NCBI GenBank assembly: GCA_902623075.1 | Contig: CACNSD010000001.1 | Location: 1-64,000, forward strand | DNA length: 64,000 nt | Reading direction: 5' to 3' | Source of the DNA: an uncultured Pelagibacteraceae bacterium | Lineage (GTDB): Bacteria; Pseudomonadota; Alphaproteobacteria; Pelagibacterales; Pelagibacteraceae | Shown here: in pieces, positions 1 to 64,000 of the stretch | How positions within the stretch are numbered: position 1 is the first letter of the stretch | How the letters are laid out: each line of letters starts with the position of its first letter | Notes under the pieces: model-generated | Told to the model about the DNA's origin: nothing | Seen by the model: only the letters and a program-made list of their open reading frames with translations | Database searches by the model: none | Position numbers and translations under genes: made by a program

Positions 1-25
1 TTAAAAATCTTATAAATAGCTTAAA

Positions 26-2218
26 ATGATTGTAAACGAACAAGTAGCAGTTGATCACGGTTTGAAGAAAGATGAATACACTAAAATTTGTGAGCTATTA
101 AAAAGAACTCCTAATATCACAGAACTAGGGATTTTTTCTGCAATGTGGAATGAGCATTGTTCTTATAAATCATCAAGACTACATTTAAAGAAGCTACCTA
201 CTAAGGGAAAGAAAGTTATTCAAGGTCCAGGAGAAAATGCTGGTGTTATAGATATTGAAGATAATGATGCAATAGTTTTTAAAATAGAAAGTCACAATCA
301 CCCGTCATTTATTGAGCCGTATCAAGGTGCTGCCACTGGTGTAGGAGGAATAATGAGAGATGTGTTTACAATGGGTGCAAGACCAATAGCTAACTTGAAT
401 TCAATACATTTTGGATCACCACAACATAAAAAAACTAAAAATTTATTAAGAGGAGTTGTGCATGGCATAGGCAGTTATGGAAATTGCATGGGAGTTCCTA
501 CAATTGCTGGTCAGACAAGTTTTGATAGTTCTTATAACGGAAATATTTTAGTTAACGCTATGACATTAGGATTAGTTAAAAAAGATAAGATTTTTTACTC
601 TAAAGCTGCAGGATTAAATAAACCAGTTATTTATGTTGGGTCTAAAACTGGAAGAGACGGAATACATGGTGCAAGCATGGCCTCTGCTAGTTTTGATGAA
701 AAAATTGAAGAAAGAAAACCAACAGTTCAAGTTGGGGATCCATTTACTGAAAAACTTTTACTTGAAGCATGTTTAGAGCTAATGTCTGGAGAATCTATTA
801 TAGCCATTCAAGATATGGGTGCTGCCGGATTAACCTCCTCGAGTATTGAAATGGCTTCAAAAGGAAACCTCGGTATTGAAATCAATTTAAATAAAGTACC
901 TTGTAGAGAAGCTAAGATGACACCTTATGAGATTATGCTTTCTGAAAGCCAAGAAAGAATGTTAATTGTTTTAGAAAATGGGAAAGAGTCACACGCAAAA
1001 AAAATTTTTGATAAATGGAATTTAGATTTTGCAGTAATTGGTAAAACTACTAAATCAAAAAAAATAGAGCTCTATTTTGATAAAGAAAAAGTTGCTGACA
1101 TACCTGTTAATACCTTAGTTGAAAACTCTCCAACATATGATCGAAAATGGAAAAAAGCAAAGCTACCTAAAAAGAATAAGATTAAAAAAGAAGATATAAA
1201 ACATTTAAAAATTATTGATGTTTTAAAAAAAATTTTATCAAACCCAAATGTATGTAGTAAAGAATGGATTTGGCAACAATATGATCATACAGTTATGGGA
1301 GATACTATACAGAAACCTGGTGGAGACGCAGGAGTAACAAGAGTACATGGAACAAAAAAAGCTGTCGCGGCTTCAGTAGACTCTTCAGCAGTTTATTGCT
1401 GGGCACATCCTTTAACAGGTGGAAAACAAGTAGTTTGTGAAAGTTTCAGAAATCTTATAGCGGTAGGTGCTAAACCAATTGCTATAACTAACTGTTTAAA
1501 TTTTGGGAGTCCTGAAAATGAAGATAACATGGGTGAGTTTGTTGAATGTGTGCAGGGTATTGGTGAAGCAAGCGAATATTTAAAATTTCCAGTAGTTTCT
1601 GGAAATGTATCTTTTTATAACCAAACAAAAAATGAAGGTATAAAGCCTACACCTACAATTGGTGGAGTTGGATTAATCAAAGATTATAAAAATATGATAA
1701 CTATGGAATTTAAAGAGTTTGGTAATTTAGTTTTAGTAATTGGCAAAACTGAAGGGCATATTGATCAAAGTTTATTTGCAAGAAATATTTTAGATGAAAA
1801 AAATGGACCACCACCTGAAGTTAACCTTTTCAATGAAAAAAATAATGGAGAAACATTGCTTAAATTAATTGATGTTAACTTAATAAAAAGTGCACATGAT
1901 GTTTCTCTAGGTGGCATTATTACTGCAATTGCAAAAATGTGTATTAAAGGAAACAAAGGAATAAATATTAAAAAACCGAAATATCTAATTAATCAAATAG
2001 AATACTTATTTGCTGAGGATCAAGGAAGGTATATCGTGGAAATTAACAGAGAGGACCTTAAAAAAGTAACAGATATATTGAATAAAAATGCGGTTCACTT
2101 CGATGAACTTGGTATAATTGCAGAAAATGAACTATTTATTAATGACAAGACAAAAGTTACAATTGACGAATTATCAACTTCGAATAAAAGTTGGCTTGTT
2201 AATTATATGAGTAAATAA
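26..2218 (+). CDS. purL: Phosphoribosylformylglycinamidine synthase subunit PurL
   Basis: FGAM synthase: converts FGAR, ATP and glutamine-derived ammonia to FGAM in de novo purine synthesis, in the cytoplasm. At 730 residues it is the small PurL type that works with separate PurQ and PurS. The glutaminase domain of the ~1300-residue fused form is absent, so purQ and purS should lie elsewhere, plausibly just left of the window. Visible motifs are GPGENAGV at 67-74, ESHNHPS at 88-94 and a second AIRS-like half with GGDAGVTRVHGT around residue 430. The ATG at 26 has no clear Shine-Dalgarno sequence. The stop overlaps the bolA start (TAATG), so translation is probably coupled. Confidence 0.97.
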   Translation: MIVNEQVAVDHGLKKDEYTKICELLKRTPNITELGIFSAMWNEHCSYKSSRLHLKKLPTKGKKVIQGPGENAGVIDIEDNDAIVFKIESHNHPSFIEPYQGAATGVGGIMRDVFTMGARPIANLNSIHFGSPQHKKTKNLLRGVVHGIGSYGNCMGVPTIAGQTSFDSSYNGNILVNAMTLGLVKKDKIFYSKAAGLNKPVIYVGSKTGRDGIHGASMASASFDEKIEERKPTVQVGDPFTEKLLLEACLELMSGESIIAIQDMGAAGLTSSSIEMASKGNLGIEINLNKVPCREAKMTPYEIMLSESQERMLIVLENGKESHAKKIFDKWNLDFAVIGKTTKSKKIELYFDKEKVADIPVNTLVENSPTYDRKWKKAKLPKKNKIKKEDIKHLKIIDVLKKILSNPNVCSKEWIWQQYDHTVMGDTIQKPGGDAGVTRVHGTKKAVAASVDSSAVYCWAHPLTGGKQVVCESFRNLIAVGAKPIAITNCLNFGSPENEDNMGEFVECVQGIGEASEYLKFPVVSGNVSFYNQTKNEGIKPTPTIGGVGLIKDYKNMITMEFKEFGNLVLVIGKTEGHIDQSLFARNILDEKNGPPPEVNLFNEKNNGETLLKLIDVNLIKSAHDVSLGGIITAIAKMCIKGNKGINIKKPKYLINQIEYLFAEDQGRYIVEINREDLKKVTDILNKNAVHFDELGIIAENELFINDKTKVTIDELSTSNKSWLVNYMSK

Positions 2219-2448
2219 TGGCGATGGATTTAAAAGAAATTGAAAATTTTATAAAAGAAGCAATGCCTGATGCAATTGTAGAAATACAAGATTTAGCAGG
2301 TGATGGAAATCATTATTCAGCAACTGTTACTTCATCTCAGTTTTCTGGAAAAAGTAAAATTGAGCAACATAAAATGGTTTATAATTCGTTGAAAGGTAGA
2401 ATGGGTAATGAACTACATGCTTTAGCAATTAAAACAAAGGAGAATTAA
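2218..2448 (+). CDS. bolA: BolA family protein
   Basis: Small cytoplasmic BolA-fold protein of 76 residues. BolA proteins bind monothiol glutaredoxins and take part in iron-sulfur cluster trafficking and iron sensing. The family signature is seen as the C-terminal QHKMVYNSLKGRM with the conserved histidine, and as GDGNHYSATV in the first half. It overlaps the purL stop by one base and is followed after one base by a CGFS glutaredoxin, the classic BolA-Grx4 pairing. The YrbA/BolA1-type subfamily is likely; which subfamily is not certain. Confidence 0.93.
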   Translation: MAMDLKEIENFIKEAMPDAIVEIQDLAGDGNHYSATVTSSQFSGKSKIEQHKMVYNSLKGRMGNELHALAIKTKEN

Positions 2449-2449
2449 A

Positions 2450-2788
2450 ATGGATCAACAAACGAATGATTTAATAAAAAATGAAATAGAAAATAACGAA
2501 GTTTGTTTATTTATGAAAGGTACGCCTGACGCTCCACAATGCGGATTTTCAATGGCTACTTCAAATATATTAAAAGTTCTTGAAGTAAATTTTAAAGGTG
2601 TAAATGTCTTAGAAAATCAAAATTTAAGAGAGGGCATTAAAGTTTTTAGTGATTGGCCAACAATACCTCAACTCTATGTGAAAAATGAATTTATTGGTGG
2701 ATGTGATATTGTTAAAGAAATGTATGAAAGTGGCGAATTAGCGAAACTTTTTGAAAGTAAAAATATAAATTTTAAAGCTAAAAGCTAA
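2450..2788 (+). CDS. grxD: Monothiol glutaredoxin (Grx4 type)
   Basis: A 112-residue monothiol glutaredoxin with the CGFS active site (QCGFSMAT, near residue 30) and the downstream WPTIPQLYV and GGCDIV glutathione-binding segments. Grx4-type proteins carry a bridging [2Fe-2S] cluster as homodimers or with BolA, and deliver clusters in the cytoplasm. The adjacent bolA supports this role. A Shine-Dalgarno-like AAGGAG lies about 6 bases before the ATG. The stop codon abuts the stop codon of the convergent rpsD with no spacer. Confidence 0.97.
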   Translation: MDQQTNDLIKNEIENNEVCLFMKGTPDAPQCGFSMATSNILKVLEVNFKGVNVLENQNLREGIKVFSDWPTIPQLYVKNEFIGGCDIVKEMYESGELAKLFESKNINFKAKS

Positions 2789-3406
2789 TTATCTAGAATA
2801 ATATTCAATTACTAAATTAGGTTCCATAACAATTGGATATGGAACTTCTTCAAACTTTGGAACTCTGACAAACTTAAGTTTTTTATTTTTTTCGTCCATC
2901 TGAATATACTCTGGTGTTTCTCTTTCTTTGTTTGCTAATGCAATATCAATAATTGCAAGTTGTTTAGATTTGTCTCTTATTTCGATAGAATCTTCTTCTC
3001 TAACTAAATAACTTCCAATGTTTACTTTTTTACCATTTACTTTTACATGACCATGATTAATTAATTGTCTAGCTGAAAAAATTGTTGTTGCAAATTTTGC
3101 TCTATAGATAACGGCATCTAGTCTTCTTTCTAAAAGGCCGATTAGGTTTTCACCTGTATCACCTTTTAACATTACAGCTTTTTTATAAATATTTCTAAAT
3201 TGTCTCTCGTTAATGTTACCATAATAAGCTTTTAACTTTTGTTTAGCCTGTAATTGAATACCGTAGTCAGAAGGTTTTGAAGTTTTTGTTTGACCATGTT
3301 GGCCTGGTCCGTAAGCTCTAGTATTGAAAGGACTTTTGGGTCTACCCCATAAGTTAACTTTTAATCTTCTGTCTACTTTGTGTTTAGAGTTTAATCTTTT
3401 TGTCAT
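2789..3406 (-). CDS. rpsD: 30S ribosomal protein S4
   Basis: S4 is a primary 16S rRNA-binding protein of the small subunit. The 205 residues contain the typical N-terminus ([13 protein letters not shown], then [20 protein letters not shown]), and an S4 RNA-binding domain around residues 95-155 ([26 protein letters not shown]). Length and ends match the alphaproteobacterial form. It is the last gene of the long minus-strand run and sits 40 bp after trmJ, not in a ribosomal-protein operon. Its 3' end touches grxD; no intrinsic terminator is visible. Confidence 0.98.
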
Positions 3407-3446
3407 TTAGTATTGGGCTTTATAAACTTACTCTTAATTTTGTCAA

Positions 3447-4160
3447 TCAACGTTTTTTACCTAAACTTGCAAATACACCTGATAAAATACGTGTTTCTTT
3501 CGTGGATAGTTCCATTCTGTAAAATATATTCCTTAAGTTTTCAAGCATTATCGGCTTTTTTTCTCTCGACTTAAAAAAATTAATTTCCTCAAGATTTTTG
3601 ATACAGAGGTTTGCCATAGCTACTATATCCTTTTTTGATGCTGATTTAACTTTATTTGATTTTTTAAAAGATGATGCTTTTGAATTAATTATGGCTGACA
3701 CATATTGTGCAATTATTATTAAGCTGTGAGATAGATTTAATGACTTAAAATCAGGATTAGTTGGAATTTGAAGAGTGTAATTTGCATAACTTATTTCGTT
3801 ATTTGATAAACCTGATGCCTCTGATCCAAATAAAAAAGCTACTTTTTTTTTATAATTAATTTTTTTTAAATCTTCTAATTGGATATGTTTAATATTTTTA
3901 TTTCTAAATCTTGCCGATGTTGCTATTACTATATCTATATTCTTTAAGCACCTTTCTAAACTTTCAAAATTCTTTGCTTTTTTGATTATGTTTTTAGCAC
4001 CTACTGAAGTTGCTAAAATTTTATCATTTGGAAATATTGGTTTAGGATCAATAACAGTTAGTTTATTAAAATTAAAATTTTTCATCCCTCTTGCGCATGC
4101 TCCAATATTTTCTGAGAGTTGAGGTTTGTGTAAAATGAAAGAGATATTATTTACAGACAT
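3447..4160 (-). CDS. trmJ: SPOUT tRNA 2'-O-methyltransferase (TrmJ type)
   Basis: SpoU/TrmH-family methyltransferase of 237 residues. The N-terminal FILHKPQLSENIGACARGMKNF, the FLFGSEASGLSN loop and the NLSHSLIIIAQYV C-terminal knot motif are the three SPOUT signatures. Sequence style and length fit TrmJ, which methylates tRNA position 32 using S-adenosylmethionine. Its start overlaps the stop of the DUF1989 gene upstream (TAATG). TrmH- or RNA-methylating relatives cannot be fully excluded. Confidence 0.88.
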   Translation of the reverse strand: MSVNNISFILHKPQLSENIGACARGMKNFNFNKLTVIDPKPIFPNDKILATSVGAKNIIKKAKNFESLERCLKNIDIVIATSARFRNKNIKHIQLEDLKKINYKKKVAFLFGSEASGLSNNEISYANYTLQIPTNPDFKSLNLSHSLIIIAQYVSAIINSKASSFKKSNKVKSASKKDIVAMANLCIKNLEEINFFKSREKKPIMLENLRNIFYRMELSTKETRILSGVFASLGKKR

Positions 4161-5023
4161 TAATCTATGCCGTGACTTCTATTATAATTTGAAATAACTG
4201 ATGGTTTTATATCATTCAAATATTTTGGGTCTATTGTCCAAATAGAAACTTTTAAAGGATAACATTTTGCAACATCTGATGAATGTTCGGAACCACAATC
4301 ACCACCTGGACAAGCAGAAAGAGCACCTAATAAATCTGTTTCAGCGAAAAATTCTAAATAATCGCCAGGTCTTACAGGACTTGCTTTCATAAAGTATTGT
4401 TTGGTTTCATTAGTAAATCCAGTTAACATAAATACGTTTAATACATCGTGAATTAATTTTTCTGCATGATCTAATTGAATATTTTTTTCTTTAACTAAAG
4501 CTCTTGTTAAATTTGAATGACAACAATAGTGATAATCGTGATTACTCAAAAGTTTTGAGGTATAAGGATCACATCTTGTTCCAATTACATCATGAACAGA
4601 TCCTCCATCTTTGTCATAATCATACCAATCTAGAGTATCCCAAGTTATTGTTGCTAAAGATCTGAAATATGGAAAACCACTAAACATTTTATCTCCAACT
4701 GAAAGATGAGTTCCATAGAGAGCTCTTGTTTTTCCAGAATAAAATTTTTCCTCAAAATTGTTTAAATTAAATAAATTTAAATCACCTACTTGAGGTCCTT
4801 CTACACTCTCAATTCTAAAAAACTCACCAAATTTAACCTCAAAAGTTTTCGCGTCTCTTGGTGGTATAAAAATCTCATTTTTTTTTGTTAAATGTTTTCT
4901 TGCAGAATGTAAAATACTTAAATTTTTTTCCTCAATATTTGTATTAGGATAACAAACAATTGGTTTTGCACCAATTCTACTTTTAATGTCTGAAGGTTTT
5001 TCTGAAAATTTTTTGATTTTCAT
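4160..5023 (-). CDS. DUF1989 / urea carboxylase-associated family protein
   Basis: A 287-residue protein of the DUF1989 family, often called urea carboxylase-associated protein. Recognisable segments are GEFFRIESVEGPQVGDLNLFN, GFPYFRSLATI, HDVIGTRCDPYT and a Cys/His-rich CCHSNLTRAL. Members are thought to act in urea, amidine or carbamoyl-type nitrogen metabolism, but the reaction here is unknown. Nothing in the immediate context (citramalate synthase before, tRNA methyltransferase after, both nearly overlapping) points to urea metabolism. The conserved Cys and His residues suggest metal binding; that is inference. Confidence 0.8.
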   Translation of the reverse strand: MKIKKFSEKPSDIKSRIGAKPIVCYPNTNIEEKNLSILHSARKHLTKKNEIFIPPRDAKTFEVKFGEFFRIESVEGPQVGDLNLFNLNNFEEKFYSGKTRALYGTHLSVGDKMFSGFPYFRSLATITWDTLDWYDYDKDGGSVHDVIGTRCDPYTSKLLSNHDYHYCCHSNLTRALVKEKNIQLDHAEKLIHDVLNVFMLTGFTNETKQYFMKASPVRPGDYLEFFAETDLLGALSACPGGDCGSEHSSDVAKCYPLKVSIWTIDPKYLNDIKPSVISNYNRSHGID

Positions 5024-5025
5024 AC

Positions 5026-6627
5026 TTACAAGCTTCCAGGGGCTTTATCCTTAAATAACTTATAATCTAAACTGTCTACTAAAGCTTTGAATGAAGCGTC
5101 AATTATATTTGGTGATACACCAATAGTAAACCAATTAACACCTTTTGAATCTGTACTTTCAATACTCACTCTTGTAACAGCCTCTGTACCAGTGTTTAAA
5201 ATTCTAACTTTGTAATCTACAAGTCTTAAATCCTTTAAGTATTCAGAATACTTAGCTAATTTATTAACGTTCTTTCTAATTGCATTATCTAAAGCATTAA
5301 CTGGTCCATTACCTTGGCCTTCACATAAGATTTTATGTCCGTCTACCTCTAATTGGGCTTTTGCATACGAAACAATTTCTCCTGAATTATCTTTTTTTAC
5401 TGAAACGTCATATTCATTAATAGAAATATATCTTGGTATCTCACCCATTAATCTTCGCGCTAGTAGCTCAAAAGATGCATCAGCACCATCATAACTAAAA
5501 CCTATAAACTCTCTATCTTTAACTTCTTCCAAAAGCTTTTTAATTTTTGGATCACTCTTTTCAACTTTAATTCCTATTGAATTCAATCTGGACATAATAT
5601 TTGACTGACCTGATTGATCTGAAACTATAATATTTCTAGAATTTCCTACTTCCTCAGGGTTTATATGCTCATATGTTTTAGGGTTTTTTTGAACAGCAGA
5701 AACATGCATTCCACCTTTGTGAGAAAAAGCGGAGGCTCCAACATATGGTAAGTGCTTGTTAGGTTTTCTATTTAAGATCTCATCTAATAATCTTGAACAT
5801 TGAGTTAAATTTTTCAGTTTTTCTTTTTTGATATTAATTTCATAATTTTCATAAAAATCTTTTTTTAAAAAAAATGTTGGAATTAATGAAACTAAATTTG
5901 CATTACCACATCTTTCGCCCAAACCATTTAAAGTACCCTGTACTTGTCTGACACCTGCTTGAACGGCAATTAAACTATTTGCTACAGCATTTTCAGTATC
6001 ATTATGAGCGTGTATCCCTAAATTTTTACCTGGAATATGTTTTGAAACCTCTAAAACAATTTTTTCAATTTCATGAGGTAATGTTCCGCCATTTGTATCA
6101 CATAATACTATCCATCTTGCTCCATTGTCATATGCTTCTTTAATACAAGAAATTGCATATTCTGGATTAGCTTTATATCCGTCAAAAAAATGTTCTGCAT
6201 CGAACATAAATTCTTTACCTGATTTTACGATATGTTTTGCACTTTCACTTATATTTAAGAGATTTTGTTTATTTGTTATGCCAAGAGCTACCTCGACTTG
6301 AAAATCCCAAGATTTACCAAATAAACAAACAGATGAACTTTTTGAATTAATTATAGAGGATAACATTGGATCATTTTCTGCACTATGTTCAGATTTTTTA
6401 GTCATTCCGAACGCAGTTAATCTAGCTGATTTAAAGTCATGATCTTTGTTAAAAAATTCAGTATCAGTTGGATTTGCACCAGGCCATCCTCCTTCAATAT
6501 AATCAACACCTAAATTATCAAGTGATGCTGATATTTTTTCTTTATCATCTAATGAAAAGTCTACTCCTTGAGTTTGAGCTCCATCTCTTAATGTTGTATC
6601 AAATATATATAATCTATCTTTACTCAT
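5026..6627 (-). CDS. cimA: Citramalate synthase
   Basis: Member of the LeuA/homocitrate synthase (HMGL-like) family, most like the long CimA type (about 530 residues) that condenses pyruvate and acetyl-CoA to (R)-citramalate, opening a threonine-independent route to isoleucine. Seen are FDTTLRDGAQTQGVDFS at residues 9-25, metal-binding HAHND near residue 205, and a C-terminal LeuA allosteric domain (about 390-533) that would bind the feedback inhibitor isoleucine. Its start overlaps the cysS stop by 4 bp. 2-Isopropylmalate synthase is the main alternative, but YIEGGWPGANPTD is typical of CimA. Confidence 0.88.
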   Translation of the reverse strand: MSKDRLYIFDTTLRDGAQTQGVDFSLDDKEKISASLDNLGVDYIEGGWPGANPTDTEFFNKDHDFKSARLTAFGMTKKSEHSAENDPMLSSIINSKSSSVCLFGKSWDFQVEVALGITNKQNLLNISESAKHIVKSGKEFMFDAEHFFDGYKANPEYAISCIKEAYDNGARWIVLCDTNGGTLPHEIEKIVLEVSKHIPGKNLGIHAHNDTENAVANSLIAVQAGVRQVQGTLNGLGERCGNANLVSLIPTFFLKKDFYENYEINIKKEKLKNLTQCSRLLDEILNRKPNKHLPYVGASAFSHKGGMHVSAVQKNPKTYEHINPEEVGNSRNIIVSDQSGQSNIMSRLNSIGIKVEKSDPKIKKLLEEVKDREFIGFSYDGADASFELLARRLMGEIPRYISINEYDVSVKKDNSGEIVSYAKAQLEVDGHKILCEGQGNGPVNALDNAIRKNVNKLAKYSEYLKDLRLVDYKVRILNTGTEAVTRVSIESTDSKGVNWFTIGVSPNIIDASFKALVDSLDYKLFKDKAPGSL

Positions 6628-7979
6628 TTAAATTTCCAGGTCGTTTTATCATCTTTATCCTCTATTAAAACACCTTTGTCTAAAAGTTCGTCTCTAATTT
6701 TGTCGGCTTCTTCATAATTTTTGTTCTCTCTTGCTTTATTTCTATCATTAATTTTATTTAAAATTTCACTTTCAGAAATTAACAGTTTTCCTTTCTTAAA
6801 TTTTAGCCACTCATCTTTTGTCTCATTTAATAAACCAACAAAATGACATGCTGAAATAAATAATGTTCTTTCCTCATCTGAACCTTTATGTGCTTTCTCG
6901 TACAATTTATGCAAATTAGCAATATAACCAGGAGTATTTAAATCATCATAAAGTGGCTTAAGAAATTCTTCAGGAATTTTGGTTTTTTTTTTGATATTAG
7001 AATAAACATTATACCATTTACTAATTGTATTTTCACAATCTTCTAAAAGTTTGTCATTCCAATCTAGAGGCTGTTTATAATGGGCACTCATTAAAGCCAA
7101 TCTTAAAACTTGTCCACTAATTTTACTTCTAAAATCTTTTATTTTCAGAATATTCCCCTGAGACTTTGCCATTTTTTCGTTAGACATGGTTAAAAATGCA
7201 TTATGTAACCAATAATTTGCAAAAACTTCGTTGTCGTTAGCACACCTTGATTGAGCTATTTCATTTTCATGATGGGGAAACAATAAATCAATACCACCTC
7301 CATGCACATCAAATTCTTTTCCTAAATATTTTTTTGACATAGCAGAACATTCCAAATGCCATCCAGGTCTTCCCCTACCCCAAGGTGAGTCCCAGGATGG
7401 TTCATCTTCATTTGATGGTTTCCATAAAACAAAGTCTTCTGAATTTTTTTTATTATCACTAATTTCAATTCGAGAACCTGCTATTAGCTCGTCCAAATTT
7501 TTATTTGATAATTTTCCATAATCTTTAAATTTTTTAACTTCAAAGTAAACATGCCTATTATTTTCGTAAGCAAATTTTTTTTTAATTAATTCTGTAATCA
7601 TCTCGATCATTTCAGGAATATGTTCTGTAGCTTTTGGTTGGTGGCTAGGTGTATCGCAATTTAAATAAGCACAATCCTCATTAAAGCTATCTGAAATTTT
7701 TTTTGTTAAATCTCCAATAGAAATTTTATTATTTTTTGATGATTTTATTATTTTATCATCAATATCAGTTATATTTCTTACATAGGTTACTTTAGAGTAT
7801 TTATTTTTAAAAATTTTAAATAAAATATCAAAAACAATTAGTGGTCTTGCGTTACCAATATGTGGGTCATCATAAACAGTTGGACCACAAACATACATTC
7901 TAACATTATTCTCAATCTGAGGTACAAACTTCTCTTTTTTATTAGTAAGATTATTAGTTAAAAAAATATCAATACTCAT
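6624..7979 (-). CDS. cysS: Cysteinyl-tRNA synthetase
   Basis: Class I aminoacyl-tRNA synthetase charging tRNA-Cys. The 451 residues carry the HIGH-type motif PHIGNARP (near residue 39), zinc-binding CGPTVYD, WHLECSAM, HHENEIAQS, and the KMSKS equivalent KMAKSQGN around residue 270. The C-terminal anticodon-binding helices follow (NKINDRNKARENKNYEEADKIRDEL). Length is normal. It starts 45 bp after nadE and ends overlapping cimA, so it is probably cotranscribed. Confidence 0.98.
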   Translation of the reverse strand: MSIDIFLTNNLTNKKEKFVPQIENNVRMYVCGPTVYDDPHIGNARPLIVFDILFKIFKNKYSKVTYVRNITDIDDKIIKSSKNNKISIGDLTKKISDSFNEDCAYLNCDTPSHQPKATEHIPEMIEMITELIKKKFAYENNRHVYFEVKKFKDYGKLSNKNLDELIAGSRIEISDNKKNSEDFVLWKPSNEDEPSWDSPWGRGRPGWHLECSAMSKKYLGKEFDVHGGGIDLLFPHHENEIAQSRCANDNEVFANYWLHNAFLTMSNEKMAKSQGNILKIKDFRSKISGQVLRLALMSAHYKQPLDWNDKLLEDCENTISKWYNVYSNIKKKTKIPEEFLKPLYDDLNTPGYIANLHKLYEKAHKGSDEERTLFISACHFVGLLNETKDEWLKFKKGKLLISESEILNKINDRNKARENKNYEEADKIRDELLDKGVLIEDKDDKTTWKFK

Positions 7980-8024
7980 AGTTTTAGAAATATACTTAAA
8001 ATATAGATTTGTGAATCTATTTGA

Positions 8025-8762
8025 TTAATTTGGAATTTTACACACTGGAATTGGGTCCATTTTGTGCAAATTTGCATTACGAATTGAATTATATTTTTCT
8101 CTATTTATTGAATTTTCATTATTCATAGCTTCTTCAAGCTCTTTATAACTTAACCCTAATTGACCTTCATCTGTTCTGCCATCATCCCATAATCCATCAG
8201 TTGGTGCTGCATTTATTATCTCTTCCAATATACCAAGTTCTTTTCCAAGTTCCCAAACTTCAGTTTTGTTACAATCAGCAATTGGAGAAATGTCTACTCC
8301 TCCATCACCATATTTAGTATAAAAACCTACTCCAAAATCCTCTACTTTATTACCTGTGCCAACAACAATACCTTTATTTGCTGCTGCAACTTGGTAAAGT
8401 GTTGTCATTCTTAATCTGGCTCTTGAATTTGCCATGCCATGTTCATTTGAAAAATTGTTTAAAGTTCCCTCAAAAGTTTTAAATAACGTATCTAATTCAA
8501 TTGTATGACCTTCAACATTTTGATAATTTTTTTTTAACCATTCCTGATGAGCTAAGCTTAAATCGTGCTGTGCACTTTTCTGTTTAATAGGCATAGATAA
8601 AACTATAGTTCTTAAACCTGTCATTGCACTCAATGTGCTTGATACAGACGAGTCAATTCCTCCAGAAATACCAATTACTAAGGACTCGGCTTTATTAGGC
8701 ATTTTTTCAACGTAATCTTTTATCCAATTAGATATGAATTTAGATTTTTCTGCAGGTTTCAT
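8025..8762 (-). CDS. nadE: NH3-dependent NAD+ synthetase
   Basis: Amidates deamido-NAD to NAD+ with ATP. The PP-loop motif GISGGIDSS lies near residue 30. The 245-residue length corresponds to the synthetase domain alone; the N-terminal glutaminase (nitrilase-like) domain found in glutamine-dependent NadE is missing. The enzyme should therefore use free ammonia. Other family segments are KVEDFGVGFYTKYGDGGVDI and DGRTDEGQLGLSYKELE. It lies between DAHP synthase and cysS in the same direction. Confidence 0.95.
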   Translation of the reverse strand: MKPAEKSKFISNWIKDYVEKMPNKAESLVIGISGGIDSSVSSTLSAMTGLRTIVLSMPIKQKSAQHDLSLAHQEWLKKNYQNVEGHTIELDTLFKTFEGTLNNFSNEHGMANSRARLRMTTLYQVAAANKGIVVGTGNKVEDFGVGFYTKYGDGGVDISPIADCNKTEVWELGKELGILEEIINAAPTDGLWDDGRTDEGQLGLSYKELEEAMNNENSINREKYNSIRNANLHKMDPIPVCKIPN

Positions 8763-8800
8763 AATGTTTATTTATCAATATAATTTTTTAAAACAACAGC

Positions 8801-10186
8801 TTAAGATGCCGCTTGAATAGCATTTTTGGAATAGCTGCTATTCTTTTTTATCTCATCAGAAATTAAAAAAGCTAGCTCTAAAGCTTGGTCAGCGTTAAGT
8901 CTTGGATCACAATGAGTATGATATCTGCTTGATAAATCTTGGTCCTGAATATTTTTAGCACCACCAGTGCATTCAGTTACATTTTGTCCTGTCATTTCAA
9001 TATGTAGACCTCCAGCGTAAGATCCCTCGCTTTGATGGACTGCAAAAACGTCTTTAACTTCTTTTAATACATTATTAAATCTTCTTGTCTTATAACCCGT
9101 TGTTGACTGAATAGTATTTCCATGCATTGGATCACATGACCAAATAACATTTATACCTTCTTTTTTAATACCTCTAACAAGTTTTGGTAAGTATTTTTCG
9201 ACACTGTCATGACCAAATCTTGAGATTAAAGTTATTTTTCCTTTTTCGTTATTTGGATTTATTAAGTTACAGATCTTAACTATCTCATCTGGTTTACTAG
9301 TTGGTCCACATTTTATTCCGATGGGATTTTCTATCCCTCGGCAATATTCCACATGACCACCATCAAGCTGTCTTGTTCTGTCACCAATCCAAACAAAATG
9401 AGCTGAAGTTGCGTGATGTTCTCCTGTGGTAGAGTCTATTCTAGTCATACTTTCTTCAAAAGGTAAGTGTAATGCTTCATGCGAAGTCCAAAAATTTACA
9501 GTCTTCAATCTTCTGTTAAATTCTGAGTTAATTCCACAAGCATCCATAAATGATAACGCGTCTGCTATCTTATCCTCCAAATCTTTAAATTTCTTAGCTT
9601 GAGGACTTTTTTTTATATATCCTAAATTCCATAAGTGAACTTTCTTTAAATCTGCAAAACCACCATGTGAAAACGCTCTTAAGAGATTTAATGTTGAAGC
9701 CGACTGAGAATAAGCTCTAAATAATCTTTTTGGATCATGTTTTCTAGCTTTTTCTGTAAATTCTATACCATTAACATTATCACCAAGATAACTAGGATAT
9801 TCTAGATCTCCCTGTTTTTCAGTAGGCGCACTTCTTGGTTTTGCAAACTGGCCTGCTATTCTTCCAAGTTTAATTACGGGCAGGGATGCTGAATAAGTTA
9901 AAACTAATGACATCTGAAGAATTACTTTAAAAAAATCTCTTATATTATCTGGATTAAATTCTGCAAAACTTTCAGCACAATCACCACCTTGAAGTAAAAA
10001 TGCTTTACCATCTACTACATCAGCTAATTGTCTTTTAAGATGTCTTGTTTCCTCAGCAAAAACTAGTGGAGGAAAAGTCTTAATTTTATTTAAGACCTGA
10101 TCTAATTCTTTTTTATCCCTGTACTCAGGAATGTGCTTAACGGGATAATTTCTCCAACTGCTTATTTTCCATTTTTTCATATTCAA
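8801..10186 (-). CDS. aroG: Class II 3-deoxy-7-phosphoheptulonate (DAHP) synthase
   Basis: First step of the shikimate pathway: phosphoenolpyruvate plus erythrose 4-phosphate to DAHP. The class II (plant/Mycobacterium) type is shown by the 461-residue length, LLQGGDCAESFAEF near residue 80, GRIAGQFAKPRS, WTSHEALHLPFE, GPTSKPDEIV, WSCDPMHGNT and the C-terminal CDPRLNADQALELAF. Metal-binding Cys, His, Glu and Asp residues are present in these blocks. The ATG at 10186 follows MNMKKWKISSWRNYPVKH, a usual start; Met3 is an equally possible start. Confidence 0.96.
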   Translation of the reverse strand: MNMKKWKISSWRNYPVKHIPEYRDKKELDQVLNKIKTFPPLVFAEETRHLKRQLADVVDGKAFLLQGGDCAESFAEFNPDNIRDFFKVILQMSLVLTYSASLPVIKLGRIAGQFAKPRSAPTEKQGDLEYPSYLGDNVNGIEFTEKARKHDPKRLFRAYSQSASTLNLLRAFSHGGFADLKKVHLWNLGYIKKSPQAKKFKDLEDKIADALSFMDACGINSEFNRRLKTVNFWTSHEALHLPFEESMTRIDSTTGEHHATSAHFVWIGDRTRQLDGGHVEYCRGIENPIGIKCGPTSKPDEIVKICNLINPNNEKGKITLISRFGHDSVEKYLPKLVRGIKKEGINVIWSCDPMHGNTIQSTTGYKTRRFNNVLKEVKDVFAVHQSEGSYAGGLHIEMTGQNVTECTGGAKNIQDQDLSSRYHTHCDPRLNADQALELAFLISDEIKKNSSYSKNAIQAAS

Positions 10187-10215
10187 CTCAGAATTGTTTT
10201 AACAGAGTTTTTATA

Positions 10216-12036
10216 TTATTCAACAGTCACAGATTTAGCCAAATTTCTTGGCTTATCAATGTCATAACCTTTTTTAAGAGCAGAGTAATAGGCAAGTTTT
10301 TGAAGAGGAATTGTTAAAAGAAATGGTAACAAATCATCATTTGTATTTTCAACTTCTATTGTTTCCCATATATTTTCAGAAAAAACTTCATCTTTACTTT
10401 TATTGGTTATCAATAAAACTTTTGCACCCCTTGCTATAACTTCTTGCATATTTGAAATCGTTTTTTTGTAGTAATTATCTCTAGGTGCCAAAACAACAAC
10501 CGGCATGCCTTCTTCAATTAAAGCTAATGGTCCGTGCTTCATCTCACCTGCTGGATAACCTTCTGCATGAACGTAAGATAATTCTTTTAGTTTTAATGCT
10601 CCTTCTAATGCTATCGGATATGAAAATCCTCTCCCCAAAAACATTGAACCCTTAGCTTCATTAAATGTAGACGATATTGCTTGAATATCATTATCAAGAA
10701 GAAGAGTTTTTTCTATCAAGCCAGGTAGGGTTTTTAAATCTTTAATTTTTTCGTGATATAGTTCATTTTCAATTTCTTTTCTCAATGACCCTATTTTTAA
10801 TGCAAAAATATACAATACAAGTATTTGACCTAAAAATGCTTTTGTTGAAGCTACCCCAATTTCTGGACCACAATGAATTGGCAATACATAATTAGAATCC
10901 CTTGCAATTGAGCTCTCAATTACATTAACTACAGAGCACGTTTTCATATTATTTTTGTTACATAGATCTAAAGCTGCATAAGTGTCGGCAGTTTCTCCAG
11001 ATTGAGAAACAAAAATATATAAAGAGTCTTTTTTAAATCTATTTTTTCTATATCTAAATTCAGACGCTATATCTATACTTACATCTAGAGTTGTAAGTTC
11101 CTCAAACCAATATTTTGCCATCATACAAGAATGATAAGCAGTACCACATCCTATTAAAGTTATTGATTTAATATCCTCCAATTTCCAAGGGAAATTAAAT
11201 ATATTTATCTCTTTATTTATATTATCTACGTATTCTTTAATCCCAGTTTTAATTGTTGTTGGTTGTTCTTCAATTTCTTTTGCCATAAAATGTTTAAACT
11301 CACCCTTATCATAATTAGCTTCATCAGATGATAATTTTAATATTTTTTTATTAATTTTTTTTCCATCATCATTGAAAAAAAGGACTTGATCTTTTTTTAC
11401 TATACAAAATTCACCATCATCAAGATATGTAATTTTATTTGTCATTGATTTTAAAGCGTACGAGTCTGAACCTAAATAATTTTCATTAGGACCATATCCT
11501 ACAGCTAATGGTGATCCTCTTCTAGCCCCAACAATTAAATCTGACATATCTCTAAAAACAATTCCTAAAGCAAAACTACCGTGGAGTTGTTTTAATGTTT
11601 TTGTTATGGCCCCCTCTAATTCTGAGGTTTTTAAATGATCTGTGATTAAATGAACAATTACCTCTGTGTCCGTTTGTGATTTAAATTTATAACCTTTATT
11701 AATTAAAATTTTTTTTAATATTGTTGAATTTTCTATAATTCCATTATGAACAACTGAAACGTTATGAGATGAATGTGGATGTGCATTAATACTATTGGGA
11801 ATACCATGTGTTGCCCATCTAACATGTCCAATACCAATATTGCCTTTTAGATTTTTCAAATCAAAATTATTTTCTAAATTATCAACCCTACCTTCAGATT
11901 TTACCTCATTAATCTCACCATTTGATAAAGTTGCTATGCCAGCTGAGTCATAACCTCTATATTCTAATTTTTTTAATGAATTAATAATATTTGATGAAAC
12001 AGGTTTGTTGCTAGATATACCAATAATTCCGCACAT
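10216..12036 (-). CDS. glmS: Glucosamine-fructose-6-phosphate aminotransferase (isomerizing)
   Basis: Makes glucosamine 6-phosphate from fructose 6-phosphate and glutamine, feeding peptidoglycan and lipid A precursors. The catalytic cysteine directly follows Met1 (MCGIIGI). The N-terminal class II glutaminase domain covers roughly 1-230 (GHVRWATHG, NGIIEN). Two SIS domains follow (GCGTAYHS, SQSGETADT, STKAFLGQ, then GRGFSYPIALEGALKLKEL and HGPLALIE). It ends in the canonical KSVTVE. The 606-residue length is standard. It lies 5 bp after the GlmU acetyltransferase-like gene, which acts two steps later. Confidence 0.98.
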   Translation of the reverse strand: MCGIIGISSNKPVSSNIINSLKKLEYRGYDSAGIATLSNGEINEVKSEGRVDNLENNFDLKNLKGNIGIGHVRWATHGIPNSINAHPHSSHNVSVVHNGIIENSTILKKILINKGYKFKSQTDTEVIVHLITDHLKTSELEGAITKTLKQLHGSFALGIVFRDMSDLIVGARRGSPLAVGYGPNENYLGSDSYALKSMTNKITYLDDGEFCIVKKDQVLFFNDDGKKINKKILKLSSDEANYDKGEFKHFMAKEIEEQPTTIKTGIKEYVDNINKEINIFNFPWKLEDIKSITLIGCGTAYHSCMMAKYWFEELTTLDVSIDIASEFRYRKNRFKKDSLYIFVSQSGETADTYAALDLCNKNNMKTCSVVNVIESSIARDSNYVLPIHCGPEIGVASTKAFLGQILVLYIFALKIGSLRKEIENELYHEKIKDLKTLPGLIEKTLLLDNDIQAISSTFNEAKGSMFLGRGFSYPIALEGALKLKELSYVHAEGYPAGEMKHGPLALIEEGMPVVVLAPRDNYYKKTISNMQEVIARGAKVLLITNKSKDEVFSENIWETIEVENTNDDLLPFLLTIPLQKLAYYSALKKGYDIDKPRNLAKSVTVE

Positions 12037-12041
12037 TTTTT

Positions 12042-12653
12042 TTATCTTTTCTTTTTTTTATAATTTTTAATTTCTACTTGTATAGGTCTAGATAAAGCTA
12101 ATGAATTTTGTCCAACATTTTTTGTTATTACCGAACCAGCTCCAATAATGCTTTTTTTATTTATTGTAACAGGAGCAACTAGTGAAGTATTAGAACCTAT
12201 AAACACCTTATCTTGAATTTTTGTTTTATTCTTTTTTTTACCATCATAATTACAAGTAATTGTACCAGCACCTATGTTAACAAAATTTCCTAAGTTACTA
12301 TCACCAATATAAGATAAATGACTTACTTTTGAATTTCTTCCAATAGTAGTTTTTTTAACTTCTACAAAATTACCTATTTTAGATCCCTCTTTTAAAATTG
12401 TATTTGGTCTAATTCTTGCGTAGGGTCCAATCTCAACTTTATTCTCAATTTTACAAGACTCCAAATGAGAAAAAGATTTAATAGTTACATTATTTCCAAT
12501 TTTAACTTTTGATCCTATTACAACATAAGGTTCTATTAAAACGTTTTTACCAATTTTTGTATCATTTGAAAAAAATATTGTTTCAGGGCCGATCATTTTA
12601 ACTCCTAATTTCAAAAATTTTTTTCTTAGTTTTTGTTGATATAAAGTTTTCAT
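12042..12653 (-). CDS. glmU: Stand-alone GlmU-type glucosamine-1-phosphate N-acetyltransferase domain
   Basis: A left-handed beta-helix (hexapeptide-repeat) protein of 203 residues that aligns with only the C-terminal acetyltransferase half of GlmU (about 450 residues in most proteobacteria). The catalytic-region motifs are kept: ARIRPNT, GNFVEVKKT, SHLSYIGD, NIGAGTITCNYDG and the terminal SLALSRP. The N-terminal uridylyltransferase (GxGTRM) half is missing, and the DNA just upstream is a 69-bp divergent promoter region, so this is not a local frameshift. Expected role: acetyl-CoA-dependent acetylation of glucosamine 1-phosphate. It precedes glmS by 5 bp, supporting the amino-sugar role. Confidence 0.85.
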   Translation of the reverse strand: MKTLYQQKLRKKFLKLGVKMIGPETIFFSNDTKIGKNVLIEPYVVIGSKVKIGNNVTIKSFSHLESCKIENKVEIGPYARIRPNTILKEGSKIGNFVEVKKTTIGRNSKVSHLSYIGDSNLGNFVNIGAGTITCNYDGKKKNKTKIQDKVFIGSNTSLVAPVTINKKSIIGAGSVITKNVGQNSLALSRPIQVEIKNYKKKKR

Positions 12654-12722
12654 TTTGATTTTATTTACATTAAGTATATACCTTGATTAACTCACAATTT
12701 ATTTCTTTAAAATACTTTTATT

Positions 12723-13403
12723 ATGAAACAAAAATTTACGGTTTTATTAGATTTAGATGGCACTTTAGTAGATACTGCACCAGATTTAATGCTTGCACAT
12801 AATCATGTTATGAAAAAATTTGGCTATCCAACCAAATCATTACATGAATTAAAAAATTTAGTTGGTCAAGGTGCAGGAGTTATGATCGGAAGGTCAATAT
12901 GGAGCCAAGCAAAAAAAGAATTAGCTTCTCTTAATGAAAAAATAAAAAATGAAATGACTGATGAATTCATATCCTTTTATGGAAAAAATATACTAAACGA
13001 GAGTAAATTAGTGAATGGTGTAAAAGATTTTTTAAATTGGTGTAAAGAAAAAAATATATCTATGGCCGTGTGTACGAATAAAACTGAACACCTAGCGATT
13101 GATCTTTTAAAAAAAATTGGAATATACGATTACTTTGAATATGTTGCTGGATACAATACTTTTGAATATTGTAAACCAGATCCGAGACATTTAACAACTG
13201 TAATAGAAATTTTGGATGGAGTTAAAAATAAATCAATTATGATCGGGGATAGTGAGTCTGATGCAAATTCAGCTAAAGCTGCTGGAATTCCCATGATTTT
13301 ATTAGAAGATGGATATACTGAAAAAAATATAGATGAAATTCACCATAATCACTTGGTAAAAGACTTTGTTGGTATCGAAAAAATTATATCTGAATATCTT
13401 TAA
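12723..13403 (+). CDS. gph: HAD-family phosphoglycolate phosphatase
   Basis: HAD superfamily hydrolase of 226 residues with motif I LLDLDGTLVDTAPDL (nucleophile Asp near residue 9), a helical cap, motif II CTNKTEHLA, and motif III/IV KPDPRHL with MIGDSESDANSAKAA. The motif I context and cap are typical of Gph, which removes 2-phosphoglycolate arising from DNA repair. Other HAD sugar-phosphate phosphatases look similar, so substrate is inferred. It is divergent from the GlmU-like gene across 69 bp. Confidence 0.87.
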   Translation: MKQKFTVLLDLDGTLVDTAPDLMLAHNHVMKKFGYPTKSLHELKNLVGQGAGVMIGRSIWSQAKKELASLNEKIKNEMTDEFISFYGKNILNESKLVNGVKDFLNWCKEKNISMAVCTNKTEHLAIDLLKKIGIYDYFEYVAGYNTFEYCKPDPRHLTTVIEILDGVKNKSIMIGDSESDANSAKAAGIPMILLEDGYTEKNIDEIHHNHLVKDFVGIEKIISEYL

Positions 13404-13456
13404 TATTGATAAATTTATTTTAACCATTAAAACAAAATCTCAACATAGGAACTATT

Positions 13457-14959
13457 TTGTTAATACACACAGTCAAAGTATACCCGTCAAAAATTAATCT
13501 TCCTAAGAGGAAACAATTAGCATGGAAAATAGCTGAGATAGCTAGCGATAATGTAAAATTAAATAAAGATGCAGTTGAGATGGCTATTAATAGAATAATT
13601 GATAATGCATCAGTTGCGATTGCTTCGCTAAATAGAAAACCAGTAATTTCATCAAGAGAAATGGCTTTAAAACATCCCAGAAAAAATGGAGCTACCCTTT
13701 TTGGTGTTAACTCAAAATTAAAATTTGATTGTGAGTGGGCAGCTTGGTCGAATGGAACAGCAGTTAGAGAATTAGATTTTCATGACACTTTTTTAGCTGA
13801 AGATTATAGTCATCCTGGTGATAATATTCCGGCATTGATAAGTGTAGCACAACAAAACAAAAAAAGTGGTCTTGACCTTTTAAGGGGAATAATAACCGCT
13901 TATGAGGTTCAAGTAAATCTTGTTAAAGGTATTTGTCTTCATAAACACAAGGTTGATCATATTGCTCATCTAGGACCAAGTGTTGCTGCTGGTTTAGGTA
14001 CAATGTTGAAACTTAAAACAGAAACTATTTATCAAGCTATACAACAAGCCCTCCATACAACTATATCTACAAGACAATCTAGAAAAGGAGAAATATCAAG
14101 TTGGAAAGCATATGCTCCTGCTCATGCTGGAAAACTTGCAATTGAAGCAGTTGATCGAGTTATGAGAGGTGAAGGCGCTCCAAGTCCAATTTACGAGGGT
14201 GAAGATAGTATTATTGCAAGAATATTAGACGGTAAAAAAGCAAAATACAAAGTTCCTTTGCCAAAGAAAGGTGAAAGCAAAAAAGCTATTTTAGAAACAT
14301 ATACAAAAGAATATTCAGCTGAATATCAATCTCAAGCATTGATAGATCTTGCAAAAAAAATAAGGAATAAAATACCTAATTTAAATAAAATTAAAAAAAT
14401 TGATATTTTTACAAGTCATCATACTCATTACGTTATTGGTACTGGTGCAAATGATCCTCAAAAAATGGATCCAAATGCAAGCAGAGAAACCCTAGATCAC
14501 TCTATAATGTATATATTTGCTGTGGCATTAGAGGATGGAGATTGGCATCATATTAAATCTTACACTAAAGCAAGAGCTAATAGAAAAAGTACAATTAAAA
14601 TCTGGAAATCAATTAAAACATATGAAGATAAAAAATGGACAAAAAAATACCATGATCCAGATCCAAAAAATAAGTCATTTGGTGCTAAGGTTATAATTAC
14701 ATTAGATAATGGCAGAAAAATAATTGAAGAATTAGATAGAGCGGATGCTCACCCATATGGTGCAAGACCTTTTATAAGAAAAAATTATATAAATAAATTC
14801 TTAACTTTAACGGACGGTATTATCGATCGAAAAGAAAGTAAAAGATTCTTAAGAACTGTGCAAAATCTAAAGAATTTGAAATCTGGACAACTTAGTAAAT
14901 TGAATATTGAAATAAGAAAAAGTAAATTAAAGAGAAATTTAAACAAAGGGATTTTCTAA
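13457..14959 (+). CDS. prpD: 2-Methylcitrate dehydratase PrpD
   Basis: MmgE/PrpD family enzyme (500 residues) that dehydrates 2-methylcitrate to 2-methyl-cis-aconitate in the methylcitrate cycle for propionyl-CoA. Seen are [30 protein letters not shown] (active-site region, split around residue 100), [17 protein letters not shown] and [10 protein letters not shown]. The reading frame opens with a TTG at 13457; TAGGA lies about 7 bases before it, which supports that start. The stop overlaps the prpB start (TAATG). The prpB and prpC neighbours fix the pathway. Confidence 0.95.
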
Positions 14960-15855
14960 TGCATTTTGTAGAAAAAGAACCAAGCCAAAAAAGAATAGAT
15001 TTTGACCAAAAATTACAATCCAACAAAATATTAAGAATTCCTGGTGCATATAATCCTTTGACAGCAAAGCTAATCGAAGAAATTGGATATGATGCTGTCT
15101 ATGTGTCAGGTGGGGTAATGGCTAATGATTTAGGTTTTCCTGACATTGGTTTAACGACATTACAAGACGTAAGTACAAGATCATATTTGATTTCTAGAGT
15201 TACAAATCTTCCAACAATAGTTGATATAGACACAGGTTTTAAATCGTGTAAAGAAACAGTTGAAACTTTTGAAGAGTTTGGAATTACAGGAGTTCACCTA
15301 GAAGATCAAATTGAAAGAAAAAGATGTGGACATCTTGAAAATAAAGAACTTATATCAACCGATGCAATGGTTAAAAAAATAAAGGAGTGTATTAATTCTA
15401 GAAAGGATCAGAATTTTAAAATTATAGCACGCTCTGACGCTAAAAGTGTTGAGGGAATTGATAAAATGATAGAAAGGTGTAAGGCCTATATTGATGCAGG
15501 TGCAGAGATAATTTTTCCTGAAGCTCTAGGTGATGAAAATGATTTCGAAAAAGTCAGAAAAGAATTATCTTGCTATCTATTAGCCAATATGACTGAATTT
15601 GGTAAATCAAAACTATTTAATTATAAAGAATTAGAAAGTTTGGGTTATAATATAGTAATCTACCCCGTAACTACACAGAGATTAGCTATGAAAAATGTGG
15701 AGGATGGTTTGAGAGACATTTATACAAATGGACACCAAAATAATATAATTGATAAAATGCAAACTAGAAAAAGATTATATGAACTAGTAGATTATGAAAA
15801 ATATAATTCGCTAGATGAAAAAATTTATAATTTTAATACTGATGGTCATGAATAA
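14959..15855 (+). CDS. prpB: Methylisocitrate lyase PrpB
   Basis: Isocitrate lyase/PEP mutase superfamily barrel of 298 residues that cleaves 2-methylisocitrate into succinate and pyruvate. Visible are the substrate loop GAYNPLTAKLIEEIGYDAVYVSGG, metal-binding VDIDTGF, the active-site KRCGHLENKEL with the catalytic Cys, and IARSDAKSVEG. The KRCGH form separates PrpB/ICL-type lyases from phosphonopyruvate hydrolases. It overlaps both prpD and prpC by one base, so the three genes form one transcript. Confidence 0.95.
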   Translation: MHFVEKEPSQKRIDFDQKLQSNKILRIPGAYNPLTAKLIEEIGYDAVYVSGGVMANDLGFPDIGLTTLQDVSTRSYLISRVTNLPTIVDIDTGFKSCKETVETFEEFGITGVHLEDQIERKRCGHLENKELISTDAMVKKIKECINSRKDQNFKIIARSDAKSVEGIDKMIERCKAYIDAGAEIIFPEALGDENDFEKVRKELSCYLLANMTEFGKSKLFNYKELESLGYNIVIYPVTTQRLAMKNVEDGLRDIYTNGHQNNIIDKMQTRKRLYELVDYEKYNSLDEKIYNFNTDGHE

Positions 15856-16979
15856 TGAGTGAAGATATTAAAAAAGGGTTATTAGGTATTGTTGTTGATG
15901 AAACAGAGGTGTCTAAAGTTATGCCTGAAATAAATTCTCTAACATATAGAGGTTATGCGGCTCAGGATTTATGTGAATATTGTAGATTTGAAGAGGTTGC
16001 CTATTTAATTTTAAATAAAGATTTACCTAATTCTATTGAACTTAAAGAATTTGAAAAAGAAGAGAAAAATAATAGGGAACTAACAAAAAATCTTTATGAA
16101 ATAATTAAACATATGCCAAAAAAATCTCACCCGATGGATGTAGCTAGAACTGCTGTTAGTGTTATGGGATTAGAAGATAAAGAAACAACAGACTCTTCGC
16201 CTGAAGCAAATATGAGAAAAGCTTTAAGAATTTTTGCGAAAGCACCTACTGCTTTGGCAGCATTTTATAGAATTAGAAAAGGAAAAAAAATTATTAAACC
16301 TAAAAAAGATTTAACATTTGCCGAAAATTTTTTTTATATGTGCTTTGGTAAAGTTCCTAGGAAAGAAATTGTTAAAGCTTTTGATGTGTCTTTAATTTTA
16401 TATGCCGAGCATAGTTTTAATGTTTCAACTTTTACAGCAAGAACAATTACTAGTAGCCTGTCTGATATACACGGTGCAATAACTGGTGCAATTGCTAGCT
16501 TAAAAGGCCCACTTCATGGTGGTGCTAATGAGGAAGTGATGCATATGATGAATAAAATTAAAAAACCAGAAAATGCACTGAAATGGATTAATAATGCTCT
16601 TAAAAATAAAGAAGTGGTAATGGGATTTGGACACAGAGTTTATAAATCAGGAGATTCTAGAGTTCCTACAATGAGAAAATATTTTGGTAAAGTTGCTAAA
16701 ATTAAAAAAGATAAAAAATTTGAAAAAATTTACGACATTGTTGAAAAAGTAATGATTAAAAGGAAAAATATTCACCCAAATGTTGATTATCCAACAGGAC
16801 CAACATATCATTTAATGGGATTTGATACAGATTTTTTCACCCCTATATTTGTGATTTCAAGAATTACTGGTTGGTCAGCGCATATTATGGAACAACATGC
16901 GGCTAATAAACTTATTAGACCATTAGCAAGTTACAAAGGAAATAAGCATCGAAAAGTAATGCAGCTTAATCAAAGATAA
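15855..16979 (+). CDS. prpC: 2-Methylcitrate synthase PrpC
   Basis: Citrate synthase family enzyme (374 residues, short type) condensing propionyl-CoA with oxaloacetate. The key histidines and aspartate are present in AEHSFNVSTFTARTI, GPLHGGANEEVM and GFGHRVYKSGDSR, with HPNVDYPTGPTYHLMGF near the C-terminus. The prpD-prpB-prpC overlap chain makes methylcitrate synthase more likely than a second citrate synthase. The likely propionyl-CoA sources (branched-chain amino acids, odd-chain acids, DMSP-related compounds) are not shown by this sequence. Confidence 0.95.
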   Translation: MSEDIKKGLLGIVVDETEVSKVMPEINSLTYRGYAAQDLCEYCRFEEVAYLILNKDLPNSIELKEFEKEEKNNRELTKNLYEIIKHMPKKSHPMDVARTAVSVMGLEDKETTDSSPEANMRKALRIFAKAPTALAAFYRIRKGKKIIKPKKDLTFAENFFYMCFGKVPRKEIVKAFDVSLILYAEHSFNVSTFTARTITSSLSDIHGAITGAIASLKGPLHGGANEEVMHMMNKIKKPENALKWINNALKNKEVVMGFGHRVYKSGDSRVPTMRKYFGKVAKIKKDKKFEKIYDIVEKVMIKRKNIHPNVDYPTGPTYHLMGFDTDFFTPIFVISRITGWSAHIMEQHAANKLIRPLASYKGNKHRKVMQLNQR

Positions 16980-16981
16980 AT

Positions 16982-17371
16982 TTAAAAAATTACTAATATT
17001 AAAAATACCATTTGGATAAAATTAATTATCACTGATATAAAGTGAGAATACTTAAATTTTGTATCTTCTTTATTATCTCTAAATTTATTAATTAATGGCA
17101 TTAATATAAAACTAGAAATAATAAAAAGAATTGTTGTTGATAAGATCAAATAAAAATTTAAAGAATAATTCTTAATAAAAATAAAACATAAAGTTGCTAT
17201 TAAGCATATTGTCAGATTTACGTTATAATAATATGGAAATATTTTTCTTATAAATACTCTTGCGTTCTCCTCATTCAAAGATTTAAAGGTTATTGGAGCA
17301 ACAACAAAAGAAAAAAATAGCATTATACCTAAGGCTATAGATGGAAGAAAAATACTTAATTGTCCAAGCAT
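16982..17371 (-). CDS. Small four-helix membrane protein (DUF4149-like)
   Basis: A 129-residue hydrophobic protein with about four membrane segments (near residues 5-30, 48-65, 72-95 and 108-128). The pattern SIALGIMLFFSFVVAPITFKSL followed by ARVFIRKIFPYYYNVN resembles the DUF4149/TMEM205-like family. Function is unknown. It is the third of three minus-strand genes that follow each other within a few bases (nitroreductase, ABM protein, this gene), and its stop lies 2 bp from the convergent prpC stop. Confidence 0.7.
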   Translation of the reverse strand: MLGQLSIFLPSIALGIMLFFSFVVAPITFKSLNEENARVFIRKIFPYYYNVNLTICLIATLCFIFIKNYSLNFYLILSTTILFIISSFILMPLINKFRDNKEDTKFKYSHFISVIINFIQMVFLILVIF

Positions 17372-17372
17372 A

Positions 17373-17675
17373 TTATAAAACTATTTCAAATCCTTCAAAG
17401 TGAGGGGCGCCCAAATATAAATCTTTATGTTGGCCTGCATTTTTATGAGCTAATCGAAAAGCTTCTGACTTTGTCCAATTAATAAAATCTTCTCTTGAAT
17501 TCCATACAGTATGAGACGCATAAAGAGAATAATCGTTATTTTTTTCACCTTTAACTAAATGAAATTGTTTAAAACCTTTAGTGCCTTCTAAATGAGTATC
17601 TCTTTCTCTCCACACTTTCTCAAATTCCATTTCTTTACCCAATACTATTTTAAATCTATTCATTGCTATAAACAT
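17373..17675 (-). CDS. Antibiotic biosynthesis monooxygenase (ABM) domain protein
   Basis: A single dimeric ferredoxin-like ABM domain of 100 residues: MNRFKIVLGKEMEFEKVWRERDTHLEGTKGF, YSLYASHTVWNSREDFINWTKSEAF. Such proteins range from quinol monooxygenases to HmoA/IsdG-like heme oxygenases; the substrate cannot be told. A GAGGAAA Shine-Dalgarno sequence 4-5 bases before the ATG at 17675 supports that start over Met5. It sits between a nitroreductase (7 bp gap) and a DUF4149-like gene (1 bp gap). Confidence 0.75.
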   Translation of the reverse strand: MFIAMNRFKIVLGKEMEFEKVWRERDTHLEGTKGFKQFHLVKGEKNNDYSLYASHTVWNSREDFINWTKSEAFRLAHKNAGQHKDLYLGAPHFEGFEIVL

Positions 17676-17682
17676 AATTTCC

Positions 17683-18246
17683 TCACAAATAACTTATGAC
17701 TGCTTTAGGGTCTGGCCTTCTTCTTTCATTTGGTTCCTCAACTTTGTGACCTAAATATATAAAGCCTGATATTCTATCGGTGTTTGCCTTCCCGCCTAAA
17801 TATTCAAGCATTTTATCATTATATGCATACCACTCTGTTAACCATTGCGCTGCATATCCTAATGATTGAGCACAAGATAATAAATTCATGCAAACTGCGC
17901 CTGAAGACAAAGTCATTTCCCAAGTGGGTATTTTTGGATGTTCTGCGGGAGTTGATATCACTGCTAAAATTACAGAAGCTCTTTGAAATCTTTTTGACTC
18001 CGTTTCTACTTGTATCTCGCTAGCATTAGGATTTGCTTTTTTGAATTCGCTTAAAATAATATTTTCGTCAATTAATTTAAGTTTATCACCTTTGATCACA
18101 CATATTTTCCAGGGATTTAGCGCTCCGTGGTCTGGCACTCTAATCCCAGCAGCTAAAATTTTATTTAGATGTTCATCAGGAATATTTTTAGGAGACATTT
18201 TTCTTGCTAATACAGATCTACGCTGTAAAAAAAAATTACTTTCCAT
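17683..18246 (-). CDS. Nitroreductase family FMN enzyme
   Basis: A 187-residue FMN-dependent oxidoreductase of the nitroreductase fold. Seen are LQRRSVLARKMSP (phosphate-binding arginines near the N-terminus), RVPDHGALNPWKICVI and LLSCAQSLGYAAQWLTEWYAY, then GFIYLGHK. The short length and DHG.L.PW motif resemble YdjA-type minimal nitroreductases. The natural substrate is unknown. It follows nrdB at a short distance on the same strand, but no functional link is evident. Confidence 0.85.
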   Translation of the reverse strand: MESNFFLQRRSVLARKMSPKNIPDEHLNKILAAGIRVPDHGALNPWKICVIKGDKLKLIDENIILSEFKKANPNASEIQVETESKRFQRASVILAVISTPAEHPKIPTWEMTLSSGAVCMNLLSCAQSLGYAAQWLTEWYAYNDKMLEYLGGKANTDRISGFIYLGHKVEEPNERRRPDPKAVISYL

Positions 18247-18266
18247 AAAAAATAACTTGTTTTATT

Positions 18267-19286
18267 TTAACTAAAAGCTTCTGCCCAAGTACCTTGAGTT
18301 GATGCTTTTGAATATTCTGTAGCTCTACCTTCGAAAAAGTTCATATGCTCTACAGCATTAAGCATAGTATCAAGCCACGTTAACGGATTTTTTTGAACAT
18401 CATAGATAGGTTCTAATCCAAGTTGAACTAGTCTTCTATTTCCGATAAACCTAATGTAGTCCTTAACTTCTTGAGCAGTCAATCCTTTCATTGGTCCCAT
18501 TTCAAAAGCAAGATCAATAAACGCATCTTCATGCTCTACAATTGTTCTGCACGCTTCATAAAGTTCTTTTTTTAATTTAGGTGTCCATATTTCTGGGTTT
18601 TCTTTAATGAATTCTTTAAAAATTCTAATCATTGAATTGCAATGAAGAGTTTCATCTCTAACTGACCAGGTAACTATCTGACCCATACCTTTTAGTTTGT
18701 TGTGTCTTGGAAAATTTAAAAGAATTGCAAAACTTGCAAATAGTTGTAATCCCTCTGTAAAAGCACTAAAGACTGCTACAGTTTTTGCTATATCTTCTTT
18801 AGAATTTACATTGAAGCCTTGCATATAATCATACTTGTCTTTCATTTCTTTATATTTCATAAAAGCTGAATATTCAGATTCAGGCATTCCAATTGTATCT
18901 AGTAAGTGAGAATAAGCTGCTACGTGAACAGTTTCCATTGCAGCAAAAGCAGTCATCATCATTAAGACCTCTGTAGGTTTAAACACACTAGTATAATGTC
19001 TTAAATAGCAGTTATTAACTTCTACATCAGCTTGTGTAAAAAATCTAAATATTTGAGTAACTAAGTTTTTTTCTGGTTGTGATAAATTTTTTTGCCAGTC
19101 TCTAACATCATCACCTAGAGGAACTTCCTCTGGTAACCAATGAATTCTTTGTTGAGTTAACCAGGCATCATAACACCAAGGATATCTAAATGGCTTGTAA
19201 ACAGGGTTCTCAACTAATAGTCCCATTTTTTTTGGTTGTATGATTTCCTTTTTATCTACTTTTTCTGCTACTGACATGAAAGACAC
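18267..19286 (-). CDS. nrdB: Ribonucleotide reductase beta subunit
   Basis: Radical-generating small subunit of aerobic class I ribonucleotide reductase (339 residues). Metal ligands appear in FTQADVEVNN, in METVHVAAYSHLL and in VRDETLHCNSM. A tyrosine in the ETVHVAAY context is positioned as the radical-bearing residue, as expected for class Ia rather than Ic. It overlaps the nrdA 3' end by 19 bases, so the two subunits are translationally linked. The operon is probably under NrdR control (see the boxes upstream of nrdA). Confidence 0.96.
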   Translation of the reverse strand: MSFMSVAEKVDKKEIIQPKKMGLLVENPVYKPFRYPWCYDAWLTQQRIHWLPEEVPLGDDVRDWQKNLSQPEKNLVTQIFRFFTQADVEVNNCYLRHYTSVFKPTEVLMMMTAFAAMETVHVAAYSHLLDTIGMPESEYSAFMKYKEMKDKYDYMQGFNVNSKEDIAKTVAVFSAFTEGLQLFASFAILLNFPRHNKLKGMGQIVTWSVRDETLHCNSMIRIFKEFIKENPEIWTPKLKKELYEACRTIVEHEDAFIDLAFEMGPMKGLTAQEVKDYIRFIGNRRLVQLGLEPIYDVQKNPLTWLDTMLNAVEHMNFFEGRATEYSKASTQGTWAEAFS

Positions 19287-21208
19287 TCCTCGTATTCTGG
19301 TTGTTCATTGGTTTGTTGATTTTTTGATTTATAAACATTAGCTGTAATATCAGTTGATTTTGCGTCATTAATATTTTCAGCTCTCTGAATTGATTTTGAT
19401 CTACAGTAGTAAAGGCTTTTTAAACCTTTTTTCCAAGCATCAAAGTGAATTTTATGTAATTCTTTTTTATGAACATCTGCTGGTAAAAATAAATTTACAG
19501 ATTGAGCTTGGGAAATATAAGGGGTTCTATCTCCGCTAAGTTCAATTATCCAGTTTTGATTAAGTTCAAAAGCCGTTTTGAAAACATCTTTTTCTAATTC
19601 AGTTAAAAAATCTAAATGACTAACAGATCCTTGATTTGTAGTAATTGTTGACCATGTTTCATCATCATTTTTGCCATGGCTTTCTAATATTTCTTCTAAG
19701 TATCGATTTCTTACATTAAATGAGCCTGATAATGTTTTGTGTGTATAGCTATTTGCTGCAATAGGTTCTACCCCTGGAGATGCTCCTCCACAGATTATTG
19801 AAATAGAAGCAGTTGGGGCAATTGCTGTTTTATTTGAAAATCTTTCTTTGTAACCATATTCAGCTGCATCTGGACATGCTCCTCTTTCCTCAGCTAAATT
19901 TTTTGAAGCTTGATTAACTTTTTCATCAATATTTTTGAATATTTTTTTATTCCAAGATTTAGCCATCACTGACTCAAGAGGAATTCTGTTTTTTTGTAAA
20001 AAAGAGTGAAATCCCATAACACCCAATCCCACACTTCTTTCTCTTTCTGCGGAATATTTTGCGTCTTTAAATTGTTCGGGTGCTTTATTAATAAAATCAG
20101 ATAATACATTGTCTAAAAATCTCATGACATCATTAATCATCTCTGGATCATCTTTCCATTCATCATACTTTTCTAAATTTAAAGAGGACAAACAGCATAC
20201 TGCTGTTCTATCTCTTCCATCTTTGTCAATACCTGTGGGTAAAGTTATTTCACTGCATAAGTTAGATGTTTTAACTGTTAAATTTGCAAGTTTGTGGTGT
20301 TGTGGAATTTGCCTATTAACAGTATCAATATAAATAATATATGGTTCCCCTGTTTCTATTCTAGCAGTTAACAATCTTATCCATAAATTTCTTGCAGAAA
20401 TAGTTTGTTGAATAGTTCCATCGGCAGGACTTTTTAATGCCCATTGTTCATCTGTTTCAACAGCTCTCATAAAAGCGTCTGAAACTAAAACGCCGTGATG
20501 TAAGTTTAATGCTTTTCTATTTGGATCGCCCCCAGTTGGTCTTCTCATTTCTATAAATTCTTCTATCTCTGGATGATCTATAGGTAAGTAACAAGCTGCA
20601 GAGCCTCTTCTCAAGGAACCCTGGCTTATTGCCATTGTTAATGAGTCCATCACTTTAATAAAGGGAATTATTCCTGAAGTCTTGCCAACTTTACCAATTT
20701 TTTCTCCAATTGATCTAAGATTGCCCCAATAACTTCCTATTCCACCGCCTTTAGCTGCTAGCCAAACGTTCTCACTCCAAAGATCTAGAATTCCTCCTAA
20801 ACTATCAGAGGCTTCATTTAAAAAACATGAAATCGGTAGTCCCCTTTTGGTTCCACCATTTGATAAAACTGGTGTAGCTGGCATGAACCAAAGATTACTT
20901 ATGTAATTATAAATTCTCTGCGCATGTAAGTTATCATCTGAATATGTGCTTGCTACTCTGGCAAATAAGTCTTGGTATGACTCGTTTGGTCCAAGATACC
21001 TATCTTTTAAAGTTGCTTTACCGAAGTCGGTAAGATTTGCATCTTTAGAACGATCAATTTTAATTATAACTCCTTTATCGTTTTGAAAAAGTTCGGTTTC
21101 ATTATTTAAAGAAAACAAATCAGGTCTATTGCCTTTTGATAATTCTTTAACTGTAGGACTGTATTCAGAGACAGCTTTCTTGAGTGCTTGCGATAGAATC
21201 TTATTCAT
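19268..21208 (-). CDS. nrdA: Ribonucleotide reductase alpha subunit
   Basis: Catalytic large subunit converting ribonucleoside diphosphates to deoxy forms. The active-site trio is visible as NLCSEITLP (Asn, Cys, Glu), with redox cysteines in LPISCFLNE and TAVCCLSSLNL and the C-terminal shuttle pair in EECLSCQ. At 646 residues it is over 100 shorter than E. coli NrdA. The N-terminus lacks a recognisable ATP-cone (no KRDG.xE block), which suggests loss of the overall dATP activity switch; that is inference. Start ATG at 21208, 33 bp from an NrdR-like box. Confidence 0.96.
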   Translation of the reverse strand: MNKILSQALKKAVSEYSPTVKELSKGNRPDLFSLNNETELFQNDKGVIIKIDRSKDANLTDFGKATLKDRYLGPNESYQDLFARVASTYSDDNLHAQRIYNYISNLWFMPATPVLSNGGTKRGLPISCFLNEASDSLGGILDLWSENVWLAAKGGGIGSYWGNLRSIGEKIGKVGKTSGIIPFIKVMDSLTMAISQGSLRRGSAACYLPIDHPEIEEFIEMRRPTGGDPNRKALNLHHGVLVSDAFMRAVETDEQWALKSPADGTIQQTISARNLWIRLLTARIETGEPYIIYIDTVNRQIPQHHKLANLTVKTSNLCSEITLPTGIDKDGRDRTAVCCLSSLNLEKYDEWKDDPEMINDVMRFLDNVLSDFINKAPEQFKDAKYSAERERSVGLGVMGFHSFLQKNRIPLESVMAKSWNKKIFKNIDEKVNQASKNLAEERGACPDAAEYGYKERFSNKTAIAPTASISIICGGASPGVEPIAANSYTHKTLSGSFNVRNRYLEEILESHGKNDDETWSTITTNQGSVSHLDFLTELEKDVFKTAFELNQNWIIELSGDRTPYISQAQSVNLFLPADVHKKELHKIHFDAWKKGLKSLYYCRSKSIQRAENINDAKSTDITANVYKSKNQQTNEQPEYEECLSCQ

Positions 21209-21241
21209 AATGTTTACTATAATTTGTTATTTTAACGAAAA

Positions 21242-21288
21242 CAACTATATGTTGTAGGCGTTTATGGTTGATATACTATATAAACTTT
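21242..21288 (-). promoter_or_regulatory. Tandem NrdR-box-like operator upstream of nrdAB
   Basis: Two similar sites lie in the nrdA-phosphomutase intergenic region. Site 1 (21242-21257) reads CAACTATATGTTGTAG and matches the NrdR core CwAtATaTwG at nine of ten positions; it is part of the inverted repeat ACAAC-TATAT-GTTGT. Site 2 (21273-21288) reads ATACTATATAAACTTT and keeps the left half-site. Their CTATAT cores are exactly 31 bp apart, the three-turn spacing known for NrdR operators. They lie 33-80 bp before the nrdA start, suitable for repression. The plus-strand phosphomutase starts 78 bp away on the other side. Confidence 0.72.
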
Positions 21289-21365
21289 AAATCAACAGAA
21301 CATTTATAGAACGCGACAAAATATTTTTCAATAAAAAAATTCAAAAAAGAGTAAGTAATTAACAA

Positions 21366-22820
21366 ATGAGTGAAAAAATAAAAATTGATCCCTACGGTTT
21401 TAGAGAATATGACGCTCGCTGGTTGTACGAGAAAGACATCAACGATGAGGGAATCGCGAATCTAGGGAAAGGTTTGGGGACTCAAATAAAAAAACACACA
21501 AAGAAAAAAAATCCAAGAATTATAGTAGGTCATGATTATAGATCTTACAGTGAAAAAATAAAAACTGCTCTTAAAAGAGGACTGATCTCAACAGGATGTA
21601 ATATAGAGGATATAGGATTATCATTATCACCTATGGTTTATTTTGCTCAATTCAATTTAAATGCAGATGCTGTTGCTATGGTTACAGCAAGTCATAACGA
21701 AAATGGTTGGACAGGAGTAAAAATGGGAATTGTGAAAGGATTAACACACGCACCAGAAGAAATGAGAGAGCTGAAAGAAATTACTTTAAACCAAGATTTT
21801 TCAGAAGGTAAAGGAAATGAGAAAAAAATTAAAAATTTCGATAAAATTTATAAAAATGACTTAATAAGCAAAAATAAATTAAATAAAAATTTGAAAGCTG
21901 TTGTTGCTTGTGGAAACGGTACAGCTGGAATTTTTGCACCAGATATTTTAAGGGGTATTGGATGTGAAGTGATTGAATTGGATTGTAATCTAGATTGGAA
22001 TTTCCCTAAATATAATCCAAACCCTGAGGATTTAGAAATGCTTCATGCTATTGCGAAATCTGTAAAAGACAATGATGCAGATATTGGTTTTGGTTTTGAT
22101 GGAGATGGAGATAGAGTTGGTGTGATTGATAATAATGGTAATGAAATATTTTCTGACAAAATAGGTCTTTTAATAGCTAGAAATTTATCAAAAAAATACA
22201 AAAACTCTAAATTTATAGTTGATGTAAAATCAACAAGTTTATATTCAAAAGATCAAATATTAAAAGAAAATAATTGTAAAACAATTTATTGGAAAACTGG
22301 TCATTCACACATAAAAAGGAAAGTAAATACTGAAAATGCTTTAGCTGGATTTGAAAAAAGCGGACATTTTTTCTTTAATAAACCATTAGGATTTGGATAT
22401 GACGATGGTATCAATTCAGCAATTCAAGTATGTCATTTATTAGATAATCAAAATAAAAATATAAGTGAAATTATATATGAATTACCTAAAACTTATCAAA
22501 CTCCAACTATGGCGCCTTTTTGTAAAGATGAAGAAAAATATATTGTTGTAGAAGATTTAGTTAAACAAATTAAAAACTTACAAGAAAATAAAACTGTTAT
22601 AGATGGTCAAGTAATTAACGAAATTTTAACTGTTAATGGAATTAGATTTTCTTTTGAAGATGGATCTTGGGGACTTATAAGAGCTTCTTCAAATAAACCA
22701 TCTTTAGTCATTGTTACTGAAAGCCCCACCTCAGATGAAAGAAAGAAAAAAATCTTTGATTTTATTGACGATTTATTACAAAAAACAGGTAAAGTTGGAG
22801 AATATGATCAAAAAATCTAA
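21366..22820 (+). CDS. Phosphomannomutase/phosphoglucomutase
   Basis: Alpha-D-phosphohexomutase of 484 residues, interconverting hexose 1- and 6-phosphates for cell-surface sugar synthesis. The phosphoserine loop is TASHNENGWTG (near residue 110), the metal loop GFDGDGDRVG (near 247), the sugar-binding GFEKSGHFFF (near 327), and a phosphate-binding RASSNKPSL near the C-terminus. The GHSHIKRK and FEKSGH segments match bacterial ManB/AlgC-type PMM/PGM. Which hexose dominates is not decidable. Its 3' end overlaps the convergent coiled-coil gene by 4 bp. Confidence 0.92.
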   Translation: MSEKIKIDPYGFREYDARWLYEKDINDEGIANLGKGLGTQIKKHTKKKNPRIIVGHDYRSYSEKIKTALKRGLISTGCNIEDIGLSLSPMVYFAQFNLNADAVAMVTASHNENGWTGVKMGIVKGLTHAPEEMRELKEITLNQDFSEGKGNEKKIKNFDKIYKNDLISKNKLNKNLKAVVACGNGTAGIFAPDILRGIGCEVIELDCNLDWNFPKYNPNPEDLEMLHAIAKSVKDNDADIGFGFDGDGDRVGVIDNNGNEIFSDKIGLLIARNLSKKYKNSKFIVDVKSTSLYSKDQILKENNCKTIYWKTGHSHIKRKVNTENALAGFEKSGHFFFNKPLGFGYDDGINSAIQVCHLLDNQNKNISEIIYELPKTYQTPTMAPFCKDEEKYIVVEDLVKQIKNLQENKTVIDGQVINEILTVNGIRFSFEDGSWGLIRASSNKPSLVIVTESPTSDERKKKIFDFIDDLLQKTGKVGEYDQKI

Positions 22821-23977
22821 TTTTTTAAATTATCTTCATCTTTTTTAGTTTCTAAACTTTCCTCATCTTTTTTAGTTTCTAAACTTTCTTCATCATTTTT
22901 AATTTCTAAATTATCAACGCTCTGAGTATTTTTTTGCTCAGGAGTCTGATCACTATAAAATTTTCTAACTAGTTCTTCTTCTTTAAGTCGCTGCTGCTCA
23001 TCAAATTTTTTCTCCCATTCTTCCATTCGTCTATTTTCCTCTTCTATCCTCTGTTTTTCAGCTATTTCAGCTAATCGAATTCTCTCATTTTCTTGTTCAA
23101 TTCTTTTTTGTCTTTCCTCCTCAATTTTCAATTCTCTTTCTCTTTGACGCCTTTCATTTTCTCTATTTATTCTTTCACGTTCAGCCTCTTTTAGTTCTTT
23201 TTCTCTAACTCTTAATTCTTCTTCTTTTGCTCTTTGCTCAGCCTCTTCTTGTAAAATCTGTCTTTGAATTTCTTGCTGTCTTTCTGTTTCAAGGTCTCTT
23301 AATCTTTCTTCCATTTCTTTAAGTTTTTCTTGCTCATATTTGAGCTTCCTAGCAGCCTCTCTTAATCTTTGCTCTTCTTCTAGTCTATTTTTCCTTTCAA
23401 TTTCTTTTAATCTTAATTTTTCTTGTCTTTCTTTTTCCTTTTCTTCTCTTCTCTTTTGAGCCTCTAGTTCTTTATTTTTTAATTCTTCCTCTCTAATTTT
23501 AATATTTTCTTCTCTTATTCTTTGTCTCTCTAACATTTTTAATCTTAAATCTTCCTGTTTTAGCTTTCTCGCTTCCTCTCTAAGTTTTCTTGTTTCTTCA
23601 TCTTTTATTTTTTTCTGTTCTATTTTAATTCTTTGAGCTTCTATTTTTTGTCTTTTTTCTTCATTCTTTTTTTCTTGCTTTTCGTTTTCAATAACTAATT
23701 TTTTTTGAAAAAGGATTTTCTTTCTTTCTTCTTTTTGTTCATCTTGCTTAGCTTTTTTTGCTAATTTTTTTTCTAAAATTAAATCTCTTTTTTTTTCTTT
23801 TTCTAATTGTTTTTGCAATGCTAGATCTTTTTTAATCTTATTTTTTTTATAATTTTTAAGAAGTGAGGAAACTTTACTTTTAGTTTTGTCTATTGGATCA
23901 AATAAATTTTTTTGGATATGTTTGTTTATATCTTTTATTGAAACCATATTTAAAAGTATCAATTTGAATAATAACAC
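22817..23977 (-). CDS. Long charged coiled-coil protein, function unknown
   Basis: A 386-residue protein made almost wholly of Lys, Glu, Arg, Gln and Leu in heptad-like order from about residue 40 to 345. It is predicted to be a single long alpha-helical coiled coil. There is no clear membrane segment beyond a short hydrophobic start (MLLFKLILLNMVSI); Met12 is a plausible alternative start. The C-terminus carries three tandem 9-residue units (see repeat at 22834-22914). I do not recognise a family: TolA-like or cytoskeletal proteins are only superficially similar. The frame is open and neatly stopped, so it is likely real. Confidence 0.72.
   Translation of the reverse strand: MLLFKLILLNMVSIKDINKHIQKNLFDPIDKTKSKVSSLLKNYKKNKIKKDLALQKQLEKEKKRDLILEKKLAKKAKQDEQKEERKKILFQKKLVIENEKQEKKNEEKRQKIEAQRIKIEQKKIKDEETRKLREEARKLKQEDLRLKMLERQRIREENIKIREEELKNKELEAQKRREEKEKERQEKLRLKEIERKNRLEEEQRLREAARKLKYEQEKLKEMEERLRDLETERQQEIQRQILQEEAEQRAKEEELRVREKELKEAERERINRENERRQRERELKIEEERQKRIEQENERIRLAEIAEKQRIEEENRRMEEWEKKFDEQQRLKEEELVRKFYSDQTPEQKNTQSVDNLEIKNDEESLETKKDEESLETKKDEDNLKN
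22834..22914 (-). repeat. Three tandem 27-bp units in the coiled-coil gene
   Basis: Units at 22834-22860, 22861-22887 and 22888-22914, each encoding nine residues: IKNDEESLE, TKKDEESLE and TKKDEDNLK. The first two in plus-strand order are nearly identical; the third has drifted. In-frame tandem duplication at the 3' end of a low-complexity gene probably varies in copy number between strains. Confidence 0.85.
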
Positions 23978-24113
23978 TAAATATTATTTGTGGCTAATTT
24001 GAGTTTTTTTTTAACACAACCTAAGATTGTTAGAATTTGAATTTGTCAATAAAATTTATTTTCAACTAATAAGTGTTCATTAAAACTAAAAGAATCACAT
24101 AACTTAATAATGT

Positions 24114-24151
24114 GAGGTGATGGAGGGAGACTGAAGTCACCTCTTTTTTTT
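24114..24151 (+). terminator. Orphan intrinsic terminator on the plus strand
   Basis: Perfect 7-bp stem GAGGTGA (24114-24120) / TCACCTC (24137-24143) with a 16-base loop, followed by eight T residues (24144-24151). The T tract is only on the plus strand, so it terminates plus-strand transcripts. Yet both flanking genes are on the minus strand and no plus-strand protein gene ends nearby; the nearest, the phosphomutase, ends 1.3 kb upstream. It may close a short non-coding RNA. Confidence 0.65.
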
Positions 24152-24935
24152 ATAACTTTAAATATTCATAAAAAAATTTAAACGATACTACTAAAAGAAA
24201 AATTCCAAAAAACTTGCTGATTTTATTTTTGTCAATACTGTGAACCGTTTTGGCACCAATTCTTGCCATGAATGTTGTTATAGGAATAAAAATTAAAAAA
24301 GCTGGAATATTTATAAAACCTATACTTAACGGAAGACTTGATTTTAAATAATTACCTGAAAGTAAGAATCCTAATGCTCCAAATAATGCTATTAAAAAAC
24401 CAATTGCAGCTGAACTACCAATGGCTTTATTTATTGAGTAACCAAAAAATTTTAGAATTGGTACATTCATAATAGCTCCTCCAATACCCATTGGTGCGGA
24501 TATAAAACCAACTACTAGTCCAAATATGACTTTAATATATAATTTCATGTGTGAAATAATATTCTGTTCTTTTTCTTTACTAAGAAGAAAATAAATCCCA
24601 AAAAAGAAAATCATAATCGAAAAAAATAAAAGTAAGGATTTTGTTTTTAGAGAAGCGGCAAAAATTGTTCCAATAATAACCCCTATTACAACAAACAAAC
24701 CATAGTTTTTAACTATTTCAAAATCAACTGCTTTCAATTTATGATGTGTTAAAACTGAAACAGTTGACGTAGGTACAATTATTGCAAATGAAGTTCCTAC
24801 AGCTAAGTGCATTATAAATTGTTGATCAACACCTAGAGATCCAAAAATATAGTATAGGAATGGTACAGTTATTAAACCCCCGCCAATACCAAACAACCCA
24901 GCGACAAAACCAACCGGTATGGCTGTTAAAGCCAT
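24150..24935 (-). CDS. TauE/SafE family sulfite/anion exporter
   Basis: A 261-residue inner-membrane protein with about seven or eight hydrophobic segments. The repeated family signature appears twice: GLFGIGGGLITVPFL near residue 14 and APMGIGGAIMNVPIL near residue 146. Members export sulfite, sulfoacetate or other organic sulfur anions. Sulfite export would fit the sulfonate genes in the right part of this window, but the gene is 24 kb away from them and substrate is inferred. The 3' end touches the orphan plus-strand terminator. Confidence 0.87.
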   Translation of the reverse strand: MALTAIPVGFVAGLFGIGGGLITVPFLYYIFGSLGVDQQFIMHLAVGTSFAIIVPTSTVSVLTHHKLKAVDFEIVKNYGLFVVIGVIIGTIFAASLKTKSLLLFFSIMIFFFGIYFLLSKEKEQNIISHMKLYIKVIFGLVVGFISAPMGIGGAIMNVPILKFFGYSINKAIGSSAAIGFLIALFGALGFLLSGNYLKSSLPLSIGFINIPAFLIFIPITTFMARIGAKTVHSIDKNKISKFFGIFLLVVSFKFFYEYLKL

Positions 24936-24975
24936 TAATAAAATTATATAACTATATTCGTTTGCTAAAATTGAA

Positions 24976-25968
24976 TTAAGCAGACTGCCCTACTCTAGTG
25001 TCAACATTATTGTATTTAATTTTATCCATAATGTGATCAATTTTTTTCACATCGGCATCTCTTACACACATATTTTCACTTAAATATCTTTTCCAATAAC
25101 TTGCACCTGTTTGACCGTGAAATAAACCTAGAGTATGCCTCATGATTTGATTTAATCTTGTACCTTTTTTTAATTCTTTTTTAACATAAGGGATAAGTTG
25201 TTCAATTACATCCTGTCTACTTGGAACGTCGTCATTATTAAATATTTCCCTTTCGATATCCGCTAGTAAATAAGGAGTATGATATGCCGCTCTTCCAATC
25301 ATTACACCGTCAGTTTTTTCTAATTGAGGTTTTATTTCTTCCACAGAAGTAATTCCTCCGTTTATTATAATCTCTTCTTTAGGAAAATCCTCTTTTAATT
25401 TATAAACATACTCATATTTTAAAGGTGGAATATTTAAATTTTGCTTTGGTGTAAATTTTCCCAACATTGCTTTTCTTGCATGAATGATAAAAGTTTTAAT
25501 TCCTGTTGTTCTTAAAGTTGAAATAAAATTGTATAAATTTTCATAATCTTCTACATCATCGTAACCAATTCTTGTTTTGATTGTTACTGGAAGTTTTGTG
25601 ACTGATTGCATTTTACTTAAACAGTCTGCTACCAAATTTGGTTCTTTCATTAAACAGGCGCCAAATCTATTTTTTTCAACTTTTTTACTAGGGCAACCTA
25701 AGTTTAGATTAATTTCATCATAACCAAAGTCTTGACCTACTTTCGTTGCTTCAGCTAAAAGTTTTGGGGAAGAACCCCCTAATTGAAGAGCTACAGGCTT
25801 TTCGTTAATATTAAATTCTAATAGTTTTTTTCTATCTCCTCTATTTATAGCTTCATCGACTATCATCTCAGTATAAAGAAGAGTATTTTTGGATATTAAT
25901 CTAAGAAAATATCGTTCATGACGATCTGTACAATCCATCATAGGAGCGACTGATACTTTCCTGTTCAT
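24976..25968 (-). CDS. dusA: tRNA-dihydrouridine synthase A
   Basis: FMN-dependent reductase making dihydrouridine in the tRNA D-loop (positions 20/20a for DusA). The 330 residues begin with the family start VSVAPMMDCTDRHERYFLRL; the active-site cysteine lies in NLNLGCPSKKVEKNRFGACLM. TIKTRIGYDD, HARKA and NGGITSVEE follow, and MRHTLGLFHGQ in the C-terminal helical domain is DusA-typical. A separate gene 23 bp downstream of rpoZ on the same strand. Confidence 0.95.
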   Translation of the reverse strand: MNRKVSVAPMMDCTDRHERYFLRLISKNTLLYTEMIVDEAINRGDRKKLLEFNINEKPVALQLGGSSPKLLAEATKVGQDFGYDEINLNLGCPSKKVEKNRFGACLMKEPNLVADCLSKMQSVTKLPVTIKTRIGYDDVEDYENLYNFISTLRTTGIKTFIIHARKAMLGKFTPKQNLNIPPLKYEYVYKLKEDFPKEEIIINGGITSVEEIKPQLEKTDGVMIGRAAYHTPYLLADIEREIFNNDDVPSRQDVIEQLIPYVKKELKKGTRLNQIMRHTLGLFHGQTGASYWKRYLSENMCVRDADVKKIDHIMDKIKYNNVDTRVGQSA

Positions 25969-25990
25969 GGTACTATTTTATATTATTTTT

Positions 25991-26527
25991 TTATGAGTTT
26001 GAAGCTTCAGTGTCGTCTGAAGTTACGTCCACTTCTTTGTTTTCTGACTCTGACACTTCGTCTAAAGAAACTTCTCCCTGCTCATTCATGGTTTCTTCAC
26101 CTACTGAATTATCAACATCTGCTGTTGCTGTTTCAGATAGTTCCGCCAAATCTTCTTTTGTTACCTGAATTTTTTCCGGTGTTTTTCTAGCTCTTTTAGA
26201 CGGTAAAATTGGAGTACCACTTTTTGAAATTTCACCTTTGTATAAATTTTCGAAATCATCACCTATATCCTCGTCATCTTCTGCAGTATCATCAACTTGT
26301 TCAACATGTTTTCTAAGCTTGTAAACTGCACTATCAGTTAAATCTGAAACTTTAATTTTTTCTTCAGCAATTTCTCTTAAAGAAATAACTGTATTTTTGT
26401 CGTTATCTCTATCTATTGTTGGTTCAATTCCTGCATTAAGTTGAGTAGCTCTCTCTTTAGCAACAAGTACTAATTCATAAGGGCTCTCTACTTTATCTAT
26501 ACAATCTTCTACGGTTACTCGTGCCAT
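25991..26527 (-). CDS. rpoZ: RNA polymerase omega subunit with long acidic tail
   Basis: The first ~70 residues are a clear omega subunit: MARVTVEDCIDKVESPYELVLVAKERA, then ISLREIAEEKI, which helps assemble beta' in RNA polymerase. Omega is usually 70-130 residues; here 178 residues include a roughly 100-residue tail very rich in Asp, Glu, Ser and Thr, with one basic patch (LPSKRARKTPEKIQ). The tail is low complexity and probably disordered. Start ATG at 26527 is supported by the canonical N-terminus. Confidence 0.92.
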   Translation of the reverse strand: MARVTVEDCIDKVESPYELVLVAKERATQLNAGIEPTIDRDNDKNTVISLREIAEEKIKVSDLTDSAVYKLRKHVEQVDDTAEDDEDIGDDFENLYKGEISKSGTPILPSKRARKTPEKIQVTKEDLAELSETATADVDNSVGEETMNEQGEVSLDEVSESENKEVDVTSDDTEASNS

Positions 26528-26570
26528 GCGGAGTGTCTACACAGTGAGTCTTTAAAAATCAAGGGCTATT

Positions 26571-27776
26571 TTATAAATATTGAGGATTAAGCTTATTTTT
26601 GACCAAATAAAGTAAAATAATTGATCCAAAAATATAGGTTCCAGATACAACTGCTATCTGTTCAATTGAAAGACCAATATCAATCAAAAAACCAAATAAA
26701 GCTGTACCAAAAGCTGTTGCGAATACCATCAATGCTGTTGTTAGAGCTTTTATAGATCCAATAAATTTAACACCATAAATCTCAGCCCAAGTTGAGGAAC
26801 CAAGAACATTTGCCAAGCCATTGGTTACCCCAAGTAAACCAAAAAATACAAACGAAGATAGCGGCGCATTAAAATAATAAAGAACTACTGTTGAAAAAAA
26901 AAGAGGAATATTCATATAAATCAATAATTTTCTACTTGAAAATTTATCAATTAAAAATCCTGATAAAAAAAGAGTGATTACTGATAAAATTGAATAAGCC
27001 ATAAATGATTGTGCAATCACGTAAGGCCCCCATTCTTTAGAAGAAGATATAAAAGACTGATAAACAAAAGATCCTGTTGCAATCCATGGCATGGCTAACA
27101 TCGTCATACAAATGATGTAAAATCTATAATCTTTTAAAACTTCAATTCTTTTCCATTGTTTAATTTCTTTATTATTTTCTTCTACTTTAGACTCTTCTCT
27201 CGTATCTAGCTTGACCTCTTTGACTAAAATAAAAGTTGCAATAGGTAAAACAAGTATAACTAAAATTGAAATTGAAACCCAGATATCTCTCCATTCTATA
27301 AAAGTTAATAAGAAAACAATTAAAACTGGCATTATAAATTCGGCTAATGACAAACCTAACCAGCCTGTACTTAATGCTCTTCCTCTATTTTTTTCAAAGA
27401 AACGAGATATTGTTGTAGTTGCCGTATGACTTGATAAGCCTTGGCCCGCTAAACGCATTAAAAAAATTCCTATAAATAAAAAAATAACAGATGAAATCTT
27501 CGAAAATATAAAACAGGATACAGATAAAAAAATTATAACATAAGATGCAAAGTTTAAGATATTTACATCATCAATTTTTTTTCCAATCCAAACTAAAACA
27601 ATACTACTCAATAATGTTGCTGATGCATAAATTGAGCCAAATTGTCCGTGTGTTATTGATAAGGCGTCTCTAATACTAGAATTAAACAAACCAAGAAAAA
27701 AACTCTGTCCAAAGCTTGAAAAAAATGTAAAAATAAACCCAAATACAATTACTTTTAAACTTAAACTTTTAAACAT
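26571..27776 (-). CDS. Major facilitator superfamily transporter
   Basis: A 401-residue protein with about twelve membrane helices in two six-helix halves separated by a charged central loop (around residues 195-215, KLDTREESKVEENNKEIKQWKR). Segments such as GQFGSIYASATLLSSIVLVWIGKKID and SRFFEKNRGRALSTGWLGLSLAEFI match MFS loop motifs. A monocarboxylate/oxalate-formate-like subgroup is possible, but no substrate can be assigned. It is divergent from the dehydrogenase gene starting 9 bp away, leaving very little room for two promoters. Confidence 0.88.
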   Translation of the reverse strand: MFKSLSLKVIVFGFIFTFFSSFGQSFFLGLFNSSIRDALSITHGQFGSIYASATLLSSIVLVWIGKKIDDVNILNFASYVIIFLSVSCFIFSKISSVIFLFIGIFLMRLAGQGLSSHTATTTISRFFEKNRGRALSTGWLGLSLAEFIMPVLIVFLLTFIEWRDIWVSISILVILVLPIATFILVKEVKLDTREESKVEENNKEIKQWKRIEVLKDYRFYIICMTMLAMPWIATGSFVYQSFISSSKEWGPYVIAQSFMAYSILSVITLFLSGFLIDKFSSRKLLIYMNIPLFFSTVVLYYFNAPLSSFVFFGLLGVTNGLANVLGSSTWAEIYGVKFIGSIKALTTALMVFATAFGTALFGFLIDIGLSIEQIAVVSGTYIFGSIILLYLVKNKLNPQYL

Positions 27777-27785
27777 AAAAAAATT

Positions 27786-28661
27786 ATGACTTGTAATGTT
27801 GCTTTCATAGGTCTTGGGGTAATGGGCTACCCAATGGCTGGTTATATATCAAAAGCCGGACACAATGTAACTGTTTTTAATAGAACAAAATCTAAAGCTG
27901 AAAAATGGATTGGTGAATATAAAGGTAAAATGGCAAATACCCCCGCTGAGGCTGCAGATGGTGCTGATTTTATTTTCACATGTGTTGGTAATGATGATGA
28001 TTTAAGAGAAGTAGCAACTGGAGAAAATGGATTGTTTAATACAGCAAAAGCTGGATCCATTTTTATTGATAACTCAACTGTATCTGCAGAAGTATCAAGA
28101 GAATTAAATAAAAAAGCAAATGATAAAGGTTTTAGTTTTTTAGATGCTCCTATTTCTGGAGGACAAGCTGGTGCCGAAGGTGGAATACTAACAGTAATGG
28201 TTGGTGGTGATGAAGAAGTATTTAAAAAGGCTGAGCCTGTAATTGATTGTTATAGTAAAAAAGTAAAATTAATTGGTCCTTGTGGAAGTGGTCAATTAAC
28301 GAAAATGATGAACCAAATGTGTATTGCTGGAACAGTCCAAGGTTTATCAGAGGCAATTAATTTTGGAATTAATGCGGGTTTAGATATGGATAAAGTTATG
28401 GAGACAATATCTAAAGGTGCAGCACAATCTTGGCAAATGGAAAATAGATACCGAACTATGACAGATAATAAGTTTGATTATGGTTTTGCTATCGATTGGA
28501 TGAGAAAAGATTTAAAAATTGCAATTGAAGAGGCAAAAAAAAATGGTTCACCTGTTCCTATAACAGAAATTATTGATGGCTATTATGCTGAGGTTCAAGA
28601 AATGGGTGGCAATCGTTGGGATAGTTCAGGTTTGATTGCCAGATTAAAAAAGAAAAAATAA
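27786..28661 (+). CDS. 3-Hydroxyisobutyrate dehydrogenase family oxidoreductase
   Basis: Beta-hydroxyacid dehydrogenase family, 291 residues. The Rossmann motif FIGLGVMGYPMAGYISKAGH is at 6-26, a substrate-binding DAPISGGQAGAEGG near 120, GPCGSGQLTKMMNQM with the catalytic lysine near 175, and a C-terminal KDLKIAIEEA. Reduces or oxidises short 3-hydroxyacids (3-hydroxyisobutyrate, tartronate semialdehyde or succinic semialdehyde relatives) with NAD(P). Which substrate is unknown. It precedes an FMN-binding-split protein by 5 bp. Confidence 0.88.
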   Translation: MTCNVAFIGLGVMGYPMAGYISKAGHNVTVFNRTKSKAEKWIGEYKGKMANTPAEAADGADFIFTCVGNDDDLREVATGENGLFNTAKAGSIFIDNSTVSAEVSRELNKKANDKGFSFLDAPISGGQAGAEGGILTVMVGGDEEVFKKAEPVIDCYSKKVKLIGPCGSGQLTKMMNQMCIAGTVQGLSEAINFGINAGLDMDKVMETISKGAAQSWQMENRYRTMTDNKFDYGFAIDWMRKDLKIAIEEAKKNGSPVPITEIIDGYYAEVQEMGGNRWDSSGLIARLKKKK

Positions 28662-28666
28662 TATTT

Positions 28667-29272
28667 GTGACTGATACAGTTCCTTACTACGAGGACTTTG
28701 CAGAGATCAAAAAGAAAATTTGGTCGATGTTAGATAATGCTGTTAAAGACAGAAGTTCTCCTTTTAGAATACCTGTATTTATATGTGGCGATCAATTAGA
28801 TATTGATGGAAGAATTGTAGTTTTGAGAAAATCAGACCAGTCAAATAACCTTGTCCAATATCATAGTGACATTCGATCAGATAAAATAGAAAAGCTAAAA
28901 GCAAATAAAAATGCTGCAATGTTGTTTTATGATAAAGATGAAAAAATACAGGTCAGATTAAAAGTAGAATGCATCATTAATTACAATAATGATATAACAA
29001 AAGAATCTTGGTCTAAAACCCAGCATATAAGTAGAAAATGTTATTTAGTTGATAATGGACCTGGAACTGAGTCAAATATACCAACCTCTGGACTAAAACC
29101 AGAGTTGGACAATTTTGATTACACAAAAGAACAAAGCGAAGAAGGTTATAAAAACTTTACTGTTATTCAGTGTAAAATTAAATCCATAGAATGGCTTTAT
29201 TTAGCAGCGAAAGGTCATAGAAGAGCAAAATTTAATTTAGAAAATAATAAAGATAGTTGGTTAGTTCCATAA
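28667..29272 (+). CDS. Pyridoxamine 5'-phosphate oxidase-like FMN-binding protein
   Basis: A 201-residue protein of the FMN-binding split-barrel superfamily, most like the Alr4036/PNPOx N-terminal group: GRIVVLRKSDQSNNLVQYHSDIRSDKIEKLKANKNAAMLFYDKDEKIQVRLK. The true PdxH C-terminal dimerisation signature is not seen, so vitamin B6 synthesis is not claimed. The start is GTG at 28667. It is spaced 5 bp after the dehydrogenase and directly abuts the small membrane protein gene. Confidence 0.8.
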   Translation: MTDTVPYYEDFAEIKKKIWSMLDNAVKDRSSPFRIPVFICGDQLDIDGRIVVLRKSDQSNNLVQYHSDIRSDKIEKLKANKNAAMLFYDKDEKIQVRLKVECIINYNNDITKESWSKTQHISRKCYLVDNGPGTESNIPTSGLKPELDNFDYTKEQSEEGYKNFTVIQCKIKSIEWLYLAAKGHRRAKFNLENNKDSWLVP

Positions 29273-29476
29273 ATGGTTACTGGATACATATTCGCAGCAT
29301 TTATTATCATTTTAGGATTAGCTGTAATGAGATTTGGCAGTATTCATGTTAAAAAATTTAAAGATGGCAAAACCAAAATTAAATCAAAGTTAAGTGGGCA
29401 GTTATCTTTTTTAATTTTGTTTATAATAGTTATTGGATTAATAGTTTATTCACTCAATGATCTCTTATTTAATTAA
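29273..29476 (+). CDS. Small two-helix membrane protein
   Basis: A 67-residue protein with two hydrophobic segments (about 3-22 and 43-62) separated by a basic loop (HVKKFKDGKTKIKSK), so both ends probably face the periplasm. Its ATG immediately follows the stop of the FMN-binding protein with no gap, which argues for real cotranslation. No family recognised and no function can be given. Confidence 0.6.
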   Translation: MVTGYIFAAFIIILGLAVMRFGSIHVKKFKDGKTKIKSKLSGQLSFLILFIIVIGLIVYSLNDLLFN

Positions 29477-29487
29477 TAAATTTGATT

Positions 29488-30414
29488 TTAGCTAAAAATA
29501 TCCTGTATCTTTAAAGACTTACTTGGGAGGATTTTTTTAAGATCTTTTCTTTTGTATTTACTTAATTTTTGGTAAAATTCAGGTACAGTCATACCAAAAG
29601 TATTTTGAAAAGATGGTTGCCATTTCCAGCCCTGGGGTTGCTTACCCCTCTGTATCCAGAATTCTCTAAAAACCAACTCAAATGCTTTTTCTTCAGAAAT
29701 ATTATTTTTTTTTAACTCGTTAACTAGAGCCAGAACTATGAATGCAGAGCCTGAGTAATTGTTATCAAATCCTTTTTTTTGTGGTGAGGTATTATATTTT
29801 TCATATAATTTAGTTTCTTTTGATACCCTTTTAATACTCCAATTATCACTTTGCTTAAGATCGTTATTTAAAAGGTATTTTTTATAATATTGCCTTAAGT
29901 AAATCTCCTCTAAAACCTTGGCACCCCCCTCAAATAACCATTTTGGAGAGTTTCGATCTAAAATTTTGTCATGAGAAAGTGCTCTTTGATAGACATGAAA
30001 ATACTCATGCACAACAACAGAGTAAGTTCGAATTTTATTAACTGAACTTTTTAAATCATTTGGGTTTATGTCTAATTGCACCCATGGTGCAGGTGAATTA
30101 ATTCCTTCAAGACCTGAATACTTCATATTAGCACGCTTTTCTGGAAAAGGATTTTTTGTACTTTTCCATGCATAAATGTCCATTCCATAGCCCTGTTTCA
30201 TGTTCATCAATGTCATATTATTCTTGACCCAATGGTTAGTGTTCTCATTTATAGGCATAACTTCTTGAACAATATTCATTATATTATTGAATTCAGTAAC
30301 CCATTTCTTTGGCAAATTTTCATGCAAGTTATATTTGAACTTAAATTTTTCAACAGCAACGACTGAGGTAGAATAAAAAACTAAAGCGATAAAAATTAAA
30401 AATATTTTTTTCAT
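29488..30414 (-). CDS. Secreted putative zinc metallopeptidase
   Basis: A 308-residue protein with a signal peptide (MKKIFLIFIALVFYSTSVVA, about 1-20). A zinc-protease motif HEYFH is at 136-140, and WLFEGGAKVLEEI about 25 residues later offers a glutamate as third ligand, the gluzincin layout. It should act in the periplasm or outside. I do not recognise the exact family, and no substrate is evident. Its start overlaps the stop of the DUF1330 gene by 4 bp. Confidence 0.65.
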   Translation of the reverse strand: MKKIFLIFIALVFYSTSVVAVEKFKFKYNLHENLPKKWVTEFNNIMNIVQEVMPINENTNHWVKNNMTLMNMKQGYGMDIYAWKSTKNPFPEKRANMKYSGLEGINSPAPWVQLDINPNDLKSSVNKIRTYSVVVHEYFHVYQRALSHDKILDRNSPKWLFEGGAKVLEEIYLRQYYKKYLLNNDLKQSDNWSIKRVSKETKLYEKYNTSPQKKGFDNNYSGSAFIVLALVNELKKNNISEEKAFELVFREFWIQRGKQPQGWKWQPSFQNTFGMTVPEFYQKLSKYKRKDLKKILPSKSLKIQDIFS

Positions 30415-30701
30415 ACACCTCTAATAATTATATTTGTCCCCTCAGAATTATCTAGTCTTATTTGCTTTATTGGTTTGTACTCTTCAGAATTATACCAATC
30501 TAGCGCTTTTTCATAACTAGGAAACTTAAGCACAATTATTCTTGGAAATTTTGTTTCTCCATCAAAAATTTGAAATTCACCAGCTCTTACCAAAAATTCT
30601 CCACCAAATTTTTTTACTAGTGGTGTAACTTTTTCCACGTACACTTTATAATTTTCAGGATTAGTTACTTTTAATTGAGCTATTACGTAGCCTGCTGGCA
30701 T
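30411..30701 (-). CDS. DUF1330 family protein
   Basis: A 96-residue ferredoxin-like-fold protein: AGYVIAQLKVTNPENYKVYVEKVTPLVKKFGGEFLVRAG, RIIVLKFPSYEKALDWYNSEEY. These blocks are the standard DUF1330 signature. Function unknown in the family. It lies between the carbonic-anhydrase-like gene (10 bp) and the metallopeptidase gene (4-bp overlap), so all three may be cotranscribed. Confidence 0.85.
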   Translation of the reverse strand: MPAGYVIAQLKVTNPENYKVYVEKVTPLVKKFGGEFLVRAGEFQIFDGETKFPRIIVLKFPSYEKALDWYNSEEYKPIKQIRLDNSEGTNIIIRGV

Positions 30702-30711
30702 TTATCTCCTC

Positions 30712-31224
30712 TCAAAAAATTGATTTTGAATATTTTTTCCAATTATCTTGATAATGCTTTGTGTTTTCAAATACTGCTTTTTTTTCTTCCTCTGAAACTT
30801 CTCTAATAACTTTACCTGGTGAGCCAACAACCAAAGAATTGTCAGGTATAACTTTGTTTTCTGTAATTAAGGCCTTAGCTCCGATAATACAATTTTTTCC
30901 AATATTAGCTTTATTTAAGATAACAGCTCCAATTCCAATTAAACTGTTATCTCCAATGGTACATCCATGAAGCATAACTAGATGACCAACCGTAACATTT
31001 TTTCCTACTTTTAGTGGGCAACCTGGATCTGTGTGTAAAACACTTCCATCTTGAACATTAGATCCTTCACCAATATAAATATTTTCAATGTCTCCTCTAA
31101 GAACTGCATTAAACCAAATACTTGTATTTTTTTCTAAAGTAACATCCCCTATTATTATAGCATTAGGAGCTACCCAATTCTCACCAGAACTTTTTGGTTT
31201 TTTATTATTTAAGTCATAGAACAT
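30712..31224 (-). CDS. Gamma-carbonic anhydrase family protein
   Basis: Left-handed beta-helix protein of 170 residues with hexapeptide repeats. Zinc-binding histidines are seen in SVLHTDPGCP, TVGHLVMLHGCTIGD; NTSIWFNAVLRGD near residue 40 and LVVGSPGKVIREVSEEE at the end are typical of the gamma-CA/YrdA group. Whether it hydrates CO2 is unproven for most members. YrdA-like or acyl-CoA-binding PaaY relatives are the alternatives. Confidence 0.87.
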   Translation of the reverse strand: MFYDLNNKKPKSSGENWVAPNAIIIGDVTLEKNTSIWFNAVLRGDIENIYIGEGSNVQDGSVLHTDPGCPLKVGKNVTVGHLVMLHGCTIGDNSLIGIGAVILNKANIGKNCIIGAKALITENKVIPDNSLVVGSPGKVIREVSEEEKKAVFENTKHYQDNWKKYSKSIF

Positions 31225-31242
31225 AATTAAATTTTAACAATT

Positions 31243-32463
31243 TTATAATTGATTGACATTAAAATTTTTGAAATTTCCAATAAAATTTGGGGTTTTCATT
31301 ATGGTTCTGTACAAAGGAAACGAGCTTATATCCTCATGATAAACAGCTTTAGGTGTCCAAGTAAAACATAAAATAATTAAAAAAATAACTCTATATTTCT
31401 TCATCTTTAAAAAAGAATTAGAAATGAAATGATTTGCTTTTTCATAATCAAAAGTAATTAATTCAGATCTTAGTAAACCAAAGTAAAAAATACACGGAAA
31501 AGTGTATGCCATACTACTGTATCTACCTGAATCTACGGCAGTTAAAAATGGTAATATACTAGGTAAAGCCAGTATTATAAAAATTAATTTTAAATTTATT
31601 TTTGAAATAATAGCATTCGTCTGAGATTTATTTATCTTAGAAAAAAAAATAGAAATTATTAAACCCAAAAAACCAAATAGAAAAATTAAAATATATCTTA
31701 TTACATGAGGTAACTTCCATCCAACTTCATTTTGATATGCAGCAATATCAACCACCATTGAATGTGGTGCTAAACCACAACTTTCGTTAGATTTTTCTTT
31801 TAAATTTTTACATAATAAATCAAAGTTTTCTTTAGAAAATTCATTAGATGTAACTAAATTTAAAAATAAAATTATTACAAATAGGGCAATGAAAAACTTG
31901 ATAAAAAATTTTAAATTTAATTTTTTTTCAATTATTACAAAAAAAGCCAAAAAATAAACAACATAAATTATATAAATTTCATGAGTCAGAAAAACTACAG
32001 GAAATGTAATTATAAAATAAATATAATTATAATTAACTTTTCTAAACTTAAGAAAAATTAAAAAATTTACTATAAAAACTAAAAACATTAAAATATCTTT
32101 TCTACCTAGTGCTTCGAGTTCCGCTAAAGAAAATATAAAAAATAATGGGGAAAATATCGCAAGAGCAAAAAAATAATTATAATTAATTTTTTTAAAAAAT
32201 TTATAAATCAAATAAAAATAAAATAAGTAAATTAATATTTGTAATAATAAAAATGTTTTTCTCAACTGAATGTCAAAAAACTGACTTATTTGAAATATTA
32301 TCTCTCCTAAAAAACCTCTCCTTGTAAAACCTCCTTGATAATTAATAACCCATTCAGCCATAGAGTTATTAACTGATGAATTATGAACTGCTGCTAAAAA
32401 AAATATTATAAAAACAAGTAAAAATGTTAAATAAATGCTAAAGAATATTTTATACTCTTTCAT
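31243..32463 (-). CDS. Polytopic membrane protein, possibly surface-polysaccharide related
   Basis: A 406-residue integral membrane protein with about ten hydrophobic segments. Early in the protein is WVINYQGGFTRRGFLGEI, and LAELEALGRKDI sits in a loop near residue 115; both look like conserved loop motifs of a family I cannot name. Topology resembles EpsG/GT-C-like polysaccharide proteins, and a glycosyltransferase gene lies 0.6 kb away on the other strand, but the role is unknown. Confidence 0.65.
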   Translation of the reverse strand: MKEYKIFFSIYLTFLLVFIIFFLAAVHNSSVNNSMAEWVINYQGGFTRRGFLGEIIFQISQFFDIQLRKTFLLLQILIYLFYFYLIYKFFKKINYNYFFALAIFSPLFFIFSLAELEALGRKDILMFLVFIVNFLIFLKFRKVNYNYIYFIITFPVVFLTHEIYIIYVVYFLAFFVIIEKKLNLKFFIKFFIALFVIILFLNLVTSNEFSKENFDLLCKNLKEKSNESCGLAPHSMVVDIAAYQNEVGWKLPHVIRYILIFLFGFLGLIISIFFSKINKSQTNAIISKINLKLIFIILALPSILPFLTAVDSGRYSSMAYTFPCIFYFGLLRSELITFDYEKANHFISNSFLKMKKYRVIFLIILCFTWTPKAVYHEDISSFPLYRTIMKTPNFIGNFKNFNVNQL

Positions 32464-32511
32464 TAATTATTATATTAAATTTATTTATCTTAGTTTATAT
32501 ATTTCTATAAT

Positions 32512-33066
32512 ATGCCGATACAAACTCCAATATGTGATTTTGGTCAAAAAGCTATTCCGTTTGAATTAAAATCAACTAAAAATACAGTTGTCACATTAAA
32601 TGATATTAGAGGTAATAATGGAACTTTAGTGATGTTTATTTGCAATCATTGTCCATATGTAAAAGCAGTAACAAAAGAAATTGTTGAAGATTGTAATGAG
32701 TTAAAAAAAATTGGAATTAATGCAGTTGCAATATGCTCAAATGATGCTGTCAGTCATCCTGAAGATTCTTTTGAAAATATGATTGAATTTTCAAAACGAA
32801 ATAATTTTAATTTTCCTTATTTGGCTGATGAGACGCAAGAAATAGCAAAAGCTTATGATGCAGTATGTACTCCTGACTTTTTTGGATATAATAAAAACTT
32901 AGAATTACAATATCGTGGTCGATTAAGAGAATTGAAAAATTTTATTCCTGTAAAAGATGGAGAGAGTGATTTGCTAAAAGCCATGAAGCAAATAGCTAAA
33001 ACTAGTGAAGGTCCTAAAGAACAAATTCCTAGTGCTGGTTGCAGTATTAAATGGAAAATTGATTAA
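32512..33066 (+). CDS. Thioredoxin-fold redoxin/peroxiredoxin-like protein
   Basis: AhpC/TSA-Redoxin family protein of 184 residues: GTLVMFICNHCPYVKAVTKEIVEDCNELKKIGINAVAICSND. A CNHC pair sits where thioredoxin CXXC and peroxiredoxin cysteines lie (near residues 44-47), followed by FPYLADETQEIAKAYDAVCTPDFFGYN. This is the PRX_like1 pattern. No signal peptide, so cytoplasmic thiol-disulfide or peroxide chemistry is likely. It overlaps the start of the glycosyltransferase gene (TAATG). Confidence 0.85.
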   Translation: MPIQTPICDFGQKAIPFELKSTKNTVVTLNDIRGNNGTLVMFICNHCPYVKAVTKEIVEDCNELKKIGINAVAICSNDAVSHPEDSFENMIEFSKRNNFNFPYLADETQEIAKAYDAVCTPDFFGYNKNLELQYRGRLRELKNFIPVKDGESDLLKAMKQIAKTSEGPKEQIPSAGCSIKWKID

Positions 33067-34148
33067 TGTATTTAGTTATTACCAAATCATTTCCACCTGA
33101 ATTAGGTGGAATGCAAAGTTTAATGTGGGGTCTCTCAAGAGAACTATCAAAAAATTTAATGATAAAAGTATTTGCAGATTATATAGATGGTCACAAAGAT
33201 TTAGATGAACAAGCTTCTTTTTCTATCGAAAGAGTTGGTGGAATTAAATTGCTTAGAAAATATAGGAAAGCACAATTAATCAATGAATATATCAAAGAAA
33301 ACAAAATAGATGGAATAATTGCTGATCATTGGAAAAGTTTAGAACTTATTAAAACTTCTAAGAAAAAATATTGTTTAATTCATGGTAAAGAAATTAACCA
33401 TCCTAAAGGCTCTAGTCAAAATAAAAGAGTAATTAGTGTTTTAAATAATGTTGAAAAAGTTATAGCAAATTCCCAGTTTACAAAAGATCTGGCAGTAGAC
33501 CATGGTGTTAACGAAAAAAAAGTAATTGTCATAAACCCAGGAGTTGATACTGCTGAAGAATTAAATAAAAAAACTTTAGATAAAGTTGAAAGTATTCTAA
33601 AAATTAAATATCCAAGACTAATTACAGTTTCAAGATTCGATAAACGTAAAAATCATGAAAAAATAGTAATGGCTTTAAGAAATTTAAAACAAATTTATCC
33701 TGATATCGTTTATATTTGTGTTGGATATGGGGAAGAGGAAGAAAATATCAAAAGACTGGTTAAAGAGCTTGATCTTGAGGCACAGGTAATGTTTTTCAAA
33801 GATATTGGTAATGATTTAAAAAATGCTTTAGTTGCAAAATCAAATATTTTTGTGATGCCATCCATAATTCATAAAAAGTCCGTTGAAGGTTTTGGAATTG
33901 CATATGTTGAGGCAGCTCAATACAGTATACCATCAATTGGTGGAAAAGACGGTGGGGCTGCAGATGCTATTGATCATGGAAAAACTGGTTTAATATGTGA
34001 TGGTAACAGTCTTGATGACATTTATTCTATAATTAGTTCAATGTTAGAAAATAAAAAATATTTAGAGTTTGGGAAAAATGCAAAGGAATTCGTCAAAAAA
34101 TTTCAATGGTCAAGAATAATTGAAGAATACAAGAAGATATTAAATTGA
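33066..34148 (+). CDS. Glycosyltransferase family 4 (GT-B)
   Basis: A 360-residue GT-B glycosyltransferase. The N-terminal domain starts KSFPPELGGMQSLMWGLSREL. The C-terminal domain has PRLITVSRFDKRKNHEKIVMALRNL and the E-x7-E type GFGIAYVEAAQYSIPSIGGKDGGAADAI. It likely transfers a nucleotide-sugar residue onto a lipid or surface glycan on the cytoplasmic membrane face. Sugar and acceptor unknown. It overlaps its neighbours on both sides, forming a three-gene transcript with the redoxin and the EamA transporter. Confidence 0.87.
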   Translation: MYLVITKSFPPELGGMQSLMWGLSRELSKNLMIKVFADYIDGHKDLDEQASFSIERVGGIKLLRKYRKAQLINEYIKENKIDGIIADHWKSLELIKTSKKKYCLIHGKEINHPKGSSQNKRVISVLNNVEKVIANSQFTKDLAVDHGVNEKKVIVINPGVDTAEELNKKTLDKVESILKIKYPRLITVSRFDKRKNHEKIVMALRNLKQIYPDIVYICVGYGEEEENIKRLVKELDLEAQVMFFKDIGNDLKNALVAKSNIFVMPSIIHKKSVEGFGIAYVEAAQYSIPSIGGKDGGAADAIDHGKTGLICDGNSLDDIYSIISSMLENKKYLEFGKNAKEFVKKFQWSRIIEEYKKILN

Positions 34149-35035
34149 TTTCAAATAACAAATTAGCAATTTTTTTAATTGTAGCTTCAGTATTATTTGG
34201 AACACTGATGCTTACATTTTTAAAATTAGCTCAAGATGAAGTTAATGTTTACGTTGCAGGATTTTTTAGATTTTTTTTTGGTTTTCTGATTATTTTGCCT
34301 TATATATTAAAATCCAAATTTAAAGTATTTAAAACAATTCATCATAAAAAACATTTTGCTAGAGCTTTTTTAAACTTACCTTCAATGCTTTTATATTTCT
34401 CAGCATTAGTAATGATGCCAATTGAAAAAGCCACAGCAATTTCTTTTGTTGTCCCTTTCTTGGTAACAATATTGGCTGTCTTATTTCTTGGAGAAAAAAT
34501 CTACGTATACAGAAGTTTTGCCTTAGTTTTGGGATTTATTGGTATGTTAATAATTTTAAGACCAGGAATAATTGATATCTCTCTTGGAGTTTATATGGCT
34601 CTGGCTTCCTCTTTTATGTGGTCTGTAGTGATTATAATTACAAAAAGTATTGCAAAAGATGATAGTTCAATAACAATTTTATCTTATGGTTACACTTATA
34701 TGACAATTTTTAGTTTCATAATTGCATTGTTTCATTGGCAAACGCCTGGCTTACAAACTTTGATTTATTTATTTTTTGGAGGTTTATTTGGTACATTGTT
34801 ACATCTTTGCATTAATCACGCTTATAAATTAGTAGATGTAAGTGTGACTCAGCCCTATTCCTTTCTAAGTCTCGTATTTGCATCTTTAATAGGATTTTAT
34901 GTCTTTAATGAGAAACCTGATCTATTTACATGGATTGGTGCAAGTGTAATTTTTTTAGGGGTTTTAATCATTTCATATAGAGAAATGAAACTGGAAAAAG
35001 AAATAATTAGAAAAAGTATAGATATTAAAAATTAA
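34145..35035 (+). CDS. EamA/DMT family transporter
   Basis: A 296-residue drug/metabolite transporter superfamily protein with about ten membrane helices and two EamA repeats (ending near LIILRPGIID and LGVLIISYREMK). The start is a TTG at 34145 inside the overlap TTGA with the glycosyltransferase stop. Substrates of the family include amino acids, nucleotide sugars and metabolites; none can be assigned. The 3' end overlaps the convergent glycosyltransferase gene by 4 bp. Confidence 0.87.
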   Translation: MISNNKLAIFLIVASVLFGTLMLTFLKLAQDEVNVYVAGFFRFFFGFLIILPYILKSKFKVFKTIHHKKHFARAFLNLPSMLLYFSALVMMPIEKATAISFVVPFLVTILAVLFLGEKIYVYRSFALVLGFIGMLIILRPGIIDISLGVYMALASSFMWSVVIIITKSIAKDDSSITILSYGYTYMTIFSFIIALFHWQTPGLQTLIYLFFGGLFGTLLHLCINHAYKLVDVSVTQPYSFLSLVFASLIGFYVFNEKPDLFTWIGASVIFLGVLIISYREMKLEKEIIRKSIDIKN

Positions 35036-35973
35036 AAAATAATTTTAGATAATTTTTCAAAAACTTTTTCTGCAGACAGTTTTGATAATTCAGGTGCTTG
35101 TATTGCTTTAAAATTTTCTCTTTCAATACTTACTTTGAAAGGAGTTGTATGAGAACCAAATAAAGCAATTCCTTTTGATCCTAGGTGAGCTGTCATGTGT
35201 GCTGGTCCAGTATCATTTGCAACGACAAACGAGCTATCTTTAATCAATGATGCTAATTGAGAAATATTTAAAGCTTTACCATTATCTAAAATACAAAGTG
35301 CATTTATATTTGATGCTTCTTTAATTTCACTTGGCCCTGGTGCAATAACTACTTTAAATTTATTATCTAACTTTTCATTAATCATAGATATTAACTCATT
35401 ATAATAAGGCCATTTTTTAGATGTTAAGTGAGGTGAACAAAAAGGAAAGAGAAGAATATACTTGTCTAATTTATGGTAATCTTTTATTTGAGATATGTCA
35501 GATGAACTCCAAGAAAAATTAGGTTTCAAGGTATGAATAGTATTTATACCTGAGCTTTTTAATTGATGATCAAATCTTGATAAAACTGAGTCTTCATCAA
35601 AATCTTCTTTTTTAGTTCCATCTGGTAAAGTCGTTTCTGTAGATGACCATTTATCTTTTGTTGCTTTTGGAAATAAAATCTTTTTATAAAAAGCTGTTCT
35701 ACTTGAGTTCTGTAAATCATAAACTTTAAAAAAATTATATTTTTTTATTTTTTTCATTAATGAATATAAATAAATTAAGTTTAGTTTTGACAATCTCTTA
35801 TCTAAAATGACATCAGAAATATGTGGATTTTTTTTAAATAAATTAAAGTATGGTTTAGTTGTTAGCAAATAAATTTCATCTTCTTTATGATTCTCAGAAA
35901 TATCTTGAATTGCACCACAAGCTTGAGCTATATCACCCAAAGACCCGTGTTTAATGATTAAAATATTAGACAT
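35032..35973 (-). CDS. Glycosyltransferase family 9 (heptosyltransferase-like)
   Basis: A 313-residue GT9 family protein: ILIIKHGSLGDIAQACGAIQDI at the N-terminus, LLFPFCSPHLTSKKWPYYNELI in the middle, and FVVANDTGPAHMTAHLGSKGIALFGSHTTP, the donor-binding signature. GT9 enzymes add ADP-heptose or similar sugars to lipopolysaccharide core. The exact acceptor here is unknown. It lies convergent to the EamA gene and divergent from the DUF6165-like gene. Confidence 0.88.
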   Translation of the reverse strand: MSNILIIKHGSLGDIAQACGAIQDISENHKEDEIYLLTTKPYFNLFKKNPHISDVILDKRLSKLNLIYLYSLMKKIKKYNFFKVYDLQNSSRTAFYKKILFPKATKDKWSSTETTLPDGTKKEDFDEDSVLSRFDHQLKSSGINTIHTLKPNFSWSSSDISQIKDYHKLDKYILLFPFCSPHLTSKKWPYYNELISMINEKLDNKFKVVIAPGPSEIKEASNINALCILDNGKALNISQLASLIKDSSFVVANDTGPAHMTAHLGSKGIALFGSHTTPFKVSIERENFKAIQAPELSKLSAEKVFEKLSKIIF

Positions 35974-36005
35974 ATTTTTAACAATTTAACATAGTATAAA
36001 TTTTA

Positions 36006-36395
36006 ATGAATAAAATTATAGTAGAAGTATCCGTAGGTGAGCTTTTAGACAAAATTTCAATATTAGAAATAAAAAAAGAGAAAATTAAAGATCCAGAAAA
36101 ACTAAAATTTATAACGAATGAATATTCGATTCTTAAAGATCAGTTAGAAAAAAATGTTAAACCTGACGATAAACTAAATAAACTATACCTTGATTTAAAA
36201 GAAATTAATGCCAAACTTTGGGTTATAGAGGACGACAAAAGAAATTGTGAAAAAAACAAAGACTTTAATGAAAAATTTATAAAATTATCTAGAGATGTTC
36301 ATTTTTTAAATGATGATCGCGCAAAAATAAAACTAGAAATGAATAATCATACTGGATCGAGTATTAGAGAAATTAAAGAATATACTAGCTACTAA
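36006..36395 (+). CDS. Small helical protein, DUF6165-like
   Basis: A 129-residue protein beginning IIVEVSVGELLDKISILEIKKEKI, with charged helical segments to the end (LKEINAKLWVIEDDKRNCE, RDVHFLNDDRAKIK). The pattern resembles DUF6165, small proteins often found beside glycosyltransferase genes, as here. Function unknown; the family name is from memory and tentative. The 3' end overlaps the convergent dioxygenase gene by 11 bp. Confidence 0.65.
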   Translation: MNKIIVEVSVGELLDKISILEIKKEKIKDPEKLKFITNEYSILKDQLEKNVKPDDKLNKLYLDLKEINAKLWVIEDDKRNCEKNKDFNEKFIKLSRDVHFLNDDRAKIKLEMNNHTGSSIREIKEYTSY

Positions 36396-37179
36396 AAACT
36401 TTAGGAAACCAATCATCTCTCATCAAATCTCCTGTTTTTAAATTAATACCATCAAATGGAGGAGAGGTTGGCCCTCCTCTATCAATATATTTTACATCAT
36501 CACCTATAAATCGCATCGAAAATGCTCTTCGTGATTTAGAGGAATTATTTCCTGTTGAACCATGTACAATTTTAAAATTAAATAAAACAGCATCACCCAA
36601 ACTTAATTCGGGAATTAAAATATTTTTTTCAAATTCTTTTGATGATGGTAAATCCATAAAAGAACTATTATCATCGTACCAAGATTGGTTATTAGACCAT
36701 TTCGTGGGTCTAATTAACTTGGGCCATTTGTGGGAACCTAAAATTAATTTAAGATTATTTTTTTGATTAACTTCATCCAAAGGAATCCAAAAACTTCCAG
36801 TATCGTTACCATCAACGCAATAATATGGCATATCTTGATGCCATGGTGTTTCTTTGTAAGTGCCGGGATCTTTTATAAAAACATGTTCATGAAAAATCTG
36901 GGTAGATTTAGATTTGGTTGCTTCAGCTACTATTTGAGCTCCAAGTGAATTATATATACAATCCTTAAATTCTTTTATCCTCTCCCAATTACAATAATCC
37001 TCAAAAAATCTTCCATTTTTATCAGTAACATTTTCTCTTCCATGCTTACTTGGATTTTCTAAAACTTTTTGAAATCCTGTTCTAAGTGGCTCAATCCAAT
37101 CTTTAAATAAATCTTTAATTATTATTACACCATCGTTTTGATAATCTTTAATTTGTCTATCAGATAAAAACATTTTCAT
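36385..37179 (-). CDS. Phytanoyl-CoA dioxygenase (PhyH) family protein
   Basis: Fe(II)/2-oxoglutarate-dependent dioxygenase of 264 residues. Metal-binding HxD is in ETPWHQDMPYY, the distal His in FKIVHGSTGNN, and the 2-oxoglutarate arginine in SRRAFSMRFIGDD. The substrate is unknown; relatives hydroxylate ectoine, amino acids, lipids or phosphonates. It is the last gene after two ABC permease genes and overlaps the second by 4 bp (ATGA), so its substrate may be a compound brought in by that transporter; this is inference. Confidence 0.87.
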   Translation of the reverse strand: MKMFLSDRQIKDYQNDGVIIIKDLFKDWIEPLRTGFQKVLENPSKHGRENVTDKNGRFFEDYCNWERIKEFKDCIYNSLGAQIVAEATKSKSTQIFHEHVFIKDPGTYKETPWHQDMPYYCVDGNDTGSFWIPLDEVNQKNNLKLILGSHKWPKLIRPTKWSNNQSWYDDNSSFMDLPSSKEFEKNILIPELSLGDAVLFNFKIVHGSTGNNSSKSRRAFSMRFIGDDVKYIDRGGPTSPPFDGINLKTGDLMRDDWFPKVFSS

Positions 37180-37853
37180 TGTTGAAAACTATACTTTTTC
37201 TCTAAATATTTAATCACGTTATGAATAATAAAAGTCATAAATAAATAAATTCCACCAGCAACTATAAATACTTCTATTGGTTTAAAAGTTGTTGAAATTA
37301 TATACTTTGCGACACCAGTTAAATCCATTAAAGTGACTGTACTTGCTAATGATGTTCCTTTCATCATTAATATTATTTCATTTCCATATGCTGGGAGTGA
37401 CTGTCGAATAGCGATTGGGATTTGGATTTTATAAAAAATTATTTTGTTTGATATTCCTAAGCTTTTTCCAGCTTCAATTATACCTGGTTTTATTGTTTGA
37501 AATGCTGATCTTAAAATTTCAGAAGTATATGCGCCAGTATTTAAAGTAAATGCTATTATTGCACACCAATAAGGTTCTTTTAAAATTACCCATAGAAATG
37601 TTGTTCTTAAATATTCGATTTGTCCTAATCCAAAATAAATTATGAAAATCTGGACCAATAATGGTGTTCCTCTAAAAATATATGAATAACCATAAGCAAG
37701 TTTATTAATAAATATATTTTTATTTAATCTTAAAATTGCAAAGAAAAGTCCTAGGAATAATCCAAAAAATAATGATGCAGATAATAGTTTTAATGTAACA
37801 ATCGTTGCTCCTAAAAGTTTAGGGAAACTAGTGATCATTAAATCAAAATCCAT
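37176..37853 (-). CDS. Polar amino-acid ABC transporter permease (HisM/ArtM type)
   Basis: A 225-residue inner-membrane permease with about five helices and the BPD_transp_1 EAA loop (GIIEAGKSLGISNKIIFYKIQIP). YSYIFRGTPLLVQIFIIYFGLG is the typical amino-acid permease N-terminal block. It pairs with the preceding permease (one-base overlap) as the heterodimeric channel for a polar amino-acid or opine importer. Substrate unknown. No ATPase gene accompanies it. Confidence 0.92.
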   Translation of the reverse strand: MDFDLMITSFPKLLGATIVTLKLLSASLFFGLFLGLFFAILRLNKNIFINKLAYGYSYIFRGTPLLVQIFIIYFGLGQIEYLRTTFLWVILKEPYWCAIIAFTLNTGAYTSEILRSAFQTIKPGIIEAGKSLGISNKIIFYKIQIPIAIRQSLPAYGNEIILMMKGTSLASTVTLMDLTGVAKYIISTTFKPIEVFIVAGGIYLFMTFIIHNVIKYLEKKYSFQQ

Positions 37854-38545
37854 TAATACCCCCTGCTATACCTAACTTCTAACTTGTTAATCAATTTCAT
37901 ACTCATGTAAGTAAGCAACAGATATAAAACTGCCGCAAAAGAATAAAAGAATAAAGGATCCCTTGTTGAACCAGCCGCAATGTATGATTGTCTCATTATT
38001 TCAACTAAACCCGTAACTGAAATTAAAGAGGTATCTTTTAAAGTTATTTGCCAAACATTGCTCAAATTTGGAATAGCTAGTCTTAACATTTGAGGTAGAA
38101 TTATTTTATAAAATTGGACAAATTTATTTACACCTAAAACCTTAGCAGCTTCAAACTGACCTTTGTCTATTGATTGTATTGCACCCCTAAAAACTTCAGT
38201 TGAATAGGCGCCTGAAATAATTCCAATTGCCATAGACCCTGTAATGAATGCATTGATTTCGATATACTCATAATAACCAAATATGGATGCTACATACATA
38301 ATTGCTCCACTTCCTCCAAAAAAGAATAGATAAATAACTAAAAGTTCAGGCACACCACGAATAACTGTCGTATAAAAATTTCCAACTAAATTTAAAGTTT
38401 TATATTTTGAAAGTTTTAATGGAGTAAAAATTAAAGCAAAAACAAAACCAACTAGCATTGCTGTTATAGAAACAGCAATTGTCATTAAGGTTGCGTAAAA
38501 TAACTCGTCACCCCAACCAGTTTTGCCAAATGCAAGAAGTTCCAT
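37853..38545 (-). CDS. Polar amino-acid ABC transporter permease (HisQ type)
   Basis: A 230-residue permease with about five helices, FYTTVIRGVPELLVIYLFFFGG near residue 55, and the EAA loop QFEAAKVLGVNKFVQFYKIILP. It is the partner of the next permease. Its start lies 44 bp after the binding-protein stop; a strong RNA hairpin (38552-38576) occupies that spacer, ending 6 bp before this ATG. The hairpin may lower permease translation relative to the binding protein. Confidence 0.92.
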   Translation of the reverse strand: MELLAFGKTGWGDELFYATLMTIAVSITAMLVGFVFALIFTPLKLSKYKTLNLVGNFYTTVIRGVPELLVIYLFFFGGSGAIMYVASIFGYYEYIEINAFITGSMAIGIISGAYSTEVFRGAIQSIDKGQFEAAKVLGVNKFVQFYKIILPQMLRLAIPNLSNVWQITLKDTSLISVTGLVEIMRQSYIAAGSTRDPLFFYSFAAVLYLLLTYMSMKLINKLEVRYSRGY

Positions 38546-38551
38546 ATAGAT

Positions 38552-38576
38552 TGGCGACTATATATTATAGTCGCCA
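38552..38576 (-). other. Intercistronic 11-bp hairpin between binding protein and permease genes
   Basis: Perfect inverted repeat: TGGCGACTATA (38552-38562) and TATAGTCGCCA (38566-38576), three-base loop. It falls between the stop of the binding-protein gene and the start of the permease. There is no T tract after it on the minus strand, so it is probably not a terminator. It more likely shields the 3' end of the binding-protein message or hinders ribosome access to the permease. Confidence 0.75.
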
Positions 38577-38589
38577 GATCTGAAATGAA

Positions 38590-39441
38590 TTACATAGAAG
38601 CGTCGAAACCAAAGTGCTTAATAGCAAGTTTGCTAATAATTCCTTGTTTTCTAGCTTTGTTAATTGCTTTGTTGAAGTCTTTTAAGATTTTGGCATCTCT
38701 TTTTCCAATCGCACTGTCGCTAGCTTGTCTGATACCAACACCTACACCATTACCAAATGCACCACCTGAAAAAGTTGGTCCAACTAATACAACTGGTTTA
38801 CCTGATTTATCTGCATAATCTGTAAATGCCACTGCTGCAGCTAAAGCAACATCACATCTTCCAGAAGTTAGATCAAGGTTAACTTCATCTTGAGTTTTAT
38901 AAGTTCTAACATTTACACTTCCTACATCACCTGACTCTAAAAAGTTTTGGTGAATTGTTCCTGTTTGAGTACAAACAGTTTTGCCAGCAAGTGCTCCTGT
39001 TAATGTCTTCAGAGCTTTTTTAACATCAGATCCACCTAATGATAAATTAATACCTTCTGGTGTATCCATGCCCTCTAAGCTTGAGCCTTTCATTACTGCA
39101 AGAGAAGCTACTTCATCAGCATAACCTTGCGAAAAAGTAATTGTTTTTTGTCTTTCAGCAGTGATAGACATTCCAGCCATAATCGCATCAAATTTTCTCA
39201 TTACTAGAGCTGGTATCATTCCATCCCAATCTTGCTCTACAATAGTACACTCATATTTCATGATCGTACAAAGTTCTTGAGCAAGCTCGACCTCAAAACC
39301 AATAAGATTACCTGATGCATCTTTTGAATTCCATGGAGGGTAAGCGCCTTCAGTTCCAATTTTTATTTTTTCAGCAGAAACATTTCCAATGATAAATAAA
39401 GAAGCAAGAACTGTTAAAATAGTTTTTTTGAATATATTCAT
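38590..39441 (-). CDS. Periplasmic polar amino-acid-binding protein
   Basis: Solute-binding protein family 3 of 283 residues. A signal peptide (MKKTIL-type core, MNIFKKTILTVLASLFIIGNVSA, about 1-23) is followed by KIGTEGAYPPWNSKDASGNLIGFEVELAQEL, then WDGMIPALVMRKFDAIMAGMSITAERQKTI, the classic lysine/arginine/ornithine-histidine-binding style. A strong AAAGGAG Shine-Dalgarno sits 6 bases before the ATG, unlike most genes here. It follows the SpeD-SpeE gene by 59 bp, so basic amino acids or polyamine precursors are possible ligands; the ligand is not shown. Confidence 0.92.
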   Translation of the reverse strand: MNIFKKTILTVLASLFIIGNVSAEKIKIGTEGAYPPWNSKDASGNLIGFEVELAQELCTIMKYECTIVEQDWDGMIPALVMRKFDAIMAGMSITAERQKTITFSQGYADEVASLAVMKGSSLEGMDTPEGINLSLGGSDVKKALKTLTGALAGKTVCTQTGTIHQNFLESGDVGSVNVRTYKTQDEVNLDLTSGRCDVALAAAVAFTDYADKSGKPVVLVGPTFSGGAFGNGVGVGIRQASDSAIGKRDAKILKDFNKAINKARKQGIISKLAIKHFGFDASM

Positions 39442-39500
39442 TATTTTCTCCTTTAATTAAGAATAATTATTTCACAGTTTCAAAAAAGAAAAAAGAAAAA

Positions 39501-40541
39501 TTAATGATTTATTGAGGAAGAAAAATTCCAAGAACAATCAAAACTAGGTATATAAACTCTTGATAATTTTGCATTTCCAAAATTTTGATTGAAAACATTC
39601 AGCCAATTTTCAACCTGTTGTGGTTTTTTATCCTGACTACCGACTTGAGCTGTGATAACTCCTTTTGGTTTTAAAATTCTCACTAATGAATCCATGTTTT
39701 TAGCTGCTAAATCTATACAAAATGGGTCATCATTAAGATCAACAAATATATGATCGTAAGTATCATCACCTGCTGATTTAATACTTTCAAATGCATCACC
39801 CCATACACATTTAACAGAATTTTTTTCTGTTGCCTTCTTGCCTATATCTCCAAGATGTTTGTTGCAAACATCTACTACTTCAGGATCTAGTTCATACCAA
39901 TCTATAAAGTTAAAATTTTTGGAAATGCATTCTCTTGCAACTCCACCATCTCCACCACCAATAATTGCAGCTCTTTCATTTTCTTTACTTAAATTTAATC
40001 CAGAACCAACAAAGGTTGAGCTATATAAATGTTCATCTGTTGAAGCTACTTGTATTTCACCATCAATAAATAAAGACTTTCCAAACTGCTCTAAATCTAA
40101 AATTTCTATGTGTTGACCTATTTTAGATTTAAAATCTTCTAAAACATCATTAACAACGTATGATTTTTGTAAGCCCGGCGAACTATAAATATCGTGATAA
40201 AGAGATTTATTGTCTCTATTAAATTCTTTTTTGACTATTCTTTTATGTTCAAATTCTTTTTTTATAATATCTATCGCCACAGATGGGTTTACTTTTCCAC
40301 ACGTAAAGAAATCGAAACTTATAATTCCTTTTTCTGGAAAGGTATGAAAACTAATGTGACTCTCGGCTAATAAAGCAAGAATTGTAAAACCCTGAGGTTC
40401 AAATTTATATTTTGAAATATTTAAAATTGTTACTTTTGCAGCTTTTGCAATATCGTTAATTACTTTTTCAAATTTTGAAGGATCGTATTCTTTTGTTGTA
40501 CCAATAATGTCTAGAGTTATGTGTTCTCCAACTTTAGTCAT
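39501..40541 (-). CDS. speE: SpeD-SpeE fusion: S-adenosylmethionine decarboxylase / spermidine synthase
   Basis: A 346-residue natural fusion. Residues 1-~125 are a bacterial AdoMet decarboxylase: ESHISFHTFPE at 60-70, with Ser61 as the self-cleavage residue that becomes pyruvoyl, His66 and Cys81 conserved. Residues ~130-346 are an aminopropyltransferase: FIDGEIQVASTDEHLYSS, GGGDGGVAREC at 195-205, VDLNDDPF. The protein would decarboxylate AdoMet and pass the aminopropyl group to putrescine, giving spermidine and methylthioadenosine. It is the last of five closely packed genes whose other members salvage methylthioadenosine. No ODC or agmatinase gene is in the window. Confidence 0.93.
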   Translation of the reverse strand: MTKVGEHITLDIIGTTKEYDPSKFEKVINDIAKAAKVTILNISKYKFEPQGFTILALLAESHISFHTFPEKGIISFDFFTCGKVNPSVAIDIIKKEFEHKRIVKKEFNRDNKSLYHDIYSSPGLQKSYVVNDVLEDFKSKIGQHIEILDLEQFGKSLFIDGEIQVASTDEHLYSSTFVGSGLNLSKENERAAIIGGGDGGVARECISKNFNFIDWYELDPEVVDVCNKHLGDIGKKATEKNSVKCVWGDAFESIKSAGDDTYDHIFVDLNDDPFCIDLAAKNMDSLVRILKPKGVITAQVGSQDKKPQQVENWLNVFNQNFGNAKLSRVYIPSFDCSWNFSSSINH

Positions 40542-40544
40542 TAG

Positions 40545-41177
40545 TTATCCTCTTTTATAATTTTTTGCTTTGGATAAAACTTTTTTCATTTCTTTAATTG
40601 AAAGAATCTTTGGCTTACCCAATTTATGGCTCGTTATATACTGAAGCGATATATTTTCAACCTCTTCAGCAAGTTCAAATGCTTTTGACAAATTTTCCTC
40701 AAATGCAATCTGTCCGTGATTTGCAATTAAACACGCTTTTCGACCCTTTAAAGCTTTCAAAATATTTTTTGACAACTCTCTTGTTCCAAATGTTGCGTAT
40801 TTTGCACATTTGATGTCATGGCCTCCAGCCATCGCTACCATATAATGAAAAGGTGGTATTCCTCTCTTGTGAGTAGAAACTGCTGTTGCACACGTTGAAT
40901 GTGCATGAACAATTGCTTTTGCTTCTTTTTTGTTTCTATAGATATCTTGATGAAACTTCCACTCAGATGATGGAATTCCTTTTTTTTTATCAAAATATCC
41001 ATCTAGGGAAACAAAAACTATATCATTATTTTTTAATACTGAATATTTTTTTCCTGAAGGAGTAATTAAAAAACCATCTTTGTGCCTTGATGAAATGTTC
41101 CCAGATCTTAATGCTGATAACTTTTTTGAATTCAGCATTTTTGAATATTTTATTATTTCAGATCTTAAATTTTTCAT
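40545..41177 (-). CDS. Class II aldolase (FucA/Ald2-like), candidate methylthioribulose-1-phosphate aldolase
   Basis: A 210-residue class II aldolase/adducin protein. GNISSRHKDGFLITPSG gives the phosphate site, PSSEWKFHQDIY the catalytic Glu, and zinc ligands appear in VHAHST and NHGQIAF; EEVENISLQY follows. The SSEW and NHG context is that of FucA-type aldolases, not MtnB dehydratase. Located 4 bp overlapping mtnA and 3 bp before speDE, it probably splits 5-methylthioribulose 1-phosphate to DHAP and methylthioacetaldehyde, as Ald2 does in Rhodospirillum. MtnB (dehydratase) is the alternative; no mtnC or mtnD is present here. Confidence 0.78.
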   Translation of the reverse strand: MKNLRSEIIKYSKMLNSKKLSALRSGNISSRHKDGFLITPSGKKYSVLKNNDIVFVSLDGYFDKKKGIPSSEWKFHQDIYRNKKEAKAIVHAHSTCATAVSTHKRGIPPFHYMVAMAGGHDIKCAKYATFGTRELSKNILKALKGRKACLIANHGQIAFEENLSKAFELAEEVENISLQYITSHKLGKPKILSIKEMKKVLSKAKNYKRG

Positions 41178-42244
41178 TTAAACAATTTATTTAAACTATC
41201 AAAAGAAGGTTCGGTAATCCCTCTTTCAGTAATTAAGCCTGTAACATATTTTGCAGGCGTAACATCAAATGCTAAGTTCATTACTTTACTTTTATTTGGG
41301 TATATCAAAACTTTCTTAAGTTGGTTATTCTCATCAACACCCTCAATATGAGATAATTCCTCTGAATTTCTTTCTTCAATAGGTATATCTTTTGCATCTT
41401 TAATATCCCAATCAATTGTTGAGCTTGGAAGAGCAACATAAAAAGGAACATTGTTATCATGAGCAGCTAATGCTTTAAGATAAGTTCCAATTTTATTACA
41501 AACATCTCCATTAGATAAAGTTCTATCAGTTCCAACAATACACATATCAACCTCCCCTCTTTGCATTAAAATTCCACCAGTGTTATCAGCAATTATAGTG
41601 TTTGGAACTTCTTCCTCATTTAATTCATATGAAGTTAAATTTGCACCTTGGTTTCTTGGTCTTGTTTCGTCTACCCACACATGAACTGGAATTCCTTTTT
41701 TATGAGCATGGTAAATTGGCGATGTTGCCGTACCCCAATTAATAGTTGCTAACCAGCCAGCATTACAATGTGTTAATATGTTTACTGTATCTTTCTTTTT
41801 ATTATAAATCTCTTCAATTACTTTTAATCCATTAATACCAATATTTTCACAAAACTTTTCATCTTCATCACATATTTTTTTTGCCTCATTTAAAGCTATA
41901 CTTAATAGTTGATCACTGTTAATTCCTGTTAACTTTTTTATCACTCGGTCTACAGCCCACTTTAGATTAATAGCAGTAGGTCTTGATTGAACTAATTCTG
42001 TTGCACTTTTTTTTATAAATTGTGGATCATTATTTTCTTGAACAGCCAAAGCTAGACCATATGCAGCTGTTCCACCAATTAGAGGTGCGCCCCTTACTTC
42101 CATTACTTTAATTGCATTAATTGCATCTTTTACTGTCTTTAGTTCTTTAATTATAAATTGATGTGGAAGTTTTGTTTGATCAATTATTTTAACAATATTG
42201 TTTTCAAACCAAATTGTACGATATTCTTTTCCTTCTATTTTCAT
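41174..42244 (-). CDS. mtnA: Methylthioribose-1-phosphate isomerase
   Basis: eIF2B-alpha-like isomerase of 356 residues converting 5-methylthioribose 1-phosphate to 5-methylthioribulose 1-phosphate. Signatures are VRGAPLIGGTAAYGLALA, the active-site cysteine in LTHCNAGWLATINWGTA, VDETRPRNQGANLTSYEL and CIVGTDRTLSNGDVCNKIGTY with the catalytic Asp. Related ribose-1,5-bisphosphate isomerases differ in these loops. It lies between the GFA-like gene (1 bp gap) and the aldolase gene (4-bp overlap) in the mtn-spe operon. Confidence 0.95.
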   Translation of the reverse strand: MKIEGKEYRTIWFENNIVKIIDQTKLPHQFIIKELKTVKDAINAIKVMEVRGAPLIGGTAAYGLALAVQENNDPQFIKKSATELVQSRPTAINLKWAVDRVIKKLTGINSDQLLSIALNEAKKICDEDEKFCENIGINGLKVIEEIYNKKKDTVNILTHCNAGWLATINWGTATSPIYHAHKKGIPVHVWVDETRPRNQGANLTSYELNEEEVPNTIIADNTGGILMQRGEVDMCIVGTDRTLSNGDVCNKIGTYLKALAAHDNNVPFYVALPSSTIDWDIKDAKDIPIEERNSEELSHIEGVDENNQLKKVLIYPNKSKVMNLAFDVTPAKYVTGLITERGITEPSFDSLNKLFK

Positions 42245-42245
42245 T

Positions 42246-42644
42246 TTAACTATATCTGTTAAATTTTGGCAGAGATTTATCTATCTTATAATATTTCAAT
42301 CTATTCTTTATAAAAATATTTCTTGTAGTTTTTACCTTAAGTGATTTATCAAACATTCCAGCAGAAATTGAGATATTTTTTGATTTATTAAATTTAAAAA
42401 AAATACTTGCTCCACATTTTGAGCAAAAACCTCTTTTTGCTCTTTTTGAGGATTTAAACCATTTTAAAGTTTTTTTATTTTGAAATTTTAAATTCTTATC
42501 TTCAATATTGGTGTATGCAGCAAAATTACCATGAGTTTTCATGCATTGAATACAATGACAGCTTGATACATCTCTATGAAAACCTTTTGTTGAAAATTCT
42601 ACTCCACCACATAGACATTTTCCTCTAGAAGAAAATTTTTTCAT
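42246..42644 (-). CDS. GFA/CENP-V family zinc protein
   Basis: A 132-residue protein with the glutathione-dependent formaldehyde-activating (GFA) zinc signature: GKCLCGGVEF, SCHCIQCMKTHG and GFCSKCGASIFF. The family binds two zinc ions; assigned enzymatic roles are doubtful. Its 4-bp overlap with mtnP and 1-bp gap to mtnA place it inside the MTA-salvage operon. It could deal with an aldehyde or thiol adduct made by the aldolase step, but that is speculation. Confidence 0.85.
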   Translation of the reverse strand: MKKFSSRGKCLCGGVEFSTKGFHRDVSSCHCIQCMKTHGNFAAYTNIEDKNLKFQNKKTLKWFKSSKRAKRGFCSKCGASIFFKFNKSKNISISAGMFDKSLKVKTTRNIFIKNRLKYYKIDKSLPKFNRYS

Positions 42645-43513
42645 TTATTTAAAACTCTACCTGCTATAGTTTTTAATTTATCTGTTGTCTTTTTTGTTCT
42701 TTTTTCTGGAGCAGTAATAATTGCTACATCTAAACAATTGTTTGTTGGGTCATTCGGGTCAATATGATCTTCAAAATTATCAATTAAATTTTTAATCATA
42801 ACTTTTGCTTTTTCAGCATTACCTAATAAAACTTTGATTACTTGTTGAACATCAACATTTTCGTGATCCGGATGCCAACAATCAAAATCAGTTACCATTG
42901 AAACAGATGCATATCTAATTTCAGCCTCTCTTGCTAATTTTGCCTCAGGCATATTTGTCATTCCAATTACATCTGCTTTCCAAGATCTATATAAATTAGA
43001 CTCTGCTAAAGTAGAAAATTGAGGCCCTTCCATAACTACATATGTTCCATTTCTTTGATAGTCTATGTTTGATTTTTTAATTGCTTCTTCGCATGCATTC
43101 ATCAATCCATTTGACGTTGGATGCGCCATTGATACATGAGCTACTATCTCATCGTCAAAAAAAGTTTTATTTCTTGCAAAAGTCCTATCTATAAATTGAT
43201 CTACAATTACAAATTTTCCAGGAGGTAAATTTTCTTTAAGAGAACCAACAGCCGACACAGAAACAATATCTGTTACCCCTAACTGTTTAAGTGCATCTAT
43301 ATTTGCTCTAAAATTTATATTTGAAGGAGAAACAAAATGCCCTCTTCCGTGTCTTGGTAAAAAATAAACTTCCTTACTACTATATTTAGTTTTTAAAATC
43401 TGATCAGAAGGTTTTCCCCAGGGTGTTTGTAAATCAAGCAATTCTCTATCATTGAATTCCTCAACATCATAAAGGCCACTTCCACCAATTATTGCTAATT
43501 TATTTGTTGTCAT
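42641..43513 (-). CDS. mtnP: S-methyl-5'-thioadenosine phosphorylase
   Basis: Purine nucleoside phosphorylase family, MTAP type, 290 residues: IIGGSGLYDVEEF, FLPRHGRGHFVSPSNINFRANI, VSAVGSLKENLPPG, VVMEGPQFSTLAESNLYRSWKADVIGMTNMPEAKLAREAEI split across two blocks, and VTDFDCWH. Splits MTA into adenine and methylthioribose 1-phosphate. First gene of the mtnP-gfa-mtnA-aldolase-speDE operon; its ATG is only 41 bp from the divergent apt ATG, whose enzyme would recycle the adenine. Confidence 0.95.
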   Translation of the reverse strand: MTTNKLAIIGGSGLYDVEEFNDRELLDLQTPWGKPSDQILKTKYSSKEVYFLPRHGRGHFVSPSNINFRANIDALKQLGVTDIVSVSAVGSLKENLPPGKFVIVDQFIDRTFARNKTFFDDEIVAHVSMAHPTSNGLMNACEEAIKKSNIDYQRNGTYVVMEGPQFSTLAESNLYRSWKADVIGMTNMPEAKLAREAEIRYASVSMVTDFDCWHPDHENVDVQQVIKVLLGNAEKAKVMIKNLIDNFEDHIDPNDPTNNCLDVAIITAPEKRTKKTTDKLKTIAGRVLNK

Positions 43514-43554
43514 ACTTAAAAAATTATTTATTTATACTTTTATATTTAACTATT

Positions 43555-44082
43555 ATGAACTTAAAAAATTATATTAGATCTATTCCAGATTATCCAAAAA
43601 AAGGCATTTTATTTAGAGATATAACTACTTTGATCAAAGATGAAAATGCATTTGAAGAAACAATTAATCAGATTATTGAAAGATCAAAAAAATACAATTT
43701 TACAAAAATAGCAGCAATAGAGTCTAGAGGTTTTGTTTTTGCATCTGCTGTTTCCTATATTTTAAAGAAACCATTTATAATGCTTAGAAAAAAAAATAAA
43801 TTACCTGCAGAAGTTCACTCTGTAGATTTTGAGCTAGAGTATGGAACAGCTACAATAGAAGTGCACAAAGACTCAATAAATGAAGAGGATAAGGTATTAA
43901 TTATTGATGATCTAATTGCTACGGGAGGAACAGCAGAGGCTGCTGCAAAACTAGTTGAAATATCTAAAGGAAAAGTTGAAGCTTTCATATTTGTTATTAA
44001 CTTATTCGATCTAGGAGGTACTGATAATTTAATTAAAAAAAATTTTAATGTAGAAAATCTAATAGATTTTTCTGGTCACTGA
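43555..44082 (+). CDS. apt: Adenine phosphoribosyltransferase
   Basis: Forms AMP from adenine and PRPP. I place the start at the ATG at 43555 (175 residues), where MNLKNYIRSIPDYPKKGILFRDITTL begins, because this matches the family N-terminus; the longer open frame upstream is hydrophobic and overlaps mtnP. IAAIESRGFVFAS and the PRPP loop VLIIDDLIATGGTAEAA are present. Adenine from MtnP is the likely substrate. A TATACT -10-like element at 43533-43538 lies in the short divergent spacer. Confidence 0.94.
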   Translation: MNLKNYIRSIPDYPKKGILFRDITTLIKDENAFEETINQIIERSKKYNFTKIAAIESRGFVFASAVSYILKKPFIMLRKKNKLPAEVHSVDFELEYGTATIEVHKDSINEEDKVLIIDDLIATGGTAEAAAKLVEISKGKVEAFIFVINLFDLGGTDNLIKKNFNVENLIDFSGH

Positions 44083-44093
44083 TAAAATTATAG

Positions 44094-45665
44094 ATGAATA
44101 ATATTTATACTTACTTAGAAAAATTACAAAAAAATTACGTCAACTCTTTGATTATTTTTTTTATATGGTGTTCATTATTTATATCTTTAAATACTAATTT
44201 TGTAACAATATTTAATTTAATAGAAAATTTAAATTTTATAAACATAGTAAAAGCTAGATCAATTCTTTTAATAATTTCTTTTTTTTTAATAATTTTTTTT
44301 ATTATTAAAAATAAAATAAAATTTAAAAATAATTTTTTTTATTTATTGTTGTTGATAATTCTAGCTATTCAATCAATATATTTTTTTTCTGATGATTTTA
44401 ATTTGCTTAATAAAATATCATTAACAAATATTTACGAAAAAAATTTATTTTCAGATAGATATTATGGGATTCAGCTGCAGGCAATACAATTATTCCTATC
44501 AATATTTATAAGTTTATTTTTAATTCTGATTTTTAATGAAAAAAAAAATGAAGAAGCTTTTACTATTTCATTTTTATTTTTTTTATCAATTTTTTGTATA
44601 TTTTATTTTTCACTATACATATCTAGTCTACCATCTCATATAAACTCACCAAGTGTATTGTTTTATTTAAATTCTTTTTGGTCTCATGAATCAACAATTT
44701 TTCCTGGTGAGCCTCAAATCAGAATAACTGGAATTGCAAGATCGTTATTAATCATATCTTTAATTTTACTTTGTCTATATTTATTATTTCAAAAAAAAAA
44801 ATTACAGCTTAAATTACCTTTATTAATATTAATTATTTTTATTAACACATCAATTATTTTGACGGGATCTCGATTTGCATCTTACTCTCTTCTTCTTACT
44901 TATTCTTTTTTAATTATTTTATTAGATATTAAATTTTTAAATAAAATAAAATATTTTTTAGTTTTTTTAATAATTCCATTCATTATATTTGTAATATCTG
45001 GAAATATTATTAAAGACATTCAGTTAAATAAAAAATTAAAATCTTTTAATATAGAAAAATCAGATACGAAAACCTCCAAAGAATTAGAAAATATTTTGGA
45101 AGATACAAAAATTCCTAAAGAATTAAAAAAAATTTTAGAAGAAAAGAATTTATATAAATCTCTGGAAGAGAAAAATTTAGGTGAAGTTTTAGAAATAATA
45201 AACTCTACAAGATATGTTGATAAACTAAACAACACAACAGGCAGAGTTCAAATCTGGCGAAATGCATTAGAAATAGTAAAAGAAAGAAATAATTATTTTT
45301 TTGGAAATGGTATAAATGCGGATAGAAGACTTTTAGTAAAATATGGTAATATTTTTGGAACTAATGCATCAAATGGTTTCATAAATATATATTTAACTTC
45401 TGGAATTTTAGGTTTCTGTTTATTTATTTTAGCAAATTTAATTATTTTGAGAAAATTTTATATTTTTATTTTTATTGAAAAATGCTTTTTGAATTTTAAA
45501 AAATATTATTTAATTAATTTATCAATAATTATTATATTTGTGCTTTATCAAAGAATATTTTTTGAAAATTCATTTACTTCTTTTGGATTAGATTATCTAA
45601 TCTATATTGTTTGCTGTTTTTTTGTATTGAACAATATAAGAACTTTAAAACCTGATAAAAATTAA
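44094..45665 (+). CDS. O-antigen ligase/polymerase-like membrane protein
   Basis: A 523-residue protein with about ten to twelve membrane segments. The conserved Wzy_C-type region TGRVQIWRNALEIVKERNNYFFGNG is near residue 380, in the large periplasmic loop, and EPQIRITGIARSLL in another loop. Such proteins ligate or polymerise O-antigen-type glycans at the periplasmic face. Just before the motif is a highly charged Lys/Glu segment (about 310-375) with short repeats (KELENILEDTK, KELKKILEEKN). It follows apt by 11 bp but no functional link is evident. Confidence 0.78.
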   Translation: MNNIYTYLEKLQKNYVNSLIIFFIWCSLFISLNTNFVTIFNLIENLNFINIVKARSILLIISFFLIIFFIIKNKIKFKNNFFYLLLLIILAIQSIYFFSDDFNLLNKISLTNIYEKNLFSDRYYGIQLQAIQLFLSIFISLFLILIFNEKKNEEAFTISFLFFLSIFCIFYFSLYISSLPSHINSPSVLFYLNSFWSHESTIFPGEPQIRITGIARSLLIISLILLCLYLLFQKKKLQLKLPLLILIIFINTSIILTGSRFASYSLLLTYSFLIILLDIKFLNKIKYFLVFLIIPFIIFVISGNIIKDIQLNKKLKSFNIEKSDTKTSKELENILEDTKIPKELKKILEEKNLYKSLEEKNLGEVLEIINSTRYVDKLNNTTGRVQIWRNALEIVKERNNYFFGNGINADRRLLVKYGNIFGTNASNGFINIYLTSGILGFCLFILANLIILRKFYIFIFIEKCFLNFKKYYLINLSIIIIFVLYQRIFFENSFTSFGLDYLIYIVCCFFVLNNIRTLKPDKN

Positions 45666-45671
45666 TTTCGG

Positions 45672-45745
45672 TAGCGGGAAGTGGGATCGAACCACTGACC
45701 TCGGGCTTATGAGTCCCGCGCTCTAACCAACTGAGCTACCCCGCC
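45672..45745 (-). tRNA. tRNA-Met (CAT anticodon), elongator type
   Basis: Minus-strand 74-base tRNA: 5' acceptor GGCGGGG, TA, D-arm GCTC-loop-GAGC, anticodon loop CTCATAA, T-arm AGTGG-TTCGATC-CCACT, acceptor 3' strand TCCCGCT, discriminator A. The sequence after it reads CCG, so CCA is not encoded. Acceptor pairs 1-72 and 7-66 are G-U, and the anticodon stem ends in an A-G mismatch (31-39). The GC-poor initiator features (C1 mismatch, three G-C pairs by the anticodon) are absent, so elongator Met; a lysidine tRNA-Ile with CAT is less likely. Confidence 0.92.
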
Positions 45746-45812
45746 ATTTAAATTCACGTTGAAATATACAACTTATTTTTTTTCATTTAAACTAGAAATA
45801 ACAAAATAAAAA

Positions 45813-46025
45813 TTATTTAGTGACTCCATATTTACTAAACTTATACCATGCTCTCTCATGAAAATAATATAGAAACATTTTTGTCAATACCTCAATACCC
45901 GCTATTGTGCTTGCCCAATCAAATTTTCCTGTAATTAACCATGCTATCAAGAACGTATCTAGGCTAGCAATTATCCTCCATGTTATAGTTTTTGCTAAAT
46001 GTCTTTTTTTTTCAACATGTTTCAT
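45813..46025 (-). CDS. DUF2061 family small membrane protein
   Basis: A 70-residue protein: KKRHLAKTITWRIIASLDTFLIAWLITGKFDWASTIAGIEVLTKMFLYYFHERAWYKF, shown here in parts, is the standard DUF2061 domain (TWRIIAS, YYFHERAW). Two hydrophobic segments. In other bacteria the domain is sometimes fused to or near sulfate-activation genes, but nothing like that is adjacent. Function unknown. Confidence 0.87.
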   Translation of the reverse strand: MKHVEKKRHLAKTITWRIIASLDTFLIAWLITGKFDWASTIAGIEVLTKMFLYYFHERAWYKFSKYGVTK

Positions 46026-46308
46026 AATAACTTTCCTTTTATTGTTAACATTATTAGTAAATTATTTTATTATTTTAGAATTAGAAAATTTTAGCATTAT
46101 CTAGCAAGAGGACCAATGTGCATGTTTGTCTAAATTTACCAAAAGACCATATATAAAGTAGTTTAATAAGGGTAATTAGGCTAAAAATAAATTATTAAAA
46201 CTCTAAAATTATAAAAATTATTGGTTTATAACGCTTTTAATTTTTTAAATACTTATCCACAAGTAATAATTAAATTGAATTATTGCTATTCAAAGATAAT
46301 TTTAAGAT
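46026..46308. other. AT-rich noncoding interval before guaC
   Basis: The longest gene-free stretch in the window (283 bp), between the divergent DUF2061 gene and guaC. I see no convincing reading frame, tRNA or terminator. It contains one perfect DnaA-box 9-mer (TTATCCACA at 46253-46261) close to guaC, about as often as expected by chance in 64 kb. It presumably holds the promoters of both flanking genes. Confidence 0.6.
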
Positions 46309-47343
46309 ATGAGAATTGAAGAAGAATTAAAACTAGATTACTCTGATGTATTATTTAGACCGAAAAGGAGTACTTTAAAGAGTCGAAAAGACGTAAATCT
46401 TCTAAGAACTTATAGATTTAAATATAGTAAGAATGAATGGTCAGGAATTCCTATTATAGCAGCAAATATGGACGGTGTTGGTGAACTTAGTATCGCTGAA
46501 AAGTTAAACGATCATGGTATGATTACATGTCTAACAAAGCAGCATGACATTAAAAAGATAAAACAAAATAAAAATATTAAAAAAATTTATCCAAATATTG
46601 CGTTAAGTATCGGAATTAAAAAAGAAGATTTTGAAAATTTAGATAAAGTTTTGAAAGAGTTTAATTTTTTTAAATTTATCTGTATTGATGTTGCTAATGG
46701 ATACTCTGAGCATTTTACTAATTTTGTTAAGTCTGTCAGAGACAAATATCCAACAAAAACGATTATTGCTGGTAACGTTGTCACTGCTGATATGACGCAA
46801 GAGCTAGTTTTAAGCGGTGCCGATATTGTAAAAGTTGGTATTGGACCTGGAAGTGTTTGTACAACAAGAATTCAAACTGGAGTTGGATACCCACAGTTAA
46901 GTGCAGTAATTGAATGTGCTGATGCAGCCCACGGACTAGGTGCACATGTTATTGCAGATGGTGGATGCACATGTCCTGGTGATGTTGCTAAAGGTTTTGG
47001 AGGTGGTGCAGATTTTGTCATGCTTGGAGGTATGCTTGCAGGCCATGACGAAGGAAATGGAAAAATTGTAAAAGTTAATGGAAGTAAATTTATTGAATTT
47101 TATGGATCTAGCTCTGAAGTTGCTAATAAAAAACATTATGGTGGACTTTCTGATTATAGAAGTAGTGAGGGAAGAAAAGTACGTGTTAAATATAGAGGCA
47201 AAATTAATGATACGATTTTGAACATTCTAGGTGGAGTAAGGAGTAGTTGCACTTATGTAGGTGCCCCATCATTAAAACAGCTAAGTAAATGTACAACTTT
47301 TGTAAGAGTTTCTAATCAATTTAATGATAGTTTAATAAAATAA
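46309..47343 (+). CDS. guaC: GMP reductase
   Basis: IMPDH/GMPR family barrel of 344 residues reducing GMP to IMP with NADPH, balancing A and G nucleotides. The N-terminus [25 protein letters not shown] and [13 protein letters not shown] match GuaC. The active-site cysteine is in [55 protein letters not shown], given here in part, follows. No CBS domains and the GuaC-style N-terminus separate it from IMP dehydrogenase. Confidence 0.95.
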
Positions 47344-47359
47344 TATTTATACTTTTAAA

Positions 47360-47875
47360 TTAGTCAAATTTAAAATCTCTTATATTTGTTGTTTCATACT
47401 TTTCAAAAGGCATATGTATCCAGGGTGAGTCTTTTAAATAATCTACACAATAATCAGGTTTAAATTTTGATGTTGATTTATGCCATATCACAGCAGTTTT
47501 TATTTTCTCTTCTAAATAAAATCCATAAAATAATTCTAACCATTTAACACTTTTAATTAATGTTTTTCCTGAGTCAGCAAGATCATCGACTAATAAAACA
47601 TGCGAACCAAGATTTGGTGTTGTTTTTGCTAAGTCTCTTGAAAAAGTAAATTGGCCTTGTTGATTTTTAATATCATCATTATTACCATGATAAGATTCAA
47701 CTGACAAAATTGCCAATGGAATATTAAAAAGTCTACTGAAAATATCTCCAACTCTCAAACCACCTTTAGCAATACAAATAATTTGATTAAACTTACAATT
47801 ATCTTGGTAAATTTTTTTTGCTAAAAGTTCAATTTTATTATGATAATCATCCCAACTTATATAAATATCTTTCAT
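47360..47875 (-). CDS. Purine phosphoribosyltransferase-like protein
   Basis: Type I phosphoribosyltransferase of 171 residues with the PRPP-binding loop VLLVDDLADSGKTLI and ICIAKGGLRVGDIFSRLF. The style (SRDLAKT, VDYLKDSPWIHMPFE) resembles Gpt/hypoxanthine-xanthine-guanine phosphoribosyltransferases, which salvage bases to nucleotides. Base specificity is not determinable. It is convergent with guaC, also a purine enzyme, 16 bp apart. Confidence 0.85.
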   Translation of the reverse strand: MKDIYISWDDYHNKIELLAKKIYQDNCKFNQIICIAKGGLRVGDIFSRLFNIPLAILSVESYHGNNDDIKNQQGQFTFSRDLAKTTPNLGSHVLLVDDLADSGKTLIKSVKWLELFYGFYLEEKIKTAVIWHKSTSKFKPDYCVDYLKDSPWIHMPFEKYETTNIRDFKFD

Positions 47876-47907
47876 AATTAAATATTATTAGACCTTATTT
47901 ATGTAAA

Positions 47908-48117
47908 CTAAACAATAAAGTACAAAGCTAGAGAACTTACTACAGAAATTAATACAATCGAAAAAATAATTCTTTTTTTTAAGGTCTTTCTATGATCTAA
48001 CCTTACTCTATTAAGTAAAATATTTACGTTAGTAGTCTTGATATTATCTAATTTTAAATCATTTTTTTCAACAATATCAGAATTTATTGATGGTTTATTT
48101 TGGTAATTTTTTTTCAC
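47908..48117 (-). CDS. Tiny single-span membrane protein (paralog of 59012-59209)
   Basis: A 69-residue protein: polar N-terminal half, then VNILLNRVRLDHRKTLKKR and a C-terminal hydrophobic span (about 50-68). The layout and the VNxxxLxxR..K..KKRxI motif closely match a second small protein at 59012-59209, so this looks like a small family with a cytoplasmic basic motif and one C-terminal anchor. Function unknown. It is the last gene after the DMGDH-like gene on the same strand. Confidence 0.6.
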   Translation of the reverse strand: MKKNYQNKPSINSDIVEKNDLKLDNIKTTNVNILLNRVRLDHRKTLKKRIIFSIVLISVVSSLALYFIV

Positions 48118-48166
48118 ATAAATATTTAATCAGTTATTTAAATTAAATACAATAAAAATTAAATTC

Positions 48167-50611
48167 TTAAGAATTTTTATAGTTCTTGTTATTTAATGGT
48201 TGTAAAATAACTTCAGCTGGGTACTTAATTTTCTCAACTTCAATAAACAAGTTTTTATTTTTTAAACTATCAATATTATTTCCAGAATTAACATAACCAA
48301 ATGATAGATTTTTATCAAAACAAAATGAATAATTTCCTGATGTGGTTCTTCCAATAATTTTATTGTCTAAATATATAGGTTCCTCATGTAATAACAAAGG
48401 TTCACCAGGTTTACTATTTTTAAGTGTAAACATCATCATCATTTTATCTAGTTTTCTATCTTTTATTTTTAGAAGAGCATCTTTACCAATAAAATTTACA
48501 TTTTTTTTATAACTTATTGCAAATTTTAAACCAGCTTGATATTGATTTTCTTCAGGAGAAATGTCATGACCCCAGTGCATGAAGCCAGTTTCCATTCTCA
48601 TAATATCCATCGCGTGCATACCACAATGACTTAAATTAAATTTTTTACCTTCATTTACCAAAATTTTATATAAATTTAATGCATCGTCTTTATTTACGTA
48701 TAATTCAAATCCAAGTTCACCTACATAGGATATTCTTTGTGCCCAAATTTTAATATCTTTTATATGTACATATTTACCTGAACTAAATTTAAAATTATTA
48801 TTTGTAAAATCATCCTCACTTAAAGTCTGAATCATATTACGACTTTTAGGACCAAATAGACCTAAACAACAAATTTTTTCGGTAACATCGTAAAATTTAA
48901 CTTCATTAGATAAATATTTCAATATATGGCTTTTATCTCGCTCTCTTGTAGCTGCTGAACTTACTATTCTAAAATGATTTTTATCTATACAAACAATTGT
49001 TAGATCTGTTTCTATACCACCAGCTTCATTTAACATATGAGTATAAGTCGATTTTCCAATTTCATTTTTAATATTAGCTGTACAAATTTTTTGTAATTCA
49101 ACATGTGTTTTTTCACCGTATAAATCAAATTTAGAAAAAGTTGAAAAATCAAAAAGTCCAACATTTTTTCTAGCATTTATGGTTTCATATTTTACAGATG
49201 GATACCAATTTTGATAATTAAAACTGTATTTATATTTTGGCTCCTCACCATTCAGAGCATACCACATTGGTCTTTCGAAACCACCAGCAACACCAAAACA
49301 AGCTCCTGCCCTTTTTAATTCATGATGATAAGGTAGTAATTTTTCATTTCTGGATGTCTTGTGTTGTTTAAAAGGCCAATGCATACCATATAAATCTCCT
49401 AAAGTTTCAGTGACTCTATTCATTATGAATGTTCTAGACGAATGAAAGTTTTGAAATCTTTTTATATCTACAGAAAATAAGTCTTCATTTATATAACCGT
49501 TGATCATCCATTCAGCTGTTACTCTGCCCGCACCTCCAGAACTTGCAATACCAATACTATTAAATCCACAACATGTATAAAGGTTTTTTACTTCAGGTGT
49601 TTCTCCTAATAAATACTGAGTATCAGGTGTAAATGATTCAGGCCCTGAAAAAAATTTTCTTATACCTACATTTTCTAACATTGGAAGCCTATGAAAAGAT
49701 TTTTCTAGGTAAGGTTCAAAGTGATCAAAATCATCAGGAAATTCTCCAAATGAAAAATCATTAGGAACTCTTCCGCTATTTTTGAATGCAGGTTTCGCAT
49801 TAGGTTCAAAAATTCCAACTAACATTTTTCCAGCATCCTCTTTTAAATAAAGACAAGCATTATAATCCCTCAAAACAGGTAAATTTTTAGGAAGATCTTT
49901 TATTGGCTCTGTAATCACATAGAAATGTTCATTAGGGTACAATGGAACACTAACACCAATTTCTTCACCAATTTGTCTTGACCACATACCTGATGCCAAA
50001 ACTACATATTCACATTCAATTTTTCCTTTATTAGTTTCAACACCACATATTTTTTTATTTTTTACTAATATTTTTTTTACTGGAGTCTTCTCAAATATCT
50101 GAACACCTAACTGTTTTGCAGCTTTAGCTAACACATTTGTAACACCAACTGGATCTGCCTGACCATCTTTTGGCATATAAACACCACCTACCAGGTCTTC
50201 GTTTTTTAAAACTGGATATAACTCTTTTATTCTTTTTTTGTTTAAAACTTCTACTTCAACGTTAGATAATTGTGCTGTTGTAGCCTGCCTTAATAATTCC
50301 TGCATCCTTTCTTTTGAAGAGGCAACTGTTATTGCACCGTGTTGTTTCAAACCAGTTGATAAACCTGTTGATTTTTCAAGTTCTTTATAAAGATCTAAAG
50401 AATATTTTCTTAGTCTCGTAATTGTTGAACTGGCCCCTAATTGTCCTATTAATCCTGCAGCATGCCAAGTTGTCCCAGAAGTTAATTGATCTCTTTCTAA
50501 TAAAACAACATCTTTCCAACCAAACTTAGCCAAATGGTAAGCACAAGAAACACCAGCAACACCTCCACCTAAAACGACTACCTTGGTAGAACTTGGTAAT
50601 ATATTACCCAT
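48167..50611 (-). CDS. FAD-dependent dimethylglycine/sarcosine dehydrogenase-like protein
   Basis: An 814-residue two-part enzyme. Residues ~1-380 are a DAO-type FAD domain (VVVLGGGVAGVSCAYHLAKFG, then TSGTTWHAAGLIGQ where the histidine may bind flavin covalently). The C-terminal ~430-814 is a GcvT/aminomethyltransferase folate domain (GLFDFSTFSKFDLYG, GELGFELYV, HCGMHAMDIMRMETGFMHWGHDI). Oxidises N-methyl groups of dimethylglycine or sarcosine and passes the one-carbon unit to tetrahydrofolate. This suits a marine glycine-betaine user. It follows the fcl gene by 6 bp. Confidence 0.88.
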   Translation of the reverse strand: MGNILPSSTKVVVLGGGVAGVSCAYHLAKFGWKDVVLLERDQLTSGTTWHAAGLIGQLGASSTITRLRKYSLDLYKELEKSTGLSTGLKQHGAITVASSKERMQELLRQATTAQLSNVEVEVLNKKRIKELYPVLKNEDLVGGVYMPKDGQADPVGVTNVLAKAAKQLGVQIFEKTPVKKILVKNKKICGVETNKGKIECEYVVLASGMWSRQIGEEIGVSVPLYPNEHFYVITEPIKDLPKNLPVLRDYNACLYLKEDAGKMLVGIFEPNAKPAFKNSGRVPNDFSFGEFPDDFDHFEPYLEKSFHRLPMLENVGIRKFFSGPESFTPDTQYLLGETPEVKNLYTCCGFNSIGIASSGGAGRVTAEWMINGYINEDLFSVDIKRFQNFHSSRTFIMNRVTETLGDLYGMHWPFKQHKTSRNEKLLPYHHELKRAGACFGVAGGFERPMWYALNGEEPKYKYSFNYQNWYPSVKYETINARKNVGLFDFSTFSKFDLYGEKTHVELQKICTANIKNEIGKSTYTHMLNEAGGIETDLTIVCIDKNHFRIVSSAATRERDKSHILKYLSNEVKFYDVTEKICCLGLFGPKSRNMIQTLSEDDFTNNNFKFSSGKYVHIKDIKIWAQRISYVGELGFELYVNKDDALNLYKILVNEGKKFNLSHCGMHAMDIMRMETGFMHWGHDISPEENQYQAGLKFAISYKKNVNFIGKDALLKIKDRKLDKMMMMFTLKNSKPGEPLLLHEEPIYLDNKIIGRTTSGNYSFCFDKNLSFGYVNSGNNIDSLKNKNLFIEVEKIKYPAEVILQPLNNKNYKNS

Positions 50612-50617
50612 ATCGAT

Positions 50618-51559
50618 TTATTTGAAATTGATTTTATTTAAATTTTTATAAGTATACTTTAATGCATCAACTAGTTTTGTTTTAGATTTCCATCCATACT
50701 TCCTTGCAAGACTTACATCTAATACTTTTCTAGGTGTACCATTTAGATTTTTTTTCATAAAAGAAATTTTTATTTTTTTTTGAGGGATTAAAGCTTTCAG
50801 AAATAATTTAGCATAATCTAATATCGAATATTCCTTGCCAGTACCTATATTTATTAAATGGTGTTTAGTATTCTTATTCATAAAATAAATACACGCATCT
50901 GCAATGTCATCTACAAAAATAACTTCTCTTTTTGTTTTTCCATTTCCCCATAAAATTAGTTTTTTTTTATCAAACTTTTCTATTTCATATATTTTTCTTA
51001 TTAGTGCTGGTATGAAATGAGAGTTTAATTTATCATAATTATCATTTGGTCCAAAAGTGTTTGTTGGCATAAGACACTTGTATTTTGTTTTATATTGTTC
51101 GTTGTAACTCTCACACATTTTTATGCCAGCTATTTTAGCCAATGCATATGCGTCATTAGTTTTTTCAAGTTCACCACTTAATAAATATTTTTCTTTTATA
51201 GGTTGTTTGGCAAATTTTGGATATACACAGCTCGATCCTAAAAAAATTAGTTCTTTTATGCCATTCTTATATGCAGAATGAATTATATTTGATTGGATCA
51301 TTAAATTTTCATAAATAAAATTAGCTTTATATTTGTTATTGGAATAAATTCCACCTACTTTAGCAGCAGCTAAAAAAATAAATTTTGGTTTTTTTAACTT
51401 TAAAAAACTAAAAACTTTTTTTTGATCTAATAGGTCTAATTTTTTACGGTTTGCAGTTATTATATTTTTATAACCTTTTAATTTTAATAATCTTAAGATT
51501 GCACTACCAACAAGACCATTGTGACCTGCAACAAATATTTTAGAATTTTTTCTAATCAT
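50618..51559 (-). CDS. fcl: GDP-L-fucose synthase family epimerase/reductase
   Basis: Extended short-chain dehydrogenase of 313 residues. The cofactor motif GHNGLVGSAILRLL is at about 12-25, the catalytic triad in FLGSSCVYPK and AYALAKIAG (YxxxK), and GNGKTKREVIFVDDIADA near residue 215. This matches Fcl/WcaG, making GDP-L-fucose from GDP-4-keto-6-deoxymannose for surface glycans. No gmd partner is in the window. It is oddly placed between alanine dehydrogenase and DMGDH-like genes, with 8- and 6-bp gaps. Confidence 0.88.
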   Translation of the reverse strand: MIRKNSKIFVAGHNGLVGSAILRLLKLKGYKNIITANRKKLDLLDQKKVFSFLKLKKPKFIFLAAAKVGGIYSNNKYKANFIYENLMIQSNIIHSAYKNGIKELIFLGSSCVYPKFAKQPIKEKYLLSGELEKTNDAYALAKIAGIKMCESYNEQYKTKYKCLMPTNTFGPNDNYDKLNSHFIPALIRKIYEIEKFDKKKLILWGNGKTKREVIFVDDIADACIYFMNKNTKHHLINIGTGKEYSILDYAKLFLKALIPQKKIKISFMKKNLNGTPRKVLDVSLARKYGWKSKTKLVDALKYTYKNLNKINFK

Positions 51560-51567
51560 TTATATTA

Positions 51568-52680
51568 TTAAAATATACTATTTGGATTTAAATAATCATA
51601 TCCAAAAACATCAGCAACTGCTTTATAAGTGACTTGCCCTTTATATACATTTAAACCTGCTAAAAAATTTTTATCTTCACTTAACGCTTTTTGATAACCT
51701 TTATTTGCTAGTGTTACTAAATAAGGAAGAGTTGCCTGATTTAATGCAAATGTAGAAGTCCTTGGAACTCCACCTGGCATATTTGCAACACAGTAATGAA
51801 CTACATCATCGACAATATAAGTTGGATCTCCATGAGTTGTGGGTTTGCTAGTTTCTACACATCCTCCTTGATCAATTGCAACATCTACTATTACAGAACC
51901 TCTTTTCATTGTTTTGATCATATCTTTAGTGATTAATTTTGGTGCCTCAGCTCCTGGAATTAACACGCCACCAACTAATAGATCTGTCTCAGCAACTAAT
52001 TTATTCAAGTCTGTTTTATCACTTTGCTCTGGAATAATTTTATCTCCAAACATTTCAACAAGTTGTTTTAATCTTGCTTCGGATTTATCAACTATATGAA
52101 CTTTTGCTTGCATTCCAGTAGCAATTATTGCTGCGTTCTCTCCGACTACTCCACCCCCAAGTATCAATACATTAGCTGGTTCGCCTCCTGGCGCTCCACC
52201 TAATAATACTCCTCTGCCACTTTGATTTTTCTCTAAACAATGAGCTCCAGCTTGAACTGACATTCTTCCTGCAACTGCACTCATAGGTGCAAGCAAAGGT
52301 AATCTTCCATTATCATCTGTAACTGTTTCGTAGGCTATATTAATACTTTTAGAATTTATCAAACCATCAGTTAATTCCTTTGCAGCAGCTAAATGAAGAT
52401 AAGTATATACGATTTGATTTTCTCTAATCATATCAACTTCTATTTTCTGAGGTTCTTTTACTTTAACTATTATTTCTGCATCATTAAAAATATCAGCTGC
52501 TGCATCTACTATTTTTGCTCCAGCCTTTATATACTGGTCATTCTCAAAACCAGCTTCAAATCCACCATTGTTTTCAACCAACACTTCATGGCCCTCTGAT
52601 ACTAAAGTTTTTACGCTATCTGGAGTTAAACCAATTCTATTTTCTTGAGGTTTTATTTCCCTAGGTACGCCTATTTTCAT
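51568..52680 (-). CDS. ald: Alanine dehydrogenase
   Basis: NAD-dependent enzyme oxidising L-alanine to pyruvate and ammonia (370 residues). The N-terminus MKIGVPREIKPQENRIGLTPDSV, the pyruvate-binding lysine in VKVKEPQ and histidine in YTYLHLAA, and the NAD-binding VLILGGGVVGENAA are all present. It follows the omega-aminotransferase gene by 34 bp. Pairing with a pyruvate-dependent transaminase is typical of taurine catabolism: the transaminase makes alanine and Ald regenerates pyruvate. Confidence 0.96.
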   Translation of the reverse strand: MKIGVPREIKPQENRIGLTPDSVKTLVSEGHEVLVENNGGFEAGFENDQYIKAGAKIVDAAADIFNDAEIIVKVKEPQKIEVDMIRENQIVYTYLHLAAAKELTDGLINSKSINIAYETVTDDNGRLPLLAPMSAVAGRMSVQAGAHCLEKNQSGRGVLLGGAPGGEPANVLILGGGVVGENAAIIATGMQAKVHIVDKSEARLKQLVEMFGDKIIPEQSDKTDLNKLVAETDLLVGGVLIPGAEAPKLITKDMIKTMKRGSVIVDVAIDQGGCVETSKPTTHGDPTYIVDDVVHYCVANMPGGVPRTSTFALNQATLPYLVTLANKGYQKALSEDKNFLAGLNVYKGQVTYKAVADVFGYDYLNPNSIF

Positions 52681-52714
52681 GAACTCTCTTTATGTATATT
52701 TGAATAAATAAAAA

Positions 52715-54061
52715 CTAGTTTTTCTGATTTTTTTGGTAGTTCGTAATACCTGTTCTTAATTTATCAATAATCTCATCAATGTGTTTTTCTTCACATATAA
52801 ATTGTGGAGCAATAATTAAACAATCACCTGTTGCTTTAAAGTTAACACCTGCTTCATAGCAAGACTTAAAGGTTTCCAAACCAGCTTTACCAGGTTTGGT
52901 ATTTAATTTCATATCTATACCGCCCATCATTCCGTAGCCTCTTATATTTTCTACAGCATCCAAGTCTTGGAGCGAGAAAAGTCCTTTTTGAAAATAAGGT
53001 GATAAATTTTTTGCTCTTTCAAAAATATCCTCTTTTTCGAAAATATCTTGCACAGCTAAAGCTGCTGCTACTGCAACAGGAATACCTGAATAAGTATAAC
53101 CATGAAATAATTCTACTGACCCCATTGGAGATGCATCCATTACCGCATCATAAATTTCATCTTTACATGCTACGACACCCATTGGAACAACTCCGTTTGT
53201 AGTTGCTTTTGCCATTGTCATTATATCTGGTGTTACGCCAAATTCATGACTAGCAAATGCAGCACCAGTTCTGCCCCATCCTGTAATAACTTCGTCAAAA
53301 ATTAAAAGTATTCCGTGTTTATCGCAAATTTCTCTCAATCTTTGCAAATATCCTTTTGGTGGAACTAAAGTTCCAGTTGATCCTGCGATAGGTTCAACGA
53401 TACATGCAGCAATGTTTTCTGGACCAAAGTTACTAGCTATTCTTTCTAAATCATCAGCGAGGTTTCCACCTGTTTCAGGTTGTCCACTTACAAATTTATG
53501 TTCCGGTAAATGAGTATGTCTCATGTGTTGAACACCTGGCATCAATATACTTGCAAATGTTTTAACATTATTAATCATTCCACCTACAGATACACATCCA
53601 ATATTCATTCCGTGGTATCCTCTCTCACGTCCAACAAATCTAAATCTATGTGCATTCCCTTTTGCTCTATGATAAGCAACTGCAATTTTAATTGCTGTCT
53701 CAACTGCAGTAGATCCACAAATTGTAAAAAACATTTTATTTAAATCTCCTGGAGTATGTTTTGAAATCTTAGTTGCTAATTCAAATGATCCACCAAAACC
53801 TTGTTGGAATGGTTGGGCGTAATCTAAAGTTTCTAACTGTTTAGTAACAGCTTCTGTTATTTCTTTTCTTCCATGACCTAATGGATTACAAAATAATCCT
53901 GAGCTTGCATCAATTTGTGTTTTTCCATGATGAGTTTTTAAATAAACTCCTTTAGCTTCAGTTATTAATCTTGGATTAGCTTTAAAATCTTTGTTGGATG
54001 TAAACGGCATCCAATGTTCATTTAATGAATTTGGAACTGAAGTTCTACTCTCTGAGCTCAT
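52715..54061 (-). CDS. Class III omega-amino acid:pyruvate aminotransferase (taurine/beta-alanine type)
   Basis: PLP enzyme of 448 residues: EHWMPFTSNKDFKANPRLI near the N-terminus, ICGSTAVETAIKIA, GRERGYHGMNIG, LLIFDEVITGWGRTG and the Schiff-base lysine in MTMAKATTNG. The start region resembles beta-alanine-pyruvate transaminases; taurine- and hypotaurine-pyruvate transaminases are close relatives. Divergent position to tauABC and the adjacent alanine dehydrogenase favour taurine to sulfoacetaldehyde, but beta-alanine, GABA or hypotaurine remain possible. Confidence 0.85.
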   Translation of the reverse strand: MSSESRTSVPNSLNEHWMPFTSNKDFKANPRLITEAKGVYLKTHHGKTQIDASSGLFCNPLGHGRKEITEAVTKQLETLDYAQPFQQGFGGSFELATKISKHTPGDLNKMFFTICGSTAVETAIKIAVAYHRAKGNAHRFRFVGRERGYHGMNIGCVSVGGMINNVKTFASILMPGVQHMRHTHLPEHKFVSGQPETGGNLADDLERIASNFGPENIAACIVEPIAGSTGTLVPPKGYLQRLREICDKHGILLIFDEVITGWGRTGAAFASHEFGVTPDIMTMAKATTNGVVPMGVVACKDEIYDAVMDASPMGSVELFHGYTYSGIPVAVAAALAVQDIFEKEDIFERAKNLSPYFQKGLFSLQDLDAVENIRGYGMMGGIDMKLNTKPGKAGLETFKSCYEAGVNFKATGDCLIIAPQFICEEKHIDEIIDKLRTGITNYQKNQKN

Positions 54062-54252
54062 AAATTACTTTCTATAAATATTTTAATTTGTTTTAAGTTT
54101 TAACTCTATGGCTTCTTTAGACTAAAATAAATAGATTAACTACCACATTATTGACACAACTAAGGATTGTATAAGTTTCTTTTTTTGTTTTACTTCAGTC
54201 CCAATTTGAATTTAAATATCGAGAATTTAATTAATTAAACATAGGGGAATAA

Positions 54253-55194
54253 ATGAAAAAAATACTAAGTTTTATTCTAGGATCAATTTTTGCACTTAAC
54301 CTATCAATTTCAGTTGCTAATTCAGCTGCAAATGAGGTTAGAGTTGCATACTTTCTAGAATGGCCAAGTCCAAATCTAGAGGACATGCAGAAGAAGAATT
54401 TTGCTAAAGCTCTTGGTGTTCCAGTTAAATGGACAAACTTCACAAATGGTGGAGCTATGACTGATGCGATGTTAGCAGGAGATATTGATATTTCTTACTC
54501 TCAAGGATTAGTACCTTTTATCAATGCTGTAAAATCTAATGCACCTATCAAATTAGTTGATATTGCTATGGAATACGGAATGGGTGGGACTACATGTGTT
54601 ACATCTAACGCTTCTGGAATTACAAAAGCAAACGCTACTGAATTAGAAGGTAAAAAAGTTGCTGTTCCATTAGGAACAATGGCTGAATACGTTTTTGATG
54701 AAAGTATGAAAGTTGTTGGTGCTGACAGAGGTAAAATGGACATTATTCAAATGGACCCTGAAGAAGGTGCTGCTGCATTAGTTAGTGGTGATGTTGTAAT
54801 GGCATGTTTATTTGGTGGTAATTCTATCAAAGCAGCAACTGCAGTTGGATCAAGACTATTGACTGTAGATGAGGCTAGAGCAGCTGGTATCTTAGGAATA
54901 GATATCACGTCTGTTACTGACAAATTCATGAAAGAAAACCCAGGAATGTTAAGGACTTTCATAGAAGTAACTCATGAAGCTAACGCTAGATACAAAGCTG
55001 GAAAAGCTGACTTAAACGCAATGTCTAAAGCTTCAGAGATGAAAGTTTCAGATATGAAAGATACTTTGAGTGGATTTAAGTTCTTAACTCCAGAAGAAAC
55101 TAAACAATCTATGACAAGCGGAAACCTAGATGCATTCTTAAAAGGAATGGGAACTCCAGGTGGAAACGTAGATACGAGTTTCTTACCTTTATAA
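54253..55194 (+). CDS. tauA: Taurine/sulfonate ABC transporter binding protein TauA
   Basis: A 313-residue periplasmic binding protein of the nitrate/sulfonate/taurine family. Signal peptide about 1-26 (MKKILSFILGSIFALNLSIS to NSAANE), then VRVAYFLEWPSPN, GGAMTDAMLAGDIDISYSQG and GKKVAVPLGTMAEYVF. A strong AGGGGAA Shine-Dalgarno precedes the ATG at 54253. GC-richer codons than its neighbours suggest high expression. A transcription terminator-like hairpin separates it from tauB. Ligand taurine or another sulfonate is inferred from neighbours. Confidence 0.9.
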   Translation: MKKILSFILGSIFALNLSISVANSAANEVRVAYFLEWPSPNLEDMQKKNFAKALGVPVKWTNFTNGGAMTDAMLAGDIDISYSQGLVPFINAVKSNAPIKLVDIAMEYGMGGTTCVTSNASGITKANATELEGKKVAVPLGTMAEYVFDESMKVVGADRGKMDIIQMDPEEGAAALVSGDVVMACLFGGNSIKAATAVGSRLLTVDEARAAGILGIDITSVTDKFMKENPGMLRTFIEVTHEANARYKAGKADLNAMSKASEMKVSDMKDTLSGFKFLTPEETKQSMTSGNLDAFLKGMGTPGGNVDTSFLPL

Positions 55195-55214
55195 TCTTAA
55201 GGGTTTAAAATTTT

Positions 55215-55253
55215 AAATAGGCACTGATTTTATAATTGGTGCCTATTTTTTTT
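55215..55253 (+). terminator. Intrinsic terminator/attenuator between tauA and tauB
   Basis: Perfect 10-bp stem AAATAGGCAC (55215-55224) / GTGCCTATTT (55239-55248) with a 14-base loop and a T run through 55253. It is on the coding strand, 20 bp after the tauA stop and 26 bp before the tauB start. Because tauB and tauC follow in the same direction, partial read-through would give high TauA and lower TauBC, the usual stoichiometry of binding-protein transporters. Confidence 0.85.
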
Positions 55254-55278
55254 ACAAAATTTCTAATATAAAGAATTT

Positions 55279-56076
55279 ATGAGTGATCTTGTTTCTCAAA
55301 GTTTAAATATGATTTTTAAAACTCCAAAAGGAGAAACTGTTCATGCTCTAAAAGACGTAAGTTTTACTCTTAAAAAAGGAGAATTACTTACAGTGCTTGG
55401 TCCCTCTGGATGTGGAAAAACAACTTTACTTAATATTACTGCTGGATTTTTAAGACCAACGTCAGGAAAAATTACTCTCAATAATAATGAAATTGACGGA
55501 CCTGGTGTTGAAAGAGGCATGGTATTTCAACAAGGTGCTTTATTTGAATGGCTAACAGTTGCTGAGAATGTAAATTTTGGACTTAGAATGAAAAAAGAAG
55601 ATCCTGAGGTTACAGCAAAAAGAGTTGATGAATGGTTGGATATAGTTGGGCTTAAAGGTTTTGGTAACACACCAACTTATCAATTATCAGGAGGAATGCA
55701 GCAAAGAGTTGCTCTTGCAAGATGCTTAATAAATGATCCAGATTTAATTTTAATGGATGAACCTTTGGGTGCTTTAGATGCATTAACTAGAGAAAAGATG
55801 CAGTCATTAGTTTTAAAGATTTGGAAAGAAACAGGAAAAACAATTATCTTAATTACTCACTCTGTTGAAGAAGCTTTATTACTTGGAGAAAGATTATATG
55901 TAATGGCTCCAAGACCAGGACGTATACATAAAGAGTACAATCTTCCTTTTGCAGAAATGGGTCTTACACAAGACTTAAGAGAAATTAAAAAAAATAAAGA
56001 ATTTTCATCTACACGAGAAGAAATTTTATCCATGATTTGGAATATGGAAGAAGAAATAATGGGGAAAGAAAATTAA
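55279..56076 (+). CDS. tauB: Taurine/sulfonate ABC transporter ATP-binding protein TauB
   Basis: ABC ATPase of 265 residues: Walker A GPSGCGKTTLLN near residue 40, Q-loop MVFQQGALFEWLTV, signature LSGGMQQRVALARCL, Walker B LILMDEPLGALD and H-loop ITHSVEEALLLGERLYVM. The QQ.ALFxWxTV and ALDALTREKMQ context is that of SsuB/TauB/NrtD. It hydrolyses ATP at the cytoplasmic face to drive the TauC permease. tauC starts directly after its stop. Confidence 0.95.
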   Translation: MSDLVSQSLNMIFKTPKGETVHALKDVSFTLKKGELLTVLGPSGCGKTTLLNITAGFLRPTSGKITLNNNEIDGPGVERGMVFQQGALFEWLTVAENVNFGLRMKKEDPEVTAKRVDEWLDIVGLKGFGNTPTYQLSGGMQQRVALARCLINDPDLILMDEPLGALDALTREKMQSLVLKIWKETGKTIILITHSVEEALLLGERLYVMAPRPGRIHKEYNLPFAEMGLTQDLREIKKNKEFSSTREEILSMIWNMEEEIMGKEN

Positions 56077-58002
56077 ATGTTAACCCAATTTATAACCATC
56101 TTAATATTTGTGGCTGTAATCGGATGTATTCTTTATGGAAGGAGGTTAATTAGAACTGAAAAGGTTGATGCTGTCTTTGGTAATCCGGAAAGAGCTAAAG
56201 GTGGAACACACTGGATAATTGTAGGTAGTAGTGCAATCCTGATGCTATGGCTTTATTATTCATGGGATATAGCAAAAGGTTTTTATCCAAAATCAGCAAA
56301 TGAATTATGCCAAGTAGCTAAAATTAACGAGTCGTTGTTAGGTTTAAAGTACCAATTTCCTATTGAAGAAAGAGAATTCAAAAGCACATCAATTATAAAA
56401 ATTGAAAATAAAAACCTTAAAAAAATTTCTAATGAGATAAATAAATCTCCAGATTTAAATGATCAGCAAAAAACAATTCTAATAAGCTATATTGATAGAA
56501 CAACTAAACTAATTCCTTTCTTAACTAGTGAAGAGCTGATGGAAATAGAAACTGAAATCAAAATTAAAGAAATGACAGAGGAAATAAAACTTCTAAGTTT
56601 AAATTTCCAAAAGAAAGGTTACCCTTTTGAAACAGGTGCTGAAAAAAAAGAAAGACAAAAACTTATTAATGAACAAGGTGGTTGGGGAATAACAACAATA
56701 GATTCTGGAAGTGGTTCTATAGAAAACACCATAGAAATACCAACTGTACCTCAAACTAATAAAGGTTTAAAATTTCATGCTGCTGCAGCAGAACTAAAAA
56801 AAATTGACGATAAATTTTTTAAATTAAAAAACCATAATCCACAGTTCAAAAGTGCAATCAAACAACTCAAAGATGATATTAAAGCTTATAGAAAAAGTTT
56901 AGATGATAATCAGGAAATCGCATCTGATTACGCAAAGAACATTGTTAAAATTGCAAGAAGAATAGAGTTTGCAAGTATCTACCCTCCTAATGCACTAAAT
57001 GAAATGCAGGCTGCAATTGTTGAATTTGATGAATTACAAAATAAAGAACAAGGTGGATTAAGGTTAATTGATATTCTTTTATTCCCTGCGGGAACAATTG
57101 TTGCAAGTGGACCGACATGTTCAGAACAAGGATCAGGAAGGTGGCTACCAAAACCATCTGATACTTTTAATAAATTTATTCTGATGTCAAAACCAAGTGT
57201 TGGTTACAAAAATATTCCTCTTTTATGGATTGAGATGGTTGATGTAAGTAAAATGATAGGATTTATTTTACCAGATTGGATAGCAGATATCTTGCCTGGT
57301 GAATATCCAGTGCATACAAAAGATGGAATTGTAAAAGAAAACTTTAAAAGTAATGTTTTAAAAGTAGTTACTGGTGACTTTAGATTATTTAAAGTGCCTG
57401 TTCCGTATGGACACATATGGGACTCATTCTTAAGAGTATTTTTAGGTTTGGTATTTGGAATTCTTATTGGGGTGCCATTAGGATTGTTTATGGGTTTAAA
57501 TCGATTTGCTAAAGGCTTCTTTGATCCTTTAATCGAATTATACAGACCTGTTCCGCCGTTAGCTTGGGCGCCATTGATTATTTCAGTTCTTGGAATAGAT
57601 AATACGGGTAAAATATTTTTATTATTCATGGTCTCACTTTCAATTATGATTATTTCTGCAAGAGCTGGTGCATCAGGAACACAGCTTTCGAAAATACATG
57701 CTGCACACTCCTTAGGGGCAACTAAAAAACAAATTTTAAGATATGTGATTTTCCCTAATTCACTTCCTGAAATTCTTACAGGAATAAGAGTTGCCGTTGG
57801 TATGTGCTGGGGAACACTTGTTGCTGCAGAGTTTTTAGCAGGTACAACAGGTATTGGTTTTGTTGAAAACGTCGCAAAAAAGTACTTCCAATACGAAGTT
57901 ATTTGGATAACGATATTTATTATGGGTCTGTTAGGTCTTTTATTTGATATTACATTAAGAAAAATAATAGATAAAACTATCCCTTGGCGTGGAAAAGGAT
58001 AA
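56077..58002 (+). CDS. tauC: Enlarged taurine/sulfonate ABC permease TauC
   Basis: A 641-residue permease; typical TauC/SsuC has about 250-290. The standard BPD_transp_1 domain is at about 445-641 with the EAA loop HSLGATKKQILRYVIFP and YRPVPPLAWAPLII. Before it are two membrane segments (about 3-22 and 47-66), then a ~370-residue largely helical, Lys/Glu-rich insert that should lie in the periplasm. A short CSEQGSGRWLPKPSDTF near residue 350 precedes the core. The insert may contact the binding protein or envelope; I do not recognise its fold. Confidence 0.9.
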   Translation: MLTQFITILIFVAVIGCILYGRRLIRTEKVDAVFGNPERAKGGTHWIIVGSSAILMLWLYYSWDIAKGFYPKSANELCQVAKINESLLGLKYQFPIEEREFKSTSIIKIENKNLKKISNEINKSPDLNDQQKTILISYIDRTTKLIPFLTSEELMEIETEIKIKEMTEEIKLLSLNFQKKGYPFETGAEKKERQKLINEQGGWGITTIDSGSGSIENTIEIPTVPQTNKGLKFHAAAAELKKIDDKFFKLKNHNPQFKSAIKQLKDDIKAYRKSLDDNQEIASDYAKNIVKIARRIEFASIYPPNALNEMQAAIVEFDELQNKEQGGLRLIDILLFPAGTIVASGPTCSEQGSGRWLPKPSDTFNKFILMSKPSVGYKNIPLLWIEMVDVSKMIGFILPDWIADILPGEYPVHTKDGIVKENFKSNVLKVVTGDFRLFKVPVPYGHIWDSFLRVFLGLVFGILIGVPLGLFMGLNRFAKGFFDPLIELYRPVPPLAWAPLIISVLGIDNTGKIFLLFMVSLSIMIISARAGASGTQLSKIHAAHSLGATKKQILRYVIFPNSLPEILTGIRVAVGMCWGTLVAAEFLAGTTGIGFVENVAKKYFQYEVIWITIFIMGLLGLLFDITLRKIIDKTIPWRGKG

Positions 58003-58018
58003 ATGTTAAGGGGATGAA

Positions 58019-59023
58019 ATGAAGACCCCAGTTTTAAAAAAACAAGTTATTAAAATATTTCAAAAATTTGGTCTAAGTAAAGATCATGCTTTAATTTCTA
58101 CAAATGCATTAATTAATGCAGAATTAGTTGGTGCATATGGTCATGGTTTATCAAGGCTTAAAATGTATTGTGATCGAATTTCTAAAAAAGTAATCAATCC
58201 AAAACCAAAAATTAAAATTACAAAAATTTCTTCTTCTATTTCTCATATTGATGCAAATAATAGTATTGGGTTTGTTGCTGCAGATTTAGGAATTAAGACT
58301 GCAATTAAACATGCACAAAAAACTGGAATTGGTATGGTAGCAATTAAAAATAGTGGGCACTACGGTTTATCAGGTTATTATGCTGAACAAGCAGTAAAGA
58401 AAAACTTAATTGCAATGATATATACAAATGCTCCACCAGCAGTTGCCCCCCATGGCGCACTTAAAACATTATTTGGTACTAATCCAATTTGTTTTGGTTC
58501 ACCAACTGGATATAAAATTCCTTTCATATTAGATACATCGATATCAATGATTAATAGAGGAAAAATTAGAGTTGCAGCTAGAAACAGTCAATCAATTCCT
58601 GAAGGTGTTGCATTAGATAAATTTGGTAAACCAACAACAGATGCTAAAAAAGCACTAGCTGGTGTTCAATTACCAATTGCAGGTTTTAGAGGTTCAGGAC
58701 TTGCTTGGATGGTAGATATCTTAAGTGGAGTTTTAACAGGTGGAAATCATGCAGGTAGAGTAAAAGATCCGTTTGATGATTTTTCTGGTCCACAAAATAT
58801 AGGACATTTATTTATAACTTTTAAAGCAAATTTGTTCCAAAAAAATTATAATCAACGAATTAAAGATAATATTAAAACAATAAAAAAACTGCCTAAAATT
58901 AAAGGAGTTAAAGAGATAATGTATCCAGGTCAAAATAAATTTAACCGGTATAAAAATAACTCAAAAAAAGAAATTTCTATACCGGATTTAATAAAGAAAG
59001 ATTTGGAAACTTTAATAAGTTAA
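58019..59023 (+). CDS. LDH2/malate-type dehydrogenase, candidate (R)-sulfolactate dehydrogenase ComC
   Basis: NAD(P)-dependent oxidoreductase of the LDH2/MDH2/YlbC family, 334 residues: ELVGAYGHGLSRLKMYCDR, VAIKNSGHYGLSGYYAEQA with the catalytic histidine, FGTNPICFGSP, GFRGSGLAWMVDILSGVLTGG. Family members oxidise malate, lactate, ureidoglycolate, 2,3-diketogulonate or sulfolactate. It is 16 bp after tauC with AAGGGGA as ribosome site, and an HpsN-like gene lies 3 kb away, so sulfolactate to sulfopyruvate is a reasonable guess, not shown. Confidence 0.82.
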   Translation: MKTPVLKKQVIKIFQKFGLSKDHALISTNALINAELVGAYGHGLSRLKMYCDRISKKVINPKPKIKITKISSSISHIDANNSIGFVAADLGIKTAIKHAQKTGIGMVAIKNSGHYGLSGYYAEQAVKKNLIAMIYTNAPPAVAPHGALKTLFGTNPICFGSPTGYKIPFILDTSISMINRGKIRVAARNSQSIPEGVALDKFGKPTTDAKKALAGVQLPIAGFRGSGLAWMVDILSGVLTGGNHAGRVKDPFDDFSGPQNIGHLFITFKANLFQKNYNQRIKDNIKTIKKLPKIKGVKEIMYPGQNKFNRYKNNSKKEISIPDLIKKDLETLIS

Positions 59024-59209
59024 CATCGTTAGAGCACCTAAGGAAACAATAACAGATGATAAAATTATTGTTCGTTTAACTTTTTCCTTCTTCTTTTCTT
59101 CTAGAAGTCTTTGTTTTAGAACATCTACGTTAACTCTTTTTGGAGTTTCTGTATATTGAGAGGGGGTCTCTGCAATCTCGGATATTCTATTTAAGCTTTC
59201 TGTACTCAT
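59012..59209 (-). CDS. Tiny single-span membrane protein (paralog of 47908-48117)
   Basis: A 65-residue protein: polar N-terminus, then VNVDVLKQRLLEEKKKEKVKR and a C-terminal hydrophobic span (about 47-64). The VNVxxLxxRLxxEKxKxKxKR-span layout resembles the protein at 47908-48117. It overlaps the 3' end of the dehydrogenase gene by 12 bp and is divergent from the regulator gene. The matching paralog argues that it is real. Function unknown. Confidence 0.6.
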   Translation of the reverse strand: MSTESLNRISEIAETPSQYTETPKRVNVDVLKQRLLEEKKKEKVKRTIILSSVIVSLGALTMLTY

Positions 59210-59266
59210 TAATTAAAATAAACATGAATTTGTATTTATTTGAATAGATAGGTTGTCCAAAATGGG

Positions 59267-59295
59267 TTGACACATTATTTGATATTGTTCATATT
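59267..59295 (+). promoter_or_regulatory. Predicted sigma-70-type promoter for the duplicated-HTH gene
   Basis: A perfect -35 TTGACA (59267-59272), 17-bp spacer, and a -10-like CATATT (59290-59295), located 18 bp before the ATG at 59313. This is the best sigma-70 match I noticed in the window. The leader would be only about ten bases, which may explain the lack of a Shine-Dalgarno sequence. Confidence 0.45.
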
Positions 59296-59312
59296 GGGTT
59301 TTTTTAATAAAT

Positions 59313-60272
59313 ATGAACACTTTACCCAGTATATCAGAGCACATTGATGAGAAGATAATTAATAAGGTAATTCAAGATAACTTTGCCGCATTAGCGCCCT
59401 GTTATTTTACTTTAACAAGTAATTGGTTTGTAAGAGCCTACGATCATTGGAAAGATATAGATAAGTTTGTCATCATTATATATTTAATACATCAGAACCT
59501 TATATATTTTAGGCAAAATGGCATAAAAATTGACTACGAAACGTTTTACGAAAAAAAATCGATTGAAATTGATAAAATTAATATTTCAGACATCTCAAAA
59601 GATCTAGCAGTTCCAAAAGAAAGTATTAGAAGAAAAGTTTTAGAATTAGAAAAACAAAAAGTAATTATAAGAACTGGTAAGAAAATTCTTGTCGTTAGAG
59701 ATACCTTTTACTCATCTAAAGCAGTGGAAACTCTTACAGAGGTTGCAACTATATTACATGAATTTAATAAAATTTTAAAAAAAGAAAAAATGGTAAATGA
59801 AGTTTATTCTTTTAAAGAAATAATATTAGCAATAAAAGAAAATTTTTCCTACTGCATGTATCAGTTTAATAAATTTTGGTTTATTTATATTAATAGATGG
59901 AGAAATGAGCTTAAAGATTTAGAAACCTTGGGTATCGGTATGGTTGTAGTAATTAACTCAGTTAAAAATAAAAATTTTGTTCCAAAAAAAAGTATGCGTT
60001 CATACCATAAAGATCTTATGGGCTCTGATACCAGAGGTGTAAATGCAATGTCAATTTCTGAGATAACTGGTATCCCAAGACCTACAGTTGTGAGAAAACT
60101 AAAATATTTAATTGATAAAAAATATCTTCATATAAATGAAAAAAAATTAATTACATTTAATGCTAAAGATAGTGCTTTTATAACAACAAAGGGAATGGTG
60201 AATAAAAATATGATTAGCCTAAGCCATTTTATCTATAAAGTTTTTAATCATATAAGAATAATAAATTCTTAA
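59313..60272 (+). CDS. Putative transcriptional regulator with duplicated winged-helix halves
   Basis: A 319-residue protein that looks internally duplicated. Each half has a hydrophobic/aromatic helical stretch (NFAALAPCYFTLTSNWFVRAYDHW; NFSYCMYQFNKFWFIYINRW) followed by a helix-turn-helix: ISDISKDLAVPKESIRRKVLELEKQKVI (about 92-120) and ISEITGIPRPTVVRKLKYLIDKKYL (about 248-273). The HTH style is MarR/Crp-like. No ligand-binding domain of known type is seen. Placed between the tau genes and pta-hpsN, it may control them; I do not recognise a named family. Confidence 0.75.
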   Translation: MNTLPSISEHIDEKIINKVIQDNFAALAPCYFTLTSNWFVRAYDHWKDIDKFVIIIYLIHQNLIYFRQNGIKIDYETFYEKKSIEIDKINISDISKDLAVPKESIRRKVLELEKQKVIIRTGKKILVVRDTFYSSKAVETLTEVATILHEFNKILKKEKMVNEVYSFKEIILAIKENFSYCMYQFNKFWFIYINRWRNELKDLETLGIGMVVVINSVKNKNFVPKKSMRSYHKDLMGSDTRGVNAMSISEITGIPRPTVVRKLKYLIDKKYLHINEKKLITFNAKDSAFITTKGMVNKNMISLSHFIYKVFNHIRIINS

Positions 60273-61120
60273 TTAGACTTTCTTAAAATAGCAATAAAAA
60301 TAAATCCTGTTATATACATGATTAGTGCATAGGCGGCTGTTGGAATTGCGTATAATATATCAGTGCCAAATATTTGTGTAGAAACAAATATAGCTAAAGT
60401 ACCATTTTGTAATCCACATTCTAAAGCAATACACCTCATTTGTTTAATTCCTGAAGTAAAAGCTTTTGCGATGTAGTACGCAATAACCATCATCAATACA
60501 TTTAATGTTAAAGTAATTAAACCAGCTTGCATTATAAAACTGATTAAATTGTCTTTTTCTTCATAAAACGCTGCAAAAAAGAAAATTACAAATAATACAA
60601 TATTAAGTTTATTAAAGATTCCAACTTTAGAATCTATAAAATTTTCAGCAAATTTTCTGATAATCATTCCTAAAATTACAGGAACCGTTACAACTAAAAA
60701 CATTTTTAGAGCAATTCCTGTCATTGAAATATTTTGTGAAATTTCTGCTATTCCAAGGAAATCAGCAGATGTAAAAATTATCAACGGAACCGTAATTATA
60801 CTTAATAAACTAATTACAGCAGTTAAAGATATTGATAATGCAACATCTCCATCTGCAAATTTTGTCATAATATTAGAAGTTACTCCACCTGGGGCTGCAG
60901 CTATGATCATAACCCCTATTGCTATTTCCGGTGGTGTTTTAAAAATTAATATTAATATGTAAGCGACTATTGGAAGGATTATTAATTGGGAAACAAAACC
61001 AACAATAAAATCCTTTGGTGTTTTTAATATTCTACCAAAATCTTCTAGTTTTAATCCTAGACCTAAGCCTAACATTATCAAAGCCAAAATAATTGGTGCT
61101 ATTTTAGTTACAACTTCCAA
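60269..61120 (-). CDS. BASS family transporter (bile acid:sodium symporter-like)
   Basis: A 283-residue membrane protein with about nine or ten helices. PGGVTSNIMTKFADGDVALSISLTAV and ECGLQNGTLAIFVSTQIFG are the two crossover-motif regions of BASS-fold sodium symporters. Bacterial members carry small organic anions such as pyruvate, pantoate or sulfonate-like acids; the substrate is unknown. Given its place among sulfonate genes, a sulfonate or keto-acid is possible. It overlaps the convergent regulator gene by 4 bp and is divergent from pta. Confidence 0.88.
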   Translation of the reverse strand: MEVVTKIAPIILALIMLGLGLGLKLEDFGRILKTPKDFIVGFVSQLIILPIVAYILILIFKTPPEIAIGVMIIAAAPGGVTSNIMTKFADGDVALSISLTAVISLLSIITVPLIIFTSADFLGIAEISQNISMTGIALKMFLVVTVPVILGMIIRKFAENFIDSKVGIFNKLNIVLFVIFFFAAFYEEKDNLISFIMQAGLITLTLNVLMMVIAYYIAKAFTSGIKQMRCIALECGLQNGTLAIFVSTQIFGTDILYAIPTAAYALIMYITGFIFIAILRKSN

Positions 61121-61238
61121 AGTTTCCCCTCTCTTAATACTGAGATTATAACTTTTTACATGATTTGTTTAGATGGTATTTTTCTATATACATGTTGAGT
61201 TTTTTGACTTATTTAGTTTTTTAACTTATTTAAAGTAA

Positions 61239-62150
61239 ATGCTTTCGAACAAAGAAATTGTCTGTCCAAATAATTTATTAGACCTAGCTCATAAAAAAAA
61301 GGGAGTTAAAGTTGCGATTGTAAATGCAGGTAAACCCCTACCAATGTTGTCGGTCCAAGATGCAGTAAATGAAAACTTAATTGATCCAATATTTATAGGT
61401 CACGAAGTTGAAATACAAAAATGTGCAGAGGACATAAAATGGGATATCTCTAAATATGAAATTATTCATGAGCCTGTGGAAAATAATACTGCAAAAATAG
61501 CATCTAAATTAGCTAGCGATAATAAAGTGCAAATAATAGTTAAGGGTCATATCCATACCGATGTACTTATGAAAGAAGTTCTTAAACGTGAATATAATTT
61601 ATTAGGGAAAACTAGACTTAGTCATATTTGGCATATGACTATTGACAAAGAAGATAAGCCCTTGATTATAACCGATGGAGCTTTGAATGTTTTGCCGAAT
61701 GTAAAAACAAAAATGCATATACTAAAAAATGTTATTAATTTTTCTAATAGAATAGGTATATCAAGACCCAAGGTTTCTGTTTTATCGGCTACTGAAGAAG
61801 TTTTAGAGAGTGTCCCAAGCTCAATCGAAGCAGCAGAAATTACTAAATTAGCTAAAAATGAAAATTTAAATGCTGATGTTTTTGGTCCTTTGGCATTTGA
61901 TAATAGTATTTCAAAAAAATCAGCAAATATTAAAGGTATCAAAAATATAGTTGCAGGAGATGCAGATGTATTATTGGTACCAAATGTTGAAGCTGGAAAT
62001 GCTTTAGTAAAAATGCTTATTTATTTTTGTGGTGCATGTGCCGCAGGCGTAGTAATAGGGGGAAAAGTACCTGTTGTAATAACAAGTAGATCAGATGAAG
62101 CCCAAGCTAGGTTAGCTTCAATTGCAGCAGCTGTTGTGGCATTAGATTAA
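61239..62150 (+). CDS. pta: Phosphate acetyltransferase (PTA/PTB family)
   Basis: A 303-residue short-type phosphotransacetylase: VKVAIVNAGKPLPMLSVQDAV, IVKGHIHTDVLMKEVL, SHIWHM, DGALNVLPNVKTKMHIL, KVSVLSATEEV and VPNVEAGNALVKMLIYF, ending ARLASIAAAVVALD. Acetyl phosphate to acetyl-CoA is the role in sulfoacetaldehyde acetyltransferase (Xsc) pathways, where this short form commonly occurs; a phosphate butyryltransferase is possible. Upstream lies a 118-bp divergent region. No ackA or xsc is next to it in this window. Confidence 0.87.
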   Translation: MLSNKEIVCPNNLLDLAHKKKGVKVAIVNAGKPLPMLSVQDAVNENLIDPIFIGHEVEIQKCAEDIKWDISKYEIIHEPVENNTAKIASKLASDNKVQIIVKGHIHTDVLMKEVLKREYNLLGKTRLSHIWHMTIDKEDKPLIITDGALNVLPNVKTKMHILKNVINFSNRIGISRPKVSVLSATEEVLESVPSSIEAAEITKLAKNENLNADVFGPLAFDNSISKKSANIKGIKNIVAGDADVLLVPNVEAGNALVKMLIYFCGACAAGVVIGGKVPVVITSRSDEAQARLASIAAAVVALD

Positions 62151-62209
62151 ACTTATGTTGAATTAAATTTAATAATATCTTAAATAGGTTTTACTAATAA
62201 AGGGAAATC

Positions 62210-63496
62210 ATGACAATTACATACATAAAAAAAGCAGAAAAAACAGCATTTACCGGCGAAGATGAAACAAGGAATAAAGTTAATACAATATTAAAAGATT
62301 TAGAAAAAACAAGAGAAGACGGAATTAGAGAGGTTCTTAAGAAATTTGACAATTATGAAGGTGATATAATTGTAAGTAAAGACAAAATTGAACAGATTAC
62401 AAAAACATTAGATCAAAAGATTAAAGATGATATAAAATTTTCTTACGAGAGAGTTAGAAAATTTGCAGAACATCAATTAGAGAATTTAGGCAAAGACTCT
62501 GAAGTTGAACTTTCGCCTGGATTAATTGCTGGACAAAAATTAATTCCAGTAAATACTGCAGGGTGTTATGTGCCAGGTGGTCGTTATAACAACATTGCTT
62601 CTGCGATTATGAGTGTAACTACAGCAAAAGTTGCTGGAGTGAAAAATATAATAGTAACTAGTCCTCCAAAAGATGAGAACGGCGCAAATCCAATAATAAT
62701 TTATACAGCTAATTTATGTGGAGCGGATGTAATAATGAACATAGGTGGAATTGGTGCAATAGCTGCATTAGCTTATGGGTGTTTTGAAAATCCACCAGTA
62801 GATATGATTGTTGGACCTGGAAATAAGTTCGTTGCTGAATCGAAAAGAATACTCTATGGAAAAGTTGGAATAGACTTATTTGCTGGGCCAACAGAAATTG
62901 GGATTATAGCCGATAAAACTGCCGATAAAGAGATAATAGCGTATGATTTAGTAGGGCAAGCTGAACATGGTCCTGACTCTCCCGCGTGGCTTTATACAAC
63001 AGACAAAGAGCTTTGTGATTATGTTATGAAAAGAGTTCCAGAAATTATTAATGAATTGCCAGAACATAATAGAAATAACGCGGATTCTGCTTGGAAAGAT
63101 TACGGTGAAGTAATTTTATGCGACACAAAAGAAGAAATGATTAAAATAAGTGATGAGTATGCTCCCGAACATTTGGAAGTTCAAGCTGAAAATTTAGATT
63201 GGTATTTAAATACTTTAAAAAATTATGGATCACTTTTCTTAGGAGAAGAAACAACTGTTGCTTATGGAGATAAATGTTCTGGACCAAATCATATATTACC
63301 AACAAAAGGTGCTGGAAAATATACTGGTGGATTGTATGTTGGAAAATTTATTAAAACGGTTACATACCAGAAGATGAATGAGGAATCTAACAAAGAAGTT
63401 GGTGCTGCAGCAGCTAGAATATCTAGATACGAAGGTATGGAGGCTCATGCTAGAACCGGTGATGTAAGATTAAGAAAATACGGATTTTCTAACTAA
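62210..63496 (+). CDS. hpsN: HpsN-like sulfopropanediol dehydrogenase (histidinol dehydrogenase family)
   Basis: HisD-fold dehydrogenase of 428 residues. Zinc and catalytic residues are present: GQAEHG, APEHLE, YGDKCSGPNHILPT and EGMEAHARTGDVR. The YVPGGRYNNIASAIMSVTTAKVAG stretch (PGGRY at 122-126) matches the HpsN group, whereas biosynthetic HisD has PGGSAPL/PGGTAPL followed by STVLM. HpsN oxidises (R)-2,3-dihydroxypropane-1-sulfonate (DHPS) via the aldehyde to sulfolactate. The AAGGGAA Shine-Dalgarno supports the ATG. It lies 59 bp after pta and 19 bp before a rhodanese gene, with no his genes nearby. Confidence 0.82.
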   Translation: MTITYIKKAEKTAFTGEDETRNKVNTILKDLEKTREDGIREVLKKFDNYEGDIIVSKDKIEQITKTLDQKIKDDIKFSYERVRKFAEHQLENLGKDSEVELSPGLIAGQKLIPVNTAGCYVPGGRYNNIASAIMSVTTAKVAGVKNIIVTSPPKDENGANPIIIYTANLCGADVIMNIGGIGAIAALAYGCFENPPVDMIVGPGNKFVAESKRILYGKVGIDLFAGPTEIGIIADKTADKEIIAYDLVGQAEHGPDSPAWLYTTDKELCDYVMKRVPEIINELPEHNRNNADSAWKDYGEVILCDTKEEMIKISDEYAPEHLEVQAENLDWYLNTLKNYGSLFLGEETTVAYGDKCSGPNHILPTKGAGKYTGGLYVGKFIKTVTYQKMNEESNKEVGAAAARISRYEGMEAHARTGDVRLRKYGFSN

Positions 63497-63515
63497 TAAA
63501 ATTATAGGATAAAGG

Positions 63516-63881
63516 ATGAAAAAATTTGATGAATTAATGAGTGTAAGTAACGAAATTGAGAATATTTCTGCAGAACAAGCTAAAAAAAAATTAAACGACC
63601 CTAATGTTCAATTTATTGATGTAAGAGATAAAGAAAGCTTTTCAAAAGGAACTATAGGAAACGCTGTTCATATGGATAGAGGATTGCTTGAGTTTTATTT
63701 GGCTGATGGAAGTCCATTAGAAAATGACATTTTCAAAAAAAACCCTGATAAAGAGTATGTTGTATTCTGTGGTCTAGGTGGCCAAGGAACACTCGCAACA
63801 AAAACAATGAAAGACATGGGGGTGAAAAATGTTAAAAATATTACAGGTGGAATGTCGGAATGGGAAAAAATTAAAGACTAA
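63516..63881 (+). CDS. Rhodanese-like domain protein
   Basis: A single rhodanese domain of 121 residues: ISAEQAKKKLNDPNVQFIDVRDKESFSKGTIGNAVHM, then the active-site loop EYVVFCGLGGQGTLATKTMKDMG with the catalytic cysteine, and NITGGMSEWE. The loop CGLGGQG differs from the usual C-R-x-G-x-R, lacking both arginines, so thiosulfate may not be the substrate. An AAAGGA ribosome site precedes the ATG. It follows the HpsN-like gene closely and may act in sulfur handling or signalling. Confidence 0.88.
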   Translation: MKKFDELMSVSNEIENISAEQAKKKLNDPNVQFIDVRDKESFSKGTIGNAVHMDRGLLEFYLADGSPLENDIFKKNPDKEYVVFCGLGGQGTLATKTMKDMGVKNVKNITGGMSEWEKIKD

Positions 63882-63884
63882 TTT

Positions 63885-64000
63885 TTATTGATCTAGAATT
63901 TTTTCACCATCTTCTTTCTGAACTTTATTTTTTTTGCTATTAATAAGTTCTTTTCTTTTTCTTAGATTAATAATATCTGCAAAGGAATGATTAACATCTC
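63885..64000 (-). CDS. C-terminal end of an unidentified gene (partial)
   Basis: Minus-strand open frame from the right edge to a TAA at 63885-63887, giving 37 residues ending in VQKEDGEKILDQ after a basic stretch (NLRKRKELINSKKNK). Composition resembles the other genes here and it begins 3 bp after the rhodanese stop, a normal convergent gap. Too short to identify; its start lies outside the window. Confidence 0.45.
   Translation of the reverse strand, partial: DVNHSFADIINLRKRKELINSKKNKVQKEDGEKILDQ

Follow-up and report, generated by a model that had tools for sequence, protein, structure and literature searches.

A predicted self-cleaving, probably spermidine-making AdoMet decarboxylase-aminopropyltransferase fusion of the known Pelagibacter type, encoded beside putative methylthioadenosine-recycling genes

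Analysis of the window, that is, the whole 64,000-nucleotide stretch of Pelagibacterales DNA, indicated that the gene at 39501-40541 very probably encodes the Pelagibacter fusion of AdoMet decarboxylase (AdoMetDC, SpeD) and aminopropyltransferase (APT, SpeE), a protein predicted to cleave itself and to make spermidine, with its by-product recycled by the neighboring operon. The fusion frame is real and intact and is the ordinary form for SAR11 ocean bacteria; both the SAR11 fusion and its activities are already known from published work, and nothing here is new in kind. The gene runs from ATG start to stop as a single frame and is present in one copy in the genome, with the two enzymes in one uninterrupted chain, AdoMetDC first and APT second. 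The first-pass annotation had given the 346-residue length correctly, but not the strand, which is minus; the plus strand across the same interval is riddled with stops. A second SpeE start inside the fusion frame was considered and rejected: codons 101-130, which span the junction region, contain no in-frame ATG, GTG or TTG, making a separate start at the junction unlikely. The features of the gene are as follows.

39501..40541, minus strand: speD-speE fusion gene, 346 aa (frame, Pfam matches, single copy)
40215..40523, minus strand: class 1b AdoMet decarboxylase domain, residues 7-109 (PF02675; TIGR03330 above cut-off)
40359..40361, minus strand: Ser61 codon, predicted self-cleavage site and pyruvoyl source (motif position; invariant in 105 distinct fusions)
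40047..40187, minus strand: SpeE N-terminal (tetramerisation) domain, residues 119-165 (PF17284)
39522..40034, minus strand: aminopropyltransferase catalytic domain, residues 170-340, with GGGDGG at 195-200 and D268/D271 (PF01564; conservation)

The decarboxylase half matched the Pfam AdoMet_dc family above its curated cut-off (E=1.1e-28) and passed the AdoMetDC equivalog model TIGR03330 (97.6 bits versus a cut-off of 75.65), and residues 7-109 agree with the family model of class 1b SpeD, a small domain of about 110-130 aa. The motif ESHISFH begins at Glu60, placing the pyruvoyl serine at Ser61. Cleavage at this serine with release of a beta chain of about 7 kDa had been predicted beforehand, and the sequence agrees with this, the predicted products being a beta chain of 60 aa (6.7 kDa) and a remainder of 286 aa (32.2 kDa), which would carry the pyruvoyl group together with the transferase. 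S61, H66 and C81 are the equivalents of Thermotoga maritima S63, H68 and C83, the catalytic roles of which have been described (PMC10407285), and are invariant among the 105 distinct fusions.

In the transferase half, both SpeE domains scored above their curated Pfam cut-offs (Spermine_synt_N, E=1.1e-6; Spermine_synth, E=4.3e-25), the GGGDGG motif starts at residue 195, and D268 and D271 do not vary. The NCBIfam SpeE equivalog cut-offs were missed (PRK00811, 121.5 of 260 bits; TIGR00417, 96.4 of 249.55 bits). Judged by its domains and residues, the SpeE half is an APT, though an atypical one for a dedicated spermidine synthase, and across the whole chain the residues are those expected of a functional class 1b decarboxylase and a functional aminopropyltransferase. 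Alignments to solved spermidine synthases of 275-283 residues end at residue 229-231 of the latter, with 5-9 residues of the window protein remaining, indicating that some 40-45 C-terminal residues are missing from the SpeE half of the fusion. The catalytic loop is altered as well, with DLNDD replacing the usual DSTDP and YSS replacing YHE; the short C-terminus and the two loop aspartates are common to the relatives in our alignments. Asp198, Gly200 and Glu217, invariant across the 20-member alignment, appear to fit the spermine-synthase residue pattern given in PMC11107197, the assignment of Glu217 as motif 3 being our own reading. The short C-terminus and odd catalytic loop are less discussed, yet do not amount to a new kind of system. 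We regard it as a rather doubtful idea that they mark an altered active site taking several amine acceptors and perhaps working reversibly, so as to serve polyamine breakdown too; a SAR11 SpeE running backwards has been proposed (PMC8437039).

An AlphaFold model built from the alignment of 20 relatives reached a mean pLDDT of 87.7 and a pTM of 0.67. Its top PDB matches were human spermine synthase chains, which aligned over the full length (E about 1e-24) with an rmsd of about 9 Å, the two domains being positioned differently or uncertainly; single-domain spermidine synthases fit its transferase half at 2-3 Å. A fusion that exists mainly to channel decarboxylated AdoMet between active sites would account for two consecutive steps residing in one chain and being retained throughout the family, but this is speculation and we consider it improbable: nothing found points to a tunnel or to kinetic coupling, the domain placement in the model is uncertain, and the retention is accounted for equally well if the halves support each other structurally or are just expressed together. 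Animal spermine synthase has been traced to a bacterial AdoMetDC-SpmSyn fusion, and in the human enzyme the inactive decarboxylase-like half is retained because dimer formation requires it (PMC12803844). This dimer role is a structural reason for joining the domains, and channeling is therefore not needed.

As we picture the preferred reading, a self-cleaving, spermidine-making fusion, the proenzyme would cut itself before Ser61, converting this serine into the pyruvoyl cofactor for AdoMet decarboxylation. With decarboxylated AdoMet as aminopropyl donor, the transferase in the same chain would then make spermidine from putrescine, and probably also spermine and thermospermine from spermidine. 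Released methylthioadenosine (MTA) would be recycled by MtnP, MtnA and, putatively, the operon aldolase, and Apt, encoded next door, would take the adenine. The genome also carries two ornithine/arginine decarboxylase-family genes, suggesting that it has the putrescine side; one of them adjoins a deoxyhypusine-synthase-family gene, and a Pelagibacter cluster with such a pair has been published (PMC9992855).

That both activities exist, as the first-pass annotation had supposed, is borne out in close relatives. When expressed in E. coli, the fusions of Ca. Pelagibacter ubique HTCC1062 and of Ca. Pelagibacter sp. HTCC7211 gave spermidine in cells lacking speD, an effect of the decarboxylase half, and spermine/thermospermine in cells lacking speE; spermidine, spermine and thermospermine are all products of the transferase half, norspermidine is made from diaminopropane, and these relatives, termed divergent APTs, are active (PMC11107197). 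In the same line, SAR11 SpeE has been described as multidomain via gene fusion and broad in substrate range, with reference to Green et al. 2011 (PMC8437039, mBio). Substrate switches are known among SpeD homologues, one of them from a pelagiphage (PMC9992855; PMC10407285), but a comparable switch of the present decarboxylase half to arginine or ornithine is very unlikely, given that the partner transferase in the same chain requires decarboxylated AdoMet, that the AdoMetDC equivalog model scored above its cut-off and that the related fusions rescue spermidine synthesis in cells without speD (PMC11107197).

We surveyed 297 genomes of the order. Matches were present in 218, comprising 215 to the fusion (a few as contig-end pieces) and three that were weak, distant and SpeD-like. 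From two overlapping genome collections we gathered 125 full-length fusions, 105 of them distinct (the window protein included), with identity down to 59%; every full-length copy found within the order belongs to the window's own family. S61, H66, C81, D198, D268 and D271 are invariant across the 105, as are Y173, GGGD, Q299 and C336, and all of these proteins terminate at most three residues from the end of the alignment. The natural fusion originally claimed is thereby confirmed; it is conserved and keeps the catalytic residues of both enzymes, and the suggested search of other Pelagibacterales found it widely. The description of such fusions as uncommon does not hold for this organism, where the fusion is the standard form of its Pelagibacterales family and has already been cloned and assayed. 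Their occurrence in scattered phyla stands, with examples from a delta-proteobacterium and Ca. Krumholzibacteria (PMC12803844). That the two halves were joined erroneously during sequencing or assembly, or that their frames merged by chance in a single cell, is next to impossible, as the same frame recurs in many independently assembled genomes, complete single-contig ones included, and the artefact that would have undone the original claim is excluded by this comparison.

Partial matches in five genomes (G118, G132, G145, G237, G267) were rejected as natural un-fusions, as they sit at contig ends; in G265, the frame breaks within one contig, through either a real mutation or an error. G027, G077 and G089, three genomes of the order that belong to a different family, were likewise rejected as fusion carriers, having only the distant SpeD-like matches; the frames in G027 and G077 are about 130 aa long, and that of G027, when scanned, contained the AdoMet_dc domain alone. 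None of the 11 viral-contig stretches that matched a pattern encodes a relative that would represent a phage-borne copy, in a scan that reaches close relatives only.

Elsewhere in the class, SpeD and SpeE occupy separate frames in many genomes, often adjacent ones (for example, G358:C45:4855-5181 and 5192-5680), an arrangement that fits fusion by merger of neighbors. In at least one different alphaproteobacterial family, a longer AdoMetDC-APT fusion frame of 465 aa (L146:1234-2631) retains the whole SpeE C-terminus; it shares about 28% identity with the window protein and possibly arose independently. Green et al. 2011 reportedly describe further bacterial AdoMetDC-APT fusions, under a title said to claim independent fusion origins.

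Upstream of the fusion, four co-directional genes follow one another with gaps of -4 to +3 nt, and apt lies beyond them.

40545..41177, minus strand: class II aldolase, 210 aa (PF00596; closest NCBIfam models FucA-type, below cut-off)
41174..42244, minus strand: mtnA, S-methyl-5-thioribose-1-phosphate isomerase (TIGR00512 above cut-off)
42246-42644, minus strand: GFA-domain gene between mtnP and mtnA (4-nt and 1-nt junctions)
42641..43513, minus strand: mtnP, S-methyl-5'-thioadenosine phosphorylase (TIGR01694 and PRK08931 above cut-off)
43492..44082, plus strand: apt, adenine phosphoribosyltransferase, divergent from mtnP (TIGR01090 above cut-off)

The true start of apt probably lies further in, the listed frame overlapping mtnP. 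As annotated, the operon at 40545-44082 would fit recycling of MTA, the transferase by-product, with the aldolase probably acting on methylthioribulose phosphate, a substrate suggested by context. Rhodospirillum Ald2 represents an aldolase route of MTA salvage. By analogy, salvage here would probably run along a similar route (Ald2 is mentioned in PMC6302742), and the operon would imply aldolase-type methylthioribulose phosphate salvage in SAR11; a literature search for a paper on this topic found none. The GFA-domain gene had no homologue in 80 related loci of 7 to 13 kb and therefore looks strain-specific.

The commonest gene order in relatives is mtnP-mtnA-aldolase-speDE-ABC transporter. 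MTAP and the fusion co-occur across the 297 genomes (193 with both, 76 with neither, 22 with the fusion only and six with MTAP only, as raw counts uncorrected for kinship or missing DNA). Four loci (L112, L113, L118 and L120, from genomes G011, G174, G032 and G158) lack the mtnP-mtnA-aldolase block and have apt immediately next to speDE; three single-contig genomes (G011, G158, G026) contain the fusion and no MTAP match. Cells with the fusion and no MTA block may export or otherwise handle MTA. At L044:1351-5936, and similarly at L048 and L060, the place of the aldolase between mtnA and speDE is taken by an opposite-strand block, whose products are a class II aldolase-short-chain dehydrogenase protein of 684 aa, a PALP-fold enzyme and a protein with DUF1015. 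Downstream of the fusion, genes for an amino-acid-type ABC transporter (binding protein and two permeases) and a PhyH-family oxygenase occupy 36385-39441 on the minus strand, in an order retained in many relatives.

Since published work already covers both the fusion and what it does, the finding alone means little; SAR11 cells import as well as synthesize polyamines, and the remaining value is ecological. The neighboring MTA-recycling genes, present in most lineages and missing in some, allow streamlined cells to be compared in nature for their handling of the sulfur by-product of polyamine synthesis.

Among known systems, the closest are the HTCC1062 (WP_011282223) and HTCC7211 (WP_008544956) proteins, which come from the same order and share the domain order, with a functional class 1b AdoMetDC and APT in one chain (PMC11107197); the window protein is from another strain and is likened to them at the level of domain architecture. 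The delta-proteobacterial and Ca. Krumholzibacteria fusions have the same architecture and both activities, but belong to separate lineages (PMC12803844). Human spermine synthase (PDB 3c6k), the best whole-chain fold match, likewise places an AdoMetDC-like N-terminal domain before the APT; however, this domain has lost its decarboxylase function (PMC12803844), whereas the SAR11 one retains the catalytic residues.
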